Part shown: positions 1-64,000 of the stretch, piece by piece
Layout of the letters: each line of letters opens with the position of its first letter
Numbering within the stretch: the first letter of the stretch is position 1
IMG/VR virus record: IMGVR_UViG_3300009431_000014
Span: 1 to 64,000 of that record
Origin: a virus
Length of the DNA: 64,000 nucleotides
Direction: 5' to 3' (one strand)
The notes under the pieces: model-generated
Told to the model about the DNA's origin: nothing
The model's database searches: none
What the model saw: only the letters and a program-made list of their open reading frames with translations
Position numbers and translations under genes: made by a program

Positions 1-1
1 A

Positions 2-343
2 GATGATATTAATCGAATCTTGAATCGTATAATAGACGATTCTCCTGCTTTACAAGAACTCTTCCAAGATCTCACTCCTAATAAACTTAAATTCACTAGA
101 CTAAGATGGCACTACTATGATGCTGGTGTAGCTCCTAGATTCCGTAGACAATGGATGTGCTATTCTATTACTAGGAATAAGAATGGGAAATTCATCTCTT
201 GGATCTATGATTGGAAGGGAGACCAAGGTAATCATTGTGTGATCATTGAGCACTCTCGTAGAAAAGATGCGAAGAAACGTGCTTATAGATTGTATGAGCA
301 AAGGAGGGATCAAATTGAAAAAGCGACAAGTCAAGATTCCTAA
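2..343 (+). CDS. Hypothetical protein, 5' end outside window
   Basis: The frame is open from base 2 onward, so the gene probably starts upstream; the first possible in-window start is a TTG at 20. The visible part is basic and rich in Arg, Lys, Trp and Tyr (for example WIYDWKGDQGNH). No family was recognised. Its 3' end overlaps the next gene by 29 bases. Confidence 0.6.
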   Translation, partial: DDINRILNRIIDDSPALQELFQDLTPNKLKFTRLRWHYYDAGVAPRFRRQWMCYSITRNKNGKFISWIYDWKGDQGNHCVIIEHSRRKDAKKRAYRLYEQRRDQIEKATSQDS

Positions 344-590
344 TTACATCATAGGGAAACTCTTCAGTATCGAGAATCATCAGAAGGCAATTGAGAAGTT
401 ACTCGACCAGATTGAAAAGTATTATCCAGGATTGGAGGATCTCGTTGATGAGAATCAGGAGAACTTCGCTATTACTTTAGCGTATCAAGGAGGAGGGTAC
501 AGCGTGAAGGGTGCCATCGCTATGTTACAGCGGTTCCTCATGCGATTAGAGAAGCAGAAGGGCGGTCTCTACGAAACTCGTAACAGATAA
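315..590 (+). CDS. Hypothetical protein (91 aa)
   Basis: I chose the TTG at 315 because a perfect AGGAGG sits at 302-307, seven bases before it. Longer starts at 246 lack a ribosome binding site and lie deep inside the previous gene. The product begins MKKRQVKIPNYIIGKLF and is mostly helical with a Gly-rich YQGGGYS turn. No family was recognised. Confidence 0.6.
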   Translation: MKKRQVKIPNYIIGKLFSIENHQKAIEKLLDQIEKYYPGLEDLVDENQENFAITLAYQGGGYSVKGAIAMLQRFLMRLEKQKGGLYETRNR

Positions 591-602
591 AGGAGGTGGA
601 CG

Positions 603-1016
603 ATGTATTGTGAAGAAGATCATTGTAAAGAGGATGTCCGAGTTGAATCAGATTATGGTGACGGGTTCTGCGTTGAACATGCAGTACTCCATCGGTATGA
701 GTTCGAGGGGTTAAATAAGAATCTACACCTCTATGCTTTGGGGAGACATGTCGCTCAATGTATTCTTAAGGAGTTAAAGGAAGATGAGAACTATGTATTC
801 AATCATCTTGATGCTAAAGGAGTGTTATTGAAGAATCGAGCGAAGTTAGCAGGTGCAACAGAAGGAGATATCGGTAATATGATCTATTCTGCAGATTGTC
901 AAAGCGAGGCAGCAGCAGATATGGAACTCGATGAGATTCCCTTCTTCGAGGAACCTGTTCCTGAAAATTCAATGCCTAGCAGCCCCGTAGAGAGGCGATC
1001 GATGACGTCCCCTTAG
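603..1016 (+). CDS. Hypothetical protein with N-terminal Cys/His cluster (137 aa)
   Basis: The ATG follows AAAGGAGGTGGACG. Cys3, Cys8, Cys23 and His26 could form a small zinc site; the rest is helical, with an acidic, Pro-rich C-terminus. No family was recognised. A gap of about 105 bases with no ORF separates it from the helicase gene. Confidence 0.6.
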   Translation: MYCEEDHCKEDVRVESDYGDGFCVEHAVLHRYEFEGLNKNLHLYALGRHVAQCILKELKEDENYVFNHLDAKGVLLKNRAKLAGATEGDIGNMIYSADCQSEAAADMELDEIPFFEEPVPENSMPSSPVERRSMTSP

Positions 1017-1121
1017 CAGGGTTCGGCTTTTCAACAAAAGGGCTCTAGAGGGCGAATGTAGGCGAATACAGCGGTTTCAGCGATTTTAAGGGGAATTTCA
1101 AGGCTAAATTAAAGGAATTTT

Positions 1122-2612
1122 ATGAATCTGAAGGTATACAACATTTGGACGAGATTTGAAGGCGATCCATACGAGGTTGACCAGATAAAACAGTCTCTCT
1201 CCATCTTAGATCCCAAAAGATTCTTCTCTAAACTCTATAAAAAGAAAGTATGGAGTGATAGTAAACAACAGATGGTCAGATGCTGGGACGGTTATCATAG
1301 ATTTTATAGTGATGTCAAACAAATCTTTCCTTCAGGGTTAGTAAACTTCGTATTAGCACGTTGTGAGAAACTAGGAATTGATGTGAACTATTATGATTTA
1401 AGAGGAGTGCCACAGGCTCCTCCTTCACACGTCCCTAGTTACGATCTTACAGATTTCCAACCCCGTGATTATCAGAAGCAAGCCTCTCGATTAGCAGTGA
1501 AACAAGGAAGAGCGATTATCCATGCAGCCACGAATGCAGGTAAAACTGAAATCGCTGCTATGATTATTCAATACCTCGGTCTAGAGACTCTCTATTTGGT
1601 CCATACGAACGAATTGATGATACAAACTAAACAGCGGTTTGAGGAGAGAGGGATTCAGGGTGTTGGGATCATTGGTGGGGGACAGCATGATCCCAGACGT
1701 GTTAATATCTGTATGATACAGACGCTCTATCGTTATCGATCTACTCCAGAAGTCCGAGAGTTGTTGAGATCTGCACAAGTTCTATTCATCGATGAGTGTC
1801 AACATCTAGCTGCACAATCTTATTACAAACTTGTAATGGCATGCGGTGCGTACTATCGTTATGGGTTATCTGGTACACCTTTCAAGAAAGATATCTTCAG
1901 TGATATGCGACTACTCGGAGCTACAGGCTCTGTGTTACCTCTCCAGATTAGCAATGAGCTGTTAATTAAAGAAGGTCATTCTGCGATTCCTTATATTGTT
2001 GCATTGGATATCCCTACGACCTTCGTGCTGTCGAATCCGAAGACATACGCTGCTGTCTATAAAGCTTATATTATGGAGAATGAAGGTCGTAATCGTACGA
2101 TAGTTCGAGCGAGTGAAACGTTAGTTGGTCAAGGAAGGAAAGTTTTAGTAATTGTTAGACAGATCGCTCATGGTGAAGCTCTTCTGAAGATGTTCCAAGA
2201 GCAGAATCAGGTTCTCGCAGAGTTCGTCTCTGGAGAGAGTGGTTATGAAGTGCGTGGTGAGATTCTTGATAGGTTCAAGAAGGGTATGGTAGATGTGTTG
2301 ATTAGTTCTACAATTTTTGATGAAGGTGTGGATGTCCCTCAGATAGATGCAGTTGTGCTCGGTGTCGGTGAAAGAAGTCCTATCAAGCTACTCCAGCGGA
2401 TGGGTCGTGGTTTAAGGAAGAAAGAACATAACTATTTAACTATAGTAGACCTGAATGACCAGGATCACCGTTATATTAGTAAACATACTCAAGAACGTTT
2501 AAGTATTTATCAACAAGAAGGGTTCAAAGTATACCAAGGTCAGCATGCGGAAGAAGTTCTATCTAATGTTAAAGCTGTAGAAACGGAAGAGTTAATTGAA
2601 GATGGTAGTTAA
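1122..2612 (+). CDS. SF2 DNA helicase, UvsW/RAD25-like (496 aa)
   Basis: An ATP-dependent superfamily 2 helicase. Visible motifs are motif I AATNAGKT (residues 135-142), motif II DECQ (224-227), motif III SGTP (250-253) and motif VI QRMGRGLR (425-432). The first 110 residues precede the helicase core, and DFQPRDYQ just before motif I resembles a Q-motif region. Length matches T4 UvsW (about 500 aa), which remodels branched DNA and R-loops during recombination-dependent replication; that role is inferred. It overlaps the next gene by 11 bases. Confidence 0.85.
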   Translation: MNLKVYNIWTRFEGDPYEVDQIKQSLSILDPKRFFSKLYKKKVWSDSKQQMVRCWDGYHRFYSDVKQIFPSGLVNFVLARCEKLGIDVNYYDLRGVPQAPPSHVPSYDLTDFQPRDYQKQASRLAVKQGRAIIHAATNAGKTEIAAMIIQYLGLETLYLVHTNELMIQTKQRFEERGIQGVGIIGGGQHDPRRVNICMIQTLYRYRSTPEVRELLRSAQVLFIDECQHLAAQSYYKLVMACGAYYRYGLSGTPFKKDIFSDMRLLGATGSVLPLQISNELLIKEGHSAIPYIVALDIPTTFVLSNPKTYAAVYKAYIMENEGRNRTIVRASETLVGQGRKVLVIVRQIAHGEALLKMFQEQNQVLAEFVSGESGYEVRGEILDRFKKGMVDVLISSTIFDEGVDVPQIDAVVLGVGERSPIKLLQRMGRGLRKKEHNYLTIVDLNDQDHRYISKHTQERLSIYQQEGFKVYQGQHAEEVLSNVKAVETEELIEDGS

Positions 2613-3207
2613 TCCAGAAGATGTCGGAAGATTCTATCGGATCTTAATTGTCGATTACGCTGGGTTCTACAGAGAACCTAAACCGAAGGATTATGTTTAC
2701 TGGAAGAAGGTCACTAAACTTTGTGAAGAGAATGATTACGATTATCGATTGCTAATGATCGCTCACTTCGAGTATCATAAGAAACATTACAATTCTCACC
2801 CTTATCCGAATATGTTATATGGGAGTAGTTCTCCACAGAGATACGAGAGTTACGTTGAGTCTTTGTTGGCGAGGTATCCGAATGGGGATTTACCTTTGAG
2901 AGCTCTATTCGAGACGTTCTCGATTATCCATCAAGTGGAGAATGATTGTTATCGTATAAAACTAATTGCTCAGAGTTGTGGATTGAGTAGATTCGATGCA
3001 GCGATCTCGATATTTTACGAACTCTCTCCATACATTAAATTGCTTGAACCGAAATTGACAAGCGTGTTGAGACAGTTGAAGGGTAGTAAGACTGCTGACT
3101 GTCGTCAGGCACAGAAACTTTTATATAAGAATCGGGGACTTAAAGGAATGATTCTAGAAGTCCTCAGGAGGGAATTCCATGCAAGATCATTATCGATTCG
3201 ACCATGA
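2602..3207 (+). CDS. Hypothetical protein (201 aa)
   Basis: The start is set at ATG 2602; a TTG at 2596 is also possible. The protein is helical and rich in Tyr, Arg and Leu, with no motif I recognise. It lies between two replication genes and overlaps both, so it is probably co-translated with them. Its end overlaps the GIY-YIG gene start by 29 bases. Confidence 0.65.
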   Translation: MVVNPEDVGRFYRILIVDYAGFYREPKPKDYVYWKKVTKLCEENDYDYRLLMIAHFEYHKKHYNSHPYPNMLYGSSSPQRYESYVESLLARYPNGDLPLRALFETFSIIHQVENDCYRIKLIAQSCGLSRFDAAISIFYELSPYIKLLEPKLTSVLRQLKGSKTADCRQAQKLLYKNRGLKGMILEVLRREFHARSLSIRP

Positions 3208-3793
3208 TCGTTATGGGTATGTCTATAAAACAATCAATCTTTTGAACGGTAAAGTTTATATCGGTCAACATAAGAGTCGTCAGTTTAATCCAAATTATTA
3301 TGGTAATGGTCTTCGTAGTAGCAATGCGATTAATAAACATGGTAAAGAACATTTTAAAGTTGTAGTAGTGTGCTGGGCTTCTAGTAAGGAAGCGATAGAT
3401 AGATTAGAACGTTCCCATATCGCTAGAAGTATACGACTCCTTGGAGAAGAGAATGTTTATAATATCGCACCTGGAGGTGAAGGTGGTTGTAGTCCTGGAA
3501 AGAAAGCTCACACTTTCGGGAAGCACTGGAAGCAGTCTTTAGCAGCTAGGAAAAGGAGATCTATCACTCAAGTTGGAGCTAAGAATGCATTTTTCGGGAA
3601 ACACCATACTGCGGAATTCAGGAAGAAGAAAGCTGAGGGAACTCTAGGGAATAAGAACGCTAGTGGTAAAAGATCTTTAGAAGCTGTAAAGAACATGACG
3701 GGTAGGAAGGATCCTCTAGGGACTAGATTAAATAAGAGCATTGCTCAACGAAAACGGAGAGCACGAGAGAAGGAGATCCATGCTTCAGGATAA
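3179..3793 (+). CDS. GIY-YIG homing endonuclease with NUMOD3-type repeats (204 aa)
   Basis: The N-terminus carries the GIY-YIG signature as GYVYKTINLLNGKVYIGQ (residues about 13-30). The C-terminal half holds repeated Gly-Lys-Lys/His elements (HTFGKHWK, AFFGKHH) typical of NUMOD3 DNA-binding motifs. Free-standing enzymes of this type cut DNA site-specifically and spread by recombination (family knowledge). It sits between two overlapping replication genes. A smaller relative lies at 15325-15795, sharing a CWASS-x(4,6)-D-x-L-E block. Confidence 0.85.
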   Translation: MQDHYRFDHDRYGYVYKTINLLNGKVYIGQHKSRQFNPNYYGNGLRSSNAINKHGKEHFKVVVVCWASSKEAIDRLERSHIARSIRLLGEENVYNIAPGGEGGCSPGKKAHTFGKHWKQSLAARKRRSITQVGAKNAFFGKHHTAEFRKKKAEGTLGNKNASGKRSLEAVKNMTGRKDPLGTRLNKSIAQRKRRAREKEIHASG

Positions 3794-5063
3794 GTATAAT
3801 TTTGATATGAAGTTCCAGCAGCTGATATTAGCTCTATTCTTAAGAGAGTCTAACTTCTTGTTGGGACAGCGGTCAGTCATCCATTCTCATTTCTTTGAGA
3901 ATCCAATCCATCAAGAGATCTGTAACCATCTCTTAAAATATTTTGATAAGTACAAGATCCTCCCGACTTCTCCAGCTCTCAAAGAGATGATGTTAGAGTC
4001 TGTTAAAGGGGAGTCTGTAATCCACGGACACCTTCAAGAGCTTATGAATCTCTACAAAGTGAATCTGGAAGACAAAGACTTCGTGAAGGATAAATGTGTC
4101 GAGTTCGCTAAACACCAAGCTCTCAAGGTTGCTATCTTGGATTCTGTAGATCATCTTGAGAAAGGGAACTATGGGAGGATCAAGAAGGCTGTGGAGGATG
4201 CTCTCAAAGTTGGTGAAGATATGTTGAATCTGGGACGTCTTTATATCGAAGAACACGGATGTATCCAAGAAGGTGAGGACGTTGAGGTGGGTGTGATGCG
4301 TAATTATGTACCTACTATGTGGAAACAACTCGATGCTACGTTACGTGGAGGGTTATACAAGAAGCAGTTAGGAGTTATCATGGCTCCAGCAAAGGTAGGC
4401 AAATCGGCTACTTTGGTGAATCTAGGAGCGACAGCTATTCAGATGGGTAGAAAAGTCTTCCATTATACTTTAGAGTTAGGAACGGAATTCCTCTGTGAAC
4501 GTTATGATTCAAGGATCAGTGGGATCCAAACTGAGGATCTCAGAGGCTCTGCTAAAGAGATTCGGTCTAAGATTGATGTTATTAAGGCTCGGAAGGGAGA
4601 AGCAGTCATAAAAGAGTATCCTACGAGACATGCGAGTGTCAGTACTATTCGAGCTCACATTGAGAATGTCCGAGCTTCCAAGCAGTTAAGTCCTGATCTG
4701 ATCATCGTAGACTACGGAGACCTCCTCAAAAGCACAATAGGTTATGGGGATAATCGGTATCGTGAGTTAGGTTCTGTTTTTGAAGAGTTAAGAGCACTTG
4801 CCTTCGAATACGATATCCCAGTTTGGACAGCTACTCAATCCAATCGTGCTGCAGCAGAGAAACCGATTATTCGGTTGCAAGATATCGCTGAGAGTTATGA
4901 GAAAGTGATGGTTGCAGATATTATTATTGCTCTTTGCCAAACTGCAGAAGAGAAACAGAAGGAAGAGTTAAGGATGTTTGTTGCAGGAAATAGAACTGGT
5001 CATACTGGTGCAGTGATCAGATGTAAATTCCACCCAAAACAGATGATTTTAAGAGAGGCTTAA
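3780..5063 (+). CDS. Replicative DNA helicase, DnaB/gp41-like (427 aa)
   Basis: A RecA-fold SF4 helicase that unwinds the fork and loads primase. Walker A is APAKVGKS (residues 202-209), with the usual first Gly replaced by Ala. Walker B is LIIVDYGDLL around Asp311, followed by WTATQSNR. The helical N-terminal region (1-120) matches the DnaB partner-binding domain. ATG 3780 is chosen for its AAGGAG; a longer TTG start at 3741 lies inside the endonuclease gene. The primase is encoded 1.6 kb downstream. Confidence 0.85.
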   Translation: MLQDKYNFDMKFQQLILALFLRESNFLLGQRSVIHSHFFENPIHQEICNHLLKYFDKYKILPTSPALKEMMLESVKGESVIHGHLQELMNLYKVNLEDKDFVKDKCVEFAKHQALKVAILDSVDHLEKGNYGRIKKAVEDALKVGEDMLNLGRLYIEEHGCIQEGEDVEVGVMRNYVPTMWKQLDATLRGGLYKKQLGVIMAPAKVGKSATLVNLGATAIQMGRKVFHYTLELGTEFLCERYDSRISGIQTEDLRGSAKEIRSKIDVIKARKGEAVIKEYPTRHASVSTIRAHIENVRASKQLSPDLIIVDYGDLLKSTIGYGDNRYRELGSVFEELRALAFEYDIPVWTATQSNRAAAEKPIIRLQDIAESYEKVMVADIIIALCQTAEEKQKEELRMFVAGNRTGHTGAVIRCKFHPKQMILREA

Positions 5064-5074
5064 GGAGGTGCTCT

Positions 5075-5752
5075 ATGGGAAAGAAATTCACGATTCATGA
5101 TAAATACAAGAATAACTACTTCGGTAGTGATGATATGGAGTTGCTCTATCAATGTTATCCTGATCCTTGGAGGTTCAGTGTTGATGGACACGATCGTTAC
5201 GTGAAGATCCTCTCAACTATCGCAGAGTATGCAGGTCAAAGAGATCTAGCTAGTGAGATGTTGAATCAAGAAGATCCTCCTCTCCGTGGGATCTTTGAAG
5301 CAGGTTGTGGTGAAGGAGTATTCACTCGTATGTTAGCTAGTGCTTATCCTAAGACGGAGGTCTTTGGATGTGATATCTCTAAGACTGCCATCAATCGAGC
5401 TCAGGAGAGAGCTCCGAAGAACTCGACGGTTCGAGTTCTAGATTTAGGGAAAGATAAAATTCCTCTCGAGGACGACTCAGTGTCTGTGATTGTTCTTGGA
5501 GATGTCCTCTATTATCTGCGGAACAATGAAGAGGTGGACTTCTGTATCGCAGAACTCGACCGTATTTTAGTTGATAGCGGTATGATCCTGTTAACTGAAT
5601 TCCTCAGAACGAAGAAGTACTCGAATATGGTGGGAGAGCATTTTGCGAAGAAGAGTGAGACTCGGGAGAACGTGCATTTCAAGGTTTCTCCTATGGATGG
5701 AGCCAAGAACGTTGATAAAACTTATCGGTATATCATTTACCAAAGGAGGTAA
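5075..5752 (+). CDS. Class I SAM-dependent methyltransferase (225 aa)
   Basis: Motif I is FEAGCGEGVFTRML and the acidic ribose-binding end of strand 2 is VFGCDIS. A central VIVLGDVLYYL resembles the post-II strand of small-molecule methyltransferases. Substrate is unknown; no DNA-methylase NPPY/DPPY motif is visible. It follows AAGGAGGTGCTCT and abuts a second methyltransferase, so the two may act in one pathway. Confidence 0.75.
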   Translation: MGKKFTIHDKYKNNYFGSDDMELLYQCYPDPWRFSVDGHDRYVKILSTIAEYAGQRDLASEMLNQEDPPLRGIFEAGCGEGVFTRMLASAYPKTEVFGCDISKTAINRAQERAPKNSTVRVLDLGKDKIPLEDDSVSVIVLGDVLYYLRNNEEVDFCIAELDRILVDSGMILLTEFLRTKKYSNMVGEHFAKKSETRENVHFKVSPMDGAKNVDKTYRYIIYQRR

Positions 5753-5754
5753 CT

Positions 5755-6627
5755 ATGGAACTTTATATCAATGAAATAAGTAACTTCCTTAAATTACGGG
5801 GTCGGGCAAGAGCGGATCTCGTCCAAAAGATGTTCGCAACACGTGCCGAGGAGATCAAGAAGTTCCTCCAGGTCGATGGAACGGATAAGATTCTGACTTG
5901 TATGCATCAGACGCATAAGTTAACTAAAAGGAAGTGGGAAGAGAAGAATCCTCAGGATACTTCAGAGATCTTGGATTTCTACAAGGAGTCTCAAACATAT
6001 ATCTACGAGTTGACAGCGAATGAGTGTGATGGTGGTAAGATGGATCAAATCTCTAACATGTTGGATTTAATCGGAAAGTACCAGCCTAAGCACCTCTTAG
6101 TCTACGGCAGTGGTACAGGAAGTGAATCCATCCCAATAAAAGAGCAGTACCCTGAGATTAATGTGGAAGCAGCGGATGTTCCTAGTCTACATCATAAATT
6201 TGCTTGTTTCCGAGCTCATGAAAGAGGACTTGCCATAACACCCAAGCTCGTTAAAGAGAACAGCTATGGTTCTGAGCTTGAGGGGGTCTACGATATGATT
6301 GTGTGCTTCGATGTCCTTGAGCATGTAGCGGATCCAGAGGCTCTTGCTAGGAATCTAATGGGTCACTTGAAGGACAACGGAATATTACTGGCGGTCTTCA
6401 TGTTCAACAAAGATTCAGGGTTTCTGCCTGAGAAGTTGAATACCCATCCTTTACATATTACGCATAATAAAGAAGGAGTTCTGTTGAAAGGAGCTCACTT
6501 CAAAGCTTTCCTGAAGCATCTCGGATTCAAGTGTGAGTGGGCGAAGTACGGTTCTATGGGAATTAAGGTACTAAGGAAACCTCAATTCTATGAATTCGTG
6601 AGAGAGTATGAAGGGGTTGTTAAATAA
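5755..6627 (+). CDS. SAM-dependent methyltransferase-like protein (290 aa)
   Basis: The Rossmann half starts near residue 117 (LLVYGSGTGSESIPI), with VEAADVPSLHHK as strand 2 and MIVCFDVLEHVADPEAL as the post-II strand, a pattern common in methyltransferases. The N-terminal 110 residues are helical and unassigned. Substrate is unknown. The stop overlaps the primase ATG by one base. Confidence 0.7.
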   Translation: MELYINEISNFLKLRGRARADLVQKMFATRAEEIKKFLQVDGTDKILTCMHQTHKLTKRKWEEKNPQDTSEILDFYKESQTYIYELTANECDGGKMDQISNMLDLIGKYQPKHLLVYGSGTGSESIPIKEQYPEINVEAADVPSLHHKFACFRAHERGLAITPKLVKENSYGSELEGVYDMIVCFDVLEHVADPEALARNLMGHLKDNGILLAVFMFNKDSGFLPEKLNTHPLHITHNKEGVLLKGAHFKAFLKHLGFKCEWAKYGSMGIKVLRKPQFYEFVREYEGVVK

Positions 6628-7535
6628 TGATTGATCTAGCACTTTATACAGATGTCTTGCAGGAGCGAGGAGAGCAACGGATCTGTTGTCCTTTCTGTCC
6701 AGAGGAAGATACAGGGTATCATCTTTATGCGAATCCAAGTAAGGGTGTCTTCCATTGTTTTCGTTGTGAGGCTAAAGGTTCAATCAAAAGTCTCCTCAAG
6801 AAACTAGAGATCGAACCGATTCAGCAGATCAAGAAGCCTGCTTATGACAAGTTCCGAGAGTTGTTCAAGCAACAAGATGCTGAGCACATCAAGATTCAAG
6901 ATTTCCATCCTCTTCTAGGATCCACTGATATTTTTGGGAAGCTCTGTCTCAGTTACCTAGAGAAGCGTGGTATTCCTTTGGAAGATATCCATTACCACCG
7001 TCTCCATTATACAGATGCAGGTAAATACAAGTATCGTGTTGTTCTACCGTGTTTTGAGAATGGAGAGTTCGTCTATTTCACAGCTCGTACAATCATTGAA
7101 GGGGATCCAAATACGAAAAGGTATCTGAATCCTCCGAAGAAGTATACGAAGCTCAGTCGAGCACAAGTTATTTTCAATATCGATAGTATCCATGAGAATG
7201 AACCTTGTATTATTATGGAGGGGATTTTGAATGCAATCGTTTGTGGTAGGAAAGCTGTCGCTTTGCTTGGGAAGTATGCGAATCAAGAACAATACCATAA
7301 ATTATTGAATAAGAACTGTAGCGAATACGTAATCGCTCTGGACAAAGATGCTTCTATAGAAGCTTATAAATTAGCATCTACTCTACATTCTGCTGGTAAG
7401 ACAGTGCGGATCACAGAGTTCCCAGATAACCAAGATGCTGTTGAACTAGGTCGGAAGAAGACGCTTGAATTGATTGAGAAGAGTGCTCAGTACGATATGA
7501 AAGCACACCTTAAGAGCAAGATTACGTTAAGTTAG
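6627..7535 (+). CDS. DNA primase, DnaG type (302 aa)
   Basis: Makes RNA primers for lagging-strand synthesis. A zinc-binding domain of CHC2 type is visible as CPFC (21-24) and CFRC (44-47). The Toprim core has Glu198 in IIMEGILNA and a DKD (239-241) acidic pair for metal binding. It is short compared with bacterial DnaG (about 600 aa) because it lacks the C-terminal helicase-binding region, as is usual in phages. The last codons overlap a copy of the start-associated motif (7523-7541). Confidence 0.87.
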   Translation: MIDLALYTDVLQERGEQRICCPFCPEEDTGYHLYANPSKGVFHCFRCEAKGSIKSLLKKLEIEPIQQIKKPAYDKFRELFKQQDAEHIKIQDFHPLLGSTDIFGKLCLSYLEKRGIPLEDIHYHRLHYTDAGKYKYRVVLPCFENGEFVYFTARTIIEGDPNTKRYLNPPKKYTKLSRAQVIFNIDSIHENEPCIIMEGILNAIVCGRKAVALLGKYANQEQYHKLLNKNCSEYVIALDKDASIEAYKLASTLHSAGKTVRITEFPDNQDAVELGRKKTLELIEKSAQYDMKAHLKSKITLS

Positions 7536-7541
7536 TTGAGG
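7523..7541 (+). promoter_or_regulatory. Start-associated motif, copy 1
   Basis: Reads TACGTTAAGTTAGTTGAGG and ends 9 bases before the ATG at 7551. Its GAGG end doubles as the ribosome binding site. It overlaps the primase stop codon. Confidence 0.5.
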
Positions 7542-7550
7542 AGGAACGCT

Positions 7551-8258
7551 ATGAGTTGGAACGGATATTTAATATTGTTGGGCTTATTTATTTCAGCATC
7601 GTTCATTATTTGGTTGATCTGGAAGTTGTTTCAATGGTCAATGCTCGAGAGGGATTATAATCCTTTTAATCTTCCTCGGTTAATAATATTAGCTGTCATC
7701 TTCACTGGGTTCGCATTAGTCCATCTCTTTGCTAACCATCCACAGGATCCACACTCCGTGGTTGATCAGAAGGTTAAGGCTGAGACCTGTATAAGGAAGG
7801 AAGCTCTCATGGAGGCTTTGATGCCCCACTACGACGATATCTTGAGGACACAATTGGGGTTCTTACATCTCGGGAAAGTCACGTATCTCTCGGATTTAAT
7901 TGAGACTGGAGAAGTAGAACAATACCGTTTAAAGTATTGTCCAAAGGTACTTCCTTTATTAAGTGCGGAAGATCAAGAGATCCTTCGTCAGAAACTCTTA
8001 GTGAAGGCACAGGCAGTGAGTCAAAAACAGTCTGAAGATCAAAAGGCTATCAGGAAGACGAACTTAATAATTCTTCTAGTCATTCTATCCATTTGTTTGA
8101 TCACGCTTATCCCGAAGTTAGGTTTGGCTGGAAGTCTAGTTATATTTCCGATACAATGTCTTGCTAGCATCTTTGTAGTGTTCTTCGCTTTGGCAACGAT
8201 GGCAACTGTCTCAGAAGTCGGAAGTAGACTACTAAGTGGAAATCGAGGTGATCGATGA
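7551..8258 (+). CDS. Multi-pass membrane protein (235 aa)
   Basis: Four hydrophobic segments are visible: residues about 5-27 (GYLILLGLFISASFIIW region), 44-60 (LIILAVIFTGFALVHLF), and two near the C-terminus (LIILLVILSICLITLI and the next 30 residues). The middle about 100 residues are soluble. ATG 7551 is chosen for its GAGGAGG. No family was recognised; a holin role is possible but unsupported. Confidence 0.65.
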   Translation: MSWNGYLILLGLFISASFIIWLIWKLFQWSMLERDYNPFNLPRLIILAVIFTGFALVHLFANHPQDPHSVVDQKVKAETCIRKEALMEALMPHYDDILRTQLGFLHLGKVTYLSDLIETGEVEQYRLKYCPKVLPLLSAEDQEILRQKLLVKAQAVSQKQSEDQKAIRKTNLIILLVILSICLITLIPKLGLAGSLVIFPIQCLASIFVVFFALATMATVSEVGSRLLSGNRGDR

Positions 8259-8524
8259 AGCGGAGATTCTGTGAGTGTGGTTGTGGGAAGTCACCTAATC
8301 CAGGAATGAGGTTCCTGAATGGTCATAATCGGAGAGGTATCCCGCATACAGCAGTTGCGAATGAGAAGAATCGTTTGGCACACTTGGGGAAGAAGCATCA
8401 AGAAGGCTGCTTGTGTAGTGTTTGTAAATTAACTCGAGGAGAGGTCGCTTGGGAAGATCATCCACGTTCTGGGAAGCGACATACCAGATTTGGACAGAGG
8501 AGGAGTTATTTGCATGAAAGATAA
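8255..8524 (+). CDS. Small zinc-binding protein (89 aa)
   Basis: Starts CECGCGKSPNPGMRFLNGHNRRG, a Cys-rich knuckle seen in phage proteins related to HNH or NUMOD-type endonucleases, and has a second pair CLCSVC. Basic C-terminus. The ATGA overlaps the previous stop. Function is unknown; DNA binding is likely. Confidence 0.6.
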   Translation: MKRRFCECGCGKSPNPGMRFLNGHNRRGIPHTAVANEKNRLAHLGKKHQEGCLCSVCKLTRGEVAWEDHPRSGKRHTRFGQRRSYLHER

Positions 8525-9248
8525 TGACAAAGTAGGACAGATAGGTTTCAGAACAATGGACATTATTCAGAGCTACAGTCTCTATGCTGTACCTCACTAC
8601 CTAAGGAAGTTCTACCCACTCCAGATTGTGAAGCCTGGAGATGTAGTTGTAGATGCAGCTTGTGGGTATGGTGAATTGGGACAGGTTCTCTATGTGAATC
8701 GTAGTGGTCTCAAACACTATTATGGCTTCGATGTAGATCCGAAGAAGATCGAGAGTGCGAAGCAGCATGTTAAGAAAGAACACTTCCAATATGTAACCCG
8801 TGATCTGAGAGATCCTTTACCGATAGAATACAATTCTGTAGATGTTTTTATCAGCGAAGAATTCATCGAGCACGTCAATAAAGAAGATGCTGAGAAGTTC
8901 TTGGGAGAGGTTTACCGTGTATTGAAGCCAGGAGGTACCTTTCTGTTGAGTACTCCTAGACAATACGAAGGTATCACAGAACGGTTAGATATCGGGCATC
9001 TTTATGAATGGGGATACGAAGAGCTCATGTGTAAACTTGTGACCATGGGGTTCCACGTTCTAGAAGCTTACGGTTTAGGATTCTACGAGAGAATCAACAC
9101 GTTGCCCGACGAGTTATTCAAGGAAGATAAACTTTATCAAGCGATGCGGAAGTTCTTACCGAATCAGTTCACCAAGACTCTAGCAGCCTTGATTCACCCA
9201 GAGAAAGCGAACACGTTATATCTCAAGTTAGCAAAGGAGGAAGTATGA
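8514..9248 (+). CDS. Class I SAM-dependent methyltransferase (244 aa)
   Basis: Motif I is VVDAACGYGELGQVL, followed by YYGFDVDPKKIESAKQH and VDVFISEEFIEHV; EVYRVLKPGGTFLLSTP is the classic motif III of the UbiE/COQ5-like group. Substrate is unknown. ATG 8514 has GAGGAGG; a TTG at 8490 in the same frame lacks one. It is the third methyltransferase within 4 kb. Confidence 0.77.
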   Translation: MKDNDKVGQIGFRTMDIIQSYSLYAVPHYLRKFYPLQIVKPGDVVVDAACGYGELGQVLYVNRSGLKHYYGFDVDPKKIESAKQHVKKEHFQYVTRDLRDPLPIEYNSVDVFISEEFIEHVNKEDAEKFLGEVYRVLKPGGTFLLSTPRQYEGITERLDIGHLYEWGYEELMCKLVTMGFHVLEAYGLGFYERINTLPDELFKEDKLYQAMRKFLPNQFTKTLAALIHPEKANTLYLKLAKEEV

Positions 9249-9517
9249 GTCGGATTCAATTAGGAGATCAGGTAAAAGACACTGTCACAGGTTTCAAAGG
9301 AGTTGCAGTCTCGAAGACAGAATTCCTTCACGGTTGTTATAGGATCGGTGTACAGCCGAAGATGATGAAGGATGGGAAGTTGGAAGAAGCAAAGGTGTTC
9401 GATGAACCTCAGTTGGAGCTTGTGAAACCTAAGAAAGTTCCCAAAGGTACCAAGAAGAATGGAGGTCCTGCTCCTTATGCTATTAAGCAGAGAAGTGTGC
9501 CTATCCGAAGGAGGTAA
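9245..9517 (+). CDS. Conserved small phage protein, KOW/SH3-like start (90 aa)
   Basis: The N-terminal half has the form LGDQVKDTVTGFKGVA with GCYRIGVQP, a small beta-barrel-like pattern I associate with phage proteins of unknown function. The C-terminal half is basic and Pro-rich. The ATGA overlaps the methyltransferase stop. Confidence 0.6.
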   Translation: MSRIQLGDQVKDTVTGFKGVAVSKTEFLHGCYRIGVQPKMMKDGKLEEAKVFDEPQLELVKPKKVPKGTKKNGGPAPYAIKQRSVPIRRR

Positions 9518-9520
9518 TGA

Positions 9521-10528
9521 ATGAAAGTAGCTCTAGTAGACCTGAATTTCTTCGAGATCACTGGTGAGTCTCCGTATTTGATACATATGCAACAAGGTCT
9601 CAAACAGCTGGGTATCGAGTCTGAGATCTTAATTCCCAGTGCAAGTGGTAGGAGACAGTATTGTAAATGGAAAGATGTCCTTCGGATGAAGGATACGAAT
9701 CTTATCAGTTACCTCAAGAATCGTGGTTACGATCGGATTCATTTCAATAATGGGAGAGTCAAGGAGAAAGACTATGAACTTCTTGATGGATTGTCAGAAT
9801 TAAAGGTACCGAAGACTCTCCAAGTTCATGGTGTGAGTCAAGCGAAGACTTATAATATGGAGACTCTTCTAGAGAAGGTCAAGCCTTCTGCGATCTTTAA
9901 TGTAGATCCCGTAGGAGTCAATCAGTATAAAAAGTATAATAAGAACACTCATTGGGTAGAGCTCCCATTCTGTCAGGAGATTATGCCTCTAGGGAAGAGA
10001 GTTCCGACAACCAAGAGAATCGTAGTCCCTGCGAGGTTCACTTTCGCTAAGTATCCTGGAGAAGTCCTGGAAGTCTTCAAGGGACTCTCTAAGCTCGGGT
10101 TCACAATCGATTATTACGGTTACTCAGGCTTCGTTGCGAATGCTCAAGGTTGTCGAGAAGAATTCGAGTACCTCCAAGGTACAGGGAAAGTGAGACTGAA
10201 TCCAGACTTCCATCATCCAGATAAATTCAATGTCTATAACGGAGCAATGTTTGCGATGGATGGTACTCGGATTAAAGATATGGGTAAGGACAGAATCCAG
10301 TATGCAACGTTAGAAGCAATGTTCTATGGGATTATTCCTGTTACTCACCCAATATGGCATCATAAATATATGAAGGGGCTTCCTTTTGACCTAGAGTTAT
10401 TGAAACTCTACGTGGATAATAAAGAAGCTCGGAACCAGATTAAGGTGGCGAACTATAGCCATCTCGAACATTATCGAGCAGAGAAGGTGTGCAATGTCTT
10501 TAAAATTATTTGGGAAGGAATACAATAA
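9521..10528 (+). CDS. Glycosyltransferase, GT-B fold (335 aa)
   Basis: The N-terminus has strand-loop-helix order MKVALVDLNFF…GESPYLIHMQQGLKQLG. The C-terminal domain includes KRIVVPARFTFAKYPGEVLEVF and ATLEAMFYGIIPVTHP, the donor-binding pattern of GT4-like retaining enzymes. It probably transfers a sugar from a nucleotide-sugar to an unknown acceptor (phage DNA base, protein or host glycan). It overlaps the PIG-L deacetylase gene by 35 bases, so the two are likely partners. Confidence 0.72.
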   Translation: MKVALVDLNFFEITGESPYLIHMQQGLKQLGIESEILIPSASGRRQYCKWKDVLRMKDTNLISYLKNRGYDRIHFNNGRVKEKDYELLDGLSELKVPKTLQVHGVSQAKTYNMETLLEKVKPSAIFNVDPVGVNQYKKYNKNTHWVELPFCQEIMPLGKRVPTTKRIVVPARFTFAKYPGEVLEVFKGLSKLGFTIDYYGYSGFVANAQGCREEFEYLQGTGKVRLNPDFHHPDKFNVYNGAMFAMDGTRIKDMGKDRIQYATLEAMFYGIIPVTHPIWHHKYMKGLPFDLELLKLYVDNKEARNQIKVANYSHLEHYRAEKVCNVFKIIWEGIQ

Positions 10529-11180
10529 AGTATTGTTGGTTGAACCACATGCGGACGATGTAATTTTAAGTATGGGAGCAACTCTGTTGAACAGTCTAGA
10601 TACTCCAGAAGTGGATATCTTGACAGTAACGAAACCGAGTACGTATAATGCTGAGAGCTCCAAGCAATTAGAAGAGCTTCTGGATATTAATAGTGTCGAG
10701 TGTCTCGGTTGGGAAGATATGACTTGGAGGAAGGTTGAGATTAAGAAGATTATTGAAGAGTACGGAGAGTACAATTATAACCAAGTATTCAAGCATTATA
10801 ATCCTGACAGAGAGCCTCAAGAATTGGTAGATAAAGTGAACTCGTATGAAGCTGATTTGTTGATGATACCTCTAGGGATTAAGCATCCTATGCACATCAT
10901 GGTTACTCGTCTCTTAGATCCTTTGGAGACTGAGACAATCTTCTATGCAGAACAACCTTATTATGAACAGAAACGAGTTCAACAGCAATTAGCTGCACAG
11001 GGTATCGCTCGTCACCTAGTCGCTGAGAAGGTTTATCCGAAGATACTTTTAGAGGAGAAGTTAGACATCTTCAAGAAAGTTTATCCTAGTCAGTGGTTCT
11101 TTATCTCTTCTTTGAAAGCAGTAGATACTGAGCATTTTTACAGTCGTGCGGGAGGTAGTGATGAGTCCTACGGAGTTTAA
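10494..11180 (+). CDS. PIG-L/LmbE-family deacetylase (228 aa)
   Basis: The family's HPDDE metal motif appears as HADDV (19-23) and the later zinc His pair as HPMH. Known members remove N-acetyl groups from GlcNAc-type sugars using zinc. The family's usual Glu after HPDD is Val here, so catalytic competence is uncertain. Overlap with the glycosyltransferase suggests it trims the transferred sugar. Confidence 0.72.
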   Translation: MSLKLFGKEYNKVLLVEPHADDVILSMGATLLNSLDTPEVDILTVTKPSTYNAESSKQLEELLDINSVECLGWEDMTWRKVEIKKIIEEYGEYNYNQVFKHYNPDREPQELVDKVNSYEADLLMIPLGIKHPMHIMVTRLLDPLETETIFYAEQPYYEQKRVQQQLAAQGIARHLVAEKVYPKILLEEKLDIFKKVYPSQWFFISSLKAVDTEHFYSRAGGSDESYGV

Positions 11181-11235
11181 TGGAACAGTAGGTTATGTCA
11201 TCGCCCAACTACCTCCTGCACGCTCAATTACATAG
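11161..11235 (+). CDS. Possible 24-aa peptide
   Basis: ATG 11161 follows GGGAGGTAGTG and runs to TAG at 11233-11235, overlapping the deacetylase end. Only the ribosome binding site supports it. Confidence 0.25.
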   Translation: MSPTEFNGTVGYVIAQLPPARSIT

Positions 11236-11244
11236 TTGAACCGA

Positions 11245-11266
11245 TTCCGTTTAGTTGGTTGAAGGG
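11245..11266 (+). promoter_or_regulatory. Start-associated motif, copy 2
   Basis: Contains CCGTTTAGTTGGTTGAAGGG and is identical over 22 bases to the copy at 14286-14307. It ends 17 bases before the ligase start. A partial second copy (TAGTTGAACC) lies just upstream. Confidence 0.55.
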
Positions 11267-11283
11267 TAACAAAAGGAGGAGTT

Positions 11284-12516
11284 GTGCAAGAAGCGAATCA
11301 GTTATTCGCAGTACTCGAAAAAATCAAATCTGCTTCTGGCAGGAATCAAAAGTTAGCACTCTTAGAGTTATTGAAGGAGAATGATTTTGCGAAGTTTTAT
11401 TTCACCACAGTTTTCAATCCTTATCTTACCTATGGAGTAGTTCCTAGAGGAGAGCAGGCTCCCTCGGAGGAACCTCCTCCAGACCCTTTAGCCCTTAGAT
11501 GGCTTAGAATGACTTTGAATAGAAGAGAAGTTACAGGACAGAAGGCACTAGCCTTCCTAGAAGGTACTTATTGCACGAATAGTACTGTGTGGAATTATTG
11601 GATCCGTCTGATGTGGGAACGGAATCTCCGCATTGGTATCTCAATCAGTTCCATCAATAAGGTATTCTCTGGATTGATCCCGCAATTCGAACTTCAGCTT
11701 TGTAGTGCGATAACAGATCAGCAACTTGAAGACGATTGGATCATTGAACCGAAGTTCGACGGTCTTAGATGTCTATTCATGACTGACTCGGCAGGAGAGT
11801 GTAACGTAGGACTCTCCAGAAACGGTAAAGAGTTATTTAATATTGATCATATTAAGAAAGAAATAACTTCCTTAAACTTGCCGAATGTCGTATTCGATGG
11901 AGAACTGTATGGCGAAGATTGGAATATCACTGCGTCTGTAGTTCGAGCTTCAGTTACCGAGAAGAATGATGAACGAATTAAGTTCTATTGGTTCGATTTG
12001 ATTCCTAAAGAGGAGTGGGATGCTCAAAAAGGAGAGAGTCTTTTAACTATAAGGAAGCTTCGGATGAAGTCAGCTCTCAAGCTCGAGCCGAAACATCTGG
12101 TGCTGGTTGATTATCAAGAAGTCAAGGATGTCGCACAGGCTTGGCAGTTGGCTGAGAGTCTGAAGAAACAAGGTTATGAAGGTGCAGTAGCTAAGAAGCT
12201 CGATGGAATTTATGAATTCGGCAGAAGTTCTAATTGGTTGAAACTCAAGTTCGTAGAAACGCTAGATTTGCCTGTAGTTGGGTTTTATTTAGGTACGGGC
12301 AAGAACGCTGAGCGTCTTGGCGGTTTGATCGTAGAGACGGAAACTGGAGTCAAGGTTCAGGTCGGTGGAGGTTATTCAGATCAGCAACGTGATGAGTTTT
12401 GGGAGAAGAGAGAATCTTTTATTGGGAAGATTATTGAGGTTAAATGCCAAGAGAAAACAAAAGATGGCAGTTTAAGATTCCCTGTGTTTTTAAGAGTTAG
12501 GGAGGATAAATGTTAG
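11284..12516 (+). CDS. ATP-dependent DNA ligase (410 aa)
   Basis: Seals nicks, for example between Okazaki fragments. The nucleotidyl motif I is IIEPKFDGLRC with Lys157 as the AMP-accepting residue. VVFDGELYG and EGAVAKKLDG correspond to motifs III and IV, and SNWLKLKFVETLD to motif V. Length fits phage ligases (T4, 487 aa; T7, 359 aa). The start is a GTG at 11284 behind AAAGGAGGAGTT. Confidence 0.88.
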   Translation: MQEANQLFAVLEKIKSASGRNQKLALLELLKENDFAKFYFTTVFNPYLTYGVVPRGEQAPSEEPPPDPLALRWLRMTLNRREVTGQKALAFLEGTYCTNSTVWNYWIRLMWERNLRIGISISSINKVFSGLIPQFELQLCSAITDQQLEDDWIIEPKFDGLRCLFMTDSAGECNVGLSRNGKELFNIDHIKKEITSLNLPNVVFDGELYGEDWNITASVVRASVTEKNDERIKFYWFDLIPKEEWDAQKGESLLTIRKLRMKSALKLEPKHLVLVDYQEVKDVAQAWQLAESLKKQGYEGAVAKKLDGIYEFGRSSNWLKLKFVETLDLPVVGFYLGTGKNAERLGGLIVETETGVKVQVGGGYSDQQRDEFWEKRESFIGKIIEVKCQEKTKDGSLRFPVFLRVREDKC

Positions 12517-13562
12517 TTTTTGATCAAGTACTCAGGAATGTTGAGAGAAATGTCCTTGGAGTATACGATAACCCCGACTATGTTCAGACTATGAAGAGTT
12601 CTCATATTTTTCAATTACCTGCGGACACTGAAGAGTTGATTAATCATTATGGCGAATCTCTCTTTGAAGATTTCATCAGGGATCAGAAGATGTTACTTCC
12701 TTTTAAGAACCTCTGGTTGGAGTACTCGGGTATCCAAGTTCAAATGCATGGTTCTGACGAAGTTCTGGATAAGCGGGTTGGGATCCACCTCTACAGCTTC
12801 GATGATCGCATTCTAGATTCTCCTTTATACGGAATCCATATCTATAATTCTAGCATAGACGATCGAGAACATCTTCCAGTGTATTCGGGATTCTTCCATT
12901 TTATGTTCCCAGAAGGAGTCCACAAAAATCGCATGCCTGCAGTCAGTGTGAATGTGGGTGTAATGGAACAAGGGATGTGTGAAGAAGCCAAATCAACAGG
13001 AACTCCTTTCTATAACCCGAACCTTGCTCCAGAGATCACAGACTATTTTAACCGTTGGATCCCTCAGAGGTTCCGACTTAAGATGAATCATTTTAAGTTC
13101 GAGAAGAGTTTCTGTTCTCATAAGAAGGAGTCTTGTGGAAGTATGTGTCAAGAGGCAAAAGCAGTAGTTACTTCAGCAATCTCTATGGCAGTCTCTACTA
13201 TCGCATATATTAATCTTCCGATGCACTACATTCTCAAGAGAACTAGTCAGAAACAAAGTAATCTCCAAAAGAGAGGGAAGAAAGTCCGAGGGATACACGG
13301 TCAAGATCGTGTTCATTATGTGTTGATTGATCATGATAAATTAAAAACTAAATATGAACAATCGAAAGAAGTAGAGTCAGACACAGTCTATCGAGAGTCT
13401 CTTGGACATGAAAGAAGAGCTCATAAGAGAGTCTGTTTAGGGAGGCACGGTAAGAATGGTGATTGGATTCCTTATAAGAAGATCAAACAATGGGTAAAAG
13501 CTTGCTGGGTAGGTTCCAAAGAGTTCACAGTTGGAGACACAATTTATGAGGTGGTGAGTTAA
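12510..13562 (+). CDS. Hypothetical protein (350 aa)
   Basis: No catalytic motif is visible. Middle part has FCSHKKESCGSMCQEA, a possible zinc cluster. The C-terminus, HERRAHKRVCLGRHGKNGDWIP…CWVGSKEF, matches a basic module I have seen at the end of many phage proteins of unknown function. The ATG at 12510 has GGAGG and overlaps the ligase end by 7 bases. Confidence 0.6.
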   Translation: MLVFDQVLRNVERNVLGVYDNPDYVQTMKSSHIFQLPADTEELINHYGESLFEDFIRDQKMLLPFKNLWLEYSGIQVQMHGSDEVLDKRVGIHLYSFDDRILDSPLYGIHIYNSSIDDREHLPVYSGFFHFMFPEGVHKNRMPAVSVNVGVMEQGMCEEAKSTGTPFYNPNLAPEITDYFNRWIPQRFRLKMNHFKFEKSFCSHKKESCGSMCQEAKAVVTSAISMAVSTIAYINLPMHYILKRTSQKQSNLQKRGKKVRGIHGQDRVHYVLIDHDKLKTKYEQSKEVESDTVYRESLGHERRAHKRVCLGRHGKNGDWIPYKKIKQWVKACWVGSKEFTVGDTIYEVVS

Positions 13563-13564
13563 TC

Positions 13565-13726
13565 ATGGGATTCTTAAAGAATAATGTTAGTCGTAAGAAA
13601 CACCAAAGTCCTGAGGCAAAGAGAAAGCGTCAGGAAGGTATACCACCGAGTCGTAAGAAGTCTAATCCAATTCGGAAAGATAAGGACGGTAAGATCATTC
13701 CACCAGAAGGAGAGAAACCATGTTAA
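13565..13726 (+). CDS. Small basic protein (53 aa)
   Basis: ATG 13565 to TAA 13724-13726, product MGFLKNNVSRKKHQS…EGEKPC. Strongly basic and probably unstructured. It fills the space between two genes with a short overlap at its end, as is usual in this genome. Confidence 0.5.
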   Translation: MGFLKNNVSRKKHQSPEAKRKRQEGIPPSRKKSNPIRKDKDGKIIPPEGEKPC

Positions 13727-14277
13727 CTCGCAGTAGTTATCTAGTACAACGTCTCAAGAAACCTTTCGAAGGTGAGCCAGAGAATCTCCTACAACAGATC
13801 GTAGCAAATGGGTTAGCAGCTACAGGGTTAACTCCTGAGTCCCGAGAAGTCTTAAATAAAGTTTGTAGGTTTGATTACATGGGATCTTCCGAGTATGAAT
13901 TCGGTGCTATCCCGAGAATTCTCGCTGAGATGTCGAAGAAGCAACTTATCGCTACTCGAGTGACTGTTCCTTATTATTTTAAGAGTTGGAGGAGGGATTC
14001 TGTCGTCCAAGAAGGTCACAGAGATATTGCAGTGATCTGTTGTGCAGAGGACCTCCAAGAGGTTACGAACAGGATTCTCAAGATGGCGGTAGGCGATCCT
14101 TCTATGAGGTGTAAAGAGCGTCACGAGGTAGACGAATCTTTAGCTGAGCAGGAGTATTCTAAAGATGTCTACGGTTGGTTAGAGTTAGATAACGGTTATA
14201 TGTTCTTTAAAGATAAATTAATGTTCGAACACTTTTGTGCTCTATTCGGGATTAAAGAGGCTCAGCCTCAAGATTAA
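13720..14277 (+). CDS. Conserved phage protein of unknown function (185 aa)
   Basis: Contains CRFDYMGSSEYEFGAIPRIL, a motif I recall from phage proteins without assigned function, followed by a beta-rich half. It overlaps the previous gene by 7 bases (ATGTTAA). Confidence 0.6.
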   Translation: MLTRSSYLVQRLKKPFEGEPENLLQQIVANGLAATGLTPESREVLNKVCRFDYMGSSEYEFGAIPRILAEMSKKQLIATRVTVPYYFKSWRRDSVVQEGHRDIAVICCAEDLQEVTNRILKMAVGDPSMRCKERHEVDESLAEQEYSKDVYGWLELDNGYMFFKDKLMFEHFCALFGIKEAQPQD

Positions 14278-14285
14278 CATCTCCG

Positions 14286-14307
14286 TTCCGTTTAGTTGGT
14301 TGAAGGG
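14286..14307 (+). promoter_or_regulatory. Start-associated motif, copy 3
   Basis: Contains CCGTTTAGTTGGTTGAAGGG, identical over 22 bases to the copy at 11245-11266. It lies 39 bases before the DUF932-like start and 10 bases before an 11-codon mini-ORF (14318-14353) overlapping that start. Confidence 0.55.
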
Positions 14308-14346
14308 AGAAAGTAAAATGGGTTCAATTCTAAAAGGAGGTGTTCT

Positions 14347-15309
14347 ATGGTAACATGGGATCGGATAGATTCTCTAGACAAAGTCAACCTTAGATCTAAG
14401 GTTGTCGAGTTCAATCAAGCTTTGGATTCTGATTGGATGATCAACGAGAATCGCCAGATCAAAGCTGTCACGCAGGTGGATGGTCAGTACCAAGAGTTTA
14501 ATATCGATTCGTTATTCAGTGGATTAGGTTCTTCTTGGAGAACGATCTTCGAGAAAGGCGGTACTGAAGACCTAGCGTTGTTGAAGAATTACATCAAGAC
14601 TTATTACAAGTATCTTGGTGTAGAGCCTCGGATTTATTTGGACGTCTTGGAAGTAGATAAGAGTGTCCCGATAGTTCTTAGGAATCGAGTACTCGCAAGA
14701 CCAGACGGTACAGTTGAAGAAGTCTTCAACGATATCTTACCGAAGTTCCCAGATGCAAGAGCACTTGTAGTTGGGCATGACGGTTCAGAGAAGAGAGCAG
14801 AGATCCAACTGCTCTTCGGAGAAGATCAGTTACTTAAGGAAAGTCCTGAGAAGAATGATGTCGTGAACCACGGCATATTCCTCCAGATCGATTCAGGGGT
14901 CGATATCTCTTATGGGATCAATCGTCTTATCTGTACGAACGGATTGACTGCCAGAACGAATGTCTGGAATCGAGATCTCTCAAGAGGTATGCGTGATGAG
15001 AGCATCAATGAGATCCAGAAACTTGTACATTGGTTCTCGCAGTTACCGAACAGGAGAGTTGGGCATGTCCGAGAACTCTCAATTCTGTTCGATCAATTCT
15101 CTCCGACGGTAATCAAAAGATACTGGAAGGAGTGGAGTGAGAAAGTGGAGTTGCAGAAGTTAACGTTTTTCGATGTTGTGAATGACGTAACGAGTCATGC
15201 GAATAACACTCTCAGTTATACAAGGAGAGCATCGCTTGGAATCAGAAATAACTTCAAAAGGATTGAAGAGAGGTGTGAATGCCCCACATGTCGGGCAAAA
15301 ATCTCTTAA
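14347..15309 (+). CDS. DUF932-like protein (320 aa)
   Basis: The YGINRLICTNGLTARTNVW stretch (residues about 195-215) matches the hallmark of DUF932 proteins of phages and plasmids, and overall length fits. Function in the family is unsettled. A CPTC pair ends the protein. The start has AAAAGGAGGTGTTCT. Confidence 0.6.
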   Translation: MVTWDRIDSLDKVNLRSKVVEFNQALDSDWMINENRQIKAVTQVDGQYQEFNIDSLFSGLGSSWRTIFEKGGTEDLALLKNYIKTYYKYLGVEPRIYLDVLEVDKSVPIVLRNRVLARPDGTVEEVFNDILPKFPDARALVVGHDGSEKRAEIQLLFGEDQLLKESPEKNDVVNHGIFLQIDSGVDISYGINRLICTNGLTARTNVWNRDLSRGMRDESINEIQKLVHWFSQLPNRRVGHVRELSILFDQFSPTVIKRYWKEWSEKVELQKLTFFDVVNDVTSHANNTLSYTRRASLGIRNNFKRIEERCECPTCRAKIS

Positions 15310-15324
15310 GGAGAATCGTATTGG

Positions 15325-15795
15325 ATGTTCAAGTATGGTTATATCTATGTTACTGTAGACCTTATGAATGATAGCCTCTATGTTGGACAACGTGCATCTT
15401 CTAGATTCAAGTCTAATTATCTCGGGAGTGGTAGATACATCGAACAGGCTGTCCAGAAACATAGTGAACTGAATTTCAAGGTTGTGTTCATTTGTTGGGC
15501 ATCTAGTCAAATAGAATTAGATAAACTAGAGTGCTTTTATATCGCTGAAGTTCGGAGGATCTATGGAAGAAGAAGAAGGGTTTATAATGTTGCATCAGGT
15601 GGATCAGGAATCAGGTTCGATAAGTCGTCCATAGAAGATGCGGAGAATCAAGTGTTCGAGCAGGGTACTTTAGAAGAGTTAATAATGAACGCTAGGAAGG
15701 TTGGAACGAACTCTGTTTGTAATGTTTGTAAGAATGGTTGTAAGCAGTCTGATCGGACTTCCATTGTCCGTTGTCCGAATTTTGCACGATTTTAA
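15325..15795 (+). CDS. Short GIY-YIG endonuclease-like protein (156 aa)
   Basis: The GIY-YIG block is GYIYVTVDLMNDSLYVGQ. It then shares FICWASS and VYN-x-ASGG spacing with the protein at 3179-3793, so the two are paralogues. It lacks NUMOD3 repeats and instead ends in a Cys cluster (CNVCKNGC…C). It is the last gene before the terminator. Confidence 0.72.
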   Translation: MFKYGYIYVTVDLMNDSLYVGQRASSRFKSNYLGSGRYIEQAVQKHSELNFKVVFICWASSQIELDKLECFYIAEVRRIYGRRRRVYNVASGGSGIRFDKSSIEDAENQVFEQGTLEELIMNARKVGTNSVCNVCKNGCKQSDRTSIVRCPNFARF

Positions 15796-15843
15796 TCAAA
15801 ATAAGGGCGTTTTCATGATTCATTTCGGCAATCATATGTAAAT

Positions 15844-15885
15844 AAGCCCCTAAGGAGCTCAGAAAGCTACCTCTAGGGGCTTTTT
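15844..15885 (+). terminator. Rho-independent terminator
   Basis: AAGCCCCTA (15844-15852) pairs with TAGGGGCTT (15874-15882). An inner AGG/CCT and AGCT/AGCT pairing continues the stem, and TTTTT follows, with a second T5 run a few bases on. It closes the first operon. Confidence 0.88.
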
Positions 15886-15949
15886 GCGATTTTTCTGTGT
15901 TAATGATTGGCTTCATTGAAAACAAAGGTCTTAGAACGGCTCTGAGGGG

Positions 15950-15968
15950 TTCAAAAATTTTATTTGAA
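15950..15968 (+). promoter_or_regulatory. Inverted repeat upstream of promoter
   Basis: TTCAAA and TTTGAA flank a 7-base AT-only spacer, ending 8 bases before the -35 box. It could be an operator, or simply part of an AT-rich UP element. Confidence 0.4.
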
Positions 15969-15976
15969 AAAAGTTT

Positions 15977-16005
15977 TTGCAATTTGTCACAAAAAGAGGG
16001 ATAAT
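15977..16005 (+). promoter_or_regulatory. Sigma70-type promoter
   Basis: TTGCAA (15977-15982), 17-base spacer, GATAAT (16000-16005), with an AT-rich run upstream. It sits directly after the terminator and before the sigma-like gene, so host polymerase probably starts the next operon here. Confidence 0.75.
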
Positions 16006-16067
16006 AGTTGTGGGGGCAGGAAAAACAAATGAAACGAAAAATTTTGAAACTGGAAGGAGGTGACAAA

Positions 16068-16127
16068 GTGATGCAGCGGTTAGTAGAATCCGACAGCGGT
16101 GTTGGATTATCAGGAATGAAACTTTAA
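16068..16127 (+). CDS. Possible 19-aa leader peptide
   Basis: A GTG at 16068 (or ATG 16071) follows a strong AAGGAGGT and ends 17 bases before the sigma-like gene. The frame is also open from ATG 16029 (32 aa). It could be a leader that couples translation to the next gene; nothing else supports it. Confidence 0.3.
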   Translation: MMQRLVESDSGVGLSGMKL

Positions 16128-16144
16128 CAAGAAGGGGCGATGAC

Positions 16145-16858
16145 ATGAAAAAGAATAATACCTCGAAACTCAGTGAAGTATCCTACCAAGAATTCCTCAA
16201 AGATCATGCCGAATGTTACGTACAGATTATCGCAAGAAAATACCAGAACGATGTTGCAGAGTTCAATTACGAAGATCTTTGTCAAGAAGGTCGGTTGAAA
16301 CTTTGGCATCAGTACAAAGATCATCGTGAGCACTGTCCAGAGATCTCAATCTTAGAAGCTGTGAAGATCTTTAAGACTTCAATGGAGAACCTATGTAAGG
16401 ATCTCCAAAGAAAGATGTTCTTCGCAGAATGTCGGAACGTGAACAAAACGATTGACCTCGATCAAATGTTAGAGTCCGTTGAGAATGACGGTAGTCGGAT
16501 GCCAGACTCTCTGTTAGAGTTCTTCACTGTGAAGACGAATGCGACAGTTCTAGACTTCGAGACCAAAGAGTTAATAGATACTGTCAAAATTAAGTTAGAG
16601 CCTCTGGCTAGTCGTATTCTTGATGAGTTAATGAACCCTTCTGAGGAGTTAATTCAGATCTGTCAAAGCGATGATAGGAAGAGATTGACTTACCAGATCC
16701 ACATGTGCTACTTGGAAAAATTGTTGGATGTCTCTTACGGCAGGATCTGTGAAGCCTTCGAGCAAGTGAAGGAAGCTGTGAGATTAATCTGTGACGTCGA
16801 TCCTTTAGCCTATAGTGAAAAAAGAAACCAACTTCTAGCAACAATGGCAACCACTTAA
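16145..16858 (+). CDS. Sigma-factor-like protein 1 (237 aa)
   Basis: YEDLCQEGRLKLWHQYKDH matches sigma70 region 2.2 (DLxQEGxxxLxxA), which binds the beta-prime clamp of RNA polymerase. The C-terminal half is helical and could hold a region-4-like domain, but no clear helix-turn-helix is visible. It is first in its operon after a host-type promoter, which suits a phage factor that redirects transcription. A second, weakly similar one is at 32972-33625. Confidence 0.6.
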   Translation: MKKNNTSKLSEVSYQEFLKDHAECYVQIIARKYQNDVAEFNYEDLCQEGRLKLWHQYKDHREHCPEISILEAVKIFKTSMENLCKDLQRKMFFAECRNVNKTIDLDQMLESVENDGSRMPDSLLEFFTVKTNATVLDFETKELIDTVKIKLEPLASRILDELMNPSEELIQICQSDDRKRLTYQIHMCYLEKLLDVSYGRICEAFEQVKEAVRLICDVDPLAYSEKRNQLLATMATT

Positions 16859-16868
16859 GGAATAGGGT

Positions 16869-16891
16869 TACGTTCTAGTCCTTGTTGATGG
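16869..16891 (+). promoter_or_regulatory. Start-associated motif, degenerate copy
   Basis: TACGTTCTAGTCCTTGTTGA is a diverged form of the motif, 37 bases before the KTSC gene, which has its own AAGGAGG. Confidence 0.25.
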
Positions 16892-16928
16892 TTGGTTGCC
16901 ACGGAAGTAACTAAGTAAGGAGGAAGTT

Positions 16929-17291
16929 ATGAAACTAGTACTAGTAGAATCAAGTAACTTGTCAGCTATCGCTTATGACGAAGTTAACAAGAAGTTGTAT
17001 GTTCAATTCAGCAGTGGCGGGATCTATTCTTATTCAGATGTAATCCCTGAGGTTCATGAGCAATTCATGGTGTCAGAATCGAAAGGTCGATTCTTCCACG
17101 CTAACGTGAAGAGTGCTGGGTATAAATACCAAAGGTTAACTGAAGAAGAGATTGCACTACTCTTCGGTGTTGAGAAAGAGCCTGAGACCACTCCTGAGCC
17201 TAAACCAGAACCTGAGCCTGAGGCTGGTGCCGAAAATTCGGCAGGAGCTCCTGAGCAGGAAAGTGGAGCGAAGAATGAGCAAGGTGACTAA
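16929..17291 (+). CDS. KTSC-domain protein (120 aa)
   Basis: Residues 5-75 have the KTSC pattern: VESSNLSAIAYDEVNKKLYVQF, GIYSYSDVIPEVHEQFM, SKGRFFHANVKSAGYKY. Function of the domain is not established, although it is often linked to nucleic-acid enzymes. A Glu/Pro-rich tail follows. The start is behind TAAGGAGG. Confidence 0.75.
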   Translation: MKLVLVESSNLSAIAYDEVNKKLYVQFSSGGIYSYSDVIPEVHEQFMVSESKGRFFHANVKSAGYKYQRLTEEEIALLFGVEKEPETTPEPKPEPEPEAGAENSAGAPEQESGAKNEQGD

Positions 17292-17478
17292 AAGGAAGTT
17301 CGGAGTCAACCGAATCAATATGAGTATGGAACAAGGCAACCTCATTTGTGCAGAATGTGGACATCGAGCAGGACTTCATTACGGGAATGAGTGTCCTACC
17401 AAAGTGGTTGGCACTGGTAAGCCTCTACCGAAGAACGAGAAGATGGCTGCATGGGCGAAGGAGCACCTGAATGATTAG
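17275..17478 (+). CDS. Small zinc-binding protein (67 aa)
   Basis: ATG 17275 is chosen (MSKVTKRKFG…) because upstream codons lie inside the KTSC gene. CAECGHRAGLHYGNEC is a likely zinc knuckle. It overlaps both neighbours. Confidence 0.55.
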   Translation: MSKVTKRKFGVNRINMSMEQGNLICAECGHRAGLHYGNECPTKVVGTGKPLPKNEKMAAWAKEHLND

Positions 17479-17812
17479 ATGTTACTTCTGTAGATGGGTC
17501 GGGATGTACTGCATCAAAGAACAGTGCTTAGAAGACAACATATTCAGATTCTCGTTGAAGCCTTTATGGGGATTACTGATGCAGAGAGTGAGACTTTTGA
17601 AGATATACTTCAAGAAGAAAGCCACACAGCATAAGCCAGACTACTATACAGGTGGATATTACACTCCAGGAGTAGACCCAGAAGTAACCTGTTGGCATTG
17701 TAAGAAAACGTTTCTTTGTGATGCCATGGATGCAACTTGTCGTTTATGTGGAGCACCTTACGATAAAACTAGATGCGAAGAATTCAAATTCACGCCTAAG
17801 GAGAACCAATGA
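17471..17812 (+). CDS. Zinc-ribbon protein (113 aa)
   Basis: Cys pairs at the N-terminus (CYFC, CIKEQC) and two CxxC pairs later (CWHC, CRLC) suggest two zinc sites. No family was recognised. It overlaps the previous gene by 8 bases. Confidence 0.55.
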   Translation: MIRCYFCRWVGMYCIKEQCLEDNIFRFSLKPLWGLLMQRVRLLKIYFKKKATQHKPDYYTGGYYTPGVDPEVTCWHCKKTFLCDAMDATCRLCGAPYDKTRCEEFKFTPKENQ

Positions 17813-18366
17813 AAAATATACAGCAACTTTTAGAGTCTGTTGAACATGAGGGACTAAGGACTGTTTTAATCGATACATACTCTCATGTCAATGACGAGTT
17901 CATGAATAAGCCTGCTGCAGTTAAGCATCATCACAAAGAGCAGGGTGGAATGGGGAGACACGTGATGGAAGTAATGAACATTGCTTTGGAGACATATGAC
18001 CAGCATCCTGATTGGTATGAGTGCTCCAGAGACGATGTTATCGTGGTGGCATTCTGCCACGACTTCGATAAGTTGGGTCGCTATGTTGCACTGGCTGCGA
18101 ATCACTGGAAACGACAGAAGAAATACGGTGGAGCGGAGTTCGAATACGCTGAGGATAAAGTGAAACTACACGAATCTGCAGAAACTGTGATGACGTGTGC
18201 GAAGCTTGGTATACCTATGAATCCGATGAGAGTTAACGCAATCTGTTATCATCACGGTGGATGGGCAGACGGTAAACCATCCACAGGCTTGATGACTCCG
18301 TTGGCAGTTCTAATCCATACGGCAGATATCTTGAGCACTAAAATCTTCGGACAAAAGCAGGAGTAA
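17809..18366 (+). CDS. HD-domain phosphohydrolase (185 aa)
   Basis: Metal ligands expected for an HD hydrolase are visible: GRHVMEVM, the HD pair in FCHDFDKLG and a later YHHGG and HTADIL. The order resembles YhaM-type HD domains. Substrate is unknown, a nucleotide or a nucleic acid end. The ATGA overlaps the previous stop. Confidence 0.7.
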   Translation: MKNIQQLLESVEHEGLRTVLIDTYSHVNDEFMNKPAAVKHHHKEQGGMGRHVMEVMNIALETYDQHPDWYECSRDDVIVVAFCHDFDKLGRYVALAANHWKRQKKYGGAEFEYAEDKVKLHESAETVMTCAKLGIPMNPMRVNAICYHHGGWADGKPSTGLMTPLAVLIHTADILSTKIFGQKQE

Positions 18367-18368
18367 AA

Positions 18369-18605
18369 ATGAGTGCTGATAATGGAATATATTTACATAA
18401 GTTTAGAAAGGGTTGGAAAGTAATCCATGCCCAAGCAATAGAGAATATTTACTGGCAAAAAGGAGAAAAGAAATATAATTACAATATTCTTTACAGCTAT
18501 TTCAAACATAGCCCTTGGTTTAAAACTAAAGAGGAAGCGTTAGAATATGCTTTTAAATTACATAAAGAATATGAATGGACAGAATATGGAATATGTGAAG
18601 TATAA
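18369..18605 (+). CDS. Conserved small phage protein (78 aa)
   Basis: Begins MSADNGIYLHKF, a start I recall from many phage proteins of unknown function. Tyr- and Lys-rich. The gene is visibly more AT-rich than its neighbours, a possible sign of later acquisition. Confidence 0.6.
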   Translation: MSADNGIYLHKFRKGWKVIHAQAIENIYWQKGEKKYNYNILYSYFKHSPWFKTKEEALEYAFKLHKEYEWTEYGICEV

Positions 18606-18683
18606 ATAAAACTGTGGATTGGTGGTATGGAGCTGACCGACAAAGCAAAGCTACTTATCCTAGAGATCTAGAATGGGGGACAC

Positions 18684-18833
18684 ATGACAGTCAAAAAGCT
18701 AATTGAAAAATATGTCGAACTCCAGAAGCAAAATTATGAGAGCATCTTGATTAGTCAGGTTGTCAACGATCTCAGACAAATCCAGATGCAGAATGATCTG
18801 AGAGCTGCGAGAAGAAAAGGACTTATTGTATGA
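18684..18833 (+). CDS. Small helical protein (49 aa)
   Basis: ATG 18684 (after GGGGGACAC) to TGA 18831-18833; its end overlaps the next ATG. Product is one long amphipathic helix rich in Gln, Lys and Arg. Confidence 0.5.
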   Translation: MTVKKLIEKYVELQKQNYESILISQVVNDLRQIQMQNDLRAARRKGLIV

Positions 18834-19015
18834 AATTCGTGATGTCAATCAACATTCAACATCTCCGTGAAGGAGACTTCTTCGAACTCTCTATCCATAG
18901 TCCGAGACTGAAATCAAGTTTCTTATTAGATCGTAATCAACTTAATAATGTAAGAGTCTTAATTGAGCGAGCACTTATTGATTCTAAGATTAAAAATAAC
19001 AAAGAATTACCGTAA
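18830..19015 (+). CDS. Hypothetical protein (61 aa)
   Basis: ATGA overlap with the previous gene. Short alpha/beta protein (INIQHLREGDFFELSIHSP). No family was recognised. Confidence 0.5.
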   Translation: MKFVMSINIQHLREGDFFELSIHSPRLKSSFLLDRNQLNNVRVLIERALIDSKIKNNKELP

Positions 19016-19030
19016 GGTTAACCCCTCTTT

Positions 19031-19051
19031 TTCGTTTAGTTGGTTGAGCGG
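19031..19051 (+). promoter_or_regulatory. Start-associated motif, copy 4
   Basis: TTCGTTTAGTTGGTTGAGCG, sharing 15 consecutive bases with copies 2 and 3. It lies 11 bases before ATG 19063 with GGAAGGAGG in between. Confidence 0.5.
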
Positions 19052-19062
19052 AAGGAGGGGTA

Positions 19063-19377
19063 ATGCATAATCAGTTGGATGAGTATTGTAAGAACGATGA
19101 TATGATGGCTTTATTTTATGATGAGTATATCGTTCAAGGGAACATCCCCAGTTACGAAGAGGTTCAAGCTACCGTTCGATTCTTCACTACTTTCTCCATC
19201 GGTTGTCTCCAACGTGGTTTAGATAGTGTTGGTCAGAGTATGGGGCGTCGTTTGGATGCGTATATTGGTTTGTTACGTAGAATTGGTTGGAAGAGTGGCA
19301 AATATCTCGCAGGTGGGAGAACTTTTGGTTTGGAGACAATAATTAGCGGAGCACTGACTCCGTATTTGGGAGAGTAA
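19063..19377 (+). CDS. Hypothetical protein (104 aa)
   Basis: Helical protein with YEEVQATVRFFTTFSIGCLQ. No family was recognised. Start fixed by AAGGAGGGGTA; a start-associated motif precedes it. Confidence 0.55.
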   Translation: MHNQLDEYCKNDDMMALFYDEYIVQGNIPSYEEVQATVRFFTTFSIGCLQRGLDSVGQSMGRRLDAYIGLLRRIGWKSGKYLAGGRTFGLETIISGALTPYLGE

Positions 19378-19530
19378 ATGTATAATGACCGAATAACTTT
19401 AGATAGAGCTCTCAGCAGATTCGAGAGAAGGTGGAGACGGAATAAGAAGTACCGTTTTCTTCAGCTCTTTAAGATCTTAGCTTGGGTATTCTTAGGTTAT
19501 TTCATAGCAAGGATGGTTCACTTTGGTTAG
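19378..19530 (+). CDS. Small single-pass membrane protein (50 aa)
   Basis: ATG 19378, TAG 19528-19530. A very basic stretch (RFERRWRRNKKYR) is followed by a hydrophobic segment (FLQLFKILAWVFLGYFIA), giving one membrane helix. It begins immediately after the previous stop. Confidence 0.5.
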   Translation: MYNDRITLDRALSRFERRWRRNKKYRFLQLFKILAWVFLGYFIARMVHFG

Positions 19531-20137
19531 ACTTAGATGTGATAATCAAAATTGTTTACATAACAGAGATAATTTCTGTACTTCTCCACAGATTGAGATC
19601 GATCACGTTGGGTTCTGTCTGGGGCTGGAAGAATTGCCAGAAGAGAATGTTAATCCTAAGGAGGATAAGATGACAAAAATTAGAACTTATTTCGCATCGG
19701 GTTGGTTCACGAAGAATCAGCAGAGCACTTATGAGCAGCTCAAAGAGATCCTGGATACGATGGATGAGACTTTTGAGGTATTCTACCCAAAGCATGCATC
19801 CGCAGATCTCCAGGGGAATCTAAGTGACCCGAAGGTTAGAGCAGAGATCTTCGAGAAGAATGTCCGAGCAATTGATCAAGCGGATCTTGTGATTTGTTCT
19901 ACTGAAGACAAGGACACAGGTTCTATCATGGAAGCAGGTTATGCGACTGCGAAGTCGAAGCCTATTGTTTATGCGAACTTCCATCTTGGAGATGCTCCGT
20001 TCAACTTGATGTTAACGGAGTCTGGGATTGCGATTGCGAAGACTGCTGAGACGTTCTTGGAGATCTTACAGCTCATCAAGTCTGAAGGTCTTGAGTCTCC
20101 AAAGCTCCAGCAGTACTTAGAACAGGATGCTGAGTAA
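19523..20137 (+). CDS. Nucleoside 2-deoxyribosyltransferase with N-terminal Cys-rich module (204 aa)
   Basis: The catalytic part starts at Met50 (ATG 19670): IRTYFASGWF, then ADLVICSTEDKDTGSIMEAGYA, where the Glu of SIMEAG is the expected nucleophile. The family swaps bases on deoxynucleosides. Residues 1-49, from a TTG at 19523, form a Cys-rich module (CDNQNC…C…C) with no stop before the enzyme. Yet ATG 19670 has a perfect AAGGAGG, so a full-length and a short form may both be made. Its neighbours are other nucleotide genes. Confidence 0.75.
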   Translation: MVRLRCDNQNCLHNRDNFCTSPQIEIDHVGFCLGLEELPEENVNPKEDKMTKIRTYFASGWFTKNQQSTYEQLKEILDTMDETFEVFYPKHASADLQGNLSDPKVRAEIFEKNVRAIDQADLVICSTEDKDTGSIMEAGYATAKSKPIVYANFHLGDAPFNLMLTESGIAIAKTAETFLEILQLIKSEGLESPKLQQYLEQDAE

Positions 20138-20322
20138 TGGTGAAGTGGCATAAAATCAAAAATAATTGGGAACATAAGCAGCCGAAGCACTTTTGGAGTC
20201 ATTGGTTCCATGATACGTATGCTGATATATTAACTTGTGAACGAGGCAAAGTCCAGCGATGTCTTTGTCGAGATTGTAAAGTCTGGTGGGTGAGGATAAA
20301 GAGATGGTGGCACATAAACTAA
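20137..20322 (+). CDS. Small Trp/His/Cys-rich protein (61 aa)
   Basis: Starts on the TAATG of the previous gene. Rich in Trp, Lys and His, with CERGKVQRCLCRDC as a likely zinc site. No family was recognised. Confidence 0.5.
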   Translation: MVKWHKIKNNWEHKQPKHFWSHWFHDTYADILTCERGKVQRCLCRDCKVWWVRIKRWWHIN

Positions 20323-20516
20323 TCGAAACGGAAACTATTCTTGAGGACGACTACCCAGTCTATGCTATGTATTGTTACATCGTAGATAATGTGTTCACTC
20401 GTTCGATGATCCAAGGTACTGTGTTGGATCTTAAGAGAGACCTGGATGCCAAAGAAGTCCGTAAATGCGACCTGTTCGCACACCCAGGAGCTCGAATCGG
20501 TGACAGAGTTGGATAG
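20304..20516 (+). CDS. Hypothetical protein (70 aa)
   Basis: ATG 20304 (MVAHKLIETE…) is chosen over a GTG at 20286. Probably alpha/beta. Its 5' end overlaps the previous gene by 19 bases. No family was recognised. Confidence 0.5.
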   Translation: MVAHKLIETETILEDDYPVYAMYCYIVDNVFTRSMIQGTVLDLKRDLDAKEVRKCDLFAHPGARIGDRVG

Positions 20517-20518
20517 TT

Positions 20519-20538
20519 CACGTTCAGTCTTGTGGAGG
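20519..20538 (+). promoter_or_regulatory. Start-associated motif, copy 5
   Basis: CACGTTCAGTCTTGTGGAGG, closest to the copy at 25521. It ends 7 bases before ATG 20546 and supplies its GGAGG. Confidence 0.4.
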
Positions 20539-20545
20539 TAGGAAG

Positions 20546-21187
20546 ATGTTAAATTTGAAACAGATGTTGAGTGGTGAGATCCGTAAAGCATCTCACGTAA
20601 TTCGTTATTCAAGTATTGAACACGGCAGAGATCAGAACATCGCAGAGCATTCTCATTATGTCACGTTGTATGCGTTGATGATTGGGAGAGATTGTCTTCA
20701 GGCTGGTATGAAGTTGAAGATGGAGAAGTTGTTAATCGATGCTATTATGCACGATGTTGATGAAGTGGTGACTGGAGACTTCATCCGTTCGTTCAAGTAC
20801 TCGAATGATGAGATGCACGCAATGATGGATGATATGGCTTCTTACGGCTGTAAAGAATTGTTACAGCAGTTGGGAGTCCCAGAGCTCCATAAGAATTGGG
20901 AGCATGCGAAAGATACGAAGACAATTGAAGGTCAGATCGTACTAATCGCAGATCTGTTAGAGGTCGTGGCGTATTGTATCACTCGGATTAAGGTTGGGAA
21001 TCAGCATATGAAGACTGTCCTCCGAGGTGCGTATGAGAAATTCATCACCAAGATGGACGGTGCTGTCTATGATCGTTACAAAACTGCAATCGCTGAGGTT
21101 GTGATGCAATATGTCGGAGATGCACCAGAGCAACCTATGCCATTAATGGACTACAAGAAAGAACTTAAGGAGAAGTCTAGTGAGTGA
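20546..21187 (+). CDS. HD-domain 5'-deoxynucleotidase, YfbR-like (213 aa)
   Basis: IAEHSHYVTLYALMIG followed by AIMHDVDEVVTGD is the metal-binding pattern of YfbR/HDDC2 enzymes, which dephosphorylate deoxynucleoside monophosphates. Length is right for the family (E. coli YfbR is 199 aa). It lies next to a DUF1599-like gene, a deoxyribosyltransferase and ThyX, so it probably shapes the phage's nucleotide pool. Confidence 0.78.
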   Translation: MLNLKQMLSGEIRKASHVIRYSSIEHGRDQNIAEHSHYVTLYALMIGRDCLQAGMKLKMEKLLIDAIMHDVDEVVTGDFIRSFKYSNDEMHAMMDDMASYGCKELLQQLGVPELHKNWEHAKDTKTIEGQIVLIADLLEVVAYCITRIKVGNQHMKTVLRGAYEKFITKMDGAVYDRYKTAIAEVVMQYVGDAPEQPMPLMDYKKELKEKSSE

Positions 21188-21680
21188 AGAAACTAAAGAA
21201 TTACCACAACATACCCAAGAAGCACTTGGGATCTTAGACGAGGTCAAATTCCTCATTGAGAACCGTGATCGTCAGTACGGAGGCAGTTGGTATGACTACG
21301 GATTAGACGGTAACTTCTCTCATCTCAAAGAGAAGGTTCTGAGGTTCTCTCACCAAATGAAAGCGGAGTTACCTGCCGAGGTTAGTTCAGATACGCTTTG
21401 GGACTTAATTGTCTGGGCAACGTTCTGTATTGTGTGCTTAAGGAAGAAGCACGAAACCAGCAGAGATCAGCTTGATGGTGAGAAGTACAAGAAAATGTAC
21501 TCTAAGGAACACCTGTACGGTAATCAAGATGAATTAACTGCAGACGATCATTTTATTCTAGCATCGAAGTTCTACAACGCAATCTTCCAGAATTATAAGA
21601 ATCGTCAGCGAATCCCGAAGGTGATGATCGAAGAATTCATAGTCTCATTGGAGAGACTAAGGAATAAGTTGGAAGAATAA
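21180..21680 (+). CDS. DUF1599-like protein (166 aa)
   Basis: DRQYGGSWYDYG…LKEKVLRFSH…LWDLIVWATFCIVCL resembles DUF1599, annotated as a nucleotide-modification-associated domain. Start is GTG 21180, overlapping the nucleotidase by 8 bases. A role in nucleotide metabolism is inferred from family and context. Confidence 0.5.
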   Translation: MSEETKELPQHTQEALGILDEVKFLIENRDRQYGGSWYDYGLDGNFSHLKEKVLRFSHQMKAELPAEVSSDTLWDLIVWATFCIVCLRKKHETSRDQLDGEKYKKMYSKEHLYGNQDELTADDHFILASKFYNAIFQNYKNRQRIPKVMIEEFIVSLERLRNKLEE

Positions 21681-21691
21681 GGAGGTGCTCT

Positions 21692-22009
21692 ATGGGGGAG
21701 AAGTCTGATTATAATAGTGATATCCGCAGCTACGAAGATATGTTAGCAAGATACAAGCACGGTGTTGGTTATCGAGTCGCTCGGTATAGTGCGGATAAGG
21801 TCAACCGCAGTCTCCCTCTCAAGAGAGCAGCTGTGAGTTGTAGTACTGTCTTTCGTCAGGGACAGGTGATGAATCTCTCGAAGATCCCTGAGTACCTGAA
21901 GCACTTAGAGTCTCTCTTGGATTCTTTAGATAGAGGTGATCCGAAGCAAGCGGACAATGAGATCCAATACTTCTTATACCCCACTAAGACCAAGATCAGG
22001 AAGAATTAA
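21692..22009 (+). CDS. Hypothetical protein (105 aa)
   Basis: Behind AAGGAGGTGCTCT. Helical, Arg/Ser-rich, ending in a basic tail. No family was recognised. The stop overlaps the next ATG (TAATG). Confidence 0.5.
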   Translation: MGEKSDYNSDIRSYEDMLARYKHGVGYRVARYSADKVNRSLPLKRAAVSCSTVFRQGQVMNLSKIPEYLKHLESLLDSLDRGDPKQADNEIQYFLYPTKTKIRKN

Positions 22010-22095
22010 TGAGCGAACTCTTAATACAAATCATTGTTTGTTTATTAGTACTCGCATATGCGTTCCGAAAACTAGCCGTTCGGCTATCAAACTGA
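22009..22095 (+). CDS. Single-pass membrane peptide (28 aa)
   Basis: ATG 22009 to TGA 22093-22095: MSELLIQIIVCLLVLAYAF then a basic tail. One membrane helix. Supported by TAATG coupling and gapless packing. Confidence 0.4.
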   Translation: MSELLIQIIVCLLVLAYAFRKLAVRLSN

Positions 22096-22107
22096 AGGAG
22101 GAGTCCA

Positions 22108-22941
22108 ATGAAAGAACCTAAAGTCACCCTGCTAACTCACACACCCAATCCTGTACAGACTTTACGTGCAGTTTGGGATGTTAGCAAAACCGAGAAACCT
22201 CTGGATTCAATCCTCAAGGCTGGTTCACAACCAGACGATCTTGAGTTGTTCCAGAAAATCATAGCGATGGAAATCCCAGTCGCAGAATTCATCCACTTCA
22301 TCTTCATTCTTGAAGATGTTCCCGTTTACTTCAGAGAACAGCTTGTGAGACATACGGTTGGTGTAGCTTTCTGGATGCAGTCTCATCGAATAACAGACCT
22401 CTCAAGATTCTCGGAAGATCAACTTTATTATACTCCGAAGTCAATCTCCAAAGATCTTCACAACAAGGCAGACCTCGACCACTGTATGGCAGTCATCGGT
22501 GACACTTACGGTAAGCTTGTTCAGCGAGGTGTGCCTCTTGAAGATGCGAGAGCAGTAATGCCTTCAGCGACAATACACCGATTGAACATGGTGGTTGATC
22601 TCCGTTGTTTAATGCATATGATTAAACAGCGTTCTTGTCATATATTGCAAGGCTCGATTTGGAAACCGATTATTGACCAGATTATCCATGAGTTGGAGAT
22701 CAAGGTGGATCCGAGTTTCAAAATGCTCAGGAACCCAGTTTGTGTGCGTCATGGGAAGTTCATCGGATGTCGGTATGATCATGATAACGAGAGGAGACTC
22801 GACGGTAGGGATAAACTCCCACCTTGTTGTCTCTGGATGAAAGAGAAGGGTATCAAAGAAGAGAGTGTGCCGAATCTAGATACTTATATGGAAGGCAAGG
22901 AAGCCATGGTTGAATTCTTTGGTGAGGAGATTGTAGCCTAA
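22108..22941 (+). CDS. thyX: Divergent ThyX-family protein (277 aa)
   Basis: ThyX makes dTMP from dUMP with FAD and methylene-tetrahydrofolate. The fold is recognisable from REQLVRH (76-82), SHRITDLSR (92-100), YYTP, and ARAVMPSATIHRLN followed by RCLMHMIKQRS. The signature RHRxxSxNExSxR is broken: residues 81-94 keep R, H, S and R, but the third residue is Thr and the Asn-Glu pair is replaced by aromatic residues. A C-terminal extension holds four Cys (GCRYDHD…PPCC). It may use an altered pyrimidine substrate (inference). Confidence 0.68.
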   Translation: MKEPKVTLLTHTPNPVQTLRAVWDVSKTEKPLDSILKAGSQPDDLELFQKIIAMEIPVAEFIHFIFILEDVPVYFREQLVRHTVGVAFWMQSHRITDLSRFSEDQLYYTPKSISKDLHNKADLDHCMAVIGDTYGKLVQRGVPLEDARAVMPSATIHRLNMVVDLRCLMHMIKQRSCHILQGSIWKPIIDQIIHELEIKVDPSFKMLRNPVCVRHGKFIGCRYDHDNERRLDGRDKLPPCCLWMKEKGIKEESVPNLDTYMEGKEAMVEFFGEEIVA

Positions 22942-25505
22942 TGGATCAACCTTCTCCTTTATCTCCTGTTTGTCAGAAGTGCACTGCGTGGAATGACACC
23001 ACGAATCCGTTTATTCAGAGTGACGGTTCGGAGAATCCAGATATCCTCTTTGTTGGAGAGGCTCCTGGGGCTGATGAAGAGGCTATGGGTAAGCCCTTCG
23101 TTGGTAAATCTGGACAGTTGCTCCGAGATATAATTGAACAATTAGAGCTTCAATCTTATCGTATTACTAATGCTGTTCGTTGTCGCCCACCACAGAATAA
23201 GTTGAGAGGCACAGAGCCAGACTATTGCAAAAAGTATCTAATCGAGGAGATACTTAGGTGCCGTCCGAAACTGATCGTGACACTTGGAGCTGTGCCTCTC
23301 AAGTCTGTGACTGGGATCAATGGTATCATGAAAGTCCGAAGTGAAATCCAATCTTGGATTCTAGCTAATGAAGAGTATAATCCTTTAGTTCTACCGACAG
23401 TTCATCCTGCTTCTACGATGTATCGACCTGAGAACCTAGAATACCTTATGCAGGACTGCGAGTTGATTCCAGGATTGTTGGAAAGGATAGATCATGATCC
23501 TGTTCAAGAAACCCAGATAGTCTGTGATACTCTTGAGAAGCTTGTTTATGTGATTGAACAATGTCTTAAGACTGATAGGATAGCAATCGATACAGAGACA
23601 ACAGGATTAAATCCTTATCAAGGTGCGGAAGTCATGTTAGCTTCTGTATCTTGGGCAGAAGGTGAATCTGCTGTAATTTTGTTCGATAAGGAACATACCT
23701 TCGATCGGGAACTCAGTCTCCGTTATTTTGATAAAATCCTACGTGTTCCGATAGATAAGGTTTTCCATAATGCAAGATTCGATATTGATATTATTGAGAC
23801 GCATCTAGGACTGAAGGTTCGTCAGTTCGCTGGTGATACGATGATTGCTCAGTTCTTAGCAGATGAGACAACTAAACGTGGGTTGAAGTATTTGACAGGG
23901 CGGTATCTCAAGATCTATAACTATGATGCTCCCTTACAAGACTGGTTCAAGCAGAATCCTAAAGCTCAGAAGCAAGGGATGAAACTCGTACCTAAGGAGT
24001 TGTTATATCCATATGCGTGTAGAGATGCAGATTACACTCGGAGGCTCTCTTATGTTCTAGATGAGACTTTAAAGAAGCTCGGTATGACGGATCTGTATCA
24101 TAAACACATGATTCCCTTGACTCATAATTGTATTAAGATGCGTCAGAATGGTATTAAGATCGATGTGAACCAGCTCCAAGTGCTCACCGAAGAGTATAAA
24201 AAGGAGATCGAGGCATTCAAGGAATACTTTAATAACCATGACATGGTCAAAAGCATGCTTAAAGATAAACATCTTCGGGAGTTACAGGCTCTTAAAGCGA
24301 TCACGCAGGATCCTAAAAGACTCGAGAGACTCTTGGAGCAACAGCAAAAAGATTATTTTAATCCGAATTCTACCAAACAAGTTGCGACTCTCCTGTTCGA
24401 TTACTTACATCTGGCGAAGATTGAAGGGCACAGCACTTCCAAACATGTTCTCGCAGAGTTATCTAAGACAAGTGAAGAGGCTGTGAAGCTGCTTGAGTAC
24501 CGTAAGAAGAACAAGATGTATACTGCTTTCTTAGTTCCAATGCCTGAGTTAATGGATCAGGGTGCGTTCGTGAGACCAGAAGTTATCCCAGATGGGACTC
24601 GTTCTGGTAGGACTTCTTGTCGGAATCCTAATTTACAACAAGCTCCTTGGGATGCTCGTGTCCGTTCTTTGTATTGTACTCGTTGGGAGAAAGGAGCTCT
24701 TTATCTTGTAGACTATTCGCAGATTGAATTGAGAGTCATGGCGATGATGTCTGGGGATCAGACGATGACAAAATTCTATACTGAACTAGACGAACACGGG
24801 AACTTCAAAGACTTCCATACAACGACTGCAGCGAAAGTATATAGAGTTAAGGAAGATCAAGTCGAATCTTGGCAGAGACGCTTCATCAAAACAGTTAACT
24901 TCGGTATAGCTTATGGACGTGGTGCAGTAGCGATTGCAGCTCAGTTCGATCTCGAGGTTGACTATTGTAAGGAGATCATCCAAGATTGGTGGGGACAATT
25001 CCCTCAACTGAGAGCTTGGAGAGATAATTTGCATGCAGAAGCTTCGAAGAACGCTCAGATCCGAACTCCTTACGGTCGGAGAAGAGTACTCCCAGGTGTA
25101 CTTTCTGAGGATCCAAAGATACGGAATAGTTCCTTAAATGCAGCGATCAACTCTCCAGTCCAAGGAACTGCTGCAGATATCTGTAATGAAGCAATGAATC
25201 GTTGTATGAGTTTCATTGAGAAGAATAACCTGAGAACAAAAATCATTATGGTTATCCACGATTCAATTATCTTCGATATCCCTGAGGATGAAGTGCACTA
25301 TGTTGAAGAAGTTTTTATGCCGATTATGGAGAGTATTCGTTATCCTTGGATGGGTAAGATGCCTCTCGTTGTTGAGGCGAAGACTGCAAGAACTTGGGGT
25401 GAGATGGAAGATATGAAGATGCGTGGTGAATGGGAAGGACAATCTGCTAGAACACAAGAATTACAAGCGGGTCAAGAACAAGAAGTTGGGGAGGAATTTT
25501 TATAA
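22941..25505 (+). CDS. polA: UDG-family-4 domain fused to family A DNA polymerase (854 aa)
   Basis: Residues 1-185 are a family 4-type uracil-DNA glycosylase domain: GEAPGADEEAMGKPFVGKSG (39-58), HPAS (155-158) and four Cys (11, 14, 81, 96) spaced for a 4Fe-4S cluster. Next is a 3'-5' exonuclease: DTETTG (217-222), HNARFD (276-281), YACRDADYT (358-366). The polymerase has motif A DYSQIELR (591-598), motif B Arg646, Lys650, Phe654, Tyr658, and motif C HDS (773-775). Phe654 corresponds to Klenow Phe762. All catalytic residues I can place are present. This is the main replicative polymerase. Confidence 0.9.
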   Translation: MDQPSPLSPVCQKCTAWNDTTNPFIQSDGSENPDILFVGEAPGADEEAMGKPFVGKSGQLLRDIIEQLELQSYRITNAVRCRPPQNKLRGTEPDYCKKYLIEEILRCRPKLIVTLGAVPLKSVTGINGIMKVRSEIQSWILANEEYNPLVLPTVHPASTMYRPENLEYLMQDCELIPGLLERIDHDPVQETQIVCDTLEKLVYVIEQCLKTDRIAIDTETTGLNPYQGAEVMLASVSWAEGESAVILFDKEHTFDRELSLRYFDKILRVPIDKVFHNARFDIDIIETHLGLKVRQFAGDTMIAQFLADETTKRGLKYLTGRYLKIYNYDAPLQDWFKQNPKAQKQGMKLVPKELLYPYACRDADYTRRLSYVLDETLKKLGMTDLYHKHMIPLTHNCIKMRQNGIKIDVNQLQVLTEEYKKEIEAFKEYFNNHDMVKSMLKDKHLRELQALKAITQDPKRLERLLEQQQKDYFNPNSTKQVATLLFDYLHLAKIEGHSTSKHVLAELSKTSEEAVKLLEYRKKNKMYTAFLVPMPELMDQGAFVRPEVIPDGTRSGRTSCRNPNLQQAPWDARVRSLYCTRWEKGALYLVDYSQIELRVMAMMSGDQTMTKFYTELDEHGNFKDFHTTTAAKVYRVKEDQVESWQRRFIKTVNFGIAYGRGAVAIAAQFDLEVDYCKEIIQDWWGQFPQLRAWRDNLHAEASKNAQIRTPYGRRRVLPGVLSEDPKIRNSSLNAAINSPVQGTAADICNEAMNRCMSFIEKNNLRTKIIMVIHDSIIFDIPEDEVHYVEEVFMPIMESIRYPWMGKMPLVVEAKTARTWGEMEDMKMRGEWEGQSARTQELQAGQEQEVGEEFL

Positions 25506-25520
25506 TGCTAAGACTGAGAT

Positions 25521-25540
25521 TACGTTCAGTTGGTTGGAGG
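25521..25540 (+). promoter_or_regulatory. Start-associated motif, copy 6
   Basis: TACGTTCAGTTGGTTGGAGG; it supplies the GGAGG for ATG 25551, 10 bases on. The preceding polymerase gene ends 15 bases upstream. Confidence 0.5.
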
Positions 25541-25550
25541 TGAGAAAATT

Positions 25551-26003
25551 ATGCCAATTCCAGATAAGGAACTTCTGAAGCTTCGAGTTAAAGCTGGTAA
25601 AGAATACGATGTCGACTTGAATGAGATGTTGGTTCTTGACGAGAATAACTTGAAGAGTGCTTACCAAGATCAGGGTTCTCTCTTCGCATGGTGGAAAGCT
25701 GCTCGAGCGATCGCACGTCGTTATCGCTCTCAGCTGAACAAGAAACTGAATGAGCGAAGGAGTGCTCTCACGAAGGATCTACGTAGTGAGTCTGATGAGA
25801 AGTTATTGAAGTGGACACTCTCTGATATCGAAGCTCGCATACTACTCGATGACCAGTACAAGCTCCTTGGGGATAAATTAATCGATGCCGATTACCACCA
25901 GGATCTTCTTGACGCAGTAATCGGAGCTCTAGACCATCGTAAAGAGATGTTGATCTCACTCGGAGCTCAGGTGAGACAGGAAATTAACCAGAATCTAAAA
26001 TAG
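25551..26003 (+). CDS. Helical protein, possible UvsY-like recombination mediator (150 aa)
   Basis: All-helical and highly charged: LFAWWKAARAIARRYRSQLNKKL, then a C-terminal helix with LDHRKEMLISLGAQVRQEI. Size (T4 UvsY is 137 aa) and position just before the SSB and RecA genes fit a mediator that loads RecA on SSB-coated DNA. This is inference from context; no diagnostic motif exists. ATG 25551 has GGAGGTGAG. Confidence 0.5.
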   Translation: MPIPDKELLKLRVKAGKEYDVDLNEMLVLDENNLKSAYQDQGSLFAWWKAARAIARRYRSQLNKKLNERRSALTKDLRSESDEKLLKWTLSDIEARILLDDQYKLLGDKLIDADYHQDLLDAVIGALDHRKEMLISLGAQVRQEINQNLK

Positions 26004-26013
26004 GAGGTGTCAG

Positions 26014-27093
26014 ATGGGTTTGAATATGGATGCACTGAGGCAAAAATACGACGCAGTGCAAAAAGCAAAAGCAAGTAGGAATTATCAAGGCTTCTGGACT
26101 CCGAAGGTTGGGATGAACTCTATCCGAGTCTTACCGCCTTGGGATCCGAAGAAGGGACTTTACTTCAGGGACACTGCGTATCATTACAGTATCGGTGAAG
26201 AGAATCGTGCGTTCGTTTGTTTGAGAGCAGAAGGACAGTCATGTCCTATTTGCGAGTTGAGACAAGCTCTCTACAATTCTAATATTGAGGAGATGAAGGA
26301 ACTCGCATCTTCGCTTTCTCCGACAACCAGGATCTTCATGAATATCATCGATCGTAATGCTCCACAACAAGGAGTTCAGGTCTCACGTTTCGGTGTGACG
26401 ATTCATGAAGGGATTGCGAGTTATATCTTGGATCCTCAGTGGGGAGATTTGACAGATCCTCAGGGTGGTAGGGATATTACTATCGAGAGAAGAGGACAGG
26501 GTATCGACACGGAGTATTTCGTTCGTGCGACACCTGCAGTTACTCCAATCTCTATGGATCCGAATGGTGTTAATGCTGTTCTTGCGGATCTGAAAGATCT
26601 GGATCAAATAGTCAAGGTTCGGGAACCTCAAGAGTTAATAGATGCGGTTGCACCTATTCAGGAGATCTTGAACAAAGCTCTGGGTATGGTTGGAGGACAG
26701 GTTGGTCCAGCGTCACCACCACCTGCAACACCAGTGAAGTCCGCACCTGTAGCAGCTCCACAGCCCGCAGCTCCAAAGCCTGCACCTGTTCAGCCTCAAC
26801 CTGCTCCTGTGGCTCCAGCACCCGTAGCACAGCCTGTACAACCTGCACCTACAACACCTGCACCTGCTCCTGTGGCTCCAGCACCTGCTCCTGCACCTGC
26901 TACACCTGCGGGTCCAGTGGCACCACCAGTTGATACAGAAGCACCGAAGCCAGTAACTCCCAAGGGGAGTAAGATGTCTATTCCAGAGCAGTATCAGAAG
27001 TGTTTTGGTTTGCAATATGACCCACAGAAAGATGATTGTATGCTCTGTGCATACGAAGCCTTCTGTATGCAATCCATGAATAAAACGAAGTGA
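26014..27093 (+). CDS. Single-stranded DNA-binding protein, gp32-like (359 aa)
   Basis: Residues 1-215 match the phage gp32-like OB-fold type: FWTPKVGMNSIRVLPPW, CPICELR as part of a zinc site, then TRIFMNIIDR. Residues about 228-310 are an extreme Pro/Ala/Val linker encoded by imperfect DNA repeats (about 26710-26940). The end is not the usual acidic tail but a Cys cluster (CFGLQYDPQKDDCMLCAYEAFC). It coats single-stranded DNA during replication and recombination. Confidence 0.78.
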   Translation: MGLNMDALRQKYDAVQKAKASRNYQGFWTPKVGMNSIRVLPPWDPKKGLYFRDTAYHYSIGEENRAFVCLRAEGQSCPICELRQALYNSNIEEMKELASSLSPTTRIFMNIIDRNAPQQGVQVSRFGVTIHEGIASYILDPQWGDLTDPQGGRDITIERRGQGIDTEYFVRATPAVTPISMDPNGVNAVLADLKDLDQIVKVREPQELIDAVAPIQEILNKALGMVGGQVGPASPPPATPVKSAPVAAPQPAAPKPAPVQPQPAPVAPAPVAQPVQPAPTTPAPAPVAPAPAPAPATPAGPVAPPVDTEAPKPVTPKGSKMSIPEQYQKCFGLQYDPQKDDCMLCAYEAFCMQSMNKTK

Positions 27094-27100
27094 GGAGAGA

Positions 27101-28135
27101 ATGACTGAGAAAGAAAAACCTAATATCACTGACGAAGTTATCCAAGCGATCGAGGCAGAGTTCGGTGCAGGGAGTGTCACTACCCTTGGTGCTGGTGTAG
27201 CAAACTGTGATGTAACAGTTTGGGCTCCTACAGGTTCCTTGTTACTGGATCTTGCAATTGGTCATGGATTGCCCGCAGGCAGACTGACAGAAGTCTACGG
27301 AGATACTTCTACAGGTAAAAGTACTTTGGTAGCACACGTCATCGGAGAACATCAGAAATCGGGAGGAGTTGCAGTTCTTTTCGATACAGAGTCTGGGTTC
27401 TTGCCTGACCAAGCTCGGAGGATTGGAGTTGATGTAGATAAACTGATTTATGCAGCACCGTCTACACTCCAGGAAGTTTTTGAGATGATTGAACTCTCTA
27501 TCCAACGTGTTAAAGTTTCAAAAGATACTCGTCCGTTATTGATTGTCTGGGACTCTGTTGCAGCTACTCCTACGAAGGAAGAGCTCGAAGGAGAGTTCGG
27601 GAAGCAACATATGGGGTTACATGCTAGATTGATCTCTCAAGCGATGCGTAAGATTACTACGATGATCTCCAAGGAGAATGTTATACTTCTTTTTGTTAAT
27701 CAGATCAGGACGAGTATTGGAGTTACTTTTGGAGACCCGACAACTACTTTGGGTGGAATGGCGATTCCGTTCCATTCTTCTGTTAGGATGCAACTTAAAC
27801 GATCAGGGTATCTCAAAGATACTGCTGGTGAGACCTACGGGATTTTAGTTAAATGTCGTATTACCAAGAACAAAGTATCACCTCCATTCAGAGAGGCTGA
27901 GATCCATCTTGAGTTCGATAAGGGAATCGTGGATGCAGCTACTTGGATAAACTGGTTAGTGGCGAAACAACTAATCGGTCGAGCTGGTGCTTGGTATACA
28001 TTCAAAGATCCTGCGACTGGAGCGGATATCAAGTTACAATATAACTCGTATCTGAAGAAGATCCAAGAAGATGAGGCTTTCAAAGAGAGTCTGAAGAAGA
28101 TTATTCTTGATAACTATTATGTAGTGAGGACTTAA
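27101..28135 (+). CDS. recA: RecA/UvsX recombinase (344 aa)
   Basis: Walker A is GDTSTGKS (67-74). Catalytic Glu98 lies in FDTESGF, Walker B in LLIVWDS (Asp151), and loop L2 after VNQIRTSIG with Gln201 as the sensing residue and TTTLGG. Length matches RecA (about 350 aa). It forms filaments on single-stranded DNA for strand exchange. The stop overlaps the next ATG. Confidence 0.9.
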   Translation: MTEKEKPNITDEVIQAIEAEFGAGSVTTLGAGVANCDVTVWAPTGSLLLDLAIGHGLPAGRLTEVYGDTSTGKSTLVAHVIGEHQKSGGVAVLFDTESGFLPDQARRIGVDVDKLIYAAPSTLQEVFEMIELSIQRVKVSKDTRPLLIVWDSVAATPTKEELEGEFGKQHMGLHARLISQAMRKITTMISKENVILLFVNQIRTSIGVTFGDPTTTLGGMAIPFHSSVRMQLKRSGYLKDTAGETYGILVKCRITKNKVSPPFREAEIHLEFDKGIVDAATWINWLVAKQLIGRAGAWYTFKDPATGADIKLQYNSYLKKIQEDEAFKESLKKIILDNYYVVRT

Positions 28136-29070
28136 TGAGAACGCTTTTAGTCGATGGAAAGAACATTGCATACAGATGTTTTGTTGGTGGAGCGATGTCT
28201 ACAGAAGAAGGGACTCGTACTGAAGTTCCCTTTCTTTATATAAAGATTCTTTCCAAGATTGTTAGAGAGATCGGGGATGTCGATCGAATCTACGTCTGTT
28301 GGGATCATGGGTTGAGTCCTTATCGAATTGCACTCTATCCACCATACAAGCAGCGTGCTCAAGATTCAATCGCACCCTCTCTTCAAAGAACTCGGAGAGA
28401 GATTGAACGACAACGTCCGATATTGAAAGAGTTCTTGATGAGTATGGGAGTTGGGTACATCGAGTTACCGAACACTGAAGCAGATGATATTATCGCTTTG
28501 TTAGCAGTGAGGAGCTCTTTCTTAGGGGAAGAAGCTTATATCATTTCTTCTGATAAAGATTATCTCCAATTGGTTGGTAAGAATCTGAATGTCTATGATG
28601 GTCGAGGACGTGTAGTGACCATAGAGAACTTCGCAGAATACCAAAAAGGGTTGACACCGATCGGATTCAGTTATGCTCATGCGATCCTAGGGGATGGGAG
28701 TGATAACATCCCAGGAGTACACGGTGTTGGGTGGAGCACAATTATCAAGCTGCAAGATCCTTTGAACCGTGCGAGGAACCTAGAGGAAGTTTTTCAACTG
28801 ATAACTCAAATTTGTCGTGAGAAGAAAGACCATCGTATTCAGAAGATCGTCGAAAATTGGGAAGCTGTCCAAAGAAATTATAAATTAATTAACCTAAGGA
28901 GACCTCCTATCCGAGGAGAAGAGGCTCTGCGGTTCTACGATCGTGTTGATCAGATCCGTATCCCTAAATTCGACGGTGGGAGATTAATGGAGTTGATGAA
29001 GTATTATGAGATGCAGAGTCTTATAATGAAGTTCAACTATTGGATGTCTCCGTTCGAAAGGTTATCATGA
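28135..29070 (+). CDS. 5'-3' exonuclease / flap endonuclease (311 aa)
   Basis: FEN-like fold: LLVDGKNIAYR, YVCWDHG, EADDIIALLA, ISSDKDYLQL and LGDGSDNIPGVHGVGW, the last being the helix-hairpin-helix loop. These acidic residues bind two metals. It removes RNA primers and flaps. Because the PolA here has no 5' nuclease domain, this separate gene supplies it. Confidence 0.88.
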   Translation: MRTLLVDGKNIAYRCFVGGAMSTEEGTRTEVPFLYIKILSKIVREIGDVDRIYVCWDHGLSPYRIALYPPYKQRAQDSIAPSLQRTRREIERQRPILKEFLMSMGVGYIELPNTEADDIIALLAVRSSFLGEEAYIISSDKDYLQLVGKNLNVYDGRGRVVTIENFAEYQKGLTPIGFSYAHAILGDGSDNIPGVHGVGWSTIIKLQDPLNRARNLEEVFQLITQICREKKDHRIQKIVENWEAVQRNYKLINLRRPPIRGEEALRFYDRVDQIRIPKFDGGRLMELMKYYEMQSLIMKFNYWMSPFERLS

Positions 29071-29225
29071 TTAAATTCGAGATCTGTGAGAAAGATAAAG
29101 ACAAGAACTGGAAGTCTCGTAGGTATGTTCTTTGGGTCGGGGATTTGAAATACCACCTTAGTAGGACGGAGGCTCTATCTTTGAGACACCAGATCAATAA
29201 ATACAAACTGAAGGAGTCGAAATGA
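29067..29225 (+). CDS. Small basic protein (52 aa)
   Basis: ATG 29067 (MIKFEICEKDKDKNWK…) overlaps the exonuclease end by 4 bases; an in-frame TTG at 29040 is less likely. Basic, beta then helix. No family was recognised. Confidence 0.5.
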   Translation: MIKFEICEKDKDKNWKSRRYVLWVGDLKYHLSRTEALSLRHQINKYKLKESK

Positions 29226-30271
29226 TTATCACTGCAGATCTCCACGCTCATGACTATAAAGAGTTCGCTGATCATCTACCGAATGGACTGACTACTCGGT
29301 TGAATGAGTTTGTGAGTTCTATGGATTATCTTCACCAATGTATGCTCTCGTGGGAAGAGAAGGTGTTAGTTATCCTTGGAGATGTGAATCATCTTCGTTC
29401 TTATTTGAAGGTACCTGTCCATAACCTTGTTTATCAACAATTAAAGAAGATCAAGGAGTCTGGTATCCAGATCTATTTGCTTGTTGGGAACCATGATCAA
29501 TATGATCAGCTTGGAAAAGAGCATTCTTTGAAGGTCTATGAACCGTTGGCGACTATCATCGATACTCCACAGTTGCATGAGATCGAAGGAAGTCAATGTT
29601 ATTTTATCCCTCATTGCAAACATAAGCAAACCCTTTATGCAGAGTTCGAGAAGATTACATCGATGAAAGCGTTAGATCAAGGAATCTTATTCTTACACCA
29701 GTATATCGATGGCGTTACTTTAGATAACAATGCTCATTACTACCTTTCTGGATTGGTTGTGCCAGAATTCATCAAGAGTAAATTCAAATGGATTATCTCG
29801 GGAGATGTACACAAGAAGCAGATTTTTGATAACATCATGTATCCTGGGAGTCTTCTATCTCATAACTTCGGAGACAAATTCCAGGACAAATCTTTCTACC
29901 GATATGACGGTAAAGAATTATTAGAATACAAGAATCCTCATAGTCCTGTGTTCTTAACACATGTCATCGAGGAAACTACGAAGCTCGAAGAGGAGTTCCA
30001 TTTCTCAGAGACTTCCAGAACTTATATTGAAGCTCGTTGTTCTAAGGAACGGTATGAAGAAGTTGAGGATTATCTTAACAAGTTCCCGAATGTCCGTTAT
30101 AGGATTGTCCTTCTCAAGAAAGAGAAAGACTACGTACCGAGATCAGGGATCAAACTAGCCTCGACTGTTCCAGATAATATTATCCAATACGTTAACTTCG
30201 CTGGTGAGGGGGATCAAAAATTGATTGACCTCGGTGTAGCGATCTACGAAGAGGCAGGTAAGTTGATATGA
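29222..30271 (+). CDS. sbcD: SbcD/Mre11/gp47-like nuclease (349 aa)
   Basis: Metallophosphoesterase motifs in order: ADLHAHD, LGDVNH, GNHDQ, an HQ in FLHQYIDG and SGDVHKKQ. The usual Asp after GD is Asn (GDVNH), as allowed in some members. With the following SbcC gene (4-base overlap) it should form the gp46/47-type complex that processes DNA ends. Confidence 0.88.
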   Translation: MIITADLHAHDYKEFADHLPNGLTTRLNEFVSSMDYLHQCMLSWEEKVLVILGDVNHLRSYLKVPVHNLVYQQLKKIKESGIQIYLLVGNHDQYDQLGKEHSLKVYEPLATIIDTPQLHEIEGSQCYFIPHCKHKQTLYAEFEKITSMKALDQGILFLHQYIDGVTLDNNAHYYLSGLVVPEFIKSKFKWIISGDVHKKQIFDNIMYPGSLLSHNFGDKFQDKSFYRYDGKELLEYKNPHSPVFLTHVIEETTKLEEEFHFSETSRTYIEARCSKERYEEVEDYLNKFPNVRYRIVLLKKEKDYVPRSGIKLASTVPDNIIQYVNFAGEGDQKLIDLGVAIYEEAGKLI

Positions 30272-32259
30272 GAATCCTAGAAGTCCAATTAGAAGAGTTC
30301 ATGGTATACAAGAAGTTAAACCTTGCGTTAACCGACTTAGGGTTGATAGGGATCCAAGGGAATAACGCAGATTCAACTTGTGCAGATTCTAACGGTGCTG
30401 GGAAGTCCGCTATTATCGAGGCGATTGTCTGGGGATTATTCGGACAGACTATCCGTGCTCTCAAAGATAAAAATGACGTTGTCAATCGAGTTGCAGGAAA
30501 GAACTGTCTCGTCTCTCTGAAGATCCTCAAAGATGATTCTACGTATACAATAACTAGGACTCGTGCTCATAAGAAGCTTGGGAATGCTCTGAACCTTTAC
30601 TGTGGAGACGAAGAGATCACAAAGGGTACGATGGTAGAGACTCAGAAGTTCTTGAATGAGCTCATTGGATTCGAGTACCAAGCCTTCGTCAATACAATTG
30701 TATTCGGTCAAGGCGATGTCCGTCAGTTCTCTCAAGCTACAGATGCTGAACGGAAAGCTATGTTCGAAAAGTTATTAGATACAGAAGTTTATACTCGGTG
30801 CTTGAACTATACCAAACAAACGATGAGTGACATCAATCGGGAGTTGGAGCTCCTGGATAAAGACTTCAGTTATCTCGCTCAACAGAAAGAGTCTATTGAG
30901 CAGGAGTTAGCAGGTCTCCAAGTTCGGAAGCAAGGATATGAGCAAGAGCGTCAGGAGAAGTTGAAGGCTCTTGAGAAACAACTTACTGATTTGGGAGATC
31001 CTGGGGACTTAGAGAATCTCGAGAAACAAGTCCAAGAGTCTCGTTCGAAGCTCCAAGAGCTGACTTCTCAGAAAGCTCAAGCTCAGCAGGAGTTGGATTC
31101 GAAGATCGCAGACTTGAACGACAAGAAATACCAAGCTCAAAGTAAGATCGATGCTCAGATCTCTGAACTCAAACAGCAGATCTCTAGTCACTCTGCAACT
31201 GCTCGGGAGATACAACGTAGAAAAGATAAGTTGACAGGACTCGAAGGGAAATGTCCTACTTGTGAAGGTGACATAGACCCCTCTAGAGTTCAGAGTGTTG
31301 TTAAAGCTCTGGATAGTGACCTCACTAAATTACAGACGGAGAACGCAGAGTTCCAGAATCAAATTAATATGTTCGAACAATCGAAGACTCAGAAAGCTAC
31401 GCAGTTCGCAAAGTCTATCAAGGAGATCGAGGATCAGAAAACTCTGAAGTCCCAAGAGTTCGAGAAGTCTCTCCAGGGATTGGAGGACGTTCGGGATTCT
31501 TCTGAGACTCGCTTGAGAGATGCGAAGGTCATAGCATCTAAGCAAGAGTCGTTTAATCGTGCAATCCAAGAATTAAAAACCGCTAAAGAGCCTTATACAG
31601 AGTTGATTGAGCAGAAGGCGAAGCAGGGTGAGGGAATCAAGAATAAAACGCAAGAGCAAGCAAACCTACGCCAAACCAAGCTTGATACAGTCGAAGGTTT
31701 GAAGTTCTGGGAGAAGGGCTTCGGATTGCGTGGGATTAAATCTTTAATACTAGAGGAGGTAGTTCCTTACTTAAATGATCGTTTGGGATTTTATACTAAC
31801 TATTTAACTAACGGTGAGATTAGCATTGCCCTTGATACCCAATCGGAATTGAAGGGTGGCGGATACGCTGACAAAATGAATGTCACAATCACATCTTCCA
31901 GAGGCGAGACCTCGAATTATGAGAGTAGTTCTGGAGGAGAGCGTAGAAGAATCGATGCTTGTCTTTTGTTCGCATTACAGGATCTTGCACAGCAACGAGC
32001 GAACAAGGTGAACATCCTGTTTATCGATGAAATGTTCGATGTGTTAGATGAACTCGGAGTCGACAAACTGATCTCTCTACTTTGGAAGAAACAACAGGAT
32101 ACGGAGTTGGAGACGATTATTGTAATCTCTCACAACAAGTCTATCTTGAGTTCTCTCCCAAGGAGGATGGAAGTCACTAAGAGGAAGGGTAGCTCGACTG
32201 TCAAAATACCTACTACAGGAGGCTCAGATGAAAGGGAAATGCAAGTGGTTCAATCGTAA
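30268..32259 (+). CDS. sbcC: SbcC/Rad50/gp46-like ATPase (663 aa)
   Basis: Walker A is split as GNN (31-33) and NGAGKS (42-47), with an eight-residue ADSTCADS insert seen in other phage homologues. A long coiled coil (about 185-475) carries the zinc-hook CPTC at 329-332. The ABC signature SSGGERRR and Walker B FIDEMFDVLD lie near the C-terminus. Partner of the preceding nuclease. Confidence 0.9.
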   Translation: MRILEVQLEEFMVYKKLNLALTDLGLIGIQGNNADSTCADSNGAGKSAIIEAIVWGLFGQTIRALKDKNDVVNRVAGKNCLVSLKILKDDSTYTITRTRAHKKLGNALNLYCGDEEITKGTMVETQKFLNELIGFEYQAFVNTIVFGQGDVRQFSQATDAERKAMFEKLLDTEVYTRCLNYTKQTMSDINRELELLDKDFSYLAQQKESIEQELAGLQVRKQGYEQERQEKLKALEKQLTDLGDPGDLENLEKQVQESRSKLQELTSQKAQAQQELDSKIADLNDKKYQAQSKIDAQISELKQQISSHSATAREIQRRKDKLTGLEGKCPTCEGDIDPSRVQSVVKALDSDLTKLQTENAEFQNQINMFEQSKTQKATQFAKSIKEIEDQKTLKSQEFEKSLQGLEDVRDSSETRLRDAKVIASKQESFNRAIQELKTAKEPYTELIEQKAKQGEGIKNKTQEQANLRQTKLDTVEGLKFWEKGFGLRGIKSLILEEVVPYLNDRLGFYTNYLTNGEISIALDTQSELKGGGYADKMNVTITSSRGETSNYESSSGGERRRIDACLLFALQDLAQQRANKVNILFIDEMFDVLDELGVDKLISLLWKKQQDTELETIIVISHNKSILSSLPRRMEVTKRKGSSTVKIPTTGGSDEREMQVVQS

Positions 32260-32515
32260 ACTCGGGTACGGTTATATTACTGGTGAAGACAAAGAAGATT
32301 ATTTTGCTCACCATACAAATATCAAAGGTGAGGGATTTCGGAATCTTAATCGTGGAGACGGTGTAGAGTTCAGCCCCACGAAGAATGCCAAGGGATCTCT
32401 GGCGTCGGAGATAGTGGTTACTCAAGCTGTACCGACTAGACCTCCACGTGCTCGGTTCGATGGAGGTCGGAAGTTGGATGGTAAAGGAGGGAAGCGTGAG
32501 GGTACTAGCAATTGA
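32228..32515 (+). CDS. Cold-shock-domain protein (95 aa)
   Basis: MKGKCKWFNRKLGYGYITGEDKEDYFAHH holds RNP1 (LGYGYIT) and RNP2 (DYFAHH) of the CspA family; such proteins bind single-stranded RNA or DNA. A basic Gly/Arg tail extends it beyond the usual 70 aa. It overlaps the SbcC gene by 32 bases and the resolvase by 20. Confidence 0.83.
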   Translation: MKGKCKWFNRKLGYGYITGEDKEDYFAHHTNIKGEGFRNLNRGDGVEFSPTKNAKGSLASEIVVTQAVPTRPPRARFDGGRKLDGKGGKREGTSN

Positions 32516-32975
32516 CATAGGAAGTTACACAGGATGGGCTTTATTCACTGGCACTCCCAGTGATAACTTCCTTGTTACAGGAGACATCCAACATGGGATG
32601 TGGGATCTTTATAAACCGAAGTTCGATGGAGCAGGCTGGCGGTATTTGAATTTTGTCAGTAAGTTACGTGCTCTTCAAGAGTATGGGAAGATTGACGTTG
32701 TCTTCTATGAAGCTGTTCGTAGGCACATGGGCACAGATGCAGCACACATCTATGGTGGGTTGTTATCACATCTTCAGTCTTTCTGTGAGTCTCATGAGAT
32801 CCCTTATCGTGGTGTCCCTATTGGTACTTGGAAGAATCATCTAACAGGTAAAGGGAACTCGAATAAACAAGTGGTTGCCGATACAGTTAAGAAGCTTTTC
32901 AAAGATATACAAGTACAAGATGAAGCAGATGCGATCGGTATTTTGAAGTATGCAATCGAATGTGAGCTCAAATGA
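32496..32975 (+). CDS. RuvC-like Holliday junction resolvase (159 aa)
   Basis: VLAIDIGSYTGWAL carries the first acidic residue, VFYEAV the second, and DEADAIGILKYA the last pair of the RNase H-like RuvC site. GTG 32496 is chosen because AAAGGAGGG lies just before it; the longer ATG at 32448 lies inside the cold-shock gene. It resolves branched DNA before packaging. Confidence 0.8.
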   Translation: MRVLAIDIGSYTGWALFTGTPSDNFLVTGDIQHGMWDLYKPKFDGAGWRYLNFVSKLRALQEYGKIDVVFYEAVRRHMGTDAAHIYGGLLSHLQSFCESHEIPYRGVPIGTWKNHLTGKGNSNKQVVADTVKKLFKDIQVQDEADAIGILKYAIECELK

Positions 32976-33625
32976 AAGCTCAGTATGATGCGGAAAAGTT
33001 TAAATCTCTTTATAGAGAATACACGGAAGAGTCTAAGGAGGAGTTGCTCGGAGAAGTCTTACTTAGTCTAGAAGGGTTAATCAACAGTGTTGTCTACTCG
33101 AAGTTCAGTTCTACTTATAAAGGAGTTCAACAAGAAGATTTAAAACAAGAAGCTTTCCTTTATTTATTAACCTTCCTTAAAGACCGCTCTGTCGACCTGC
33201 AACAGAATTATACTTCCTTCCTCTACCGTTGTATCTATCATTACTTAGTTAGTTACTGTCGTAAAAGAGATGAAACGCATTTATCTTATGAAGATGAACT
33301 AGGGATCAATCTCGAGGAGATCATAGATCCGAAGACGGTTCGGAATTATCATACTAAGGAAGCACTGATGTTTGTGAAGAATGAGCTTTACCAGTTACAC
33401 GAGTACTTCAGAATCGAAGAGGGGAAGGATGTTTGTAAATTTATCTGTCATTATTATGTCGGCAAGAAAGGGATGCCTCCTCTCGAGTTGGTGCAGGAGA
33501 AATTCTTGAAGATCTCTGGAGTGAATTCGATCTATGTGATTGCGATTGCTATGGTGCGATCGAGGGTTTGGGAATTACGCCAACTTCTCGGAAGAGAGGC
33601 GAGATTCCCTCTTCTTCGCTCATAA
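32972..33625 (+). CDS. Sigma-factor-like protein 2 (217 aa)
   Basis: QQEDLKQEAFLYLLTFLKD matches sigma region 2.2 and YTSFLYRCIYHYLVSYCRKRD the following 2.3/2.4 helices. The C-terminus (AIAMVRSRVWELRQLLG) may hold region 4, but it is not clear. It may read late promoters; the target sequence is unknown. ATGA overlap with the resolvase. Confidence 0.6.
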   Translation: MKAQYDAEKFKSLYREYTEESKEELLGEVLLSLEGLINSVVYSKFSSTYKGVQQEDLKQEAFLYLLTFLKDRSVDLQQNYTSFLYRCIYHYLVSYCRKRDETHLSYEDELGINLEEIIDPKTVRNYHTKEALMFVKNELYQLHEYFRIEEGKDVCKFICHYYVGKKGMPPLELVQEKFLKISGVNSIYVIAIAMVRSRVWELRQLLGREARFPLLRS

Positions 33626-33637
33626 AGGGCTCTCTAC

Positions 33638-33656
33638 AACGTTTAGTTGTTGAAGG
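33638..33656 (+). promoter_or_regulatory. Start-associated motif, copy 7
   Basis: AACGTTTAGTTGTTGAAGG, one base shorter in the middle than the other copies. It lies 18 bases before ATG 33675 and 57 before ATG 33714, which bears on the start of the next gene. Confidence 0.45.
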
Positions 33657-33713
33657 CGAACGGTGGTTCGGAAAATGAAAAATCAGGGCTCTAGAGGGCT
33701 CTCAGAGGGTCGA

Positions 33714-34040
33714 ATGAAAACACAAGAAAGATTACCTGAATTAAGACGATGGTTACCTAAATACAAGAAGTGGTCTTTGTTACCAGAGCTTCTTGAATTC
33801 TTAGGAGAGGAGAAGTTCGAAGAGTTCATCCAGGTGTTCGGTGGACTCACTGTCGTGTTACCAACTCCTCATCGTTGGAATCAGTGGTTGAGGAATCTTA
33901 GAATCTATAAACGTTTGAATCAAGGAAGTTCATACCAAGTAACAAAGTCATTAGCAGACCATTATGATCTTTCTCCTGAAAGAGTTCGGCACATCCATAT
34001 GGAAGTACGAGCAATTCTGGAGGAGGGGTTAAAGGATTAA
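33714..34040 (+). CDS. Mor-like transcription regulator candidate (108 aa)
   Basis: FGGLTVVLPTPHRWNQWLRNLRIYKRLN, then a helix-turn-helix SYQVTKSLADHYDLSPERVRHIHMEVRAIL, resembles the Mu Mor/C activator layout. I set the start at ATG 33714 (GAGGG before it); ATG 33675 in the same frame would suit the start-associated motif. Confidence 0.5.
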   Translation: MKTQERLPELRRWLPKYKKWSLLPELLEFLGEEKFEEFIQVFGGLTVVLPTPHRWNQWLRNLRIYKRLNQGSSYQVTKSLADHYDLSPERVRHIHMEVRAILEEGLKD

Positions 34041-34041
34041 G

Positions 34042-34281
34042 ATGCTCTATCTAGTAATTAATAATGAGAAACATTACATCGATCCTATTCTTGTTGAGAA
34101 GTATTGTCTATCGGCTGGGGAGTATACACCTTTTACTAGATTAAGGATCGAGGAGGATAAACCAGATGCCACAGATAAGCATGAGCCCAGCGGAGATGGA
34201 GCTTTGTCTGAAGTTGATCGAGACGGAGAAGAAGCAGGCGAAGGACGAGAATTACAAGACGATGTTGTTGAATCTGATTGA
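34042..34281 (+). CDS. Hypothetical protein (79 aa), 3' half shared with another frame
   Basis: The first 40 residues look like ordinary protein (MLYLVINNEKHYIDPILVEKYC). The last 39 are a Asp/Glu/Gly-rich string that runs over the gene at 34166, so one of the two frames is probably secondary there. Confidence 0.45.
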   Translation: MLYLVINNEKHYIDPILVEKYCLSAGEYTPFTRLRIEEDKPDATDKHEPSGDGALSEVDRDGEEAGEGRELQDDVVESD

Positions 34282-34318
34282 ACGTTTCAAGATCTACGTT
34301 AAGTTGGACAAAGAATAG
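34166..34318 (+). CDS. Small helical protein (50 aa)
   Basis: ATG 34166 follows AGGAGGATAAACC and ends at TAG 34316-34318: MPQISMSPAEMELCLKLIETE…KLDKE. A well-formed amphipathic helix pattern suggests it is real. It overlaps 34042-34281 by 116 bases in another frame. Confidence 0.5.
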   Translation: MPQISMSPAEMELCLKLIETEKKQAKDENYKTMLLNLIERFKIYVKLDKE

Positions 34319-34334
34319 GCAGGAATCCACAGAG

Positions 34335-34589
34335 ATGGATCTCATTTGTGATGAATGCAGACAGTCGGTTGATATGGTTTACTTCTGGGGCACAGACGAG
34401 ATCTGTGGAACTTGCAAGCGAGCTCGGGAATCTCGTGGGTTGGGAGTCCCAGAAGATTCTACTGGGCATCCTGAGGTGCTCGAGCCTATTGGATTAAGAA
34501 CTTGTCCTACTTGTAAGGGAGTCTGGAATACTGTGAGAGGTTATCAGATGCATCAGCGTCATGGATGCGGAGGATGTTCAGGTGAATAA
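34335..34589 (+). CDS. Zinc-finger protein (84 aa)
   Basis: Two zinc elements: CDEC…CGTC and a C2H2-like CPTCKGVWNTVRGYQMHQRHGC. ATG 34335 is preferred to a longer ATG at 34278. It probably binds DNA or RNA. Confidence 0.6.
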   Translation: MDLICDECRQSVDMVYFWGTDEICGTCKRARESRGLGVPEDSTGHPEVLEPIGLRTCPTCKGVWNTVRGYQMHQRHGCGGCSGE

Positions 34590-34767
34590 AGCAGAGAAGA
34601 CCCTTCTAATTCAGTTAATTGCTAACGTAGATGATGTAGTGAGTAGCTTGTCTGAAGAACAGAAAACGAGATGCAGTAAAGGGATTCGTAAGATCTATTG
34701 TAATTATAACAATTCGCTCGAGGGAGTAAGTGAGAGCAGTATAAAGAATGGGAGGGGCGATGTTTAG
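34582..34767 (+). CDS. Hypothetical helical protein (61 aa)
   Basis: GTG 34582 is chosen because GGAGG lies 8 bases before it; ATG 34561 in frame has no ribosome binding site. Helical, overlaps both neighbours by 8 bases. No family was recognised. Confidence 0.45.
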   Translation: MNKAEKTLLIQLIANVDDVVSSLSEEQKTRCSKGIRKIYCNYNNSLEGVSESSIKNGRGDV

Positions 34768-34930
34768 TACAATACCAGAAAAAGTGTGGTTTACTATTGC
34801 TCATGGGTTATGGTGGTTCTTCATCATGTGGGGTGGTTCCAAAGTGATTTGGAGTATCGGGCATGTTGCTGCGAGGTTCCATGAGGATATCTGTAAAAGG
34901 AATGCTTATAGAGGGAGATCTAATCGATGA
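34760..34930 (+). CDS. Single-pass membrane protein (56 aa)
   Basis: ATG 34760 behind GGGAGGGG. FTIAHGLWWFFIMWGGSKVIW is an aromatic membrane segment, followed by a basic tail. Confidence 0.5.
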   Translation: MFSTIPEKVWFTIAHGLWWFFIMWGGSKVIWSIGHVAARFHEDICKRNAYRGRSNR

Positions 34931-35196
34931 CGCAAGGCTCTAAAGGAAAGAGGGATCCTTTTGATCAAGCTTTAATGAATCTTTATACTGAGTTGGTGGA
35001 TGAGAATTTTCCGAAGCATCAGTGTAAGGAGAGAGGACAGGCGATCGTGCTTGTTGCGGAACTGAATTGTAACCTCCGAGCTCTAATTCAAGAGTATCTT
35101 CTTGATTTAATCGAAGTGGATTCTCCTGAAGAAGGTCGGAAAGGGAAATTGATCACGCTCGGAGGACAACTGTATTTAATAAGGATGAAAGAATGA
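34927..35196 (+). CDS. Hypothetical protein (89 aa)
   Basis: ATGA overlap at both ends. Mostly helical (FDQALMNLYTELVDENFP). No family was recognised. Confidence 0.5.
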   Translation: MTQGSKGKRDPFDQALMNLYTELVDENFPKHQCKERGQAIVLVAELNCNLRALIQEYLLDLIEVDSPEEGRKGKLITLGGQLYLIRMKE

Positions 35197-36116
35197 AGAT
35201 ACTAGTTACAGGCGGTGCAGGATTCATTGGTGGTCATCTGCTCGAAGAATTGCTTAAACATAACTTTGAGCGGATCACTGTATTAGATAACTTCTCAACT
35301 GGAGTGGCAAGGAATATACCTAAGGAAGGTCGGATAGAAGTAGTGAACGCAGATATCCGAGAAGGTAAGAACGTTGCTAAGTATCTGGAAGGTAAAGACT
35401 TCGTCATCCATCTTGCAGCTAAGACGAGTGTGCCAGAATCGATGGAAGATCCGATGTCTTATGCTAGCACTAATTTGACAGGGTTACTGAACGTGCTTCA
35501 CCTATCAGCTAGAGCTCAAGTAAGGCGATTCATCTACATCTCTTCATGTGCAGTCTATGGAGATTGTGGTCTCGTTGGGCAAGAAGATCTTAGTCCTAAT
35601 AAGTATGTCCAGAATCATTACGCACTGCAGAAATACCTTGGAGAACTCTACACAGCCTATTGTCGGACTGCGAAGATGATCCCTACGAGTTTAAGATTAG
35701 CGAATGTATACGGGGAACGACAGTTATTAGATCGAGGTGAGGGAGCAGTAGTACCATCTTTCATGACTGCGTTCTTGAATAAAAGGAACCCGATTATCTT
35801 TGGAGATGGGAGTCAGACTAGAGACTTCATCTACGTGAAAGATGTAGCGGATGCAATCGTAAGGGTGATGTTCTCTCGGGCGAAAGAGCCTGCGGTGTAT
35901 AATGTCGGTACTGGAAGAGAAGTTACTATTACGCAATTGTGTGAGTTGATGAACAGATTCGGTCGTTTTGATCGGGAGCCTGCTTATGCTCCTGTTCGTA
36001 AGGGAGATATCCATCGTTCAATCTTATCTGTGGAGAAGCTCCGCTGTGAGATCGGGTGGACTGCGAAGACTTCAATCGAGGGAGGTCTCAAGAAAACTAT
36101 GGCATTATGGGGATAA
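35193..36116 (+). CDS. NAD-dependent sugar epimerase/dehydratase (307 aa)
   Basis: Extended short-chain dehydrogenase: GGAGFIGG (7-14) binds NAD, and the Tyr143-x3-Lys147 pair with Ser118/119 forms the active site. Later NVYGERQ and GDGSQTRDFIYVKDVADA are typical of UDP-glucose 4-epimerase-like enzymes. It may supply a nucleotide-sugar to the glycosyltransferase at 9521 (inference) or alter host surface sugars. Confidence 0.82.
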   Translation: MKILVTGGAGFIGGHLLEELLKHNFERITVLDNFSTGVARNIPKEGRIEVVNADIREGKNVAKYLEGKDFVIHLAAKTSVPESMEDPMSYASTNLTGLLNVLHLSARAQVRRFIYISSCAVYGDCGLVGQEDLSPNKYVQNHYALQKYLGELYTAYCRTAKMIPTSLRLANVYGERQLLDRGEGAVVPSFMTAFLNKRNPIIFGDGSQTRDFIYVKDVADAIVRVMFSRAKEPAVYNVGTGREVTITQLCELMNRFGRFDREPAYAPVRKGDIHRSILSVEKLRCEIGWTAKTSIEGGLKKTMALWG

Positions 36117-36146
36117 CGAACAACATAAGGAGATTCAACTCTCAAG

Positions 36147-36166
36147 AACGTTAAGTTAGTTGAAGG
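36147..36166 (+). promoter_or_regulatory. Start-associated motif, copy 8
   Basis: AACGTTAAGTTAGTTGAAGG, seven bases before ATG 36174; its GAAGGAG is the ribosome binding site. Confidence 0.5.
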
Positions 36167-36173
36167 AGAACCC

Positions 36174-36329
36174 ATGTCTTTGTACGATGAGAATCAAAGG
36201 ATCTGTAAGATCTGTCCTTATTGCAAGCATTTCGTATCAGAGACAGAGGACATGGAACCCGAGTGTAACGTAGATGAGGATTACACTCTTGAAGATTATT
36301 GTGAGTGTTATGAACGTAAGGGTAATTAA
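36174..36329 (+). CDS. Small zinc-binding protein (51 aa)
   Basis: MSLYDENQRICKICPYCKHF…CNVD…CECYERKGN: six Cys, enough for one or two zinc sites, in an acidic protein. Start fixed by the motif just upstream. Confidence 0.55.
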   Translation: MSLYDENQRICKICPYCKHFVSETEDMEPECNVDEDYTLEDYCECYERKGN

Positions 36330-36330
36330 G

Positions 36331-36627
36331 ATGCGAAGGATATTTCACACAGACCAGGAAGTCGGTAATCTGGATGACTATCGAGATTTCTTATCTCGTA
36401 TAATGTTCGGAGCGATTGCAGGAAATAAAGAACTTCAACTTGATAGGAAGCGAGTGTTGAATGTTGCACTCTCTACATTGTTGACTGCTCTTTGTATGGA
36501 ATACTATAGCCAGATCCAGGATAAAGGATTCAAGATTGATTTCGAACAGTTCAAGTTTGATATCACTCAAGAGTTCTACCATACTTTAGGACAATTACAG
36601 AAAGGAGTTCCTAATGAAACTAAGTAA
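36331..36627 (+). CDS. Hypothetical protein (98 aa)
   Basis: ATG 36331 (MRRIFHTDQEVGN…) one base after the previous stop. Helical. No family was recognised. It overlaps the next gene by 14 bases. Confidence 0.5.
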   Translation: MRRIFHTDQEVGNLDDYRDFLSRIMFGAIAGNKELQLDRKRVLNVALSTLLTALCMEYYSQIQDKGFKIDFEQFKFDITQEFYHTLGQLQKGVPNETK

Positions 36628-37075
36628 ATGGATTCTAATCAGTGAGCTCCAATTGGTGTTAATCGTTAGTGTAGCCTTTATCTTTGTTGTCTCTCAAGAT
36701 AAAGACTTCGTTGGAGAGGTTAAGGAAGTCTATGAAGGAGAAATCCCGAGGTCTACTTCAGCAGTACCTTCGGATCCTATTGTGATTGAAGAGGAAGGCG
36801 AGATTCTAGAGGATCCGATAATTGAGGAATCGTATGAGTTCCTAATCGGATCTGAAGAGCTCAGCATTTCTGCGAAGATGGATTACTCCGATATAACTTT
36901 TGGTAACTATAGTGGAGAGATTATGGTTGTTGAGATGACAGATGAACAGTTCGCTCAGAAGGTGATCATTAATAAACTATACATTGAACGTGTGGAAGAT
37001 AATGAAGACCAGATGATAATTCATCTGAACCCTGAGGCTGATAGGTGTCTAGCCGATGAGGAGGATACAGAATGA
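36614..37075 (+). CDS. Membrane-anchored acidic protein (153 aa)
   Basis: WILISELQLVLIVSVAFIFVV (residues about 6-26) is an N-terminal membrane anchor or uncleaved signal. The rest is acidic with a beta-rich domain. AAAGGAG precedes the ATG. No family was recognised. Confidence 0.55.
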   Translation: MKLSKWILISELQLVLIVSVAFIFVVSQDKDFVGEVKEVYEGEIPRSTSAVPSDPIVIEEEGEILEDPIIEESYEFLIGSEELSISAKMDYSDITFGNYSGEIMVVEMTDEQFAQKVIINKLYIERVEDNEDQMIIHLNPEADRCLADEEDTE

Positions 37076-37422
37076 GGTATGAAACTTTTGATAAGCTCCT
37101 AGATCAGATGGTCGAAGAGGAGAAAGCAATCGGTAAGATTAAGGGTGATGAGTATACTCAAGGTGATCGATTAGATAATTTTACTCGGTTGGCTAAAGAA
37201 TTGAATCTAACTGCGAAGCAAGTTCTGTGGGTATATCTTAAGAAACATTTGGATTCAATTGCCAGTTATATTAAGGATGAAGCTGAGTCTAGAAAGACTG
37301 GTAAGCCGATGAAAGAATTGTCAGAGCCTATTGAGGGTAGAGTTAAAGATGCTCGGGTATACCTTTCATTACTCCGAGCATTAATCGAGGTAGAAAGAGA
37401 CACTCCAGTGTCCAAAGGTTAA
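37072..37422 (+). CDS. Conserved phage protein of unknown function (116 aa)
   Basis: KGDEYTQGDRLDNFTRLAKELNLTAKQVLWVYLKKHLDSI has a pattern I know from phage proteins without assigned function (DR…NF…KH), sometimes linked to nucleotide metabolism. ATGA overlap. Confidence 0.55.
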   Translation: MRYETFDKLLDQMVEEEKAIGKIKGDEYTQGDRLDNFTRLAKELNLTAKQVLWVYLKKHLDSIASYIKDEAESRKTGKPMKELSEPIEGRVKDARVYLSLLRALIEVERDTPVSKG

Positions 37423-37433
37423 GAGGAGTCCTG

Positions 37434-37571
37434 ATGGAACAATTATATCAGAATGGGAAGCCTGTGGTAATCGTACCGAAGGAAGAGTATGATGCACTCA
37501 TGGAGTTCAGTGAGTCTGTCTTCTCTTTGATCGACGGTTTTATTGCAGGTTATATTGAAAAGGAGGACTGA
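37434..37571 (+). CDS. Small hypothetical protein (45 aa)
   Basis: ATG 37434 behind GAGGAG; MEQLYQNGKPVVIVPKEEYDALMEF… The PVVIVPKEEYDAL start recalls antitoxin-type N-termini, but that is weak. The TGATG overlaps the next gene by one base. Confidence 0.5.
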   Translation: MEQLYQNGKPVVIVPKEEYDALMEFSESVFSLIDGFIAGYIEKED

Positions 37572-37672
37572 TGCAAGTCCTATTTGTAATGGGAATATTA
37601 TTCTTCATTAGTCTTGCCGATGATGCACAGTCTGAAGCTAGGAGAATAAGGAAGAAACACAACATAAAATAG
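37571..37672 (+). CDS. Small membrane or secreted peptide (33 aa)
   Basis: MQVLFVMGILFFISLADDAQ… a hydrophobic start then a basic tail. AAAGGAGG precedes it. Confidence 0.4.
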   Translation: MQVLFVMGILFFISLADDAQSEARRIRKKHNIK

Positions 37673-37686
37673 AGGAGGGTGAAATT

Positions 37687-37908
37687 ATGATGATAGCATG
37701 CCCGATTTGTCAAGGTGCTGGTATCGTAGTGAAAGTTCAGCGTTCGAATATTCAGACAGGAGCAGATGGAAAACCTACAATGCAACAAGAGAAGATGTTG
37801 TGCCCAGAGTGTAAGGGAACTGGGTTAGTTGAGCCTGGATACGCAGCTAAGCGTCACATCTTTAACCAGAAGAATAAGGAGTCTAAAGATGGAGAAGAGC
37901 AAAAATGA
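37687..37908 (+). CDS. DnaJ-type zinc-binding protein (73 aa)
   Basis: Two CxxCxGxG-type elements, CPICQGAGIV and CPECKGTGLV, as in the DnaJ cysteine-rich domain; no J domain. Possibly a stand-alone chaperone-like or nucleic-acid-binding module. Confidence 0.65.
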   Translation: MMIACPICQGAGIVVKVQRSNIQTGADGKPTMQQEKMLCPECKGTGLVEPGYAAKRHIFNQKNKESKDGEEQK

Positions 37909-38599
37909 TAAAACGAATGTCGCACTCTTAGGCTGTGGCAGAACAGGGAAAGTGATTATCGATTCTATTCTAGAAGATCCAGTTTATGAGCTCGATTTTA
38001 TTTGTCGATTACACCACAAACCTTACAAGAGCTGTAGGGTTATTCACCCCGATAGTCTCAAGGAGACTACAGAAGCAGATACTCCAGATGTTCTTGTTGA
38101 TTTTACGAATCACAAAGCTACGATAGAGAATCTGGAGAGGATTCCTTCAGGTAGTCGGGTTGTATTAGGAACTACAGGATTCTCTTATAAAGAATTGGAG
38201 ACGCTTAAATACTATGGTCAACATCTCAAACTACTCTACGCTCCAAATATCTCGGATGGGATCAATGTCTTACTTAAAGCTTGCAAGCTAATCCGATCTC
38301 TCATGCCTACTGCAGACATCGTAGTTATGGATGAACACTTCAAAGGTAAGAAAGATGCTCCTTCTGGGACAGGTAAAAGGATTGCGGAGGAACTAGGAGT
38401 CAAACATCCTATCTCAGTTCGAGCAGGAGGTATCGTGGGAGTTCATAAGGTGATGTTTGTGACTGGTAATCAACAGATCACAATTGAACACATGTCTTTC
38501 TCTAGACAAGTATTTGCTGATGCGACGAAACGTGCAATCGAATGGATCAGTAAGGTTGAAGAGAACGGCTTCTACGATGTAACAGAAGTTTATCAGTGA
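37889..38599 (+). CDS. dapB: 4-hydroxy-tetrahydrodipicolinate reductase, DapB (236 aa)
   Basis: Reduces the dihydrodipicolinate precursor in diaminopimelate/lysine synthesis. GCGRTG (15-20) binds the nicotinamide cofactor, VDFTNH and GTTGFS follow, and the catalytic stretch is EHFKGKKDAPSGTG (149-162). His150 and Lys154 match E. coli His159 and Lys163, but the second His of the bacterial HH pair is Phe. ATG 37889 has AAGGAG. No other lysine-pathway gene is in the window, so it probably boosts a host pathway. Confidence 0.85.
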   Translation: MEKSKNDKTNVALLGCGRTGKVIIDSILEDPVYELDFICRLHHKPYKSCRVIHPDSLKETTEADTPDVLVDFTNHKATIENLERIPSGSRVVLGTTGFSYKELETLKYYGQHLKLLYAPNISDGINVLLKACKLIRSLMPTADIVVMDEHFKGKKDAPSGTGKRIAEELGVKHPISVRAGGIVGVHKVMFVTGNQQITIEHMSFSRQVFADATKRAIEWISKVEENGFYDVTEVYQ

Positions 38600-38608
38600 G
38601 GAGGGAAC

Positions 38609-38989
38609 ATGGGAAGATACCAGAATGACTTCATAGCGTGGTTTAAGAAGCATATCTTCAGGAAGAAAGTACTCACTAAGGAAGAATCATTCAAGCTCGA
38701 GCAACGTGAGTTCGTAGCTAAGATATTTAAATCTACAATGATGTTCTTCGATGTCCTACATGAAGCTGAGAGGAATCTTGGTTGGTCTCGTAAGAAACGT
38801 AAGCAAGTGTGGCGTGACTTAGAGAAGGGACACCTCGAGGGGAAGCTGATCGAAGAGATGCAGAAGATCATCGAACCGATACTAAGTGCTGCTAAAGCGA
38901 AGGGGATGCAAAATGGAAATAAGGAAGATGCCGAAGGGCTTCAGTCTGCATGTGAAGCTGCCGATTCCAATCAAGGCAATTCAGATTAA
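38609..38989 (+). CDS. Hypothetical protein (126 aa)
   Basis: Helical and basic in the first 80 residues (KKRKQVWRDLEKGHLEGKLIEEM), acidic tail. No family was recognised. Start behind GAGGAGGGAAC. Confidence 0.5.
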   Translation: MGRYQNDFIAWFKKHIFRKKVLTKEESFKLEQREFVAKIFKSTMMFFDVLHEAERNLGWSRKKRKQVWRDLEKGHLEGKLIEEMQKIIEPILSAAKAKGMQNGNKEDAEGLQSACEAADSNQGNSD

Positions 38990-39158
38990 TGAGGAGTTCA
39001 CTGTTGTTACTCTGGAAGGTACAATGCAAGGGAATCCTGGTGACTATTTGATTGAGGGTGTGGAGGGTGAACTTTATCCTTGTGCGAAAGATATATTCGA
39101 GAAGACTTATGATAATGTAACTCCTAAGTTCGATCCACCAGCACCTGCTCAAGGCTAA
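38913..39158 (+). CDS. Conserved small phage protein (81 aa)
   Basis: The second half GDYLIEGVEGELYPCAKDIFEKTYD is a common phage motif of unknown function. ATG 38913 (MEIRKMPKGF…) is chosen; it overlaps the previous gene by 77 bases. Confidence 0.6.
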   Translation: MEIRKMPKGFSLHVKLPIPIKAIQINEEFTVVTLEGTMQGNPGDYLIEGVEGELYPCAKDIFEKTYDNVTPKFDPPAPAQG

Positions 39159-39167
39159 ACTCCTAGT

Positions 39168-39189
39168 TACGTTAAGTAAGTTGACAAGG
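39168..39189 (+). promoter_or_regulatory. Start-associated motif, copy 9
   Basis: TACGTTAAGTAAGTTGACAA then GGAGG; 7 bases before GTG 39197. Confidence 0.45.
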
Positions 39190-39196
39190 AGGAGAA

Positions 39197-39382
39197 GTGC
39201 GAAATGGAAGAAGATCAGGCGAGGATAGAAGGAATTGGGGCAGACGAGAATGTCTCCTTAAGATGGTTGAAGAGACACAAGTTCGGTTATTCTACCCTGA
39301 AGATATCTCCAGAGAACTCGCTATTCCTTTAGATACAGTGAACAGAATGTTGGAAGAAGTCCAACAAGTTGTATCAATTTAA
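39197..39382 (+). CDS. Small protein, possible helix-turn-helix (61 aa)
   Basis: GTG 39197 four bases after AAGGAGG. RRSGEDRRNWGRREC is very basic; YPEDISRELAIPLDTVNRMLEEV looks like a short winged-helix recognition unit. A competing ATG at 39204 opens a 42-codon frame with worse spacing. Confidence 0.45.
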   Translation: MRNGRRSGEDRRNWGRRECLLKMVEETQVRLFYPEDISRELAIPLDTVNRMLEEVQQVVSI

Positions 39383-39422
39383 AGAGGTACAGTTCCGTGC
39401 CTCGTAACCAAGGAGGTGTCAG

Positions 39423-39974
39423 ATGTTAGGACAGATCGCGACAGAAGTTAAGGGTTTGTGTCCTCTGATTCAGCATAATCCTGAGAGTATGAGCGTTCTC
39501 CCTACAGGGAAGAAAGTGGATTATAATGATGCGGGATACAAGAAACTGGAGATGGAGAGTACGCAGTATCGGGATGAGAAAGGGAATCTCGTACAGCCCG
39601 CAGATCATTTTATGGCAGCACTTGTTAAGGCTGGAGCTCGTTTCAAATATGAAGGAAGGTTGAGTTATGCAAGTGTCGTTGAGGGAGGAGTACTGATTGA
39701 GCCTGAGATGATTCTACATAAGAAAGGGACGAAGGTGGAGAAGTTCGAGCGATGGGTAGTAGTCCCACCTAGAACAGGTGCTCGGATTCGGAGAGTCCGT
39801 CCGATAATTAAAGATTGGTCTTTGAGTTTCACTACGAATGTGATGAACGATTCGATTAATTTCGAGACATTGAAAAAGATATTTGAGTATGCTGGCTCGT
39901 TCATTGGAATAGGAAATTGGAGACCTCGTTATGGTAGATTCGAAGTTGTCAAGTTCGGAAGAATCGGGAAATAA
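39423..39974 (+). CDS. Conserved phage protein of unknown function (183 aa)
   Basis: Begins with CPLIQHNPESMSVLP and continues with ADHFMAALVKAGARFKYEGR, a beta-rich layout I recall from phage proteins without known role. AAGGAGGTGTCAG precedes the ATG. The first GYNNN array starts one base after its stop. Confidence 0.55.
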   Translation: MLGQIATEVKGLCPLIQHNPESMSVLPTGKKVDYNDAGYKKLEMESTQYRDEKGNLVQPADHFMAALVKAGARFKYEGRLSYASVVEGGVLIEPEMILHKKGTKVEKFERWVVVPPRTGARIRRVRPIIKDWSLSFTTNVMNDSINFETLKKIFEYAGSFIGIGNWRPRYGRFEVVKFGRIGK

Positions 39975-39975
39975 A

Positions 39976-40050
39976 GCAGTGCCAAGCGTGGTCAGGTTTG
40001 GTTTAGCTTGGTGGTGTCCTGTACGGTAGGGTCAGGTATAGCAAGGTTCC
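39976..40050 (+). repeat. GYNNN pentamer array 1 (15 units)
   Basis: Fifteen consecutive 5-base units, starting at 39976, 39981 and so on to 40046. Each begins G then T (10) or C (5); the other three bases vary freely. It ends 21 bases before the next ATG and contains stops in the + frames, so it is non-coding. Confidence 0.85.
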
Positions 40051-40071
40051 ATTAATCACAAGGAGGATTAA

Positions 40072-40347
40072 ATGGTAAGATGCAGAGTTAAGAAAGAGGT
40101 TTTACCAGATAAGTTCGAGGTAAGAGATCTGGTAGGAGTATCATGGAATACATTACAGAAGTTGTTCAAGACTCTTCAGGGTAGAGAGATTACCCCTAAG
40201 GATCTCCCTCAATGGAAGTTAATGCTTGGGTTCGTGAATGCGACGAACAATTCTGTGAAAACGAGCATGCAATGTTTTAAGTTAAGCACATTACCACAAT
40301 CAATCAATTATTTGAAGAAGACATTAAAAAGGACGAGGCGGAGCTAG
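40072..40347 (+). CDS. Basic hypothetical protein between two arrays (91 aa)
   Basis: Start behind CAAGGAGG. Rich in Lys/Arg, ending KKTLKRTRRS; central DLVGVSWNTLQKLFKTL could be a DNA- or RNA-binding helix pair. No family was recognised. A pentamer array lies in its leader and another right after its stop, so it may bind them (inference). Confidence 0.55.
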   Translation: MVRCRVKKEVLPDKFEVRDLVGVSWNTLQKLFKTLQGREITPKDLPQWKLMLGFVNATNNSVKTSMQCFKLSTLPQSINYLKKTLKRTRRS

Positions 40348-40357
40348 GTAGACTCGT

Positions 40358-40432
40358 GTTCGGTCAGGTATAGTGGTGTCAAGTGTAGTTTTGTAAGGTT
40401 GAGTTCGGTGATGTAAGGTACGGCATGGTCAG
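40358..40432 (+). repeat. GYNNN pentamer array 2 (15 units)
   Basis: Fifteen consecutive units starting at 40358, 40363 and so on to 40428; all begin GT except one GC. Three more in-phase units (40338, 40343, 40348) lie upstream after one broken unit, the first two inside the end of the previous gene; two further units follow after a one-base shift (40432, 40437). It shares GGTCAGGTATAG with array 1. Confidence 0.85.
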
Positions 40433-40463
40433 TATAGCGAGATATAGAGTTAAGGAGAGCAAG

Positions 40464-40901
40464 ATGAAAGGTTATATAGAGCTTAAAACTAATCTCAAGA
40501 ATGCTGAAGTCGTTTCGGTAATGGATAAGCTCTTCAAATACTTCCCAGCGAGATACGTAGGTAGAACTGGTGGGTTCGATGAGAAGGAAGAAACTTATCG
40601 TTATGAATACGATACTCGGTGTGATTGGTTTAAGAAGGTACTTAAGAATCATCCTTTAGTCTACGAGATTCGGGATGATCTATACTGTCTCTGTCAATTA
40701 CATGGTGCTTCTTTGATTGCTCAGATTATGGGGAACATGAGCAAGAAAGATCACCATGATAAGAAGGGTGCGGTTAAGAGAGTGAGCAATACGATTAATG
40801 ATTACCTTGAAGGGAAGATCCATCAGATTGCAGACAGAAAGTTATCTGTCGAAGAGCTCAAGAAGATCTTCGATGTTGTGGAGAAAGAATGCAATTCCTA
40901 G
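40464..40901 (+). CDS. Hypothetical protein (145 aa)
   Basis: ATG 40464 (MKGYIELKTNLKN…) has AAGGAGAGCAAG; an ATG at 40425 lies inside the array and is unlikely. Alpha/beta start, helical end (VEELKKIFDVVEKE). No family was recognised. Confidence 0.55.
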   Translation: MKGYIELKTNLKNAEVVSVMDKLFKYFPARYVGRTGGFDEKEETYRYEYDTRCDWFKKVLKNHPLVYEIRDDLYCLCQLHGASLIAQIMGNMSKKDHHDKKGAVKRVSNTINDYLEGKIHQIADRKLSVEELKKIFDVVEKECNS

Positions 40902-41335
40902 TATGTAGCAGACTTTCAATCAAAAGCTTCGTCCCAGACAGGAACCATGTTGTGATCTCAGTTATGGATCCAGGAGACTCTGAAGGTCCAGCTAAGTTCC
41001 AGGAGAACGAACATACTCTTGGAGTACTCAGATTAGCGTTCCATGATCTATACGGTACCAAGATGGAAGAACGGATAGAAGAGAGTCCAGGTAAATATAC
41101 TTACTTCGATCGTGCTATGGCTAATCAGATCTGGGAGTTCGTCAATAAATTCAATGGACAAGGGATTGAATTGATTGTTTGTCAATGTGAAGCAGGGATT
41201 AGTAGAAGTGCAGGTATAGCTGCAGCATTATCCAAGTGTCTAACTGGGGATGATATGCACTTCTTTAAACACTATATACCGAACCAACTGGTGTATAGAT
41301 CGTTAGTTCAAGAGTGGGAAAAGAGAAGGAGGTGA
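40889..41335 (+). CDS. Tyrosine/dual-specificity phosphatase-like protein (148 aa)
   Basis: The P-loop VCQCEAGISRSAG fits C-x5-R-S of cysteine phosphatases, with Gln in place of the usual His before the Cys. MDPGDSEGPAKF earlier may hold the general acid. It could dephosphorylate host proteins or a nucleotide; substrate is unknown. It overlaps the previous gene by 13 bases. Confidence 0.65.
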   Translation: MQFLVCSRLSIKSFVPDRNHVVISVMDPGDSEGPAKFQENEHTLGVLRLAFHDLYGTKMEERIEESPGKYTYFDRAMANQIWEFVNKFNGQGIELIVCQCEAGISRSAGIAAALSKCLTGDDMHFFKHYIPNQLVYRSLVQEWEKRRR

Positions 41336-41340
41336 TCAAG

Positions 41341-41493
41341 ATGGCAGATGTCGTTGGATACTGTGTTAAATGTAAGGCAAAGCAGACCATGGTTGAAGTC
41401 AATGAAGTTACGATGAAGAATGGTCGTAAGGCAGCTAAAGGTAAATGTTCAGTTTGTGGCTGTGGTATGTATAAGATTCTAGGTAAATCGTAA
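41341..41493 (+). CDS. DUF5679-type zinc-ribbon protein (50 aa)
   Basis: MADVVGYCVKCKAKQTMVEV…TMKNGRKAAKGKCSVCGCGMYKI: two CxxC pairs and the TMKNGR centre are diagnostic of DUF5679. Function is unknown. AAGGAGGTGATCAAG precedes the ATG. Confidence 0.75.
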   Translation: MADVVGYCVKCKAKQTMVEVNEVTMKNGRKAAKGKCSVCGCGMYKILGKS

Positions 41494-41496
41494 CTC

Positions 41497-41608
41497 TGGA
41501 GGCATCCATAGCGGTAAGTACCCGAAGCTAGGAATTCGAAACTCTTAGGGAGGCTAAGAGGAAGCTCGTTAAAATATCGGGCAGTAAGGCTATGTTGTAA
41601 GTCCTCCA
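41497..41608 (+). ncRNA. Candidate structured RNA with five nested stems
   Basis: Nested pairings: TGGAGG 41497-41502 with CCTCCA 41603-41608; CATAGC 41507-41512 with GCTATG 41589-41594; CCCGA 41521-41525 with TCGGG 41577-41581; AGCT 41526-41529 with AGCT 41563-41566; CTCTTAG 41542-41548 with CTAAGAG 41554-41560. The terminal loop GGAGG (41549-41553) can also pair with CCTCC of the outer stem. GTAAG occurs three times in internal loops. The interval fills a gap with no ORF. Confidence 0.6.
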
Positions 41609-41633
41609 CCAGTTTATTATAGAAGGAGTAGTG

Positions 41634-41807
41634 TTGAATAAACAAGAACAAGCTTCAGTAAATAAACTTATCACTGCAATCGTTGAAGGTGGATCGTCCG
41701 TACTCACTCAAGCGAAGCAGATGTTCGAGTTCTTAATGGAGCGAGATCTACTTAATCAGTACTTCGAGTGGGAACAAAATAAATCAATCAAAGGAGGAAC
41801 AGGATGA
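41634..41807 (+). CDS. Small helical protein (57 aa)
   Basis: TTG 41634 lies five bases after GAAGGAG (a GTG at 41631 is closer but poorly spaced). MNKQEQASVNKLITAIVEGG… is helical; it ends in the ATGA of the next gene. Confidence 0.5.
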   Translation: MNKQEQASVNKLITAIVEGGSSVLTQAKQMFEFLMERDLLNQYFEWEQNKSIKGGTG

Positions 41808-42058
41808 AAATTAACAAAGACAATGTAATCGGATTCGTAGCTGCAGTGCTCGTGTTATTATTGTGCTACTGGGGATATCGTACAGAAACTAGAGTACGAG
41901 AACTTCAGAGGGTTCATAATAATGTAGTGGCACTCATGAATCAGTCGGGTTTGATTCAAGCTGTTGAAAGACAGAATGCGATGAGAAGACAGCAGGCAGT
42001 ACAGCCTCTCCCGAGGACTGTACCAGCACCGAAGCCAGCAGCGATCGAGGAAAAATAA
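41804..42058 (+). CDS. Single-pass membrane protein (84 aa)
   Basis: VIGFVAAVLVLLLCYWGY (about 8-25) is a membrane helix, then a helical region and a Pro/Ala-rich tail. Possibly a spanin- or holin-region protein, but no lysis gene is recognised nearby. Confidence 0.5.
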   Translation: MKINKDNVIGFVAAVLVLLLCYWGYRTETRVRELQRVHNNVVALMNQSGLIQAVERQNAMRRQQAVQPLPRTVPAPKPAAIEEK

Positions 42059-42304
42059 ATGAAATGGGTGAGGGAGAGCCAGATAACGTTAACTGATTTA
42101 GCGATTATTTTTGTAACAATCATGAGCTTATGGTTTGTTGGTACTAAGAATAATCTAACCTTCATATATGCGTTCATTGGTAACGTTCTCTGGTTCTCTG
42201 TAGCCTTAAAAAGACGCTTATTGATCGTTTTAATCGTCACTATTATCTACACTATATTCAACATCCGAGCATTCTACCTGTGGGTAATCGTGGGAGTTAA
42301 CTAA
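42059..42304 (+). CDS. Membrane protein with two to three helices (81 aa)
   Basis: Hydrophobic segments LTDLAIIFVTIMSLWFV, TFIYAFIGNVLWFSVAL and LLIVLIVTIIYTIFNI. Starts directly at the previous stop. Size fits a holin, but this is not supported otherwise. Confidence 0.5.
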   Translation: MKWVRESQITLTDLAIIFVTIMSLWFVGTKNNLTFIYAFIGNVLWFSVALKRRLLIVLIVTIIYTIFNIRAFYLWVIVGVN

Positions 42305-42314
42305 TAAATAAGTT

Positions 42315-42368
42315 AATACGCCAAGTATTGGTCGAAAATAGCAGTTATACCGACCAACTTTTCACGTA
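42315..42368 (+). other. Nested inverted repeats upstream of the GroES-like gene
   Basis: AATACG (42315-42320) pairs with CGTATT (42363-42368) around TTGGTCG (42328-42334) and CGACCAA (42351-42357), with symmetrical 7-base interior gaps allowing for one offset. It could be an operator or an RNA element. No T-run follows, so it is not a standard terminator. The rest of the 131-base gap shows nothing else. Confidence 0.4.
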
Positions 42369-42435
42369 TTGTTAAATGAAAAGGGAAAAACTCTGCGGAC
42401 ACTACTCTGTAGACCTTACACTTTAAGGAGTCACG

Positions 42436-42981
42436 ATGCAAGAAAAATGTTTAACCTGCGGTACTGATGTTATAAGAACTACTGAGAACAACGAAGAAGT
42501 AGTTCGTCCTGCCAATCCTAACTTCCACCATACCAAGTCCGACTTCAGTGTTCCCTTTTATTGTGAAATTTGCGGTGCTATCAAGCTTAGCTTGAGACCG
42601 ATTCGAGATAAAGTATTCGTTTACCAGAAACCCTTACCAGAGAAAATAGGAAGCATTCATTTACCAGATACCACGGATTATAGAGGTGGCGGTACGAAGA
42701 CAGTTCTCGGTGAGAATAAGTTCTGTGTATTGGCTAAGGGTCCAGGAGCATGGGGCAAAGCTGATCCACGTGATCCGAAGTGTAAGAAAGACAAGTGGTA
42801 TTCTACTGATCATATTGAGGTGGGAGATCTTGTACTTTTGAGTACTAAAAACATACCTGCTAAGATGAAGGCAATAGGGAATGATGGTAAAGAATATAAC
42901 TTTGTTCTTTGTAATGGCGTAGATATCTATGCTGCATGGGTTCCAGATGAAGAACCAGTTGCTGAAGAGGTGATGGCGTAA
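42436..42981 (+). CDS. GroES/Cpn10-like co-chaperonin with zinc ribbon (181 aa)
   Basis: Residues from about 52 match Cpn10: LRPIRDKVFVYQKPLPEKIGSIHLP…VLAKGPG…EVGDLVLLSTK. The N-terminal 50 residues hold CLTC and CEIC pairs, a zinc ribbon not present in GroES. T4 gp31 and similar phage co-chaperonins fold the capsid protein with host GroEL; the same role is inferred. It is placed just before the head genes. Confidence 0.72.
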   Translation: MQEKCLTCGTDVIRTTENNEEVVRPANPNFHHTKSDFSVPFYCEICGAIKLSLRPIRDKVFVYQKPLPEKIGSIHLPDTTDYRGGGTKTVLGENKFCVLAKGPGAWGKADPRDPKCKKDKWYSTDHIEVGDLVLLSTKNIPAKMKAIGNDGKEYNFVLCNGVDIYAAWVPDEEPVAEEVMA

Positions 42982-43421
42982 TGACTCAGATCCTTTCAGA
43001 ACTCATAGTTCCCAAACCTGGACAGAAAGTCAAGGATATAAATACTGGGGAGTTCGGAGAGATTGAGTATTATAAGTATCGTTCTGGAGAAGCGACCTTT
43101 ATCCCAGTTCGGATGGAATCAGGTAGGTTAGATAAGCCTAATCATTTCTCGTTCCCCCGTAGGTATGAGGTTGTTGATGATGATTCCGAAGATTACAAGA
43201 ATCATCTGGAAGTAAAAAAGATTAATAAGGAGCTCCTTGATAGAGAGAAGGAACTCCATAATATTGGAATTGTTAAGAAGAATAGTCAAGCAGGATTAAA
43301 AGAGTTGCCTTCACTTCTCAAGATTGCGATGCAAGATAGAATCAATGCTCTTGAGAAAGAAGAGAAATCGTTGGAGCGTGAAGTTAAGAAGCTCCAGAAA
43401 CGTCAAAAAGAGTTGAGTTAA
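42981..43421 (+). CDS. Hypothetical protein with C-terminal coiled coil (146 aa)
   Basis: The first 70 residues are beta-rich and KOW-like (GQKVKDINTGEFGEIEYYKY); residues 110-146 are a charged coiled coil. TAATG coupling to the previous gene. No family was recognised. Confidence 0.5.
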   Translation: MTQILSELIVPKPGQKVKDINTGEFGEIEYYKYRSGEATFIPVRMESGRLDKPNHFSFPRRYEVVDDDSEDYKNHLEVKKINKELLDREKELHNIGIVKKNSQAGLKELPSLLKIAMQDRINALEKEEKSLEREVKKLQKRQKELS

Positions 43422-43423
43422 TT

Positions 43424-43822
43424 ATGAGTGAAGTTCAAGAGAATCAGATGGTTCATATGGGTGACGCAGTACGGAAGCTCGCTGTCGGTATGGTTGGCAG
43501 GATCGAGAACGGTGCTGTGACATTGAACAAGTTAGAAGAATCTCTTCTTAACTTACTCTATGATAAAGAAAGTGGCGAACTTAAGAATCGGGATCCACAA
43601 TTCTTATTGAATGTTTGTAAATATTTTAGAGGTTCCATTACAGTAGAGACTTCAGCAGTGCTGAGTTTCGTATCTTCTTTACAGCGAGGTAAGCTCCCAG
43701 CAATTCCAGGAGATCCTCAAGAAGAACCAGTGAAGTATGATGGAGCTAAGAAAGCTATTATCGATATGGATCCATCGAAGCGAGAAGAGCTTCGTAAAGA
43801 ACTCGAAGTAGGTCCAGAATGA
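43424..43822 (+). CDS. Hypothetical protein, possible small terminase (132 aa)
   Basis: Helical N-terminal half (NKLEESLLNLLYDKESGELKNRDPQFLLNV…). Size and position two genes before the large terminase fit a small terminase subunit (T4 gp16 is 164 aa). No sequence motif proves this. Confidence 0.5.
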   Translation: MSEVQENQMVHMGDAVRKLAVGMVGRIENGAVTLNKLEESLLNLLYDKESGELKNRDPQFLLNVCKYFRGSITVETSAVLSFVSSLQRGKLPAIPGDPQEEPVKYDGAKKAIIDMDPSKREELRKELEVGPE

Positions 43823-44307
43823 TTTACAGTCGTAGTGAGTTATTGAAGCTCTGGCTTGAAGTTATCAGTTATGGTTCTTTGGAAGGTACGCCACTTGCTG
43901 AGATGAAGACACGTGATTATCGAGAAGGTAATCTTTATTGTAGTCATTGTAAGACTTATACTGCTCGCCTCTCGAATGTCAAAGGTAGGTGGGCATGTGA
44001 TAGATGTAATGATACTGGGATCGGACCGAAGTATAAACCAGCATTTGTTTACAGAATTACGAATGATATGATTGATTATTTCGGTGAAGTTAAAAGTGAG
44101 TATCTATTTGACAGTGCACAGCTACAAGGGTTCGTTAACTTCGTTCAGTTGAATAAGAAATCTAACGAATTCCTCCACTTTCTTGCGTTTATCAGGAAAC
44201 TCCTGATGAAAGAAGTGGGATCTCTTGGCGTGCTGGATTTCCTAACCAGTGCTCAACGGAGCATTGACAGGCAGAATGATGCTGTAACACCATCGCCTAC
44301 GGAATAA
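43819..44307 (+). CDS. Zinc-ribbon protein before terminase (162 aa)
   Basis: Residues about 40-65 carry CSHC and CDRC pairs, then a helical region with FLHFLAFIRKLLMKE. ATGA overlap. Another candidate for a packaging partner. No family was recognised. Confidence 0.5.
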   Translation: MIYSRSELLKLWLEVISYGSLEGTPLAEMKTRDYREGNLYCSHCKTYTARLSNVKGRWACDRCNDTGIGPKYKPAFVYRITNDMIDYFGEVKSEYLFDSAQLQGFVNFVQLNKKSNEFLHFLAFIRKLLMKEVGSLGVLDFLTSAQRSIDRQNDAVTPSPTE

Positions 44308-44363
44308 CTGTGGGGGCAGTTAGTAGGGGTAGCAAGGAGGAGCCGACATGATAAGGGATCAAC

Positions 44364-46361
44364 ATGGAAAAGACAGTTCAGGATAATACAGACTTGTTGC
44401 AAAGGATTAAAGCTAATCCTGAGTTACGAGAATTTCTGACTAAGGTTGATTATACAGAGCAGCCTGTAGATATTGTTACATTTATTACTGATCCTCAATA
44501 TCTTGGCAATGCAACCGACAAGGGTACCAAGCTCTACGACGTATGGCATAAGACTCTCCGAGAAGTTCATGCAGACGATAACATCTTTGAAGTTGTATTA
44601 ACTGGATCAATCGGAACTGGTAAATCAGCTTGTGCAGATATCGGACTTGCTTATGGTCTTTATAGAGTACTGTGTCTGAAGAACCCAGAGCAATACTACA
44701 AACTATTAATCGGTAAATCATTATCATTAGTCTTCTTCTCAATGAGTTTATCCCTCTCAGGCTCAAACAACTTCCAATCATTCCAGAATAAATTACAGTC
44801 CTCTCCATGGTTCATGAATCGTGGAGTACTCAGAGGCAATGTCAACCCAGTTCTATACTTCGATAAAATAGATTACAAGCTCAGTTCTCCTAGATGTAGT
44901 GGAGCTGGTATGATTGGTGGAGATGTTATCGGTGGTATTTTAGATGAGATTAATACTCCTGGAGAATCCAAAGGAGTTAAAGAGAGAACATTCGCAGCAT
45001 ACCAATCAGTTGTAAGACGAATGGAAACTCGATTTATGGAGATGGGAAGTCTCCCAGGCTTAAAATTATACTTATGTGCGTCTAAAGATGAAGAACTCTC
45101 ATTCGTTGACCAGCATATTAATAAAAGGAAGAACTCTACAAATGTACTTGTTAAAGATATTAAGCTTTGGGAAGCTAAACCACGAGCTTACTCAGGCATG
45201 AGATTCCCAGTAGCAGTTGGAGATGCATTCAAAGTTTCTAGAATTATCCAAGAGAGTGAAAGAGCAGAGTTCATTAAATCTGGTTATACCATTGTTGATG
45301 TTCCTGATGAGCACAGAAATGATTTTGAGTATGATCTAATCGGAGCTCTCCGAGATCTCGCAGGTGTTACTGTAGCTGGTCTTCGTAGATATAAGCTCTT
45401 CGCATCAGAAAAATTCATAAGGGAATGCTTCGATGACGCTAAGGTAGATCCTGTAGCAGGAGGCACTCTCGAGACTGGACTCAACCACGAAGTTGATTGG
45501 ATTCATTATGTTGATCTCAAGAAAATCAGAAGCGAACTATCAGATAACCATTATATCCACCTCGATATAGCTGCAGCTGGTGGGGGAGATGCAATGGGTA
45601 TAGCTTGTTCTTCAGTTAAGAGGTGGATTGAAGTAGATAAAGAGAATGAAGAAGGTACATTCTCCAAAGTGAAGCTCCCAGTAGTTGAGACGGACTTCAT
45701 GCTGAGGGTTAAATCTCAAGAAGGTGATCGTATCCCTCTACATATGATGCGTAGATTCATTCTTGACCTCAGAGCTAGAGGACTCCACATTAAACAATTT
45801 ACTGTAGACTTGAGACTTATGTCTGAGGATACCATTCAAATCTTAACCAAGGAAGGCATCCCAACATCTTATCTCTCAGTTGACAGAACAATTAAACCTT
45901 ATATGACTTTCCGTGATCTTGTGTTCGAAAAACGTTGGATGAGTCACTATGATCCTTGGATGTATATTGAAGCTAAGAATGTCGAACATGACCGAGAGAC
46001 TAACAAGATAGATCACCCAGAGAAGGTCGAAGAGGTCGAGATACTACAAGACGGAAACGTCAGAACATTGGTCATGGATGGGAGCAAGGATATACTAGAC
46101 GCAGTGGTCGCATCTACATACCAGTGTGTAACAAGCGAGAGAGCACCCATTAAGGTAGAGTCAGTAAAGAAGGTAATGGATGCAATGAAATCTGGAGCTG
46201 GGCGATCTAGTAATCCAGCCAATCTACCAGATGATTGGTTTGTAACTGACGAGTCAAAGAAGTTTCTTAAGAAGACTACTGGCAGTGGTACTATTGTCAA
46301 AGGTCAGAATAGAGCTGAGAAAATGTTAGAAGCAATCAACGCAGTTCAGGAGGTTATCTAA
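44364..46361 (+). CDS. terL: Large terminase subunit (665 aa)
   Basis: Packaging motor ATPase and nuclease. Walker A is GSIGTGKS (81-88) and GGILDEINTPGES the Walker B with catalytic Glu. The nuclease half has HYIHLDIAAAGGGDAMGIA as its first acidic strand. Length matches T4 gp17 (610 aa). ATG 44364 follows AAGGGATCAAC. Followed directly by the portal gene. Confidence 0.87.
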   Translation: MEKTVQDNTDLLQRIKANPELREFLTKVDYTEQPVDIVTFITDPQYLGNATDKGTKLYDVWHKTLREVHADDNIFEVVLTGSIGTGKSACADIGLAYGLYRVLCLKNPEQYYKLLIGKSLSLVFFSMSLSLSGSNNFQSFQNKLQSSPWFMNRGVLRGNVNPVLYFDKIDYKLSSPRCSGAGMIGGDVIGGILDEINTPGESKGVKERTFAAYQSVVRRMETRFMEMGSLPGLKLYLCASKDEELSFVDQHINKRKNSTNVLVKDIKLWEAKPRAYSGMRFPVAVGDAFKVSRIIQESERAEFIKSGYTIVDVPDEHRNDFEYDLIGALRDLAGVTVAGLRRYKLFASEKFIRECFDDAKVDPVAGGTLETGLNHEVDWIHYVDLKKIRSELSDNHYIHLDIAAAGGGDAMGIACSSVKRWIEVDKENEEGTFSKVKLPVVETDFMLRVKSQEGDRIPLHMMRRFILDLRARGLHIKQFTVDLRLMSEDTIQILTKEGIPTSYLSVDRTIKPYMTFRDLVFEKRWMSHYDPWMYIEAKNVEHDRETNKIDHPEKVEEVEILQDGNVRTLVMDGSKDILDAVVASTYQCVTSERAPIKVESVKKVMDAMKSGAGRSSNPANLPDDWFVTDESKKFLKKTTGSGTIVKGQNRAEKMLEAINAVQEVI

Positions 46362-46363
46362 TA

Positions 46364-48172
46364 ATGGATTTCTTCGGATTCAATAAACAGAAGGATAAGA
46401 TCTTTAAGAAACCGATAGATGTGCCTGTGGGTACAGCTAAGAAGATGTTTGATCCTGCACAAGCTCAGGACATCATGAAATATATAGCTTCTACTGGCTC
46501 TTATCTTGATTCGAATCAGATGAGACAATATATCGCTAACGCACTAGCAATCGGGTACTTCAGAAGAACATTCTACAGAGAGTGCGAAGCTTCACTAGAA
46601 CATCCACTAGTACTCGGAGCTGTGTTACTCTATGTAGATGCAGTAACAGCTATGAGCTCACTTACCAATAGATCAGTCTGGGTTACTTCCGAAGACAAAC
46701 AACTTGAGAATCTACTCAATCAATTCTTAGAAGATGTCAGTGTTGATGAACGTCTCCGTGATTGGGCAGGTCAATTAGCAGAATATGGTGACTACTTCAT
46801 CGAACCTATAGGTAAGGACGGATTAGGAGTCACTTACCTAGATGATAATATTCATCCAGCTGATATGGAACGTATAGACATCAATGGTAGACTAGAAGGT
46901 TTCGTACGTACTGGACAATATGGTCAACAGACTACAGTCGAATCATTCTTAGAACCACCTTGGAAGTACGTTCATTTCCGTACATTCGGCTTGAGGAAGC
47001 GTACAATGCATACGACCTTCGGACTGTTCGGGCAACCAGATCAAGGCGTACAGTACCAAATTGTACAGGGAAACCAAGGTTATAGAGTTACTACTCGTTA
47101 TGGAACACCTATTATAGCACCTTCAGTGCCAGTATTCAAAAGACTCAAAATGTGTGAAGATAGTGTATTAATGAGTAGATATACAAGAGGAATACTATGG
47201 TATCTATATCATATCAAAATAAAAGGAGGCAACTTCGACTCTGCTTCAGCTCTAGCTAAGGCTTATGCTACTCTACTTAAGAGAAGACAATCGATGTCCG
47301 TAGATGGATCAGATCAACAGTGGAAGGATCGATTCTCACCAGTGTTCGGTCAAATTGAAGATGTATTCGTACCTGAGTCGGATGATATGGAAGTTACGGT
47401 AGATAAAATGGGTGGTGAACCAGACATAAGAGCTCTCGCAGATATTGATCTGCTTACTAATCAATTACTCGGAGCACTGAGAGTTAGTAAGTCTATGCTG
47501 GGAATTACAGATGATCTACCTGGAGCATTCGGTGAGAGTGCAGCTAGACGAATAAGTATTAACTTCGCTAAGAATGCACACACATTACAGGACGCACTTA
47601 ATGCTGGTCTTAAGAGACTCTGTCAGATACACCTTGCTTATCTCAATAAGAATCCTGACCCGAGTAGATTCGAATTGAACTTCGCAGCTATAAGCTCAGC
47701 TGAAGAAGAGGAGCTCAAGAATGGTTTAGATACGGGGGTTGATGTAGCAGAGAAATTAATAGAGCTCATTGGTTCTCAAGTAGGTGAGGAGAATCTCAAG
47801 AAGGGTGAGCTATTAGATTACATCAACCAGAAGATACTTAAGTTGGATGATCTTGACCTAACTAAGTTAGTGAAGAACCCAGAGGAGTTAGATTATGCTC
47901 TCCAAGATATTAAAGCTAAGGAGTCATTCAAGAAAAGATTGCCTAAGTCAATTAGTGGAGATCTGTATTCATACTTACCAGTAGTGAATGGGAAGAAGAC
48001 GGAATTGACAGAAGCTCAGATAAAAGCTAAGGTTGATCCTAAGTCATTGAACCAGCCGTCTCAAGTATTCAAGCTCAATGAGACAGGCAAGCTCAGTAAG
48101 ATCACAAGGGAATGGAAGCCTAGCAAGTTGAAGCTTAATATTAAGGAAGAGAATCAGGAGGCAAATAAGTGA
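46364..48172 (+). CDS. Portal protein, gp20-like (602 aa)
   Basis: Forms the dodecameric DNA-entry ring. Recognised from order after the terminase, from length, and from RYTRGILWYLYHIKIKGGNFDSASALAKAYATLLKRR, which resembles the stem/wing region of gp20 portals. LGALRVSKSMLGITDDLPG is another typical segment. The stop overlaps the next gene's GTG. Confidence 0.82.
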   Translation: MDFFGFNKQKDKIFKKPIDVPVGTAKKMFDPAQAQDIMKYIASTGSYLDSNQMRQYIANALAIGYFRRTFYRECEASLEHPLVLGAVLLYVDAVTAMSSLTNRSVWVTSEDKQLENLLNQFLEDVSVDERLRDWAGQLAEYGDYFIEPIGKDGLGVTYLDDNIHPADMERIDINGRLEGFVRTGQYGQQTTVESFLEPPWKYVHFRTFGLRKRTMHTTFGLFGQPDQGVQYQIVQGNQGYRVTTRYGTPIIAPSVPVFKRLKMCEDSVLMSRYTRGILWYLYHIKIKGGNFDSASALAKAYATLLKRRQSMSVDGSDQQWKDRFSPVFGQIEDVFVPESDDMEVTVDKMGGEPDIRALADIDLLTNQLLGALRVSKSMLGITDDLPGAFGESAARRISINFAKNAHTLQDALNAGLKRLCQIHLAYLNKNPDPSRFELNFAAISSAEEEELKNGLDTGVDVAEKLIELIGSQVGEENLKKGELLDYINQKILKLDDLDLTKLVKNPEELDYALQDIKAKESFKKRLPKSISGDLYSYLPVVNGKKTELTEAQIKAKVDPKSLNQPSQVFKLNETGKLSKITREWKPSKLKLNIKEENQEANK

Positions 48173-48297
48173 GTAAGAGGTACAGTTCCGTATTAGCTTG
48201 TGTATGGGATATGCCGACTAACTTAAGATTCAAACTCAAGTTAACTTATGTGATACTACTCAAGAAGATTAGAAGGAGATTGACTGATGAAGGATAA
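48169..48297 (+). CDS. Small basic protein (42 aa)
   Basis: GTG 48169 follows CAGGAGGCAAATAA and overlaps the portal stop (GTGA): MSKRYSSVLACVWDMPTNLRF…LTDEG. Highly basic in the second half. It overlaps the next gene by 11 bases. Confidence 0.5.
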   Translation: MSKRYSSVLACVWDMPTNLRFKLKLTYVILLKKIRRRLTDEG

Positions 48298-48694
48298 AGT
48301 TACTCAGAAATATACGAAGCTCCATAGTCTCTATTCTGGTACCAAGAATGAAGCAATCAATAAGGTACTCAAGGAAGCAGAGAACTCTATCCTTGAGAAT
48401 CGTTATGATGAGGCAGATAAATTACTGTCTACCCTGAAGACCAGAGAACAGTTGATTGATAAGATCATGAGTTACATCCATGGTAAGCCAGTACATAAGA
48501 CATTGAAGAGAATCTCTGAGGGTAAGATAAAGAATCCTTATGAAGCACTGACTGGACTCAGCTCGTTGTTCACACATATATGTATTGAAGCGGAGCGTGG
48601 TTCTACTGAGTATCATGGCATTCTTAGAGAATTGAATCTGAAGGTTGGTAAGTTACTTAATTTAGAGATAGATATAAACGAGGCTTTAAAATGA
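48287..48694 (+). CDS. Hypothetical helical protein (135 aa)
   Basis: AGAAGGAGATTGACTG precedes the ATG. All-helical, with IDKIMSYIHGKPVHKTLKRI. No family was recognised; position suggests a head or core component. Confidence 0.55.
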   Translation: MKDKVTQKYTKLHSLYSGTKNEAINKVLKEAENSILENRYDEADKLLSTLKTREQLIDKIMSYIHGKPVHKTLKRISEGKIKNPYEALTGLSSLFTHICIEAERGSTEYHGILRELNLKVGKLLNLEIDINEALK

Positions 48695-48786
48695 AGTACT
48701 TATTAATCGTTGTGGGGATCATAGTCATCTGTCTAGCACTAATGGGTGGTTGTGCAATAATGAATCTCACTAAGTTAGCAGGTTGA
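48691..48786 (+). CDS. Small putative lipoprotein (31 aa)
   Basis: MKYLLIVVGIIVICLALMGGCAIMNL…: a signal-like hydrophobic stretch followed by GGC at 19-21, close to a lipobox. ATGA overlap. It may be a membrane lipoprotein; an Rz1-type role cannot be shown. Confidence 0.45.
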   Translation: MKYLLIVVGIIVICLALMGGCAIMNLTKLAG

Positions 48787-48856
48787 TTTTGAGCTCAGGA
48801 GTTAGTCAAACCACGGGGATGAATCAAAACAGCGAACCTATTAAGGAGGATGTATA

Positions 48857-49237
48857 ATGAGTGACTTATTAAAGAAGTTACATGGAGTACACGAATCGAT
48901 ATTGCCAGACAATATTCAGACATTAGCGGATAAGATCCATCAAGACTTATCAGCATCCGCTGGGAACACTAGTTATCGTTATGATGGTGGTGGAATCAAA
49001 GTCAAGATAGGCGATATCCAGGACACCGATTCTGAGACAACATACGGAGCTATCACAGTAACTCTCAATAGGAAAGAGTTAGGACTCGATCCTACTAAGG
49101 AACAGATGCAAGCTATTGTAGATAATATATTCGGCACACATCCTGGCATGCAAGTCTATGGTGGTAACATCCAAGACTTAAGAGTTGACAAAGACATTAT
49201 CCAGTTGGAAGTCAATGATGTAACGGTACCGATGTGA
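48857..49237 (+). CDS. Head-region protein with tag-like N-terminus (126 aa)
   Basis: Starts MSDLLKKLHGVHES, a looser form of the MNKMLKxLQE tag of the next genes. The rest is a compact alpha/beta domain (GGGIKVKIGDIQDTD…). AAGGAGGATGTATA precedes the ATG. Likely a head internal or core protein by position. Confidence 0.55.
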   Translation: MSDLLKKLHGVHESILPDNIQTLADKIHQDLSASAGNTSYRYDGGGIKVKIGDIQDTDSETTYGAITVTLNRKELGLDPTKEQMQAIVDNIFGTHPGMQVYGGNIQDLRVDKDIIQLEVNDVTVPM

Positions 49238-49243
49238 GGGATC

Positions 49244-49543
49244 ATGAATAAGACTGAGTTAAAATACGGGAGAGAATGGGTAGCACGAGCAGCTTCACTT
49301 ATAGCGAACCTACTCTATTCAGCATGGCGTGATCTCGTTATCGAGACTGATAGTGACGTAGATCCGAGGGTCTTCTTTGAGAGTGAATACTTACTGAGTA
49401 TCCATCCGACTAAAGCGGACTGGCTCGAGATAGTCTATAAGTTCTTCATGTGGGAAGTAACAGGACGCAGAACGTACACTACCGATTTCGAAGACTACGC
49501 AATGGGTGGTCTGGGAGCATTAAAGGAAATGTATAATGAATAA
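49244..49543 (+). CDS. Hypothetical protein (99 aa)
   Basis: Helical, aromatic-rich (ADWLEIVYKFFMWEVTGRR). Begins MNKTELKYG, which is not the full tag. It overlaps the next gene by 8 bases. No family was recognised. Confidence 0.5.
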   Translation: MNKTELKYGREWVARAASLIANLLYSAWRDLVIETDSDVDPRVFFESEYLLSIHPTKADWLEIVYKFFMWEVTGRRTYTTDFEDYAMGGLGALKEMYNE

Positions 49544-50300
49544 GATGTTAACAGCTTTACAAGATGTAATCGACATACAAGTAGCTGAGCCTACAGTGAA
49601 GAAGGATCCCTACATGAGAGGCATGGCTAATGGTCTACTTTGTGCTCAATCAGTACTCACTGGCATTGAGCCTAACTACATTACCCAGGAGAGACTATTG
49701 AAGCAATTACAAGAGACGCCATTCGAGACTGAGCAAGAACAATTCTTTGAGGAGAGAACGAACAAACACATCGGCTTAGTTAAGGAAGTAATAAGTCAAT
49801 TAGTTAATAAGATGCCAGAACTCTCTGATCTTACTGCAAGAGGTGAGATACATGATGCAAGTAAATTCGAAGAGCCAGAACGTACTCCGTATATCTCTCT
49901 TACTTGGAGACACAAGTTGGAGAAAGAGAATGGTGAGCATGACCCGTATCATGATAAAGGTTATCAGACACCTGGCATGTTGACCAAAGAAGATGAGAAC
50001 AAAGCTACCCTACATCATGTGACTACTAATTCTCATCATCCTGAATATCATTTGACAGATAAGAGTGACGCAAATATAGATGCTGAGGACAGGGACAAAT
50101 CAGTACAATGTATTGATGCGAGTGCGATGGGGGAGCTTGACGTATATGAAATGGTTTGTGACTGGGTTGCGATGAGTAGAGAGTTAGGTACGAATACTGC
50201 AAGACAATGGTTCGATAAGCAACAAGGAGTCAGGTGGCAGTTCTCTGAGCACCAAGTTGAGCTAATTGATAAAGCATTGAAGGTATTAGAAAATGAATAA
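49536..50300 (+). CDS. DUF5662-like protein with capsid-tag-like N-terminus (254 aa)
   Basis: The tag is MNKMLTALQDV. Residues about 75-220 match DUF5662: KHIGLVKEV, IHDASKFEEPE, TTNSHHPEYH, VYEMVCDWVAMS. The conserved His/Asp/Glu set suggests a metal enzyme, perhaps a hydrolase, of unknown substrate. If the tag works as proposed it is packaged and injected with the DNA. Confidence 0.62.
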   Translation: MNKMLTALQDVIDIQVAEPTVKKDPYMRGMANGLLCAQSVLTGIEPNYITQERLLKQLQETPFETEQEQFFEERTNKHIGLVKEVISQLVNKMPELSDLTARGEIHDASKFEEPERTPYISLTWRHKLEKENGEHDPYHDKGYQTPGMLTKEDENKATLHHVTTNSHHPEYHLTDKSDANIDAEDRDKSVQCIDASAMGELDVYEMVCDWVAMSRELGTNTARQWFDKQQGVRWQFSEHQVELIDKALKVLENE

Positions 50301-50346
50301 GATGCTAAAAAGATTACAAGAAGTAACTCTAAGCGAAGAGAAGGAC
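50293..50346 (+). repeat. N-terminal tag DNA repeat, copy A
   Basis: The first 54 bases of this gene match 51461-51514 at 52 of 54 positions. Confidence 0.8.
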
Positions 50347-50835
50347 TCTGAAGCTATTATTGAGTTAGAGGGTCAGATAACAGAACTCGAAGTGCAGCCT
50401 TCTCCAGGTGAGAAAACTGCACTTGAATATCTGCATAAGGCGGTTGATCATTTGAAGAGTGGTGATACCAATTCCGCTGTTCATCAGATTGATCGTATTC
50501 TCAAGGATGGGGCGATCAATCCTCATCGGTTAGATACCTTAAGAGACCTCCGTGATAAGTTAGCAGGAGATACAGCGTCTCGACTAGGGTTCTTGAGTTT
50601 CAAGAGTCAGTCGGCTATCGATAGAGTGTTCGGTGAAGGTAAGGCTCCTAAGGTGGAACCTAACCGAACATATCGCATTCTTAAGAAAGATCGTTCGGCT
50701 TCTAGACATGCGGGGACATATATCTATTACACCATAGAAGTGGATGGGGAGGAATACCGTTTCGATTGGAACTCAACACGTGAAGGTGACCGTCTCTCTG
50801 CCATCGGAGTGGCGTTCACGAAGGAGGAGAAATGA
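50293..50835 (+). CDS. Tagged head-region protein A (180 aa)
   Basis: N-terminus MNKMLKRLQEVTLSEEKD; Leu8-Gln9-Glu10 fits the Leu-x-Glu cleavage rule of T4 gp21-type proteases. Then a helical region, and a beta domain from about residue 120 (NRTYRILKKDR…YYTIEVDGEEYRFDW). No known family. ATGA-type overlaps at both ends. Confidence 0.6.
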   Translation: MNKMLKRLQEVTLSEEKDSEAIIELEGQITELEVQPSPGEKTALEYLHKAVDHLKSGDTNSAVHQIDRILKDGAINPHRLDTLRDLRDKLAGDTASRLGFLSFKSQSAIDRVFGEGKAPKVEPNRTYRILKKDRSASRHAGTYIYYTIEVDGEEYRFDWNSTREGDRLSAIGVAFTKEEK

Positions 50836-51464
50836 ATAAGATGCTAAAGAAACTACAAGAAGCTAAGTTCGATGAACACCGAGGATACCTTTCTAATGCA
50901 TTGGATCAAATAGGACTCAACTATCAATCAGTCTACTATCTTCAGCGTGGTAGTCACGTATTTGTGATATACAATTCTGGGGATGAGAGCAAGGAATACA
51001 AGCTCTCAGAGATCCTGTCAAGTGCTGTGTATGATAGACTCAGTGATTATTTGCCTCCATCAGATGTTGAGATGATTAAAGCTGGACAGAAAAGGTTCAC
51101 TCGATACACGGATGCGAGAGAACCACTGATTCGGAATACTTCCAAGGTTGTGGTTATCGATCAGAATGGTAAAGTCAGAGATGAGATCGAGGAGAGAAAA
51201 TTAAAAGAACAGTATCATGTTTCTCTGGTCTCTGATAATGGGAAGTATCACCTAGAGGATCCCAAAGGTAGAACCTCTTCAACCCAGGATAAACCAGGGA
51301 TGACACAATTACTCAGAGCTATCGGAGCTAGGAAATCAGGTGTCAGCGTACAAGATCTCAGCACCTTTGTTGATAAAGCTGGGAAGACTCAAATTGATGT
51401 AGATCCTCGTAGACTGTTCGAGTTGATCCCACAATTCCGACCTGATAAGAAGGAGAAGAAATGA
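50832..51464 (+). CDS. Tagged head-region protein B (210 aa)
   Basis: N-terminus MNKMLKKLQEAKFDEH, again with Leu-Gln-Glu at 8-10 followed by Ala. Two alpha/beta parts follow (SVYYLQRGSHVFVIYNSGDES; VVVIDQNGKVRDE). No family was recognised. Confidence 0.6.
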   Translation: MNKMLKKLQEAKFDEHRGYLSNALDQIGLNYQSVYYLQRGSHVFVIYNSGDESKEYKLSEILSSAVYDRLSDYLPPSDVEMIKAGQKRFTRYTDAREPLIRNTSKVVVIDQNGKVRDEIEERKLKEQYHVSLVSDNGKYHLEDPKGRTSSTQDKPGMTQLLRAIGARKSGVSVQDLSTFVDKAGKTQIDVDPRRLFELIPQFRPDKKEKK

Positions 51465-51514
51465 ATAATATGCTAAAAAGATTACAAGAAGTAACTCTAA
51501 GCGGAGAGAAGGAC
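51461..51514 (+). repeat. N-terminal tag DNA repeat, copy B
   Basis: Near-identical to 50293-50346 (two differences in 54 bases), while the genes diverge immediately after. Confidence 0.8.
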
Positions 51515-52132
51515 ACTCCAGAGCTGATTAAAGAGTCAACCGAGTACTGGGAGAACTTGTCACAAGCAGACTTCGCTAGTAAGATCGAGGATCTCAGTCA
51601 AGATAGTCTCAAAGAGTTAGCAACCAAACTCAAGGGTGAAAGATTGGACCTAGTAAATAAAGCTCTCAAGAAGACATCCCCAGTAGGTGAGACCCTCAGC
51701 GAAGATTGGGCTAGCAAAGAGTTCCAAGAGCTCTCCCATAAGCTGATGCCACCGCAGGGTCCAGCTGATACAGTTGAGGGCGAGTTATTGAGAGCAGTGA
51801 ATAAGTTAGTCTATCGATATTATAATGACGGAGACTATTTCTACCAAGGTTACGGAGTACACACTGCAGGAGCACCAGTAGCATTCTTACTCGATATGGC
51901 AGCTAAGCTACACATTGAAGACTTAACCAATTTAATTGATAAAGCAGTCGGTCTCACTGATGACGAATATGAAGGTGCACTCCGCTATATTGAGGAAGCA
52001 GTGCTAGCTTATGTGAAGAGCAAAGAGGGTAAGTATACTGAGAACCAGTATGACATGCTTTCGAAGACTTACACTAAGTACGCTAACTCTCAGTGGGATT
52101 CATCTGAGGGTGACGAAGAAGAGGAGTATTAA
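51461..52132 (+). CDS. Tagged head-region protein C (223 aa)
   Basis: N-terminus MNNMLKRLQEVTLSGEKD with Leu-Gln-Glu at 8-10. The remainder is all-helical (FASKIEDLSQDSLKELATKLKG; YEGALRYIEEAVLAYV) with a Glu-rich end. No family was recognised. ATGA overlap with protein B. Confidence 0.6.
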   Translation: MNNMLKRLQEVTLSGEKDTPELIKESTEYWENLSQADFASKIEDLSQDSLKELATKLKGERLDLVNKALKKTSPVGETLSEDWASKEFQELSHKLMPPQGPADTVEGELLRAVNKLVYRYYNDGDYFYQGYGVHTAGAPVAFLLDMAAKLHIEDLTNLIDKAVGLTDDEYEGALRYIEEAVLAYVKSKEGKYTENQYDMLSKTYTKYANSQWDSSEGDEEEEY

Positions 52133-52134
52133 TT

Positions 52135-52512
52135 ATGGATCCATTAAAGGACGCTTTCATTGATACGGTTTGTAAGGATATGGTTGGTATTCCCGAGGAG
52201 TCTAAGGAGACCAAGTCGTCAGCTGATCCACTTAAGGATTCATTTGTAGGTGAGGCTATTAAGGATCTCAATGGTGGAGCTCCCGCAGATAACCAGAAGG
52301 TTAACAAGAGCTTGACCGATGTAGGTGCTTTGCCTGAGGGGGACGCCAAACGAGAGCACCTTCTAAATAATTTCGCTGAGTCGGTATTCAGCGGTAAGCC
52401 GACAGATCAGCAGACCACCCCAGAGAAGGAGGTCAATGTTGAATCGGTAAAGTCAGACGCAGATAAAGAATCACAATCGGTATTAAGAAACCTGTTAAAG
52501 GGACTAAATTAA
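52135..52512 (+). CDS. Hypothetical acidic protein (125 aa)
   Basis: Contains two copies of a short repeat: DPLKDAFIDTVCKDM at the start and DPLKDSFVGEAIKDL near residue 31. Low complexity, probably flexible. Likely head core component by position. Confidence 0.5.
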   Translation: MDPLKDAFIDTVCKDMVGIPEESKETKSSADPLKDSFVGEAIKDLNGGAPADNQKVNKSLTDVGALPEGDAKREHLLNNFAESVFSGKPTDQQTTPEKEVNVESVKSDADKESQSVLRNLLKGLN

Positions 52513-52526
52513 AAGGAGGGAATAAA

Positions 52527-55043
52527 ATGTTATTCAAAGACACAAAGAAAGCATTGGGTAGCTTAAGGTCACCGCAGTCAACCGTTAAAGAGCAAGAAGT
52601 AGCATTCAGTGGGAATAAAAAGGATGCCACTCTTGATCTGTTTAATCGGTCTCGTACCGTCTTAGATGGTCAGCAGCCTGATCCGAAAGCTACACAAGAC
52701 GCTCTGATAAAGAAGTTACTTGAAATGTCCGATAAAACACAGGACAAAGAACCTCTCTCAGAGGAGAAGCAGTACTTGGGTATGTCTGGTCAGGATAGTT
52801 ATTACGTTGAGGTTAACCAGAACGAGGAGACAAGAAACGTTGATAGTGTGATTGTGTATGATGCTGCTGGTGAGGAGCTTGACACACTCTCCAAAGAGGA
52901 AGATGTTGAACTCACTCCAGTGGAAGCACTGTCTGAGTTGGTGGATAAATATAACTTGGATAGTGTGAGCTATAAGCTTCTTGTAGATTTGGGTGTCCTC
53001 AAGGAAGAAGAGCCTGAACCTGCACCTGCTGAAGAAGAGACTCCTGAAGAAGGCGAACCTGAGGATGAGGAGACTCCCGAGGAGGAAGAGGTAGAAGAGC
53101 CTGCTGAGTCTCTAGCTGTTGATGATGTGATCATGATCGAAGGTAAGCGTGCTGTTGTCAAGGAAGTACTTGACGAAGAGGACTCATATGTTGTTGAGTT
53201 CACTCCCGAGGACTCCAAGACAATGAAGAAAGCTGCGGTCATGGACGCATGTGGTTCCAAGAAGTTAATCACCAAGGTCAAAGAAGCAGAAGAGCCTACA
53301 ATCATCACTCGTAGTATGGCAGATCTCGATAAAGACGAAGAGGGTGCTGTCTCTAAGGAGTGGGAGAAACATTTCGGAGCCTCAGCTGTACCCGAAGAAC
53401 TAGCGTTCGCAGATGATCTCACTGCTAAGCAGTATAACTTACTAGCAGCACTGTTGGTTAAGAAAGAGAGTAATCCCTTTTACACTTCTTATGTCGGTGA
53501 GATTGACGATGTCCCTGCGATACTGTCGAATGCGAGCGGACACAAATACATCTCAGTGGATGCAGCTCATAAGGATGTGTTAAGATCCTTCTTAGCCAAA
53601 CATGGAGTCAAAGAAGCAGCAGTTGACACAGATCAGACTCCGAAGAATGAGCCTGCCGTTGACACTGCGGATAAAGATAAAGGTAAGGGTGGTAAGGTCA
53701 ACACTGATAACCCAGAGGGGAAGCCTAAGGATAAAGAAGCAATCACTCAGCCTAAACCTACGGATGACAAGCAGGGTAAGGATGGAGCACCTGCAGTTGC
53801 TGGAGCTAAGGTACAGCCTGATAAAGGAGACACCACTCCGCCTAAGCAGGGATCAGGTTCTTATCAAGGTGACAAGACCAAGACTGGCGATCCTAAGGTT
53901 GACGGAGCTAAGGTAGTTCCTGGTAAGGGTGAAGATAAGGATGCTGTGAAACCTGGATCTCCAGGTGGCAGTGCGGATATCGGTGTGGTTGGTACTCAGA
54001 TTGTAGCTTCAGTCCAGGAGTTGGCTGAGTCGCTGAACATGAGCGTTTACGATATCATCGACGCTATGAAGAAGAAACTCGAAGCAAAGGATTGTGCGAC
54101 CAAGACTTATAAAGGAAAGAAAAAGGTCAAGGATTCCGTTGAGGACTTCAAGGAAAGTTCTCCTCCGAATAGGATCTTCTCTCAAGAGGAATATGCCCAA
54201 GAAGTATCGGGAGGTGAGGAAGATCTTGCTAAGATGAAGGAACTTCCAGGGTTCAGTAGTGGGTTAGGGTTGATGTTGGTAGAACCTAATGATAAAACGG
54301 GAGCTTATGATACGCTCAAAAGGAAGCTGGATCAGCAGCATCCTGAGAACGAAGAGATAGCCAGTGCAGTATTCGAACTCGAGCCAGGACAGTATGCGAT
54401 TAGACATGGCAAGGGTGTGATGTGGACTTTCGTTATTCAGAACAGAGTCAAAGTTGACGCACCTAAAGAAGGGAAGGTAGCCAAGGTCGCAACGGACGAT
54501 CCTGCTAAGCAAGCCAAGGATCTCCTTGAGAAGTTGACCGAGGAACAGAAGGCTGATTATAATACGAAACTCTCAGCCCTTGAGAAAGAGCTCGAAGATA
54601 AGAAACTCACTCAGGATGAGTTCAACCAGAAATCGGATGAGCTCTTAAAGTCTTATCAGGCTGAACCTGAGGGTACCAAGGAATCCAAAAAGGATGGCAA
54701 CGTCATTGATGGGTTGCTAAAGAAGTACGGTCTTAAGGAAGCGTCAATCCAGGATCTTGAAGCTATCGCAAGAGACTTCGCTGACGGAGAGGAGTTAGTA
54801 ACTCTGTTAAAAGCTCAACCTTCTTATAGCTCTGGGTTAGGCTATATAGTGACTTCTCCAGAAGAGGATACATCCGTTTATGACCAGCTCCTCAAGAAGT
54901 ACCCAGCGGAGGACTGGCAGCTAAAAGGAGACGGAGTTTGGTTAGTCGCTGAGGTTGATAGTGGGATCTTCGTTGCCAAACGTGACGATAAAGACAGTTC
55001 TCCAGGTGTGTTCTTACAACAGAGGAGAGCGGATCTAAGATGA
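52527..55043 (+). CDS. Large acidic multi-segment head protein (838 aa)
   Basis: Alternates folded parts with low-complexity linkers: an Glu/Pro linker (about 160-195), a Lys/Gly/Asp/Pro linker (about 365-485), and a charged helix (about 665-720). Two related C-terminal domains share SSGLG-x-x-V and YD-x-L (FSSGLGLMLVEP near 592, YSSGLGYIVTSP near 770). No known family. Position between portal and protease fits a prohead core or internal protein. Start behind AAAAGGAGGG. Confidence 0.6.
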   Translation: MLFKDTKKALGSLRSPQSTVKEQEVAFSGNKKDATLDLFNRSRTVLDGQQPDPKATQDALIKKLLEMSDKTQDKEPLSEEKQYLGMSGQDSYYVEVNQNEETRNVDSVIVYDAAGEELDTLSKEEDVELTPVEALSELVDKYNLDSVSYKLLVDLGVLKEEEPEPAPAEEETPEEGEPEDEETPEEEEVEEPAESLAVDDVIMIEGKRAVVKEVLDEEDSYVVEFTPEDSKTMKKAAVMDACGSKKLITKVKEAEEPTIITRSMADLDKDEEGAVSKEWEKHFGASAVPEELAFADDLTAKQYNLLAALLVKKESNPFYTSYVGEIDDVPAILSNASGHKYISVDAAHKDVLRSFLAKHGVKEAAVDTDQTPKNEPAVDTADKDKGKGGKVNTDNPEGKPKDKEAITQPKPTDDKQGKDGAPAVAGAKVQPDKGDTTPPKQGSGSYQGDKTKTGDPKVDGAKVVPGKGEDKDAVKPGSPGGSADIGVVGTQIVASVQELAESLNMSVYDIIDAMKKKLEAKDCATKTYKGKKKVKDSVEDFKESSPPNRIFSQEEYAQEVSGGEEDLAKMKELPGFSSGLGLMLVEPNDKTGAYDTLKRKLDQQHPENEEIASAVFELEPGQYAIRHGKGVMWTFVIQNRVKVDAPKEGKVAKVATDDPAKQAKDLLEKLTEEQKADYNTKLSALEKELEDKKLTQDEFNQKSDELLKSYQAEPEGTKESKKDGNVIDGLLKKYGLKEASIQDLEAIARDFADGEELVTLLKAQPSYSSGLGYIVTSPEEDTSVYDQLLKKYPAEDWQLKGDGVWLVAEVDSGIFVAKRDDKDSSPGVFLQQRRADLR

Positions 55044-55396
55044 ATAAACGGCAGAAGTTGAAAAAGAAACGTGGTATCAAGGAAGCTCAAAAGAATCGTA
55101 AGCGAGCTTCTAAGGGGCTTCCACCTAAGGAGCGTCACCACCGTGAGCATAAGGATAAAGAAGCTGAAGTCAAGCAAACTCGAGCGAAAGAGACGGTGGA
55201 GATGAGGGTGGAAGCCAAGGCAGATCTGGATAAGGGTACAGTGCAATTTCCTCCAGTCAGTGAGGAGCCTCAGGTTGTATTACCAGATCAGCAGATGCCT
55301 GAGCGTGATGACGCACCTGAGATTAAGCAACGGGATGATATGCCGAAGAAGAAAGTAGGGATCTTCGGGAGAATCAAGGGGTTGTTCAGGAAGTAA
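55040..55396 (+). CDS. Small protein with very basic N-terminus (118 aa)
   Basis: The first 55 residues are Lys/Arg/His-rich (KRQKLKKKRGIKEAQKNRKRA), the middle is acidic/Pro-rich, and the end is basic and hydrophobic (KKKVGIFGRIKGLFRK). It may contact DNA inside the head. ATGA overlap. Confidence 0.5.
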   Translation: MNKRQKLKKKRGIKEAQKNRKRASKGLPPKERHHREHKDKEAEVKQTRAKETVEMRVEAKADLDKGTVQFPPVSEEPQVVLPDQQMPERDDAPEIKQRDDMPKKKVGIFGRIKGLFRK

Positions 55397-55473
55397 CTTA
55401 ACTACGCTACTCATGGTGGGTGGCTTAACTATTAATGGTAGGGTAACTTTAAATATAAAAAGGAGGAAAGAAA

Positions 55474-56349
55474 ATGAGAAAGCTAGCATTGTTAGCATTG
55501 GTTCTGTGTTTCGCATTGGGTGTGGGAACTGCACACGCAGACATCATGGACAACCTCGTCATCAGGTCTGGAGGAAAGATCATCCTACAGAATGGTGCGA
55601 ACACTTTAATCACATCACAGTCAGGGGATATTCGGTTAAGCCCGATCACTGGTGATGTACAGATCCTGGAGTTCAATGGTAGAGCTGCGAGTCTTGAGTT
55701 CGTTGGTAGTGCAGATACAGCAGCCATCAGTTACACGGATGCAACCAATACGCTTGATTTTGGTAACACAGGTATTGCGACCACTGGCGGTATCGCTCTC
55801 ACAGGCGGTGCGTTTAGTGCAGCGAGCTTGACTGCGGATACAGGTGATATCACTGCTACTCTCGGTGACGTGATCGTGAGTGCGGGTGGTGTGACTGTAG
55901 ACCTCGGGAATATCGTAGCTACTTCAGGTGGAGTTGAAGCAGGAGCGATCGTTACTGGTGGAACAGGTGTTATAGCAACCACTGGTAGTGTCGTAGCTTC
56001 AGCAGGTAGCGTGGATGCAGCGACAGATATTTCATTCGGTGAAGCACTCGTAGGTAATGTGGCAACACTAACCTGTGCTACGCCTGATGCACTTAGCTTG
56101 AATGTATTCGCAACGATGGTAACCTCGACTACGGCAGCAGACGTATTGAACCTCGCTGACGGAGTACCAGGACAGATCGTTCTGATTTGCTACGTCGCAG
56201 AGACTGCTGGTGGAGATAACTTGGTAATTACTCCAGCGAATCTCGGTACAGGAACAACCGTCACATTAGCAGCTCCTGGTGAGTTTTGTGAGTTGATTTT
56301 TGATGGTACGAATTGGCAAGTAAAAGCAACAGATGGTGTGTTAGCATAA
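55474..56349 (+). CDS. Secreted beta-repeat protein (291 aa)
   Basis: Residues 1-22 are a clear Sec signal peptide (MRKLALLALVLCFALGVGTAHA) with an AHA cleavage site. The body has repeated short beta strands rich in Gly, Thr, Val and Ala (GDITATLGDVIVSAGG, GDIRLSPITGDV), as in beta-helix or fibre shafts. The C-terminal about 90 residues look like a globular cap (IVLICYVAETAGGDNLVI). Possibly a decoration, fibre or exported protein. AAAAAGGAGG precedes the ATG. Confidence 0.6.
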   Translation: MRKLALLALVLCFALGVGTAHADIMDNLVIRSGGKIILQNGANTLITSQSGDIRLSPITGDVQILEFNGRAASLEFVGSADTAAISYTDATNTLDFGNTGIATTGGIALTGGAFSAASLTADTGDITATLGDVIVSAGGVTVDLGNIVATSGGVEAGAIVTGGTGVIATTGSVVASAGSVDAATDISFGEALVGNVATLTCATPDALSLNVFATMVTSTTAADVLNLADGVPGQIVLICYVAETAGGDNLVITPANLGTGTTVTLAAPGEFCELIFDGTNWQVKATDGVLA

Positions 56350-56364
56350 CATACTTCTTAAATT

Positions 56365-56391
56365 TGAGAGGTGACCCCACCTCACCTCTCA
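56365..56391 (+). terminator. Strong hairpin after the secreted protein gene
   Basis: TGAGAGGTGA (56365-56374) pairs perfectly with TCACCTCTCA (56382-56391) around a 7-base loop. No T-run follows, so it may be a pause, a processing site or a weak terminator. Confidence 0.5.
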
Positions 56392-56464
56392 GATCAATGC
56401 AGCCATAGCTGGTCACAAGCCCAGTTGAGAGATGCAGAGTGGTCAAAGATTAAGGGGTAAGATT

Positions 56465-56794
56465 ATGATGCTGACAAAAGAACAGATGGAATTTCTTCGA
56501 GGTGTACATTACGGAGGTTGTATGGCTGAGCAGTACTTGAAAGCTAATGAGGGAGAGTCTATCGAAAGATTCTTCGAGCTCCGAACACAGCCTTATCAAG
56601 GTGAATTCCATAAGCACTTCCGAGCAGGAGCATGGAGAGGACTACTACATATATTGAATGTGGTCGGCTATTTTAGAAAGCATAATCTTAAATGGGAAGA
56701 GTTATTCAATAAACAGAATCCTAAGCAAGAGGATAATCCAGAACCATGGGTTCAGGATCCAGACTATTGGAAACAATCAGGAGGAGAGAAATGA
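56465..56794 (+). CDS. Hypothetical protein (109 aa)
   Basis: ATG 56465 (MMLTKEQMEFLRGVHYGGCM…) follows AAGGGGTAAGATT. Helical with FHKHFRAGAWRGLLHILN. It overlaps the protease gene by 4 bases. No family was recognised. Confidence 0.5.
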   Translation: MMLTKEQMEFLRGVHYGGCMAEQYLKANEGESIERFFELRTQPYQGEFHKHFRAGAWRGLLHILNVVGYFRKHNLKWEELFNKQNPKQEDNPEPWVQDPDYWKQSGGEK

Positions 56795-58950
56795 AGAAGA
56801 TAAAGCAGATTGTTGAACGCTTTGTAGCGAAGGGTACTATTCTCGAGGCGGATCGCAAGAAGTTATCAGAAGGAGTATTGTGCAAGGTTAAATACCCTAT
56901 CTGTAACGTAGGTGAGCTTAATAAAAATAATCGTATGTATGAATGGGCAGTATGGGACGGTGTAAGCCAAGACCAAGATGTCCAGGACAAACTCGGCAAT
57001 AGGACTATGTTCGCTCAAGAGGAGCACCCTGAAGAGGGTTCTTCCACTCGGACAGACAGAATAGCTGGTATCGTTACTGAGATTGTCGAAGATCGTGCGA
57101 ACAGCAAAGTCCATGCAATCTTTGAGATCTTAGATACTCCATACGGTCGAATCATCGATACATTGTTGAAAGCGAACTGCGGTATTGGAGTGTCCACTCG
57201 AGCAGAGGGAGAACTTGACGAGGTAGAGGAAGACGGTAAGAAATACCATCGAGTTATCCCAGAGAAGTATAAGCTCGTGACGGTCGACTTTACAGCAGAT
57301 CCATCGACCTACGGAGCTTACCCAGAATCTGTTGAGCAGAACATTGTCACCATCGTGCAGAAGGGGATCCAAGAGGAGAAGCTCGATCAGAAGTTCGCTA
57401 TCACGCTACTCGAGGGGTTCAAATGCAAAGATGGTAAATGTCTGCTTGAGACGTTGAAGAAGAACGAATCGTTGGAGTCCGTTCTTGAGCTTGAGGTAGA
57501 CGCATACGGCAAGAAACACAAGGTCAAGGATATGCTGGAGAAACTCAGCGATGAGCAAGCTTCTGATATGTTCTCTATGCTAGCGGAAGAGATGATGCAG
57601 TCAGGTCTTCTAGAGGGTGACCTCCCAGATGTCACCGAAGAACTCAAGAAGTTCTTCGAGATTAAAGAGCTCGGTGAGGGAGTCACACTTACCGCAGAAG
57701 GTCCAGATACAATGAGTTTTGACATCAACGGTAAGAAGTATGAGTACTTTGGAGTTGAGAAGGGTTGGATGGAGAAGATCAAGAAGATGCTCAAATACGG
57801 TCAGGGCTTCAATGCGATACATTGGTTGAATAAGTTCGTGCCTAAAAAGAATATCTACCGTATCGAGGGTGAAGGTAAGAATATGAAACGAGTCCCCATC
57901 GTTGCCCAAGAGGAATCAGTTAAAGAGAACCACGAGGGCTTAGTGAAAGCTATCAAGCAGTTCGGGGTAACTATCAGTTCCAAAGATGGCGACTTCAACA
58001 GTGCTCCAGATGAAATAGAGGATCTCGAAGTGAAGGATGGTGTGCTGTATCTGACACCTCGTGGAGGGAATGTCATACCTTATCGAATCGGTTCTTGGGA
58101 TCAAATAGGTGACAATGCGGTTACACTTAAAGCAGAAATCGGTGAGTCAATCAAGGAAGGACTTGCTGAGGTGGATTTCGCAACGCTACTTGCTAATATC
58201 AAGAATGTGACCAAGGATGCGATTCTCAATAAGGATGAACAGAGACTTCTCAAGGAATCCAAGACAGTTGTTGACTTCATCGAGAACGCACTGAGCTTAG
58301 TTAAGAAGTATCGTGAGCATGAGGTGTTGGCTGAATCGACTACAGAGACTCTCAAGGAGAACGCAGAAGGTCGTATTGGTGAGATCACTGAGCGATACGC
58401 AACAGATGTGATGGAAGCTGAGATAACTCGTGTTAGACTGGCGACACTCTGCAAGGAGATCGATAAGCAGTTTGAACAGTTCAAGAAGGATCATGAAGCT
58501 CAGGTGACCCGTATGGTTGAAGATCACCAAGCGGAGATTACGGAAGCCAAGAAGTCTATCGCAGAGAAGACTGTTGTGGAGATCAAGAAGGTTTATGATT
58601 CCAAGATGAAACAACTCCAGAATAAGTTTAATAAAGAGACGAAAGCTCTTGAGACCAAGTGTGCTCAGGAGATTTTTAATAAAACAGTTGTGGAGACTGC
58701 AATCGCAGATTCAGGATTGCAGTTGCCAACGAAAGCTGTTGATGTGCTGAAGCAGTGTTCATCCCGTGAGGAAGTGAACAAGATGATCGCTGAGTTCAGA
58801 GTTCGATTAAAAGAGAGCCTACTACACTCTGGTGGGGTTTCCGAAGTGAAGGTCAATGAGACCGTACCGTCTACCGATGACTCTATTATCGGTGGGAAGA
58901 TGCTTAATGTAACTAAACGTCTTATCAAAGACGTTTCTAAAGGTTCATAA
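56791..58950 (+). CDS. Prohead protease-scaffold fusion (719 aa)
   Basis: Residues 1-180 are a gp21-type (U9/S80) prohead protease: FAQEEHPEEGSS (His79), CGIGVSTRAEG (Ser135), KLVTVDFTADPS (Asp166 or Asp170). Spacing is close to T4 gp21. Residues 180-460 are an unassigned insert with two alpha/beta parts. Residues about 470-690 are a long charged coiled coil, as expected of scaffold (gp22-like). T4 encodes these separately. ATG 56791 has AGGAGGAG. Confidence 0.78.
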   Translation: MKKIKQIVERFVAKGTILEADRKKLSEGVLCKVKYPICNVGELNKNNRMYEWAVWDGVSQDQDVQDKLGNRTMFAQEEHPEEGSSTRTDRIAGIVTEIVEDRANSKVHAIFEILDTPYGRIIDTLLKANCGIGVSTRAEGELDEVEEDGKKYHRVIPEKYKLVTVDFTADPSTYGAYPESVEQNIVTIVQKGIQEEKLDQKFAITLLEGFKCKDGKCLLETLKKNESLESVLELEVDAYGKKHKVKDMLEKLSDEQASDMFSMLAEEMMQSGLLEGDLPDVTEELKKFFEIKELGEGVTLTAEGPDTMSFDINGKKYEYFGVEKGWMEKIKKMLKYGQGFNAIHWLNKFVPKKNIYRIEGEGKNMKRVPIVAQEESVKENHEGLVKAIKQFGVTISSKDGDFNSAPDEIEDLEVKDGVLYLTPRGGNVIPYRIGSWDQIGDNAVTLKAEIGESIKEGLAEVDFATLLANIKNVTKDAILNKDEQRLLKESKTVVDFIENALSLVKKYREHEVLAESTTETLKENAEGRIGEITERYATDVMEAEITRVRLATLCKEIDKQFEQFKKDHEAQVTRMVEDHQAEITEAKKSIAEKTVVEIKKVYDSKMKQLQNKFNKETKALETKCAQEIFNKTVVETAIADSGLQLPTKAVDVLKQCSSREEVNKMIAEFRVRLKESLLHSGGVSEVKVNETVPSTDDSIIGGKMLNVTKRLIKDVSKGS

Positions 58951-58967
58951 AATAAAGGAGAAAACTC

Positions 58968-60440
58968 ATGTTAGACGTAAAGAAATTAGCGGAACAACGC
59001 AGAACGGAGCTCCGCAGACGTCAGGTTGAGTCTCTTGGTCGTTGGAAACCCTACATCGACATTGTAGAAGGCTTCTACAAGGATGAAGGTAAAGAACTGA
59101 AAGAATATCAGAAGGCGAACATAGCCCAGTGCTGTGACAACCTTTTTGATTTCTATGTTCTTAGTAAAGTCAACGAGGGACTCTCCGAGGCGACTACTTC
59201 AGACGCAATTGCGTTTGCAAGGCAGATGCTCCCAACTATCCCTGCATTGCTACCGAGCTTGGTTGCAGACCACGTATCTATCGTTCAGGCGATTGACAGA
59301 CCTCAGGCTCAGGTCTATTATCTGAACGTTAAGGCTGCTACTACAAAGGGCAACATAACAGCAGGTGATACACTCATCGGGGCAACAACAGGTCATGCTG
59401 CAAGTGAAGGTGCAAGAGGTTACGCATCAGACGTGGTTTATTCGGAAGCGAATATTCCAGGTACAGGTGCTCAGACCCTAACACTGGATCCTGTCGCTAA
59501 CCTACCGATGATCGCAGGTTCGATCGTAGTAGTAGCTACTACCACCGTTGCAGCAGTCCAGGCTATTGAAACATTCTCAGATAACGGTGATGGCACGCTA
59601 ACTGGTGATAGAGGTTCAACTGGTACTTACACCGTAGCAACGGGCATCGTGATCTTAGATGCAGGTGTTGGTAATACTGTAGACGCTGTCGATACAGCCG
59701 TAACTTACAGATGGAACGTTGAATCCTACCCAGAGGGAATTGGCGGACTCGACCTCGAAGTTACCTCAAGTAACGTCGATGCGAGAGTATTCCCGTTGAA
59801 ACTCAACTATAGTGTAATGTCAGCAATCTTGCTCCAGAAGGTGCATGGCTTCGTGCTGGCAGATGAGGGTATGAAGTTCTCAACTCAGGAAATCAGATTT
59901 GCAATCGATCAGCTAGTATTGAATGAAGCTCTTGTAGCTTCTCAGGCTGCTGGTGCTGCAACATCTCCTGGTAACTTCGATACCGCTATAGGAACAGGTC
60001 AGGAGTGGATTTGGAGAGCTCATCAGATCAAAAGGTACTTCAGCAAAGGATCAGCTAACATCTTTGCGAAGACTCTACGTGCACAAGCGAATGTCATCAT
60101 CGGTGGCATCAACGTTTGTTCATTAATAGAGCAGTTGCCTGAATACAAACCTGCTGCAGGAATTGGTACGAAACCGCCTGCAGGTCCTTATGTACATGGT
60201 ACATTGGGTTCAAGGTTAGTGATCTGCAATCCGTTCTACAATGCAGATACTTATGTTCTCTGTTTCCGTGGGGACAACTATCTGTATGCAGGATTGATTT
60301 ATGCTCCATACGTACCGTTATATGCAACCGACCCAGTCACATTGGCGAATTTACAAACCCAGCGTGGTTTCATGTCAATGGCTGCGATCAAACGCATCAA
60401 TGATGGTATGTTTACTTACGGCACAATCTCGAATTATTAA
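58968..60440 (+). CDS. Major capsid protein, gp23-like (490 aa)
   Basis: HK97-fold capsid protein by order after the protease and by QVYYLNVKAATTKGNITAGD, like the gp23 strand that follows its proteolytic site. GLSEATTSDA gives Leu72-Ser73-Glu74 followed by Ala, a fitting gp21-type cleavage point that would remove a 74-residue delta domain (T4 removes 65). A beta-rich insert (about 155-250) may be surface-exposed. A terminator-like hairpin follows. Confidence 0.8.
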   Translation: MLDVKKLAEQRRTELRRRQVESLGRWKPYIDIVEGFYKDEGKELKEYQKANIAQCCDNLFDFYVLSKVNEGLSEATTSDAIAFARQMLPTIPALLPSLVADHVSIVQAIDRPQAQVYYLNVKAATTKGNITAGDTLIGATTGHAASEGARGYASDVVYSEANIPGTGAQTLTLDPVANLPMIAGSIVVVATTTVAAVQAIETFSDNGDGTLTGDRGSTGTYTVATGIVILDAGVGNTVDAVDTAVTYRWNVESYPEGIGGLDLEVTSSNVDARVFPLKLNYSVMSAILLQKVHGFVLADEGMKFSTQEIRFAIDQLVLNEALVASQAAGAATSPGNFDTAIGTGQEWIWRAHQIKRYFSKGSANIFAKTLRAQANVIIGGINVCSLIEQLPEYKPAAGIGTKPPAGPYVHGTLGSRLVICNPFYNADTYVLCFRGDNYLYAGLIYAPYVPLYATDPVTLANLQTQRGFMSMAAIKRINDGMFTYGTISNY

Positions 60441-60466
60441 TATTTAATTCGAGTAATAGACTTCTC

Positions 60467-60495
60467 AGTTGGGAGGAGCAATCCTCCTCCCAACT
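60467..60495 (+). terminator. Terminator-like hairpin after capsid gene
   Basis: AGTTGGGAGGAG (60467-60478) pairs perfectly with CTCCTCCCAACT (60484-60495) around a 5-base loop, followed by TTTCT-type bases. The 12-pair stem is strong; the T-run is short, so termination may be partial. Confidence 0.7.
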
Positions 60496-60533
60496 TTCTA
60501 AAAAGGAAGATGAGCATTCAAAGGAGGAACAAA

Positions 60534-60896
60534 ATGAGCGTTAAAGTCAATGTTAAGATACTTAAGCAAGAAGACATCGTCACCCTTAAGGGTCCTGTGA
60601 ACGCAACTGCAGGCACGGATCTTGAGCTCGAGTTTGAGACTCAGAAGACTGTGGATGAGTTGGTTGAATGGGGTTTGATCAAGGTTCTTGACAAAGCTCC
60701 TGAAGCTAAGAAGGAAGAGAAGGTTGAAGAGTCTAAGGAAGAATCCAAGCCCGAAGAGACTGAGCCGAAAGATGGTGAAGATCTTAGTAAGGAAGAGGAG
60801 AAGGAAGATGCTAAGGAATCGTCGAAAGAGGAATCTGAGCCCGCAGATGCAAAAGCATCTAAAGGCAGAGGAAAAAGAAGCAAAAAAGGCAAATAA
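60534..60896 (+). CDS. Small head protein with acidic/Lys-rich tail (120 aa)
   Basis: The first 55 residues form a beta/alpha unit (VKVNVKILKQEDIVTLKGP…TVDELVEWGLIKVL); the rest is a Lys/Glu low-complexity tail ending in KASKGRGKRSKKGK. ATG 60534 is behind AAAGGAGGAACAAA. Likely a minor head protein by position. Confidence 0.55.
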   Translation: MSVKVNVKILKQEDIVTLKGPVNATAGTDLELEFETQKTVDELVEWGLIKVLDKAPEAKKEEKVEESKEESKPEETEPKDGEDLSKEEEKEDAKESSKEESEPADAKASKGRGKRSKKGK

Positions 60897-60918
60897 GCCT
60901 AAGAAAAAAGGATAAGCT

Positions 60919-61608
60919 ATGACCAAGAATGAAATCGTAGATTGGATCAGGAATAACTATTTACCTATCCAATTAGCCACGGCTACGGAGACGATGGAAC
61001 AACATGTGGATACCACTATCCGTTATTGGAACACGCACTCTGCGTACTCTATCTTAAGGAATGTTGATGTGAGTTACACGGATAAGTTCAAGGAGGTTCC
61101 TACAGATATCAAGACAGTCGTGGAAGTGATGCCGAACGATTTCCAAGATGATTACTTCGCTAACCACCCAATGTATATCTTGCTCGGGTATGTAACGCTC
61201 GACAGGTTCACTCAGGACTTCATCTTGATCTCGAATACTTACGAAGCTTATCGGAGATTCCTGAACGCAGACTTCAAATGGAATTTTCAACGAACTGAAG
61301 ACCCAGCTGTTGGAGGCACAATCTATTTCCAGAACATCCCGAGAGCGGTCACTAAGATGACCATTAATGGGTTGAAAAGAATCTTACCTGAAGAGGATAT
61401 TAAAGATGAACATATCCTAGAATGGATTTTGGAATACTCTCGTGCGTTGGTTGAGATCAGTGAAGGTGTGATCTTAAGAAAATCAGGGATGATCGGTATT
61501 CAGAATGACGGTACTGATCTTGTACAGGAAGGTACGACTAAGGTAGATGCATTACAAGAACGCCTACGCCAAGAGGCGAGATGGGCAGTTCTAGCGACGA
61601 GGATTTGA
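60919..61608 (+). CDS. Probable head-completion or neck protein (229 aa)
   Basis: Alpha/beta protein beginning with a helix (KNEIVDWIRNNYLPI), then VDVSYTDKFKEVPTDIKTVVEVMP. Its position just after the capsid gene fits a connector or neck component. No diagnostic motif, so this is inference. Confidence 0.5.
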   Translation: MTKNEIVDWIRNNYLPIQLATATETMEQHVDTTIRYWNTHSAYSILRNVDVSYTDKFKEVPTDIKTVVEVMPNDFQDDYFANHPMYILLGYVTLDRFTQDFILISNTYEAYRRFLNADFKWNFQRTEDPAVGGTIYFQNIPRAVTKMTINGLKRILPEEDIKDEHILEWILEYSRALVEISEGVILRKSGMIGIQNDGTDLVQEGTTKVDALQERLRQEARWAVLATRI

Positions 61609-61610
61609 TA

Positions 61611-62285
61611 ATGGATATATTCGATAGAGCGAATATGGCAACTGTAATCAATGAGGAACCTACTCCAGATATCCTCAGAAAGCAGAAGTCTATCTATCGG
61701 TTATTCCCAGAGTTCGACGATCGAGTTGATCAAGTAGCCCATGCTGGTGGGGTGAAGCTCAAGAATCAGGAGAAAGGACTCTGGATATTCGAGGTCGCAT
61801 CAGCGTCCCAATCAGGAAAGCGTTATACGGTGAATCTTGAATGGGCGGATCTCGAAGATAAGATTAAACAGTACGGCAGAGACAGAAGGTTGTGGAAGAA
61901 AGATAAGAAGAGTGTTGATCTGAACAAACTAGCTGCAGCTTTGATTGATGACACTGATATGAAGATCAGTTGCTCTTGCCCAGCGTTTTTATATTGGGGT
62001 GGAAAATATATTGCTACAAAGAGAAGGTCGGTCTACAAAGACCGAGAGTTACGGAGACCGAAGGTAAGAAATCCCAAAGAGTATGGGATGCTCTGTAAAC
62101 ATCTCCAACTGGTCTTTGATGTGTTACCGATGTATCGTAGTACTTTAGCGAGTCATCTAAAACGATACTACGGGAGTGAGTTAAAGAAGGTTGAGCGACA
62201 GGTACAGAAAGATATTAAGGGATACAAGAAGGGTGCGGAGTTCTTAGCTAAACGTCAGAAGGATCAAAAGGATGAAGATGAATAG
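61611..62285 (+). CDS. SWIM-type zinc-finger protein (224 aa)
   Basis: ISCSCPAFLYWGG…YGMLCKHLQLVFDVLP fits the CxC-x(n)-CxH SWIM zinc motif, used for DNA or protein binding. The C-terminus is a basic helix. ATG 61611 is chosen over ATG 61581, which lies inside the previous gene. Confidence 0.6.
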   Translation: MDIFDRANMATVINEEPTPDILRKQKSIYRLFPEFDDRVDQVAHAGGVKLKNQEKGLWIFEVASASQSGKRYTVNLEWADLEDKIKQYGRDRRLWKKDKKSVDLNKLAAALIDDTDMKISCSCPAFLYWGGKYIATKRRSVYKDRELRRPKVRNPKEYGMLCKHLQLVFDVLPMYRSTLASHLKRYYGSELKKVERQVQKDIKGYKKGAEFLAKRQKDQKDEDE

Positions 62286-62787
62286 ATTCTTAAAAGTGCT
62301 TATAATCGTGGCGGTGGTTTTCTCTTCAGCAGGAGTTATTCAAGCTAAGGATTACCCTCAAGAATATGAGGTTATGGAGTTACTCAAGATCGTTGACGGA
62401 GATACAGTAGATGTCCGATTAGACTTGGGATTCCAGATTTACCATGATATCCGAGTGCGGATGAACGGAATTAATACTCCAGAATCTCGTACGACAGATC
62501 TTAAAGAGAAGTATCTAGGATATCAGGCAAAAGATTTGACTAAACAATTTTTAGAATCCTCAGAAGTTATTATCCTGAAGATAGATGGTTTTGGAAAATA
62601 CGGGAGAGCTCTTGGGGATTTTTCTAATGAGAAGGGGGAGCGTCTTAATCAGCAGTTGATTGATGCAGGTCTGGCTTTAGAATACCACGGCGAAGGTAGA
62701 TCAACTTGGTGGGAGATGGTGGAGAAAAGTGATAATCAAGCAGCGAAAGATAAAGCAGTTACAGCAGTTAATTGGGAGTACAAATGA
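62278..62787 (+). CDS. Secreted thermonuclease-like protein (169 aa)
   Basis: A Sec-type signal (MNRFLKVLIIVAVVFSSAGVIQA) precedes a staphylococcal-nuclease fold: VDGDTVDVRLDLG, RVRMNGINTPESR and GKYGRALG supply the Arg, Glu, Arg catalytic set and calcium-binding Asp residues. It cuts DNA or RNA, presumably outside the cytoplasm. ATG 62278 is better spaced from AAAGG than ATG 62272. Confidence 0.8.
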   Translation: MNRFLKVLIIVAVVFSSAGVIQAKDYPQEYEVMELLKIVDGDTVDVRLDLGFQIYHDIRVRMNGINTPESRTTDLKEKYLGYQAKDLTKQFLESSEVIILKIDGFGKYGRALGDFSNEKGERLNQQLIDAGLALEYHGEGRSTWWEMVEKSDNQAAKDKAVTAVNWEYK

Positions 62788-63476
62788 GTGAATTATTCAA
62801 TAAATTAAATAACGCGACCACAAGTGGCGATATTGCTTACGCTCGAGGAGAGCTCAAGAATGCTCCTCTCAAGAAGAAAAAGAAGAAGCCTAAGCACATG
62901 ACAGAACAAGAGCTCCAGGAGGAAACTCAAGCTCAAGTTGATAGTGCAAAGCGTGATGTAACTCAAGCATTAAGGGAAGTAGTAAACTCAAGCAAGCTCA
63001 CTGATAAAGATTACACCACAATGTTCCCAGCTCACCGAGTGATGAAGATTGATGAGGCAATGATAAGTAAGCCGATGACTCAAAAAGATTATGCCCGAAT
63101 CGAGAAGAATTTGCCAGAGGATCTCGGTGAATTACAGATGATAACAACGGCAATCCGTGATGGAGAGCCTTTAAATAAATTCGAAGCGTTCGATAAAAAA
63201 GATAAGTTCTTATACGGTGTGAGAGTATTCGCAAGATTTGAGAAACAGAATCTCGTATACGAAGGACTCATAGATTTTAGTTACACACCGAAAGAATACA
63301 TCTATACCAATTCAATTGATGTACTTGAAGCGGTTGCAGATGGTATGAAGCGAGTGAAGGTAAGCGGTAAATATATCTATCCACAGGGATCTTTATTCGA
63401 TCCAGGTACTTATAAAGAATTGATTGAGATAATCAGGAGGAAACATGATGAACTTGCTGGAGTCAAAAAAGCTTAA
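62784..63476 (+). CDS. Hypothetical protein (230 aa)
   Basis: Starts MSELFNKLNNATTSGD, loosely like the tag at 48857. A Lys run follows (KKKKKKPKH), then an alpha/beta domain (KFLYGVRVFARFEKQNLVYEGLIDF). ATGA overlap. No family was recognised. Confidence 0.5.
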   Translation: MSELFNKLNNATTSGDIAYARGELKNAPLKKKKKKPKHMTEQELQEETQAQVDSAKRDVTQALREVVNSSKLTDKDYTTMFPAHRVMKIDEAMISKPMTQKDYARIEKNLPEDLGELQMITTAIRDGEPLNKFEAFDKKDKFLYGVRVFARFEKQNLVYEGLIDFSYTPKEYIYTNSIDVLEAVADGMKRVKVSGKYIYPQGSLFDPGTYKELIEIIRRKHDELAGVKKA

Positions 63477-63870
63477 TACTTACAAAAGACTGCTCTCGGT
63501 CTTTTCAGAGTTCGTGGACAAGAATCCAGGTACGGGGTTGAGTAATGTTTATGCGAAGATCTTGTCTTGTGGAGTCAAATGCTTGCCTAAGGATAAGCGA
63601 GCAATGGAGATCCTGAACTCTGTGATTTTTAACAAGACAGTCTCGCAGACGGTACAAGAACTAATGAATACAGCTTTGACCGATTTACCAGTGACAGTTC
63701 GTCCTGTGTATAAGAAGGGGAACTTTAAGTTAACAGCTTTCTACAACAAAGCTGGGAAGAATCTTAATAAGGTAATGGATCTCCTCCACCTGGATAAGGA
63801 GACTGGCGGTGTCTGGGCAGACGAAGGTGGAGAACAGGTTGATTTAATCGAACTCGATAAGGAGGCATAA
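63445..63870 (+). CDS. Hypothetical protein (141 aa)
   Basis: Start behind CAGGAGGAAAC; overlaps the previous gene by 32 bases. Helical N-terminal half. No family was recognised; probably a head or neck component by position. Confidence 0.5.
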   Translation: MMNLLESKKLNTYKRLLSVFSEFVDKNPGTGLSNVYAKILSCGVKCLPKDKRAMEILNSVIFNKTVSQTVQELMNTALTDLPVTVRPVYKKGNFKLTAFYNKAGKNLNKVMDLLHLDKETGGVWADEGGEQVDLIELDKEA

Positions 63871-63871
63871 A

Positions 63872-64000
63872 ATGTTAGAACGCAGAGTTGGGGACAATTT
63901 CCTTTCAAATCTGATGGGGAAACTAAAGAAGGTTGAGTTGAACGCTGTTACGTTCGAACAGCAAGAAGAGCGTCAACAGAAACCTACGGGTGAAGATGAT
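63872..64000 (+). CDS. Hypothetical protein, 3' end outside window
   Basis: ATG 63872 behind AAGGAGG (63859-63865) and open to the last base: MLERRVGDNFLSNLMGKL… The first 43 residues show a helix; not identified. Confidence 0.5.
   Translation, partial: MLERRVGDNFLSNLMGKLKKVELNAVTFEQQEERQQKPTGEDD

Follow-up and report, generated by a model that had tools for sequence, protein, structure and literature searches.

The viral DNA considered here carries two intergenic tracts, arrays A and B, each made up of 15 consecutive pentamers of the form G[TC]NNN, and the question is what such tracts are and which protein reads them. By the window we mean the whole stretch of DNA that was analyzed, 64,000 nucleotides of a 69,908-base record from a 69.9-kb phage. 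The locus is, with high probability, a phage-encoded VIPR system, in which the arrays would be noncoding guide RNAs (vrRNAs) and the product of the gene upstream of array A would be the Vipr protein. The coordinates of its features are collected in Table 1.

Table 1. Features of the locus, with positions in the window
Feature	Position	Strand	Description
vipr homologue	39423..39974	+	183 aa, RAMP fold (predicted), C-terminal glycine-rich loop GIGNWRPRYGRF; matches PHROG 4652 and 36pp_D
vrRNA A repeat tract	39976..40050	+	15 GYNNN units; homologous arrays beside 79/87 related loci
vrRNA A NN string	39976..40050	+	AG CA GT CA TT TT TT GG CC AC AG CA AT AA TC
Possible 3' end of vrRNA A	40050..40074	+	weak hairpin CATTAATC/GATTAAATG enclosing the Shine-Dalgarno sequence of the next gene
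Gene between the arrays	40072..40347	+	91-aa basic orphan protein, possible accessory (vap-like); Shine-Dalgarno AGGAGG
vrRNA B repeat tract	40358..40432	+	15 GYNNN units
vrRNA B NN string	40358..40432	+	TC CA AT GG CA GT TT AA TG TC GA AA AC AT CA
Candidate shared 3' segment, 3' end of array B	40428..40441	+	GTCAG-TATAGCGAG, 2 edits from GTCAGGTATAGCAAG (3' end of array A)
Gene downstream of array B	40464..40901	+	145-aa orphan protein; Shine-Dalgarno-supported start

The arrays were noticed in a first-pass annotation made from the sequence alone, and its description of two exact 15-unit runs is borne out. All 15 units of each array fit the pattern, no further GYNNN run of more than six units exists on either strand of the window outside the two arrays, and in the whole 69,908-base record they are the only runs of eight consecutive units, while the reversed control pattern has no match there. 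The annotation put the chance of one run at (1/8)^15, a figure that presupposes even base use; with the base composition of each segment the chance per start is ~4e-12 for array A and ~1e-12 for array B, or ~5e-7 and ~1e-7, respectively, over all starts in the window. The rarity itself is upheld by permutation: each segment was permuted 100,000 times, and no more than eight consecutive units ever resulted. The annotation had also named the appearance of the phase in shuffled sequence as evidence against its view, and when the window is shuffled 100 times by a dinucleotide-Markov model the longest run is seven units, against 15 in the arrays.

Over the 30 units of the window, the entropies at positions 1 to 5 are 0, 0.72, 1.96, 1.94, and 1.60 bits, and GY is in phase in every unit. 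The fifth position, which corresponds to the first G of a GGY motif, holds G in 16 units, A in seven, T in six, and C in one. The position is thus more relaxed than it is in most relatives, with G still enriched over the genome (p=0.0008). Array A begins two bases past the stop codon of the vipr homologue. A one-base slip lies close to the 3' end of array B, and a broken unit, CTCGT, precedes its first unit. The two arrays do share the word GGTCAGGTATAG, as had been pointed out, and this 12-mer was considered as a common element and rejected, because simulated pairs of random arrays of the same make-up share at least 12 bases in about 4% of cases and the word is thus not significant alone.

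These properties match those of VIPR, a phage-borne, CRISPR-related system for RNA-guided DNA recognition whose first description dates from April 2026 (PMC13142463). Its components are a RAMP-like protein, Vipr, and vrRNAs with 9-16 repeats of YNNGG, and it was studied in Escherichia phage SUSP1 (Suspvirus), where the arrays are transcribed as about 100-nt RNAs and the vrRNA copurifies with Vipr (PMC13142463). The NN pairs specify double-stranded DNA, with one target base skipped per repeat, and the complex acts in trans to repress transcription, its predicted natural targets being mostly competing mobile elements (PMC13142463). Seven types of VIPR have been reported, which differ in architecture and have repeats of GGY/NN "or a related consensus" (PMC13142463).

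The protein partner is best sought in the gene upstream of array A. The first-pass annotation proposed that the arrays are bound by the 91-residue product encoded between them. That candidate was rejected: the protein has no relative among phages, viral contigs, Pfam, PHROGs, PADLOC, or NCBIfam, and its AF2 single-sequence model is poor (pLDDT 49). The best reading is instead that the partner is the 183-aa protein. It matches PHROG 4652, a family of unknown function, at E=1e-22, and when this single protein was searched against the PDB by phmmer its sole match was chain 36pp_D, "SUSP1 Vipr protein" (E=4.8e-13, residues 25-175); a profile of 57 members finds SUSP1 Vipr (36pp) at E=2e-50. An AlphaFold2 model built with 57 relatives is confident (pLDDT 91.8, pTM 0.87), and Foldseek and VIA-align group it with Csm3/Cas7-family subunits, with a top Z of 12.2 over 164 residues at 4.4 A. 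The absence of SUSP1 Vipr from the Foldseek and VIA lists is uninformative, because the copy of the PDB used there ends at 2026-04-08. The open frame is intact, the conserved W/G/RP/G residues are kept, and the glycine-rich loop GIGNWRPRYGRF is aligned. Sequence homology and the predicted RAMP fold together identify the protein as a Vipr homologue. It is a distant one, about 27% identical to the homologue of wV8, a phage of the SUSP1 clade, and its branch in the tree is long, at 1.95 changes per column; it falls in a set of 29 rows that is split from the other 28 with support 99/97, and it is not firmly grouped.

Arrays of the same phase accompany vipr genes widely. A tblastn search with the 183-aa protein retrieved SUSP1 and other phages, about 120-129 records, mostly Ounavirinae (Felix-O1-like), with further matches in Listonella phage phiHSIC and in Mycobacterium, Gordonia, and Pseudomonas phages. 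The arrays of the retrieved SUSP1 locus match the same pattern, and in several unrelated phages phased five-base arrays of GGT or GGC form adjoin the vipr gene; those of phiHSIC have a looser GC form. A scan of viral contigs (IMG/VR) with an eight-sequence alignment gave 559 candidate Vipr relatives, the best 80 of which were kept. Among the 87 related loci examined, 79 have arrays of the same five-base phase near the vipr gene; a reversed-sequence control gave 38 runs altogether, whereas many of the real loci had several each. Across 383 units from seven Ounavirinae phages, the entropies at positions 1 to 5 are 0.16, 0.44, 1.89, 1.87, and 0.98 bits, and near-constant tails follow the arrays. 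Relatives therefore keep the phase and vary NN, with low entropy at GY and nearly maximal entropy at NN. This is the comparison among related phages that the first-pass annotation had called for, and it agrees with the view taken there that the phase is selected and that decay of a simple repeat does not account for the arrays. The first G in the SUSP1 clade is replaced in 86/383 units (G 297, T 57, A 29, C 0), so that its share is 78% there and 53% in the window, and the looseness is a matter of degree. The exclusion of C may be a real rule at this position in the SUSP1 clade; C is used in its place by the GC-type arrays of relatives such as the contigs L046 and L051. In the virus contig L046 (2740-5270) a single vipr gene is surrounded by no fewer than 14 pentamer arrays, many of whose units have C for the first G. 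In Mycobacterium phage LittleE, hairpins resembling the tRNA T-arm (GGTTCGAGTCC...) lie between the arrays (L012, 2850-4480) and are perhaps processing signals for tRNA-maturation enzymes. In phage wV8 the annotated repeat "DR_4" (L010, 2642-2699 and 4035-4092) coincides with the constant 3' tail of the vrRNAs.

Like the VIPR loci of SUSP1 and the Felixounavirus phages (PMC13142463; PDB 36pp), the locus combines a gene for a RAMP-fold Vipr in a phage genome with pentamer arrays (9-16 repeats in those phages) of constant (G)GY and variable NN placed on either side of small genes. Three characteristic features of the system are present in the window: a Vipr protein with the predicted RAMP fold, arrays of 15 and 15 units with hypervariable NN, and an intergenic position beside vipr in a virus contig. 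It differs from SUSP1 in having only two arrays with vipr upstream of both, in lacking vap1 (PHROG 5926) or any other recognized accessory gene among the window genes, such vap genes being usual beside vipr though not universal, and in lacking a constant pseudoknot tail of SUSP1 type after its arrays. The closest Vipr proteins (38-41% identity in the best segment) come from the uncultivated phages L017, L018, and L019 of IMG/VR, which also have GT-rich arrays beside vipr and, in L017 and L018, no obvious vap gene nearby; unlike the window, they keep more of the first Gs and have no counterpart of the 91-aa or 145-aa genes. With Cas7/Csm3, the backbone of class 1 CRISPR effectors, the protein shares the fold (Z up to 12.2) and the glycine-rich loop, and it would work like their guide-RNA-bound filament with periodic kinks. 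Unlike class 1 CRISPR, the window has a pentamer code in place of a contiguous spacer, in 5-base units without CRISPR repeats or spacers, and no Cas or defense family was found in the three local proteins, nor were other cas genes recognized. In kind, the window locus is not new: it is a divergent VIPR, and VIPR itself was described only very recently.

By analogy with the published system, both arrays would be expressed from the + strand as vrRNAs. Subunits of Vipr, a small RAMP protein with a single RRM, would form a complex with each of them by aligning along the repeat tract, every subunit gripping (G)GY and presenting two variable bases. The 15 NN pairs would jointly read double-stranded DNA as NNxNNx..., with one base skipped per repeat, the skipped base usually lying at codon wobble positions, and the expected outcome is that genes carried by a rival phage or another mobile element are repressed because their transcription is blocked. 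The annotation's idea of an RNA-binding multimer survives in part, since a filament with about one subunit per pentamer is predicted; the TRAP-like ring and the choice of gene do not.

Other explanations of the arrays have to be weighed against this one. The position of each array just upstream of a Shine-Dalgarno sequence, the first of which is enclosed by a weak hairpin, would suit cis-regulatory leaders, with the 91-aa product, the 145-aa product, or Vipr binding its own mRNA at each GY for a TRAP-like control of translation. We consider this highly improbable, because autoregulation needs no hypervariability of NN, because the arrays of relatives often lie upstream of vipr or form runs of 2-14 without a gene directly behind each, and because vrRNA copurifies with Vipr and repression acts in trans in the published system (PMC13142463). 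As an addition to the guide function, autoregulation may still occur. TRAP itself also reads regularly spaced short RNA motifs with a multimer, and the annotation drew this parallel; it is the wrong one, because TRAP recognizes NAG triplets spaced 2-3 bases apart and the units here carry GY in GYNNN, and because no TrpBP domain was found by Pfam in ten nearby proteins. Five bases correspond to about half a helical turn, and a DNA-binding protein touching the helix every half turn had been suggested; the arrays would then act as DNA, for example as a partition or packaging site. Such a binder is not needed and is scarcely credible, given that the arrays lie on the vipr-coding strand in both the window and the SUSP1 clade, that the RAMP fold predicted for the linked protein is one that binds guide RNA, and that transcripts of about 100 nt arise from the SUSP1 arrays (PMC13142463).

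The remaining alternatives accept a VIPR origin. Decay of a former VIPR into a non-functional state would explain the absence of vap and of the tail and the relaxation of the first G, and the slip and the broken CTCGT unit of array B point the same way; it is nevertheless very unlikely, as GY is kept in phase in 30/30 units, the Vipr frame is intact with its W/G/RP/G residues, and a relaxed first G is also seen in the SUSP1 clade, which is functional (86/383 non-G). The repeat could also be effectively GY/NNN, with the first G free and a third base per repeat carrying or tuning target information, which would make a denser code than NN with a skip, and with the 91-aa and 145-aa products as a new pair of accessory proteins. 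This too is unlikely. Translated codon by codon, the NNN strings of array A can be read through in one sense frame without a stop, but those of array B contain a TGA, so that the extra base cannot strictly copy a coding target in the latter. The preferred reading remains a VIPR system with NN guides. VIPR is a months-old discovery and a proposed ancestor of CRISPR effectors, and the window locus is a far-diverged, minimal example of it, in which GGY is loosened and a single 183-aa protein is accompanied by two guides. Along with the 559 candidates from IMG/VR, it helps to separate the essential part of the repeat (GY) from the less essential first G, for which C is hardly ever substituted in either the window or the SUSP1 clade. 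The locus further shows cleanly that a guide RNA was spotted by reading raw sequence alone.

The ends of the arrays were compared with each other and with known elements. The hairpin after array A is rated as weak because its fold has only -5.3 kcal/mol and a z of -1.7. The 3' ends of the two arrays otherwise differ, with GTCAG[G]TATAGC[AG]AG as their common part; similarity of that degree occurs in 0.17% of random draws of unit triplets. A search of Rfam gave no match, and promoters and terminators near the arrays are in no excess over shuffles. The distances of 21 and 31 bases from the arrays to the downstream ATGs are as first reported, and a good Shine-Dalgarno sequence precedes each ATG. 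The end of array B contains a further in-frame ATG, at 40425, which is a conceivable start for the 145-aa gene; the Shine-Dalgarno sequence favors 40464.

Targets were sought with the guides of the window and with those of relatives. Viral contigs were scanned with complete and partial NNxNN patterns of both guides, and genome contigs with those of guide B, and no target exceeded chance. When all 15 NN pairs were rescored, the best candidates reached 22-23 of 30, which is not notable because it is expected from the seed plus chance. Neither guide matched any of 34 virus records with up to three mismatches, and no self-targeting was seen within the window with 0-3 skips beyond the arrays themselves. 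Read as codons, guide B resembles a helix-turn-helix (S[HQ][IM]G[HQ]V[FL][NK][CW]S[DE][NK]T[IM][HQ]), which is only a hunch because a Pfam search of the inferred peptide gave nothing. The skip rule was examined with 157 guides against 0.84 Mb of DNA, with shuffled guides as the control. A skip of one gave the best single match, and the excess over shuffled guides is small. This match, the best under any skip rule, pairs a guide of L091 (4065-4119) with the vipr gene of Pseudomonas phage Medea1 (L013, 3076-3108; peptide TKAHKELTSKR), in frame and at 20/22 bases. The next match with a skip of one pairs a guide of L075 with the vipr gene of L043-L047 (19/22). The Medea1 match is barely above shuffled guides; it is suggestive of targeting of one VIPR by another, in agreement with the published report, and lends weak support to a one-base skip among relatives.

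The 145-aa gene has no relatives in phages and matches no family at a meaningful E-value; the 91-aa product is a possible accessory (vap-like) protein. Directly downstream of the locus, 40889-41335 encodes a protein resembling dual-specificity phosphatases (PHROG 5614; weak match to Pfam DSPc). A small DUF5679 protein with zinc-ribbon-like cysteine pairs is encoded at 41314-41493. Upstream lie genes for a dihydrodipicolinate reductase (DapB, 37829-38599) and an NAD-dependent sugar epimerase (35193-36116), which are likely auxiliary metabolic genes.

Follow-up and report, generated by a model that had tools for sequence, protein, structure and literature searches.

A private N-terminal tag on unrelated head-region proteins of uncultured phages, a probable T4-type capsid-targeting sequence

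INTRODUCTION

Why should four adjacent phage genes, whose products are otherwise unrelated, begin with nearly the same ten residues? The question is raised by the window, a 64,000-nt stretch of a 69.9-kb IMG/VR record, in which genes 49536, 50293, 50832 and 51461 (named by their first nucleotide) share the start MN[KN]MLxxLQ[ED]. A precedent is the capsid-targeting sequence of the T4 internal proteins (Mullaney and Black 1996, as summarized in PMC9026906). According to that review, the first ten residues of IPIII are enough for packaging, gp21 cleaves after L/I-x-E, tag residues 4 and 7 have a part in targeting and residues 8 and 10 in processing, and an Asp at position 10 prevents the latter while leaving the former intact (PMC9026906). 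Further internal proteins of T-even phages were found via their common tag (Repoila et al. 1994, as cited in PMC12373910).

RESULTS

The tagged genes lie in a head module of T4 order

In the window, the portal gene is followed by the protease gene and then by the major capsid protein gene, as in T4. The relevant features are as follows (a slash within a sequence marks a candidate cleavage position).

46364..48172 (+): T4-type portal protein (gp20 homologue; Portal_T4, 3.4e-15; phrog_1497, 8.5e-20)
48287..48694 (+): small conserved protein of the head cassette, 135 aa (homologues, mostly close to the portal or protease gene, in 13 relatives)
48857..49237 (+): putative cargo protein whose tag is looser, MSDLLKKLHGVHE/S (from sequence, hydrophobic-x-E/S at residue 13)
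49536..50300 (+): tagged DUF5662 protein, MNKMLTALQD, Asp at position 10 (PF18907, 1.9e-27)
49536..49565 (+): tag codons 1–10 of gene 49536, MNKMLTALQD
50293..50835 (+): tagged protein MNKMLKRLQE/V, 180 aa, body without known family
50293..50322 (+): tag codons 1–10 of gene 50293, cut predicted after E10
50832..51464 (+): tagged protein MNKMLKKLQE/A, 210 aa, body without known family
50832..50861 (+): tag codons 1–10 of gene 50832, cut predicted after E10
51461..52132 (+): tagged protein MNNMLKRLQE/V, 223 aa, body without known family
51461..51490 (+): tag codons 1–10 of gene 51461, cut predicted after E10
56791..58950 (+): gp21-type prohead protease, extended C-terminally by a long scaffold-like region (phrog_207, 8e-23)
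58968..60440 (+): major capsid protein (gp23 homologue; Gp23, 9.4e-27), candidate protease site GLSE/ATT

An earlier note on this DNA had described the shared start on the four genes, together with a looser version on 48857, and had placed them between portal and a gp21-like protease; the open reading frames are exactly as described, and the matches to Portal_T4 and phrog_207 flank them. Leu8-Gln9-Glu10 was likewise confirmed in three of the genes, the fourth (49536) having Leu8-Gln9-Asp10, and the bodies proved as unrelated as had been claimed, the sole BLASTP similarity being residues 1–23 of 50293 and 51461. The first 54 nt of these two genes are identical at 52 positions, after which no similarity is left, as expected for a tag copied onto a new body. 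The window thus has a short N-terminal sequence common to otherwise unrelated proteins of one phage, as in T4. Neighboring genes overlap by 4 to 8 nt at ATGA/ATGAATAA. In the 69.9-kb record, the tag DNA pattern has only three occurrences (reversed control pattern, 0), the exact tag pattern matched 11 stretches across the sequence collection, and only the three LQE genes in the whole window match M..ΦΦ..Φ.E (Φ, hydrophobic). Gene 48857 begins with MSDLLKKLHGVHES (MSDLLKKLHG as residues 1–10), similar to MSDLLTTLLE/A of the relative L080; by its sequence, the site VHE13/S fits better than residue 10, and its product may be cut after E13. A single-sequence AF2 model of the 50832 protein reached a pLDDT of 69, and no close relatives of this protein were found in the viral contig collection.

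The window protease matches the profile Peptidase_S77 at E = 0.001, below the Pfam cut-off, and 5jbl at E = 0.04 only. Its His and Ser at the catalytic positions align with T4 gp21 GELNHPP and GVSSRG; the window therefore encodes what T4-type capsid targeting calls for, a gp21-family protease with intact catalytic residues. The N-terminus of the protease, MKKIKQIVE-9, is itself tag-like, with IVE-9 where T4 gp21 has LIE-9. Among relatives, gp21-type proteases vary from 533 to 1545 residues (1545 aa in L118). Because the C-terminal extension of the window protease is long and coiled-coil-like by eye, protease and scaffold may be one polypeptide. Capsid proteins across the clade conserve (L/V)-x-E/(A/T)TT just ahead of the conserved domain. 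The 48287..48694 product is possibly a prohead core component, and so possibly is that of 52135–52512, a small protein that is internally repeated (DPLKDAFIDTVCKDM / DPLKDSFVGEAIKDL) and resembles a gene of L004.

N-terminal sharing exceeds chance

The gene set comprised the genes called in the window and in 38 loci with relatives of its portal (~40 uncultured phages; L numbers designate these loci). Relatives were reached by searching with the portal, the protease and the bodies; a search of genome contigs with the portal profile gave no matches. We compared residues 2–10 only between genes with BLAST-unrelated bodies, with a threshold of at least 5 of 9 shared residues and with genes upstream of the portal as the control. 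Within genomes, 37 of 1,972 unrelated pairs downstream of the portal reached the threshold, compared with 2 of 6,070 upstream (57 times more often). These pairs are not independent, as many come from L005 and the window, but the signal stems from eleven loci. Between genomes, the corresponding counts were 96 of 50,424 and 24 of 140,512. All six pairs among the tagged genes of the window share 5 to 8 of the 9 residues. The consensus M..ΦΦ..Φ.E was present in 19 of 333 downstream genes versus 1 of 609 upstream, and in 8 of 308 versus 1 of 533 when the window and L005 were left out (p = 0.002). Homologous bodies in different phages have, on average, 1.1 of 9 N-terminal residues in common.

Relatives carry private tags of their own

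Many of the ~40 portal-sharing uncultured phages have a tag of their own, which is common to several unrelated proteins encoded close to the portal gene. L005 has MKKLLExLLE (e.g., MKKLLESLLE) on LRR proteins as well as on unrelated proteins of 86, 91 and 638 residues, and its contig contains 16 DNA matches to the tag pattern ATGAARAARYTNYTNGAR (first six codons; reversed control, 0), which adjoin the portal, protease and capsid genes. The tags of other relatives are MNELLDRLLE/A (L020), MNKLLNQLVE (L023), MNEFEKVLDLVE/S (L030), MSKFQELHKVVKE/S (L043), MDNQFEDLLDKMNE/A (L050), MSLEKDITSLKKIME/A with variants across a run of genes (L052), and both MSDLLTTLLE/A and MKDLLDNLLE/A (L080). No recognizable tag set was found in L004 or L006. 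The cultured distant relatives Listeria LIS04, Bacillus SP-15 and Maribacter Colly have the same head genes as the window and, from portal to protease, nothing that is evidently a cargo array.

Some arrays hold further elements. Between full tagged genes of L005 lie a bare tag ORF (4291–4330; MKKLLENLCKEEV, then a stop) and a short tag-like remnant (3201–3279; MRELLESREIILYQDGR...), as if tags get copied and decay. The tagged array of L052 includes an untagged GIY-YIG/NUMOD3-like gene of homing-endonuclease type (16901–17593). The 246-kb L072 record, a huge-phage contig, has KLFEQFI 17 times, on both strands and scattered, nearly always at the start of LRR-type paralogues (MKHIKLFEQFISEE...); one other body (MYKVKLFEQFINEA...) carries a KLFEQFI variant.

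Tags and bodies have been swapped, and selection acts on the peptide

The earlier note had proposed a search of relatives for swaps of tag and body, and this search came out positive for the HAD-like, DPTSQKKY, LRR and DUF5662 families. The leader of the DPTSQKKY family is MKKLLEFLIE in L005, MSLENDVTQVMAQLHE in L052 and MISQLLEFIDKELNE in L054; the leaders of the HAD-like protein differ between L027 and L040, and the L020 version lacks one, despite a body identity above 50%; and the LRR family has at least five different leaders across the relatives. Since the tag on homologous bodies changes from phage to phage, swaps of tag and body have taken place; the tag is independent of the body, as in the T4 system.

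The DUF5662-like identity that the note had given to one tagged protein stood as well, gene 49536 scoring 96.2 bits against PF18907 (cut-off 27), above the Pfam gathering score. Its DUF5662 body has a counterpart with 65% identity in L047, where the N-terminus is different; the L047 gene (18806–19894) has an extra N-terminal domain fused ahead of the DUF5662 domain. By eye, DUF5662 has His/Asp residues in an HD-like pattern. We found no close relatives of the window protein in the viral contig collection and no DUF5662 in cultured phages, and a fold search with its AlphaFold2 model (pLDDT 60) returned nothing usable.

At several tag positions, all codon differences were synonymous: 18, 27, 10 and 28 pairwise codon differences at K2, L4, L5 and E6 of the L005 tag, 10 at E15 of the L052 tag, and 3 each at L5 and L8 of the window tag. 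This synonymous-only variation implies that selection acts on the peptide, and a purely DNA-level or translation-start reason for the repeat was rejected on the same ground.

A candidate gp21-type cleavage motif ends most tags

A hydrophobic-x-Glu motif with Glu at residues 9–16 was found in 29 of 35 tagged genes versus 122 of 538 controls (23%; p = 7e-13), and the enrichment persisted with one gene per locus (median p = 1.5e-5). No enrichment was seen in tagged genes for hydrophobic-x-D or x-Q, nor at residues 20–27. In many tags, the motif is followed by Ala, Ser or Gly. The site is absent from some tagged genes, namely, those of L031, L005:3308 and one of two in L054, and 49536 is without Glu10. 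In the window, L/I-x-E stands at the tag end (residues 8–10) as LQE in three of four genes, with LQD in 49536. The T4 record gives MKTYQEFIAE/A for IPII and IPIII, MAKINELLRE/S for gp24 and LIE-9 for gp21, each either in the same register as the window tag or directly beside it.

The targeting positions differ, the window tag having Met4 and Ala, Lys or Arg at position 7 where T4 has Tyr4 and Phe7. Position 4 is hydrophobic; because of position 7, the docking face is not identical to that of T4. The window tag probably works like the T4 tag but is a different sequence family. As Asp10 in T4 permits targeting and blocks processing, we predict that the DUF5662 protein is packaged but uncut at residue 10.

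Tagged proteins of relatives include enzyme families

Domains recognized in the tagged proteins of relatives include ART-PolyVal (1.2e-9) and GNAT (3.8e-5); LRR proteins are tagged as well. T4 Alt is a packaged ADP-ribosyltransferase. Tagged ADP-ribosyltransferases of the ART-PolyVal type lie near the portal at L027:14230, L022:14382 and L030:14764, a parallel to Alt. This tagged ART-PolyVal, GNAT and LRR cargo would fit injected effectors such as Alt and the internal proteins of T4. Each of the three T4 internal proteins disarms a different type IV restriction enzyme (PMC12373910).

DISCUSSION

We consider it very probable that the shared N-terminus is a T4-type capsid-targeting sequence, which would recruit cargo to the prohead core and be removed after L-x-E. 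This reading, put forward in the earlier note, survived every feasible test (the swaps, an L-x-E register equal to that of IPII/IPIII and gp24, and the retained His and Ser of the protease); only the site had to be refined, with Asp10 in 49536 and VHE13/S in 48857. The sequences themselves show the common tag, its clustering in the head region, selection on the peptide, the swaps, the enriched cleavage motif and the encoded protease; packaging, cleavage, injection and cargo function we infer by analogy with T4. A scaffold core would form on the portal, and the first ~10 residues (M-x-x-Φ-Φ-x-x-L-x-E), probably an amphipathic helix, would dock unrelated cargo onto this core before the shell closes around it. 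A gp21-type protease would then cut after hydrophobic-x-Glu and free the cargo from the degraded core, leaving it in the head with the DNA to be injected into the next host, where it would probably serve take-over or counter-defence. The private tag of each lineage would presumably be matched to its own scaffold, and a lineage would gain new cargo when a tag copy is attached to another body. Several observations count against this reading: the residue at position 7 is unlike that of T4, 49536 and some tagged genes of relatives (L031, one of two in L054) are without the site, L004 and L006 are without a recognizable tag set, and the pair counts draw heavily on L005.

The alternative we take most seriously, though we judge it unlikely, is that the tag serves head targeting or core binding and always stays uncut; the proteins would then be structural parts of the core or stay tethered in the head. 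Asp10 in 49536 and the missing sites in L005:3308 and L031 agree with it, as does the finding that Asp10 in T4 stops processing and not targeting (PMC9026906). It does not account for the strong, Glu-specific enrichment of hydrophobic-x-E in the tags, for the Ala, Ser or Gly that so often follows, or for E15 of L052 changing synonymously only. Far less likely is that the proteins are diverged paralogues whose N-terminus is the most conserved remnant of common ancestry: the LRR genes of L005 are indeed true paralogues with a common tag, but the abrupt end of DNA similarity between 50293 and 51461 (52/54 identical, then nothing) argues against it, as do recognizable unrelated families that bear one tag within a phage and other tags elsewhere.

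We give even less credence to two further explanations. The repeat might act at the nucleic-acid level, as a copied element for translation initiation or coupling (ATGAATAA overlapping the preceding stop) whose peptide has no role, which would suit the 4- to 8-nt gene overlaps and the near-identity of 50293 and 51461 over their first 54 nt; however, codons drift synonymously while residues stay fixed (L5 and L8 in the window; K2, L4, L5 and E6 in L005), and the residue pattern recurs in different phages although the underlying DNA is unrelated. Equally improbable is a dimerization or docking helix for another assembly, such as a tail, membrane or nucleus-like shell, instead of the prohead core. 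The pattern is amphipathic-helix-like and the docking partner of the tag is putative, but tagged genes are grouped with those for portal, protease and capsid, and the motif fits the specificity of the encoded protease family.

Beyond the window, we lean, with some reserve, towards a clade-wide set of lineage-private head-address codes, in which each lineage would have its own tag-scaffold pair and a stock of interchangeable, fast-changing packaged effectors (ADP-ribosyltransferases, acetyltransferases, HAD-like, LRR and DUF5662 proteins). The opening minutes of an infection are decided by proteins that enter together with the phage DNA. If capsid targeting is correct, reading the tag would list the injected proteins of never-cultured viruses, so that anonymous genes would become candidates for counter-defence or take-over. 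Protein-delivery work would also gain new packaging tags that differ from one another, and the private tags predict that tag and scaffold co-evolve.

The principle is already known from T4; new are the private tags, the cargo arrays in the head operon, the different cargo and a distant lineage with a different tag. In T4 IPI–IPIII, as here, ~10 N-terminal residues are common to unrelated bodies, L/I-x-E falls at residues 8–10, and cargo varies while the tag is kept, with homologues of gp20, gp21 and gp23 encoded in the window. The tag is M..MLxxLQE here versus MKTYQEFIAE in T4, without an aromatic residue at position 7; the cargo genes lie between portal and protease here and elsewhere in T4; and each lineage here has its own tag and different cargo families. 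T4 gp24 (MAKINELLRE/S) shares L8-x-E10 with the window tag, but gp24 belongs to the shell and gp21 is the protease, and neither is cargo. SPN3US gp53 and gp54 are similar in having identical first 15 residues, diverged bodies and cleavage motifs inside, whereas the giant-phage protease specificity is A-x-E and SPN3US propeptides are mostly long (PMC5694885). In phage P1, an N-terminal signal of DarB suffices to carry a reporter into the head, yet the Dar proteins are without a common consensus and P1 is without a T4-like scaffold (PMC9024508). Finally, polyvalent proteins, too, are effectors predicted to be injected and contain ART among other enzyme domains, but they unite many domains per chain, whereas the phages described here use separate proteins with a common tag (PMC5512222).
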